A DNA stretch of 12,216 bases from an uncultured Roseburia sp. Its GTDB lineage: Bacteria > Bacillota > Clostridia > Lachnospirales > Lachnospiraceae. A model generated the notes under the pieces. That model worked only from the letters and a program-made list of their open reading frames with translations. It made no database searches and was not told the origin of the DNA. Of this stretch, positions 1 to 12,216 are shown in pieces (position 1 is the stretch's first letter; each line of letters starts with the position of its first letter). Location: contig CAMENQ010000034.1 of the NCBI GenBank assembly GCA_945928585.1, forward strand, positions 1-12,216. Reading direction: 5' to 3'. Position numbers and translations under genes: made by a program.

Positions 1-112
1 TATTGATGGTGTAGATACAAATATAGATTTCCAGTTTGAAATAATTGGAAATGAAAAATTTAGAAGTGGTGATATAAACACTCATTTTATTCATGATGAG
101 TACGGTCTGTAA
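1..112 (+). CDS. accC: Biotin carboxylase, C-terminal end (partial)
   Basis: Reading from base 2, an open frame runs to a TAA at 110-112 and encodes the last 36 residues of a protein. The peptide contains TNIDFQFEII and ends RSGDINTHFIHDEYGL. This resembles the extreme C-terminus of biotin carboxylase (AccC), where a TNIDFQ segment is followed by a phenylalanine-containing stretch and a closing helix with THFI. AccC is the ATP-dependent subunit of acetyl-CoA carboxylase that carboxylates the biotin on AccB. The stop lies 20 nt before the start of the fused carboxyltransferase gene, as expected for one acetyl-CoA carboxylase operon. The rest of the gene is outside the window. The call rests on a short tail plus context, so it is good but not certain. 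Confidence 0.8.
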   Translation, partial: IDGVDTNIDFQFEIIGNEKFRSGDINTHFIHDEYGL

Positions 113-132
113 TTGCAGGCGGAAAGGTATAG

Positions 133-1932
133 TTGGTTGAAAATATGTTGAATTTTAAGAAACAGACATACATTTCCATAGCCAGAAGCGAGGAAATAAA
201 CGAACAGAAGGCAGCAGAGGAAAAGGAATCCAGACAGATAAACAGAAAGGTGGGCAGTGGAGCTGTTATTCACAGTGCAAACACAGCACCGTCTGTTCCT
301 GAAGGATTGTATATAAAATGTGGTAACTGTGGAGATGCAGTGCTTTCTGAAGATGTGGAGAATGCTAATCATACATGTCCAAAGTGCGGTTATAACTTCC
401 GAATAGGAGCATATCAGAGACTTGATATGGTTCTGGATGAAGGAAGCTTTGAGGAATGGAATAAAGAGCTTGTTACAGATAACCCGTTAAAGTTTAAGGG
501 TTACGATGAAAAGCTTACAGTACTTAAAGGAAATACAGGATTAAGCGAGGCTGTCATTACAGGAAAGGGAGCTATTCATGGTATGGAGCTTGCCATAGGA
601 GTATGTGATTCAAGATTTCTTATGGGAAGCATGGGTGAAGTAGTAGGTGAGCGTATAACACGTATGGTGGAAAAAGCCACAGAGGAAAAGCTTCCTGTAG
701 TTATATTTGCATGCTCAGGTGGAGCAAGAATGCAGGAGGGTATAGTTTCTCTTATGCAGATGGCAAAGACATCACAGGCACTTAAGCGTCATGCACAGGC
801 AGGACAGCTTTATGTATCGGTACTTACAGATCCTACTACAGGTGGTGTAACAGCCAGCTTTGCCATGCTTGGAGATATTATACTGGCAGAGCCGGGGGCA
901 CTTATAGGCTTTGCAGGACCTAGAGTAATCGAACAGACCATAGGACAGAAGCTTCCTGAGGGATTTCAGCGTTCAGAGTTTCTTTTGGAAAAGGGACTTA
1001 TAGACGGTATCGTAAAGAGAAGCGAATTAAGACATGTCCTTGGTGAAATTATTCGTATGCACACCGTAAAGACTGATAAAATAAATACATACGACCATTA
1101 TATAAAGAAAAACGCACCGATTGCATCTATTCCGCTTAAGGATAGCAATGCAATGAAGGCATGGGACAGGGTACAGGTTTCAAGAAGTGCTACAAGACCT
1201 ACGGCTATGGACTATATTTCCATTATATTCAAGGATTTTATAGAGCTTCATGGAGACAGGGCATTTAGAGATGACGGAGCTATTATAGGCGGTATAGCCA
1301 CGGTAGGCGGTAAGCCGGTAACTGTTATTGCACAGCAGAAGGGCAAAAATACAAAAGAAAATATATTAAGAAACTTTGGAATGCCTTATCCTGAAGGTTA
1401 CAGAAAGGCACTGCGACTTATGAAGCAGGCTGAGCAGTTTAACAGACCTATAGTATGTATCGTGGATACTCCGGGTGCATTCTGTGGTATAGAGGCTGAG
1501 GAAAGGGGTCAGGGCGAAGCTATTGCAAGAAATCTTTACGAAATGTCTGCTTTAAAGGTACCTATTGTAACTATTGTCATAGGTGAAGGCGGCAGCGGCG
1601 GAGCACTAGCCATGGCAGTGTCAAATGAAGTATGGATGCTTGAAAATGCCACATATTCCATTTTAAGTCCTGAAGGCTTTGCTTCTATTTTGTGGAAGGA
1701 TGCCAAGAGGGCAAATGAAGCAGCAGAGGTTATGAAGATAACTTCTAAAGATTTACTTGCACTTAAAGTAATAGAAAAGGTTATACCTGAAACTGTTCCG
1801 GCCGGAGAGCAGAATATATATGACATTTCCGGATATATGAAGAATTATATTAAGGAGTTTTTGTCAAAGTACAAAAATAAGAGTCCTGAGGAAATTGTTA
1901 ATGAAAGATATGACAGATTCAGAAGCTTTTAG
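133..1932 (+). CDS. accDA: Acetyl-CoA carboxylase carboxyltransferase, fused beta-alpha (AccD-AccA)
   Basis: This 599-residue protein joins both carboxyltransferase subunits, which move CO2 from carboxybiotin to acetyl-CoA to give malonyl-CoA for fatty acid synthesis. Residues about 58-300 are AccD: a zinc ribbon with C63, C66, C82 and C85 (CxxC-x15-CxxC), then the crotonase-like core with SGGARMQEG (195-203). Residues about 341-599 are AccA: GDRAFRDD, the [16 protein letters not shown] block, [16 protein letters not shown] (445-460), [10 protein letters not shown] (484-493) and [10 protein letters not shown]. The linker (about 301-340) replaces most of the N-terminal helical region of stand-alone AccA. 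The start is taken as TTG at 133, because GGCGGAAAGG lies 5 nt upstream; the ATG at 145 is too far from it. About 35 polar residues precede the usual AccD start. accC lies directly upstream, so the two are probably co-transcribed. No clear terminator follows; the thiC promoter begins 6 nt after the stop. Confidence 0.96.
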
Positions 1933-1938
1933 GCTGTC

Positions 1939-1967
1939 TTGACATAAGAAAAAAAATATATTATTAT
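1939..1967 (+). promoter_or_regulatory. Sigma-A type promoter for the thiC transcript
   Basis: A perfect -35 hexamer TTGACA (1939-1944) is followed by a 17-bp spacer and the -10 hexamer TATTAT (1962-1967, five of six consensus). A start near 1973-1976 would place the TPP aptamer about 20 nt into the transcript. The promoter begins only 6 nt after the accDA stop codon. Confidence 0.8.
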
Positions 1968-1992
1968 AAGAGCGTTAATTTGAAAAATAAAA

Positions 1993-2076
1993 TATATGCA
2001 GGGGTACTGTTTTACAGTTGAGAGATACCCTTAGAACCTGTTTAGTTAATACTAGCGTAGGGAGCAAACTGATATA
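1993..2076 (+). promoter_or_regulatory. TPP (THI-box) riboswitch aptamer
   Basis: The conserved THI-box elements appear in order: GGGGTA (2001-2006) pairing with TACCC (2026-2030); a short ACTGT/ACAGT hairpin between them; the TGAGA loop motif (2019-2023); AACCTG (2035-2040); a small hairpin TAGT/ACTA; and the hallmark AGCGTAGGGAGC (2054-2065). TATAT (1993-1997) and ATATA (2072-2076) can close the outer P1 helix. The aptamer binds thiamin pyrophosphate and lies upstream of thiC, the first committed enzyme of the pyrimidine branch. It is followed by an intrinsic terminator, so it should switch transcription off when TPP is plentiful. Confidence 0.95.
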
Positions 2077-2153
2077 ACGCAAACCATAAAATAAAGCTTA
2101 TTATAGAGTGAAGCTTTTGATATGAGACTGAAAAATCTGTAATTAAGCATAAG

Positions 2154-2188
2154 ACCTACGTGTATTTAGCTGTACCCGTAGGTTTTTT
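2154..2188 (+). terminator. Riboswitch-controlled intrinsic terminator in the thiC leader
   Basis: ACCTACG (2154-2160) pairs with CGTAGGT (2177-2183) around a 16-nt loop, followed by a T run to 2188. The 5' arm CCTACG (2155-2160) is equally complementary to CGTAGG in the aptamer (2056-2061). Pairing with the aptamer would serve as the antiterminator, and TPP binding would free the arm to form the terminator. A separate AAAGCTT/AAGCTTT hairpin (2093-2117) lies between aptamer and terminator. The mechanism is inferred from the sequences. Confidence 0.85.
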
Positions 2189-2196
2189 GCATATTA

Positions 2197-2291
2197 CTAA
2201 AGCAACAGCGTGAAATTAAGAAACTAAAAATTCGCGAATGCGAATTTATAAGTGCCAAAGGAACTAAAGTTCCTGCCTGGCGGCACTTTTT
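2197..2291 (+). repeat. Dispersed double-hairpin repeat, copy 1 (in the thiC leader)
   Basis: This is the first of three near-identical elements in the window (others at 8417 and 8529). It opens with a conserved block free of obvious pairing, starting CTAAAGCAACAGCGTGAAAT. A perfect 8-bp hairpin follows: AAATTCGC (2228-2235), loop GAAT, GCGAATTT (2240-2247). Last comes a larger hairpin with outer arms AAGTGCC (2250-2256) and GGCACTT (2282-2288), an inner stem AGGAAC/GTTCCT (2259-2274), and a T run to 2291. The last hairpin has the form of an intrinsic terminator on the + strand. This copy lies after the riboswitch terminator and 55 nt before thiC, in the transcribed leader. I do not recognise the family by name. 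Confidence 0.9.
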
Positions 2292-2345
2292 ATGAGAGGA
2301 TACATAGTCTTCACAAAATAAATTAAAAGCAAGGAGAAAATAACT

Positions 2346-3659
2346 ATGAAAGAATATTACACACAGATGGAAGCAGCAAAAAAAGGTATAATTACCCCAC
2401 AGATGAAAATAGTAGCCGAGAAGGAAAATATGGATGTAAACGACCTTATGGCACTTGTTGCAAAGGGAGAGGTAGCTATTCCTGCAAATATAAATCATAA
2501 GTCATTAAGTCCGGAGGGTATTGGTACAGGCCTTAAGACAAAAATAAATGTAAACCTTGGAATATCAGGAGACTGCAAGGATTATACAATGGAGATGGAA
2601 AAAGTAGATATGGCTATTGCATATGGTGCTGAGGCCATAATGGATTTAAGCAACTATGGAAAGACAAATACATTCAGAAAGCAACTTATAGAAAAATCAC
2701 CTGCAATGATAGGTACAGTTCCTATGTATGATGCCATAGGTTATCTTGAGAAGGATTTACTTGAGATAACTGCAGAGGATTTCCTTAAAGTAGTAAGAGC
2801 CCATGCAGAAGAGGGTGTTGACTTTATGACTATTCATGCAGGCATAAATAAGAGAGCAATAGAAAGCTTCAAGCGTGAAGGACGAAGAATGAATATCGTT
2901 TCAAGAGGAGGTTCTCTTCTTTTTGCATGGATTGAAATGACAGGAAATGAAAATCCGTTTTATGAGTATTATGATGAAGTTCTTGATATATTAAGAGAAT
3001 ATGATGTTACAATAAGCCTTGGCGATGCGCTGAGACCGGGATGTATAGATGACAGTACAGATGCAGGTCAGATTTCAGAACTGATAGAGCTTGGCAATCT
3101 TACAAAGAGAGCATGGGATAAAGATGTACAGGTAATGGTAGAGGGACCGGGACATATGGCATTAAATGAAATTGCGGCAAATATGCAGCTTCAAAAGAGA
3201 ATATGCCACAATGCACCATTTTATGTACTTGGACCATTAGTTACGGATATTGCACCGGGGTATGACCATATTACATCAGCCATAGGCGGAGCTATTGCAG
3301 CTACGGCAGGAGCAGATTTCTTATGTTACGTTACACCGGCAGAGCACTTAAGACTGCCTGATGCAGCTGATGTTAAGGAAGGTATCATCGCCAGCAAGAT
3401 AGCAGCACATGCAGCAGATATCGCAAAGGGAATAAAAGGAGCAAGAGATATTGACAATAAGATGTCGGATGCAAGACACAGGCTTGACTGGGAGGAAATG
3501 TTTAAGTATGCTTTAGATCCAGAGAAAGCCAGAAGATATTATGAAAGTACACCGGTATCAGAGAGACATACATGCTCTATGTGTGGAAAAATGTGTGCCG
3601 TAAGAACTACAAATATGATACTTGAAGGTAAAAAAGTAGAGTTTTGTACAGAAAAATAA
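2346..3659 (+). CDS. thiC: Phosphomethylpyrimidine synthase ThiC (short form)
   Basis: ThiC is a non-canonical radical-SAM enzyme that rearranges 5-aminoimidazole ribotide into hydroxymethylpyrimidine phosphate, the pyrimidine half of thiamin. The 437-residue protein is the compact form typical of clostridia and archaea, without the N-terminal extension of the E. coli type (about 630 aa). Recognisable blocks include [77 protein letters not shown] and [12 protein letters not shown]. The C-terminal cluster-binding cysteines are C410, C413 and C417. They are spaced CxxC-x3-C, one residue shorter than the CxxC-x4-C of the well-studied enzymes. ATG 2346 has AAGGAG (2331-2336) 9 nt upstream. The gene stands alone behind the TPP riboswitch. 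The 192 bases after it hold no clear terminator, only a weak AATTTT/AAAATT dyad near 3717. Confidence 0.97.
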
Positions 3660-3744
3660 AAGAATTAATCTTCAAAAATCGACACAATTACACACTAAAC
3701 CTATATGAAATAAGTAATTTTTAGGTAAAATTTGGATAAAATAC

Positions 3745-3772
3745 TTTACAGATTATGTTTTTTCCTTATAAT
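3745..3772 (+). promoter_or_regulatory. Sigma-A type promoter for the two-component/hflX operon
   Basis: TTTACA (3745-3750, five of six consensus), a 16-bp spacer and a perfect TATAAT (3767-3772). Transcription would start near 3780, giving a leader of about 70 nt before the response-regulator ATG at 3852, in a very AT-rich stretch. Confidence 0.7.
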
Positions 3773-3851
3773 TAATTATGTAAGAATAAAATGAATAGTT
3801 TTTATGTATTATTTTTAAATTTCTAATAATTATTATAAGGAGAAAATAAAA

Positions 3852-4535
3852 ATGCTAGTATATGTGGTGGAGGATGACCCGGGTATCAGTGAAATTGAAT
3901 GCTATGCTTTAGAGTCAAATAATTATAATGTAAAACCTCTTTTTACCGTGAGTGAATTAAGAAAAGCGTTAAAAGACAGGATTCCTGATTTAATAGTATT
4001 GGATATTATGCTGCCTGATGATGACGGCATTGTTGTTGTGGAAAAAATAAGAAAAAACGAACTGCTGAAAAAAACTCCAATTATTCTTGTGTCGGCAAAA
4101 AGCAGTGAAATAGAAAAAGTAAAGGGCTTTGATGCCGGAGCAGATGATTATCTTACAAAGCCTTTCGGGGTTATGGAATTTAGTTCAAGAGTTAAAGCCC
4201 TGATAAGGAGAGCAGGTATAGCAGATGGTAGTGAAGAAGAAAAGAAACACTGTCTGACAACAGGAAATATATCTATTGACGAACAGAAAAGAGAAGTATA
4301 TTGCAATAAAGAGTTGGTAGTTCTTACATATAAAGAATATGAATTATTGAGATATCTCATTATAAACAGGGGAATTGTTTTATCAAGGGACAAGATTATG
4401 GAAAACGTTTGGGGATTTGATTTTCAAGGGGAATCAAGAACAGTAGATATGCACATAAAAACCCTTCGTGCAAAGCTTGGGAAGGAAAAAGACATAATAA
4501 AAACAGTCAGAAATGTAGGATATAAAATAATATAA
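3852..4535 (+). CDS. OmpR/PhoB-family response regulator
   Basis: A 227-residue DNA-binding response regulator. Residues 1-120 form a receiver domain with the acidic pocket E7/D8/D9, the phospho-acceptor D51 in VLDIMLP, the switch serine S81 in LVSAK, and K103-P104 in DYLTKPFG. Residues about 132-227 form a winged-helix transcription-activation domain with LTYKEYELLRYLI, the recognition helix around SRTVDMHIKTLRAKLG, and the C-terminal hairpin VRNVGYKII. All catalytic residues are present, so it should be phosphorylated. ATG 3852 has AAGGAG (3837-3842) 9 nt upstream. A histidine kinase gene follows after 27 nt and is its likely partner. The regulon and signal cannot be told from sequence; KdpE, PhoP and VanR share this layout, so I give no gene symbol. 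Confidence 0.95.
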   Translation: MLVYVVEDDPGISEIECYALESNNYNVKPLFTVSELRKALKDRIPDLIVLDIMLPDDDGIVVVEKIRKNELLKKTPIILVSAKSSEIEKVKGFDAGADDYLTKPFGVMEFSSRVKALIRRAGIADGSEEEKKHCLTTGNISIDEQKREVYCNKELVVLTYKEYELLRYLIINRGIVLSRDKIMENVWGFDFQGESRTVDMHIKTLRAKLGKEKDIIKTVRNVGYKII

Positions 4536-4562
4536 GCGTCAAATATGAAAGGGAATATAGAC

Positions 4563-5225
4563 ATGGATAATAAGGAAATAATAAAAATGTCTGCCCATGA
4601 AATGAATACACCAATTGCAGTTATTCATGGGTATGCAGATTTGATTGGCTGTGGAATAATAAAGGGTGACGGCGCCAGAAATATGGCGGTAAAAATTAAA
4701 AATGAAGCTAAGAGACTTTCAAGATTGGTAGAAGAAATGTCTGTGTACACAGGAATAATGGAAGGTTCTATTTATAGTGAAAAAGTACAGATTGATATAA
4801 AGAGTACATTAAATCAGATTGTTGAAAAAATAAAGGAAGATACAAAATACAATTTTTTTATTCAGATTGCAGGCGAGGGAAGCGTATATGCAAATAAGGA
4901 ATTGTTTAAAATACTTATGAAACATATAATTGAAAATGCTATTATATATAATGAAAATGAGGAGCGGAAAATACTGTGCAACATAACCTTTGAGGGAGAT
5001 AAGCTGACAATTACCATAGATGACAATGGTGTTGGCATAAGGGAGGATGAGAGAGAATCAGTGTTTGAATGCTTTTACAGGGAGGATAAAGAACATTCCA
5101 GAAAGCTTGGGGGAAATGGAATGGGACTGGCTGTATGTAAGTCAATAGCAAATGCAGAGAATATGAATATATTTATTTCTGACAGCAGTTTGGGAGGTAC
5201 ACGAATTACTGTGGAGAAGATATAA
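4563..5225 (+). CDS. Small cytoplasmic sensor histidine kinase
   Basis: A 220-residue histidine kinase reduced to its catalytic core. The dimerisation/phosphotransfer helix carries the H-box SAHEMNTPIAVIHGY, with phospho-acceptor H12. The ATPase domain shows the N box IIENA (N125), the G1 box DDNGVG (153-158), an F-like segment VFECFYRE and the G2 box GGNGMGLA (183-190). I see no transmembrane segment, signal peptide, HAMP or PAS domain: the protein begins directly before the H-box. HEMNTP departs from the usual HELRTP. I chose ATG 4563 because AAAGGG (4548-4553) lies 9 nt upstream. An in-frame ATG at 4545 would add six residues but has no ribosome binding site. It follows the response regulator by 27 nt and precedes hflX by 15 nt, so it is probably co-transcribed with both. 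Confidence 0.92.
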   Translation: MDNKEIIKMSAHEMNTPIAVIHGYADLIGCGIIKGDGARNMAVKIKNEAKRLSRLVEEMSVYTGIMEGSIYSEKVQIDIKSTLNQIVEKIKEDTKYNFFIQIAGEGSVYANKELFKILMKHIIENAIIYNENEERKILCNITFEGDKLTITIDDNGVGIREDERESVFECFYREDKEHSRKLGGNGMGLAVCKSIANAENMNIFISDSSLGGTRITVEKI

Positions 5226-5240
5226 TTGAGAGGTAAATAA

Positions 5241-6500
5241 ATGTACGATATAAATGAGGAGCAGGAAAGAGTTATTCTGGTGGCAGTAAGCGACGGAAGG
5301 GATGACAACACTGAAGAATCTGTTGATGAACTGGAAGAGCTTGTGGCTACGGCAGGAGCAGTTACTGTGGGAAAACTTATCCAAAACAGGGAAAAGATTC
5401 ATCCCGGAACATATATTGGAAAAGGAAAAATAGATGAACTGAAGGATTATATAAGAACTCTTGAGGCTACAGGCATAGTGTGTGATGACGAATTGTCTCC
5501 GGCACAGCTTAAGAATCTGGAGGAAGCACTGGAAATTAAGGTGATGGACAGGACTCTTATAATTCTTGATATATTTGCAGGAAGAGCACTTACAAGAGAA
5601 GGAAAGATACAGGTTGAACTGGCACAGCTAAAGTACCGTTCGGCAAGACTTGTAGGACTTAGAAGCTCTCTTTCAAGGCTTGGAGGAGGCATAGGAACAA
5701 GAGGCCCCGGTGAAAAAAAGCTTGAAATGGATAGGAGACTTATAAGTGACCGGATAGCAAAACTTAGAAGTGATGTGGAGGAGCTCGTAACTCACAGAGA
5801 GCTTGCCAGGGAAAAAAGAAGTGTTAATCCTATTCCAGTTATAGCCATAGTGGGCTATACTAATGCAGGAAAATCCACACTTTTGAACACCTTTACAAAC
5901 GCTAAGGTATTAGAGGAGGATAAGCTTTTTGCCACCCTTGATCCGACTACAAGAAATTATAAGCTTCCAAATGGTCAGGAGGTGCTTCTTACGGATACAG
6001 TAGGGTTTATAAGAAAACTTCCCCATCACCTTATAGACGCCTTCCGTTCTACACTGGAGGAGGCTAAATATGCTGATATCATACTTCACGTGGTAGACAG
6101 CTCAAATCCATCATATGAATCACATATGGAGATAGTGTATGATACCCTGAAACAGCTTGGAGTGGAGGATAAAAAGATAGTTACATTCTTTAATAAGCAG
6201 GACAGACTTGAAGATGGAGGCAGCTATTTATTTAAGGACGAAAAGGCAGATTATACTGCAGCAGGCTCCATAAAAACAGGAGATGGGGTAGAAGATCTTT
6301 TGAATATTATTGAAAAAATACTTAGTGAGAGAAGTGTGTTTATTGATATAATTCTCCCATACAGTGAGGCAGGAAAAATACAGATTATAAGGCAGTATGG
6401 ACAGCTTTTAAGCGAAGAATATGTGGAGAATGGTGTTCATGTAAAGGGAAATATTCCTAAGGAGTTTGAGAGCAGATTTGTATCAGTGCAGATATCCTGA
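5241..6500 (+). CDS. hflX: Ribosome-associated GTPase HflX
   Basis: A 419-residue Obg/HflX-class GTPase. HflX binds the large ribosomal subunit and, in studied bacteria, splits stalled or heat-damaged ribosomes. Residues 1-190 form the N-terminal HflX domain with the GTYIGKGKIDEL motif (56-67) and the glycine-rich GGGIGTRGPGEKKLE stretch (148-162; most homologues have GPGET/Q). The G domain shows G1 GYTNAGKST (205-213), the switch I threonines in LDPTTR, G3 DTVGF (252-256), G4 NKQD (318-321) and a G5-like SIKTGDG. The C-terminal beta domain ends FVSVQIS. GAGAGG (5228-5233) lies 7 nt before ATG 5241. Lying 15 nt after the kinase gene, it is likely in the same operon. Its last codons and stop lie inside a 49-bp imperfect duplication. 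Confidence 0.97.
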   Translation: MYDINEEQERVILVAVSDGRDDNTEESVDELEELVATAGAVTVGKLIQNREKIHPGTYIGKGKIDELKDYIRTLEATGIVCDDELSPAQLKNLEEALEIKVMDRTLIILDIFAGRALTREGKIQVELAQLKYRSARLVGLRSSLSRLGGGIGTRGPGEKKLEMDRRLISDRIAKLRSDVEELVTHRELAREKRSVNPIPVIAIVGYTNAGKSTLLNTFTNAKVLEEDKLFATLDPTTRNYKLPNGQEVLLTDTVGFIRKLPHHLIDAFRSTLEEAKYADIILHVVDSSNPSYESHMEIVYDTLKQLGVEDKKIVTFFNKQDRLEDGGSYLFKDEKADYTAAGSIKTGDGVEDLLNIIEKILSERSVFIDIILPYSEAGKIQIIRQYGQLLSEEYVENGVHVKGNIPKEFESRFVSVQIS

Positions 6501-6576
6501 CACCATGATATCAATATAAGAGCAGAATGTTTCAATACAGATATCCTGAACCTTTGATACCAATATCATTACAGAA
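6479..6576 (+). repeat. 49-bp imperfect tandem duplication at the hflX 3' end
   Basis: Bases 6479-6527 and 6528-6576 align end to end without gaps, 37 of 49 identical by hand count, including the shared dodecamer CAGATATCCTGA and a shared terminal CAGAA. The first copy holds the last HflX codons and its TGA stop. The second is non-coding spacer, except that it lies in the same frame as the following dihydrofolate reductase gene. It looks like an old local duplication of the hflX end. Confidence 0.75.
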
Positions 6577-6592
6577 AAGCGAGGAAGATGAA

Positions 6593-7087
6593 ATGAACTT
6601 AGTAGTAGCGGCAGATAAAAACTGGGCGATTGGAAATAAGGGACAGCTTCTTGTATGTATCCCTGAAGATATGAATAATTTCAGAAGACTTACAGAAGGA
6701 CATACAGTTATATATGGAAGAAAGACATTGGCTACTTTTCCAAACGGAAAACCTTTAAAAAACAGGGAAAATATTGTCCTTTCAGGAAAGAATATTAAGC
6801 CTTCAGATGGTGTGAAGGTGGCAGGAAGTATAGAAGAGGTTCTTGAACTTGCAAAGGAATACAGGGACGAGGATCTTTTTGTTATAGGTGGTGCAAGTGT
6901 ATATGAACAGCTTTTGCCGTATGTGGATACTGCTTATGTTACTTATATAGATTATGCTTATGATGCTGACGTATATTTTCCTAATCTGGATAAATCAGAT
7001 GAGTGGGTAATGACAGAGACAAGCGAGGAGCAGACATATTTTGATGTTGAGTATTATTTCAGAAAGTATGAGAGAAAGAAGTGCTGA
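6593..7087 (+). CDS. folA: Dihydrofolate reductase
   Basis: Reduces dihydrofolate to tetrahydrofolate with NADPH. The 164-residue length fits the bacterial chromosomal family. The N-terminus MNLVVAADKNWAIGNKGQLL carries the family's AxDxxxAIGxxGxLL pattern. PEDMNNF supplies the catalytic acid (D26, equivalent to E. coli D27), YGRKTLATFP is the NADPH/substrate loop, and FVIGGASVYEQLLP is the glycine-pair NADPH-binding motif. The tryptophan usually found five residues before the catalytic acid is replaced by V21. I place the start at ATG 6593: GAGGAAG lies 6 nt upstream and this gives the canonical N-terminus. An in-frame ATG at 6527 would add 22 residues encoded by the duplicated spacer, unlike the family. 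The gene lies 92 nt after hflX with no terminator or good promoter between. No thymidylate synthase gene is adjacent. Confidence 0.96.
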   Translation: MNLVVAADKNWAIGNKGQLLVCIPEDMNNFRRLTEGHTVIYGRKTLATFPNGKPLKNRENIVLSGKNIKPSDGVKVAGSIEEVLELAKEYRDEDLFVIGGASVYEQLLPYVDTAYVTYIDYAYDADVYFPNLDKSDEWVMTETSEEQTYFDVEYYFRKYERKKC

Positions 7088-7143
7088 TTTACCTGTTATG
7101 AAAAATCCGGCCAATGCTCTTTCAATTTTTTACCTCCAAAGTA

Positions 7144-7172
7144 TTGACATATGTTTTGATTAAAATTAAAAT
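7144..7172 (+). promoter_or_regulatory. Sigma-A type promoter for ilvE
   Basis: A perfect TTGACA (7144-7149), a 17-bp spacer and TAAAAT (7167-7172, five of six consensus). Transcription would start near 7179, leaving a leader of about 97 nt before ilvE. Confidence 0.8.
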
Positions 7173-7275
7173 ACTTACTTAAGGCAAGTGTTTTTTTAAG
7201 TAGGAGTCTGCTTGAATTAATATGACCGCAAGATTATCTCCGCTTTAGCGACGGAAGTGAAATGGAGGCAGAAAA
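7173..7275 (+). other. ilvE 5' leader, structured, function unknown
   Basis: The leader can fold at its start: CTTACTTAA (7174-7182) pairs with TTAAGTAGG (7196-7204), nine pairs including one G-U, with T-rich sequence in the loop. Further down, TCCG/CGGA or the tighter CGC-TTTA-GCG can form around 7237-7253. I find no T-box (no AGGGTGGNACCGCG), no riboswitch consensus that I recognise, and no leader peptide rich in Ile, Val or Leu. The ribosome binding site TGGAGG (7263-7268) lies 7 nt before the ilvE ATG. Confidence 0.35.
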
Positions 7276-8304
7276 ATGGAAAAGAAAAATATTGACTGGT
7301 CAAACTTAGGCTTTGGCTACATTAAGACAGATAAGAGATATGTGTCACTCTACAAGGACGGACAGTGGGATGATGGTACACTTACAGATGATGATACTAT
7401 TACAATCAGTGAGTGCGCAGGCGTACTTCAGTATGCACAGACAGTATTTGAGGGACTTAAGGCATATACTACAGAGCAGGGAAAGATAGTAACCTTCAGA
7501 CCTGACTTAAATGCAAGCCGTATGAAGGACTCAGCAGCAAGACTTGAAATGCCTGTATTTCCTGAGGATAGATTTATTGACGCAGTAGTTCAGACAGTAA
7601 AGGCAAATGCAGCATATGTTCCGCCATATGGTTCAGGTGCCACACTTTATTTAAGACCTTACATGTTTGGCTCAAATCCTGTTATAGGTGTAAAGCCTGC
7701 TGATGAATATCAGTTCAGAGTATTCTGTACTCCTGTAGGTCCATACTTTAAGGGTGGAGCAAAGCCTATTACTATTAAGGTTTCAGATTTTGACAGAGCC
7801 GCACCTCACGGAACAGGTAATATAAAGGCAGGACTTAATTATGCTATGAGTCTTCATGCCATAGTTACAGCGCATAAAGAAGGCTTTGACGAAAATATGT
7901 ATCTTGACCCGGGTACAAGAACAAAGGTAGAGGAGACAGGCGGTGCAAACTTCTTATTTGTTACAAAGGACGGAAAGGTAGTTACACCTAAGTCAGACAG
8001 TATTCTTCCATCTATCACAAGACGTTCTCTTGTATATGTTGCTAAAGAATATCTTGGACTTGAAGTAGAGGAAAGAGAAGTATTATTTGACGAAGTAAAG
8101 GATTTTGCAGAGTGCGGACTTTGCGGAACAGCAGCTGTTATTTCACCTGTAGGAAAGATTGTTGACCATGGAAAGGAAATCTGCTTCCCAAGCGGTATGG
8201 AGGATATGGGACCTGTTACAAAGAAACTGTATGAGACACTTACAGGTATCCAGATGGGAAGAATAGAAGCTCCTAAGGGATGGATAAAGGAAATAGAACT
8301 GTAA
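7276..8304 (+). CDS. ilvE: Branched-chain amino acid aminotransferase
   Basis: A 342-residue fold-type IV PLP aminotransferase of the larger branched-chain subgroup. It interconverts leucine, isoleucine and valine with their 2-oxo acids using glutamate/2-oxoglutarate. Visible motifs are QTVFEGLKAY (55-64), FRPDLNASRM, YLRPYMFG, and GTGNIKAGLNYA with the Schiff-base lysine K184. Further motifs are EETGGANFLFV (219-229) and the phosphate-binding GTAAVISPVG (284-293). A CxxC pair (C280, C283) immediately precedes the GTAA motif. It is not at the position of the redox CxxC of human BCATm, as far as I can align it. ATG 7276 has TGGAGG 7 nt upstream. The gene has its own strong promoter and terminator and appears monocistronic. 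No other branched-chain biosynthesis gene is in the window. Confidence 0.96.
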   Translation: MEKKNIDWSNLGFGYIKTDKRYVSLYKDGQWDDGTLTDDDTITISECAGVLQYAQTVFEGLKAYTTEQGKIVTFRPDLNASRMKDSAARLEMPVFPEDRFIDAVVQTVKANAAYVPPYGSGATLYLRPYMFGSNPVIGVKPADEYQFRVFCTPVGPYFKGGAKPITIKVSDFDRAAPHGTGNIKAGLNYAMSLHAIVTAHKEGFDENMYLDPGTRTKVEETGGANFLFVTKDGKVVTPKSDSILPSITRRSLVYVAKEYLGLEVEEREVLFDEVKDFAECGLCGTAAVISPVGKIVDHGKEICFPSGMEDMGPVTKKLYETLTGIQMGRIEAPKGWIKEIEL

Positions 8305-8347
8305 GATTTATGAAATATAATAAATATACATAAAGATTTTTATGGAG

Positions 8348-8400
8348 CTGTCGCAATAAACCCCAGATTTCAGGCGGGAGGTTATTGCGGCAGTTTTTTT
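8348..8400 (+). terminator. Intrinsic terminator of ilvE
   Basis: CTGTCGCAATAA (8348-8359) pairs with TTATTGCGGCAG (8382-8393), a 12-bp stem with a single T-G pair, followed by seven T residues (8394-8400). It lies 43 nt after the ilvE stop and is the clearest terminator in the window. Confidence 0.93.
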
Positions 8401-8416
8401 ACATAATAGGAAATTC

Positions 8417-8512
8417 CTAAAGCAACAGCGTGAAATTAAGGAACTAAAAATTCGCGAATGCGAATTTATAGGTGCCAAAGGAACCAAAGTTCCTGCCGTG
8501 CGGCACCTTTTT
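8417..8512 (+). repeat. Dispersed double-hairpin repeat, copy 2
   Basis: This copy is nearly identical to copy 1 at 2197. It has the same opening block (CTAAAGCAACAGCG...), the same AAATTCGC-GAAT-GCGAATTT hairpin (about 8448-8467), and the same distal hairpin. The distal outer arms are GGTGCC (8471-8476) and GGCACC (8502-8507), with an inner AGGAAC/GTTCCT stem and a five-T tail (8508-8512). Where copy 1 has a compensated A-T pair at the stem base, this copy has G-C, which suggests that pairing is conserved. It can act as a + strand terminator between the convergent ilvE and DUF378 genes. Confidence 0.9.
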
Positions 8513-8528
8513 GCTTAAGAGAAAATGC

Positions 8529-8607
8529 CTAAAGCAACAGCGTGAAATAAAGAAACTAAAAATTCGCGAATGCGAATTTATAGGTGCCGCTGCCGTGCGG
8601 CACCTTT
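8529..8607 (+). repeat. Dispersed double-hairpin repeat, copy 3 (shortened)
   Basis: It starts 112 nt after copy 2 and shares its opening block and the AAATTCGC-GAAT-GCGAATTT hairpin (8560-8579). The 17-nt inner hairpin of copy 2 (AAAGGAACCAAAGTTCC) is replaced by GC. The result is a perfect 8-bp stem GGTGCCGC (8583-8590)/GCGGCACC (8597-8604) with a TGCCGT loop. It overlaps the TAA of the minus-strand DUF378 gene (8606-8608). Read on the minus strand, the two hairpins follow that stop directly, and the second ends in a short T run, so it is a plausible DUF378 terminator. Confidence 0.88.
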
Positions 8608-8818
8608 AGCTTTCAAGAGCACTTGTAACTCTGCCATAAAGACTTATTAAGTACAATCCGCATAAGCCGACTACAGCATAAATTATTCTTGATATAAGTG
8701 ACATATCGCCAAATAGTAAAGCTATAAGATCAAGCTTAAAAAAACCTACAAGTCCCCAGTTTATTGCACCGATTATGGCAATTGTAAGAATCGTATAGTC
8801 TAAGCCCTTTGTATTCAT
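8606..8818 (-). CDS. Small two-helix membrane protein, DUF378 (YuzA-like)
   Basis: A 70-residue hydrophobic protein with two predicted transmembrane helices (about 7-27 and 42-61). It carries the motif IGAINWGLVGFF (16-27), the signature of the DUF378/YuzA family, and an LDLIALLFG segment between the helices. The family's function is unknown; B. subtilis YuzA is the reference member. On its own strand AAAGGAGGT lies 7 nt before the ATG. A weak minus-strand promoter candidate (TTGTTT at 8895-8890, AATAAT at 8872-8867, 17-bp spacer) lies about 50 nt upstream. It is the only minus-strand gene here, divergent from the HlyD-like gene and convergent with ilvE. The repeat pair 8417-8607 lies at its 3' end. 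Confidence 0.92.
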   Translation of the reverse strand: MNTKGLDYTILTIAIIGAINWGLVGFFKLDLIALLFGDMSLISRIIYAVVGLCGLYLISLYGRVTSALES

Positions 8819-8897
8819 AATTTTTACCTCCTTTTTTATTTTGTTATTATTCTCTCACCAAAATTTATTATTATTCACATTTTTTCTTAAAACAACA

Positions 8898-8926
8898 TAG
8901 ACTATAATTATTTTTTGATGTATACT
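8898..8926 (+). promoter_or_regulatory. Candidate promoter for the HlyD-like/yggS operon
   Basis: TAGACT (8898-8903, four of six) with a 17-bp spacer and TATACT (8921-8926, five of six). A start near 8933 gives a leader of about 30 nt. An alternative TATAAT at 8903-8908 has no matching -35, so I prefer the first pair. Confidence 0.5.
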
Positions 8927-8961
8927 ATATTAAGTGATTTCAGGATTTGGAGGGCTAAAGC

Positions 8962-10413
8962 TTGAGTGAAAAAAAGAACAGCCGGCAACAAACAAATGTC
9001 AGGCGGGCTGATAACAGAAAAGTAGTTAAATATAGAAGACGGCGACAGATAAATGTTGGAATGATAGTGTTTGCAGCAGTTTTAATTTATATTTCAGTAT
9101 ATATGATAGTATATCTTACCAGGGAAAAGGTTACTATATATGAGGTTGTATCAGGGAAAAATGCAACTATTACAAATAAATCCTATACAGGGCTTATACT
9201 TAGGGATGAATATGTGATAAATGCAGACGCATCAGGATACCTGAATTATTTTGTAAAGGAAGGTTCGAGGGTTTCTGTTTCATCCACTGTATATACCATC
9301 GATGAAAGCGGTGCTGTAAGCAGCTTTTTAGCTGATGCTTCAGCTAACGGCGATATAGCATTTTCAGCAGAAAATGAAAGTGAATTAAGAAAACTCATAT
9401 CAAATTTTACTTATAGTCAGTCGGATTTATCCTTTGATAATATTTATGATTTTAAGCTTGATATGGAAGCAAAGGTACTTGAATGTATTAATTTAAACAA
9501 TATAAAGCAGCTGTATGATGCAAATAATCTTTCGCAGGGTACATTTAATATACATACTGCTGAAAAGACGGGTATTGTAGAATATTATACTGACGGGTAC
9601 GAGGGAAAAACAGAGGCGACGCTTACATCAGCAGATTTCAACATAGAAAAATATGAAAAAAAATCACATATTTCAGGTGAACTTATTGAAAACGCAACAC
9701 CTGCATATAAGATTATAAATACTGAAAACTGGTCTGTGTATATAAAGCTTTCTGATGAAGAAAGGGAAAAATATGCAGATACCACAGTTATGAGGGTAAA
9801 GTTCCTTAAAGACAATAGAGAAGTAACAGGGAATTTTGCTATATGCTATATAGATGGACAGGCATATGGAAGAATAGATTTAGTACGATATATGAGCACC
9901 TACGCAGATGAAAGATTTGTGGAGCTCCAAATAGTCGAAGAACAGGTGGAAGGTTTAAAAATACCAAAAAGCTCTGTTGTTGAAAAAGATTTCTATCTCA
10001 TTCCTTCTTCTTATGCATACAAGGGAGGAGCCTCTACAGATACAGGATTTTATAAAAAAACCTTTGATGATGCGGGAAATGAGAGTGTTGAATTTATTAC
10101 TCCGACCATATACAAGGTTACAGATGAGTATTATTATGTTGATGCCGGGGACGAGAAGCTTATTAAGGAAGGTGATTATTTAGTTATGGAAGGCTCAACC
10201 GAAAACTTCAGAGTCAGTCAGAAAGCTTCTCTTAAGGGTGCATATAATGTTAATAACGGGTACTGTGTTTTCAGAAATGTTGAAATTTTAACAGAAACAG
10301 GTGATTATTATCTGGTGGATACAGGAACAACATATGGACTTAAGGTTTATGACCATATAGTTATAGACGGCTCTATGGTATCTGAAAAACAGGTAGTATT
10401 TACAATAAACTAA
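8962..10413 (+). CDS. Membrane-anchored HlyD-like adaptor protein
   Basis: A 483-residue protein with a basic cytoplasmic tail (RRRR at 25-28), one transmembrane segment (about 31-53) and a large extracytoplasmic region. SGYLNYFVKEGSRVSVSSTV (91-110) resembles the first half of a biotinyl-lipoyl hairpin as in HlyD adaptors. A mostly helical stretch (about 115-195) follows, then TGIVEYYTDGYEG (203-215), a plausible second lipoyl half. A beta-rich region contains GLKIPKSSVVEKD (331-343) and ends GLKVYDHIVIDG (459-470), both common in membrane-fusion proteins. No ABC transporter or outer-membrane partner is nearby; this is a single-membrane-type context. TTG 8962 is chosen because GGAGGG (8949-8954) lies 7 nt upstream. 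yggS follows after 21 nt, so it probably heads the yggS-sepF-ylmH operon. A role in the envelope or division is inference from neighbourhood only. Confidence 0.85.
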   Translation: MSEKKNSRQQTNVRRADNRKVVKYRRRRQINVGMIVFAAVLIYISVYMIVYLTREKVTIYEVVSGKNATITNKSYTGLILRDEYVINADASGYLNYFVKEGSRVSVSSTVYTIDESGAVSSFLADASANGDIAFSAENESELRKLISNFTYSQSDLSFDNIYDFKLDMEAKVLECINLNNIKQLYDANNLSQGTFNIHTAEKTGIVEYYTDGYEGKTEATLTSADFNIEKYEKKSHISGELIENATPAYKIINTENWSVYIKLSDEEREKYADTTVMRVKFLKDNREVTGNFAICYIDGQAYGRIDLVRYMSTYADERFVELQIVEEQVEGLKIPKSSVVEKDFYLIPSSYAYKGGASTDTGFYKKTFDDAGNESVEFITPTIYKVTDEYYYVDAGDEKLIKEGDYLVMEGSTENFRVSQKASLKGAYNVNNGYCVFRNVEILTETGDYYLVDTGTTYGLKVYDHIVIDGSMVSEKQVVFTIN

Positions 10414-10434
10414 TATTAGGAAAGAGGTTAAAAA

Positions 10435-11127
10435 ATGATTACGGAAAATTACGATAAGGTTCTTGAAAATATTAAAACAGCCTGTGACAATGCCGGCAGG
10501 GATGTTTCGGATGTGACTCTGATAGCAGTCAGCAAGACAAAGCCTGTTTCAGACATAGAAGAATTATATAATCACGGAGTTCGTGTATTTGGAGAAAATA
10601 AAGTTCAGGAGCTTTGTGATAAATATGAGGCTTTGCCAAAAGATATAAAATGGCATATGATTGGACATTTGCAGAGAAATAAAGTAAAATACATTGTAGA
10701 TAAAGTAGCACTTATTCATTCTGTTGATTCCGTAAGACTGGCAAAGCAGATAGAGGAAGAGGCTGCAAAGAAAAATGTAGTCGTAAATATACTTATTGAA
10801 GTTAATGTGGCAGATGAAGACACAAAGTTTGGCCTTAAATCAGAAGAAGTTTTTGATATGGTGACACAAATCGCCGGATTCTCCCATATTTCAATAAAAG
10901 GTCTTATGACTATTGCACCTTTTGTAGAAAATCCTGAGGATAATCGCAAATATTTTAATAAATTAAAACAATTAGCAGTTGACATCAAGGCAAAAAACAT
11001 TGATAATGTAAGTATGGACGAGCTTTCTATGGGTATGACCGGCGATTATATGGTAGCTGCCGAGGAAGGAGCTACATATGTAAGAGTAGGTACCGGTATT
11101 TTTGGAAAGCGGGACTATTTCTTATAA
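10435..11127 (+). CDS. yggS: YggS/YlmE family PLP-binding homeostasis protein
   Basis: A 230-residue member of the YggS/PROSC/YlmE family, single-domain TIM-barrel proteins related to the N-domain of alanine racemase. They bind pyridoxal 5'-phosphate and buffer its level, with wide effects on amino acid metabolism, but have no known catalytic activity. The PLP lysine is K34 in IAVSKTKP. Other family marks are FGENKVQEL (52-60), WHMIGHLQRNK (73-83), IEVNVADEDTKFGL, IKGLMTIAP, LSMGMTGDYMVA and VRVGTGIFGKRDY at the end. GAGG within AGGAAAGAGG lies 7 nt before ATG 10435. The gene precedes sepF by 72 nt, the ylmE-ylmF order of the Gram-positive ylm division cluster, and follows the HlyD-like gene. 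Confidence 0.96.
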   Translation: MITENYDKVLENIKTACDNAGRDVSDVTLIAVSKTKPVSDIEELYNHGVRVFGENKVQELCDKYEALPKDIKWHMIGHLQRNKVKYIVDKVALIHSVDSVRLAKQIEEEAAKKNVVVNILIEVNVADEDTKFGLKSEEVFDMVTQIAGFSHISIKGLMTIAPFVENPEDNRKYFNKLKQLAVDIKAKNIDNVSMDELSMGMTGDYMVAAEEGATYVRVGTGIFGKRDYFL

Positions 11128-11199
11128 AAAATAAGAAAGTAATACATAAAATAAAAATTGACTCTGTTAAGGAGTACAATAAATGGAGGATTATTTATA

Positions 11200-11727
11200 A
11201 TGAGTAAGTTCGCAGATAAGTTTCTCAGTATTCTCAAGTTAAATGATGACTATGATGAATACGACGATTATGACGATTATGATGACGAGGAGGAAGTAAC
11301 TACAAAGAAGTTTTCAAGAACATCAAGGGATAATTCTTACTCAGATGAAAAGGCTGTACGGGAAGTGGCTGATATAGAAACAGCCAAGCCGGCTAAGACT
11401 TTTTCAAAGTCATCAAAGGTAGTTCCTATGAGAACAGGAAGGTCAGGTATGGAGGTTTGTGTAATCAAGCCAAAGAACGTTGAGGAAGCAAGAGAGATAA
11501 CAGACACACTTTTAAGCGGAAGGGCAGTTATTCTTAATCTTGAAGGACTTCATGTGGATGTGGCACAAAGAATAATAGATTTTACATCAGGTTCATGTTA
11601 CTCAATTAACGGAAATTTACAGAAGGTGTCTAACTACATCTTTATTATCACACCTGAAACTGTAGATATATCCGGAGATTTTCAGGATTTACTGGATGGC
11701 GGATTTGATGTGGCAGCTTTCAAATAA
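11200..11727 (+). CDS. sepF: Cell division protein SepF
   Basis: A 175-residue SepF, which anchors FtsZ filaments to the membrane and polymerises into rings at the septum. Residues 1-14 (MSKFADKFLSILKL) form the amphipathic membrane-binding helix. An acidic and then basic/serine-rich linker follows (15-80). The SepF core (about 83-152) includes VCVIKPKNVEEA, the helix VAQRIIDFTSGSCY, SINGNLQKVSNYIFIITP and a short C-terminal tail. The linker starts with four D-D/E-Y triplets (16-27), encoded by a 9-bp tandem repeat at 11245-11280. I place the start at ATG 11200: GGAGGA (11185-11190) lies 9 nt upstream and this gives the canonical helix. An in-frame TTG at 11158 would add 14 residues and spoil it. 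The next gene starts 2 nt after the stop. Confidence 0.96.
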   Translation: MSKFADKFLSILKLNDDYDEYDDYDDYDDEEEVTTKKFSRTSRDNSYSDEKAVREVADIETAKPAKTFSKSSKVVPMRTGRSGMEVCVIKPKNVEEAREITDTLLSGRAVILNLEGLHVDVAQRIIDFTSGSCYSINGNLQKVSNYIFIITPETVDISGDFQDLLDGGFDVAAFK

Positions 11728-11729
11728 TT

Positions 11730-12216
11730 ATGAACAGGGATATAATTTCAAATAGATTTAAGGATTTGGCAAATATGGCGTATCTTAAGGGGATACCCGT
11801 ATTTACTGATTTCCTTGATTTGAAGGAACAGACGGAATATATGGAATTTATATCTGATAAAAATATGCCTCCTGTAAACACTACGCTTAATGGAGGTATA
11901 TTTTTTTTAGATGACAACAAAAACACCCGGAAGGATGATTTTCTGGAAAGAAAAATGGCCTGCTTTTATCCAAAGGATTTACCATACGATATAGTATTTC
12001 CCATAACCATAATAGAGATTAAACCGGTAAATAAACGATTTGCTGATGACTTAAATCACAGGGATTTTCTGGGCTCTCTTATGAATCTGGGAATAGAGCG
12101 GTATCTGCTTGGAGATATTCTGGTGAATGATAACAGAGCATATGTTTTTGTAAAGACAGTTATGGCTGATTTTATCTGTGACAATCTTACCAGAATAAAG
12201 CATACATCAGTTACTT
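11730..12216 (+). CDS. ylmH: YlmH-type RNA-binding protein (partial, cut by window end)
   Basis: From ATG 11730, two bases after the sepF stop, an open frame continues to the window edge for 162 codons. YlmH (S4-domain) proteins bind RNA and the 50S subunit; B. subtilis YlmH has been tied to ribosome quality control as well as the division cluster. The visible part matches the region before the S4 domain. It includes PPVNTTLNGGIFFL (47-60), ACFYPKDLPYDIVFPITIIEI (77-97) and the diagnostic LNHRDFLGSLMNLGIERYLLGDILV (108-132). The S4 domain itself should lie beyond the edge. No separate ribosome binding site is needed if it is translationally coupled; AAATAAT inside the end of sepF is a poor site. 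The order yggS-sepF-ylmH supports the call. Confidence 0.88.
   Translation, partial: MNRDIISNRFKDLANMAYLKGIPVFTDFLDLKEQTEYMEFISDKNMPPVNTTLNGGIFFLDDNKNTRKDDFLERKMACFYPKDLPYDIVFPITIIEIKPVNKRFADDLNHRDFLGSLMNLGIERYLLGDILVNDNRAYVFVKTVMADFICDNLTRIKHTSVT

Follow-up and report, generated by a model that had tools for sequence, protein, structure and literature searches.

The window, a stretch of 12,216 nucleotides from an uncultured Roseburia sp., contains a TPP riboswitch with its thiC gene, a class IV aminotransferase gene, presumably of the branched-chain type, and a DUF378 gene, together with three copies of a structured repeat (Table 1). The three copies and their perfect hairpin P2 (AAATTCGC/GAAT/GCGAATTT), reported in an initial annotation of this DNA, are present by direct reading of the sequence, by BLASTN and by a covariance model, and they belong to a large dispersed family. 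With copy 2 (8410-8512) as query, BLASTN retrieved 2193-2291 and 8523-8588 in the window. The RNA fold z-scores of copies 1, 2 and 3 on the + strand are -2.74, -3.26 and -3.74 against shuffles. The second hairpin, P3, is likewise found in all three copies; the T-run in which it was said to end comprises only three T on the + strand of copy 3. The DUF378 protein next to copy 3 ends in GRVTSALES here and in GRVSNAIEN in the congener G003, that is at the same end, and G003 has no element there.

Table 1. Genes, native terminators and repeat copies in the window
Feature	Position	Strand	Details
TPP riboswitch aptamer	1990..2080	+	Rfam RF00059, 68.3 bits; upstream of thiC, context of copy 1
Native riboswitch terminator	2154..2188	+	ACCTACG...CGTAGGT, T6; immediately 5' of copy 1
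Copy 1	2183..2291	+	Model match 2175-2292, E 1.6e-12
Copy 1, 5' parts		+	T-run 2183-2188, degenerate left box, head from 2197, P2 2228-2247
Copy 1, 3' half		+	Long P3 2251-2288, T-run to 2291
thiC	2346..3659	+	PF01964; downstream of copy 1
Class IV aminotransferase gene	7276..8304	+	PF01063; upstream of copies 2 and 3
Native terminator after aminotransferase gene	8346..8400	+	Ends in T7; immediately 5' of copy 2
Copy 2	8395..8512	+	Model match 8395-8512, E 9.6e-16
Copy 2, 5' parts		+	T-run to 8400, box ATAATAGGAAATTC 8403-8416, head from 8417, P2 8448-8467
Copy 2, 3' half		+	Long P3 8470-8508, T-run 8508-8512
Copy 3, tandem with copy 2	8507..8609	+	Model match 8507-8609, E 1.4e-17
Copy 3, parts		+	Degenerate left end, head from 8529, P2 8560-8579, P3 8582-8605, only T3
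DUF378 gene	8606..8818	-	PF04070; TAA stop 8606-8608 abuts P3 of copy 3

Anatomy and copy number of the repeat unit

The unit is about 100 nt long and consists, in this order, of a T-run, a AATAGGAAA box, a head, the hairpin P2, the terminator hairpin P3 and a second T-run. It is slightly longer than first noted, as it includes the left T-run and a AATAGGAAATT box, of which copies 1 and 3 have a degenerate form. The consensus of 41 copies from the same genome reads TTTTTTATATAATAGGAAATTCC, TAAAGCAACAGC, a variable stretch, P2 AAATTCGC-GAAT-GCGAATTT, ATAAG, P3 and a T-run, with P2 and the head part AAAGCAACA nearly invariant. In its common form, P3 has a stem of about 9 bp and is followed by a short T-run. 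The description of the head as free of internal pairing applies to most copies, but 16 of the 61 heads tested contain a stem of at least 4 pairs (6.1 in shuffles), which gives some of them a small third hairpin. P2 is absent from some copies. Head types and P3 types are found in many combinations and hybrid P3 stems occur; modules are thus exchanged between copies. Neighbouring tandem units have one T-run in common; inverted pairs also occur. No terminal inverted repeats were seen when the ends were compared by eye, so that a MITE in the strict sense is not supported, and T-runs at both ends mask any target duplication, which is therefore indistinguishable. Two palindromic left ends were found elsewhere. 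Searches of Rfam at gathering scores with the window, one further locus (L107) and six loci of relatives gave no element match, group II included, and with relaxed E-values still nothing on the elements exceeded its gathering score.

The genome of the window (G000) is a 2.39 Mb draft in 369 contigs, 84% complete. BLASTN yielded 61 matches in it at E<=1, fragments included. The covariance model, built from the 41 copies, yielded at least 138 matches at E<=1, at least 108 of them at E<=0.001; these numbers are lower bounds, because scoring covered 150 of the 1645 candidates from the first look. The 30 matches with E>0.001 were dropped from later counts. Given the 61 BLASTN and 138 model matches, the structure shared by the three window copies is no chance resemblance, and the idea that the genome might hold these three copies and no others can be abandoned.

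Within the genome, 36 double-changed cells fall into the structure, 35 of them in P3, as compared to 9.8 in shuffled alignments. Neither the count of doubly changed pairs (5 vs 4.0) nor that of pair types (12 vs 12.5) exceeds the shuffles; within-genome covariation of P3 thus rests on few linked changes, and P2, near-invariant in the 41 copies, is uninformative on its own pairing. Among 75 distinct sequences from relatives, double changes occur in all 19 pairs (ten in P2, nine in P3), contrary to the lack of covariation that had been entertained beforehand. In the relatives' alignment 92.4% of the cells are paired as against 71.1 in shuffles, a figure that leans towards the model to which the alignment was fitted. 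On an unfitted alignment, 99.2% of the P3 cells are paired (77.2 in shuffles). The sequence of P2 varies between genera, with a GAA-type loop often kept.

Placement at gene ends and T-runs

The elements are intergenic and lie mostly at gene 3' ends. Using simple ORF calls as genes, the midpoint of only 3 of the 108 copies lies well inside an ORF of at least 100 aa; in one of these three, C304, the ORF is an upstream extension of a ThiS gene. In 22 of the 108 copies, an ORF of at least 70 aa is overlapped by more than 25 nt; we take most of these ORFs to have been called too far upstream of the real start, and all 22 copies were left out of the site classes. Both neighbours are known at 57 distinct sites: at 25 both genes point the same way as the element, at 15 they converge, at 15 both point against it and at 2 they diverge. 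Among 52 background gaps, by comparison, 10 are divergent (p 0.013). The gene upstream has the orientation of the element in 48 of 66 cases (p 0.0003). Where an opposing ORF stop lies within 300 nt, the element overlaps the stop in 27 of 53 cases, native terminator-like sites in 1 of 8, a suggestive excess, although a control of 8 sites is too small. With a looser ORF limit, 33 of the 108 copies overlap a stop.

Of the 108 copies of G000, 46 allow a test for a hairpin immediately 5' of the left T-run, and 24 of these have one, compared to 8.2 expected from shuffles; the remaining copies have no left T4 run (42/108), are tandem (16) or offer too short a sequence (4). The hairpin is found in 20 of 33 copies with a codirectional upstream gene and in 2 of 10 with an opposite one. 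Two sets of copies from other genomes, which overlap by five copies, gave 23/31 vs 8.5 expected (39 copies, 7 without a T-run and 1 tandem) and 20/32 vs 7.7 expected (42 copies, 5 without a T-run, 3 tandem and 2 short). The control in these comparisons is shuffles rather than other intergenic T-runs, and since gene ends carry terminators anyway, this could explain the excess. Some element sites show a T-run and no hairpin, others no T-run. Many element sites thus appear to be terminator T-runs, but a T-run alone can apparently serve.

Termination and transcription

By its sequence and covariation, P3 on the + strand looks like an intrinsic terminator, which supports the predicted + strand half of the bidirectional termination suggested for the repeat. 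The minus-strand half is less uniform: a simple terminator scan called the A/U-rich minus-strand P2 in copies 1 and 3, not in copy 2. On the + strand, copy 3 is the only one whose P3 the same scan called, and the neighbouring native terminators escaped it too, both that of the riboswitch (a hairpin of -11.1 kcal/mol abutting its T-run) and that after the aminotransferase gene (-18.6 kcal/mol). Located between the TPP riboswitch terminator and thiC, copy 1 may lower thiC expression.

No conserved promoter was found upstream of the copies, the column frequencies 5' of the T-run being flat with no conserved -35, and promoter scans of the window remained at chance level. A left-end promoter, suggested by TATAAT in G000, was rejected after comparison by eye, as other genera do not preserve the -10-like hexamer. 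Antitermination by pairing of CAGCG in the head with CGCTG in P3 was discarded likewise, head changes such as CAACG being uncompensated in P3 (by eye).

Distribution and comparison with a congener

The family is, by our sequence searches, patchily spread in the Lachnospiraceae. Within the genus, the model gave three matches at E<=1 in G003 and none in G001 and G002. Across genera, with 10 candidates scored per genome, a cross-genus model detected the element at E<=1e-4 in 15 of 397 sampled Lachnospiraceae genomes and 13 of 334 genera; the suspicion that relatives might lack the element was thus unfounded. A pattern of the left box and the P3 loop matched 5/397 genomes of the family and its reversed control 0, and the left box is common to several genera. 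In public genome contigs, a narrower first pattern had 0 matches, with own records perhaps missing from that collection; with a wider one, the element records among the matches listed were Lachnospiraceae assemblies or close to them, and single matches in unrelated phyla, again among those listed, were taken for chance. In viral contigs the strict pattern matched 0 times, and a single other match was taken for chance; plasmids gave no match to two queries and phages none to one query from a relative. Copies within a genome resemble each other with median identities of 0.82-0.96 in 10 of 11 relatives' genomes (two of which contribute only one pair), compared to 0.58 between genomes; in G090 the value of 0.57 is no higher than between genomes. 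This comparison leaves out G000, and many of its loci came from pattern searches. Among the papers listed by searches of the open-access full-text literature, none deals with a repeat of this kind in Lachnospiraceae, which speaks only weakly for its novelty.

The comparison with G003 covered about 1.35 Mb of its sequence and 90 element sites, of which 24 had syntenic flanks on both sides. At 13 of these the spacing in G003 is within 40 nt of the element-free length, at 1 it has the filled length and at 10 it fits neither. Reading of the junctions revealed that the spacer itself does not align at several of the fitting sites. The misfits include L107, off by 42 nt, and the thiC site of the window, where 1 kb of different sequence precedes the riboswitch in G003; the distance from the T-run of the riboswitch terminator to the thiC ATG is 157 nt here and 57 nt in G003. 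At L107, upstream of a ThiS gene (PF02597), the element comes after a terminator hairpin and its T-run, and G003 has this hairpin as well. At another locus, L108, the element follows a stop codon and G003 has no T-run, an indication that the left T-run may be part of the element itself. As G001 and G002 have no element, gain here is favoured over loss in G003.

Discussion

We regard the family as probably a non-autonomous small mobile repeat of about 100 nt that has been amplified in this species, targets T-runs for insertion and recreates one at its end. An enzyme acting in trans would insert the unit into or beside T-runs, often after a terminator hairpin. P3 with its T-run would rebuild the target, to which further units could be added head to tail. 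Each copy would supply an extra terminator on the + strand and perhaps a weak one on the minus strand, and because each copy would act as a terminator, insertions would survive mainly downstream of genes. The REP/MITE-like mobile element suggested in the initial annotation is retained in so far as the repeat is small, dispersed and mobile-looking; a strict REP is not, given that neither a Y1/RAYT gene in its own assembly nor a tagged palindrome was found.

Plain intrinsic terminators that are alike by convergence or local duplication would account for P3, by itself an ordinary terminator, but hardly for the near-invariance of P2 and AAAGCAACA or for a left box common to several genera, and we give this explanation next to no credence. 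A functional structured RNA, be it a multi-copy small RNA or a 3'UTR module, kept by selection and spread by duplication or gene conversion, is unlikely, even though it has the conserved head parts, the covariation of P2 and P3 in relatives and a 3' end formed by a terminator on its side. Reassorting head and P3 types are, moreover, what gene conversion would give. Such an RNA is at odds with the missing conserved promoter, the element-free spacing at many congener sites and match numbers that range from none (G001, G002) and 3 (G003) to more than 100 here.

A REP/REPIN or a derivative of IS200/IS605, mobilised by a Y1 (HUH) transposase, would be small, palindromic and intergenic, with hairpins, at the 3' side of genes, without visible terminal inverted repeats and in tandem and inverted pairs, as our unit is. 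However, the REP-type transposase gene that was looked for (PF01797) has no match in G000 (84% complete) nor in the carriers G003, G063 and G154. It is present in G001 and G002, in neither of which an element was found, and in the carrier G372, there with an internal stop; the TnpB-type domain (PF07282) has no match in G000. We consider this route very improbable. A retro-element, in which the RNA ending at P3 would be reverse-transcribed into T-runs in the way that group IIC introns target terminators, would agree with insertion at terminator-like T-runs, with a T-run at both ends and with a unit ending at its own terminator. Yet reverse transcriptase (PF00078) was found in none of the five carriers G000, G003, G063, G154 and G372, nor in G001, all three matches being in G002, and the probability of this route is, if anything, lower still. 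Both routes are disfavoured by these counts, Y1 being present in one of five carriers checked and reverse transcriptase in none. An autonomous copy with an ORF between the left end and P3 was not convincingly seen among the loci examined.

A bolder form of the mobile-repeat reading, which we put forward as a doubtful possibility, is that of a terminator-homing element class: a 100-nt unit that would enter the T-runs of intrinsic terminators by means of an enzyme that is neither Y1 nor reverse transcriptase, and rebuild its own 3' target so that arrays grow. If true, this would be a new class of mobile element. The patchy family, with its unusual left box and target preference and with no mobilising gene found, makes the search for a new transposition route a concrete one. 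At least 108 matches that carry a terminator, most of them at gene ends, could change transcription throughout the genome of a gut commensal. Two of the copies immediately precede thiamine genes, one behind the TPP riboswitch at thiC and one at ThiS in L107, where a second TPP riboswitch had been supposed and none was found.

Among known systems, group IIC introns are far larger than the element. They insert at intrinsic terminator motifs (PMC4424553), and many copies of the element follow a hairpin with a T-run, others a T-run alone or none; group IIC introns are ribozymes that use a reverse transcriptase (PMC4424553), which was found in none of the five carriers. With REP/RAYT systems, as far as the available text describes them (PMC3733652), the element shares palindromes, many copies and a mostly intergenic location between codirectional and convergent genes. 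REPs are 20-40 bp long and tagged GTAG or CGTC, the GTAG types being thought to be moved by RAYTs (PMC3733652). The element measures about 100 nt and, by eye, has no palindrome of 20-40 bp with such a tag, the AATAGGAAA box and the head being conserved instead. The stem-loop families of a 40-genome survey (Clop-1 with 93 nt, Clot-1 with 74 nt, bcr1; PMC2267715) are structured repeats too; they lie between genes in tens of copies, and some occur in Firmicutes. The comparison is by description only, and the available part of the survey names no Lachnospiraceae (PMC2267715). BOX of pneumococcus is likewise small and modular, with an internal module that is optional (PMC3049150), comparable to the optional P2 and the reassorting head and P3 types of the element. 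BOX consists, by its available description, of boxA, a variable number of boxB and boxC, a 3' terminator not being among the features stated there (PMC3049150). SPRITE is an interspersed repeat of Firmicutes, intrinsic-terminator-like and enriched near gene 3' ends, features that the element shares. As described in the text available, SPRITE has an 18-bp duplex and a long U-rich tract, whereas P3 of the element has about 9 bp and a short T-run; unlike SPRITE, the element also has a conserved left box, a head and a second hairpin, and it occurs in another bacterial family. On the features tested, and set apart from both by these partial descriptions, the family would be a member of neither SPRITE nor BOX and appears closest in kind to these two.

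Sequences flanking the element

Of the 108 copies in the draft genome to which the window belongs (covariance-model matches at E<=0.001), 33 have a 3' T-run that shares nucleotides with an opposing ORF's stop codon. On the 5' side, the element is flanked by CCTTTTGACACC(C/T)TAAT in three genomes (loci L014, L223, L263 and L291). Two Lachnospiraceae genomes carry a second module behind an element, namely TATATAATAGGAAATTCCTCC plus a GAGGAATCT arm (table). Just past the T-run of the element, the left box is found as a palindrome, i.e. box plus inverted box, at loci L357 (~107-130) and L298 (~2347), as if the left end of the element also acted as an inverted repeat.

Positions of the second module at two element loci
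Feature	Locus	Position	Strand
Second module TATATAATAGGAAATTCCTCC/GAGGAATCT	L037	2150	minus
Second module TATATAATAGGAAATTCCTCC/GAGGAATCT	L253	7961	minus

Gene context

At 133-1932 of the window, one ORF apparently fuses the two carboxyltransferase parts of acetyl-CoA carboxylase, beta and alpha (PF01039, PF03255). At locus L107 (contig C304 of the same draft genome), an element copy, immediately preceded by a terminator hairpin, lies upstream of a ThiS ORF (1280-1474, minus strand); a riboswitch was looked for at this locus and was not found. L107 and copy 1, the copy before thiC in the window, are alike in their order of terminator hairpin, element and thiamine gene.
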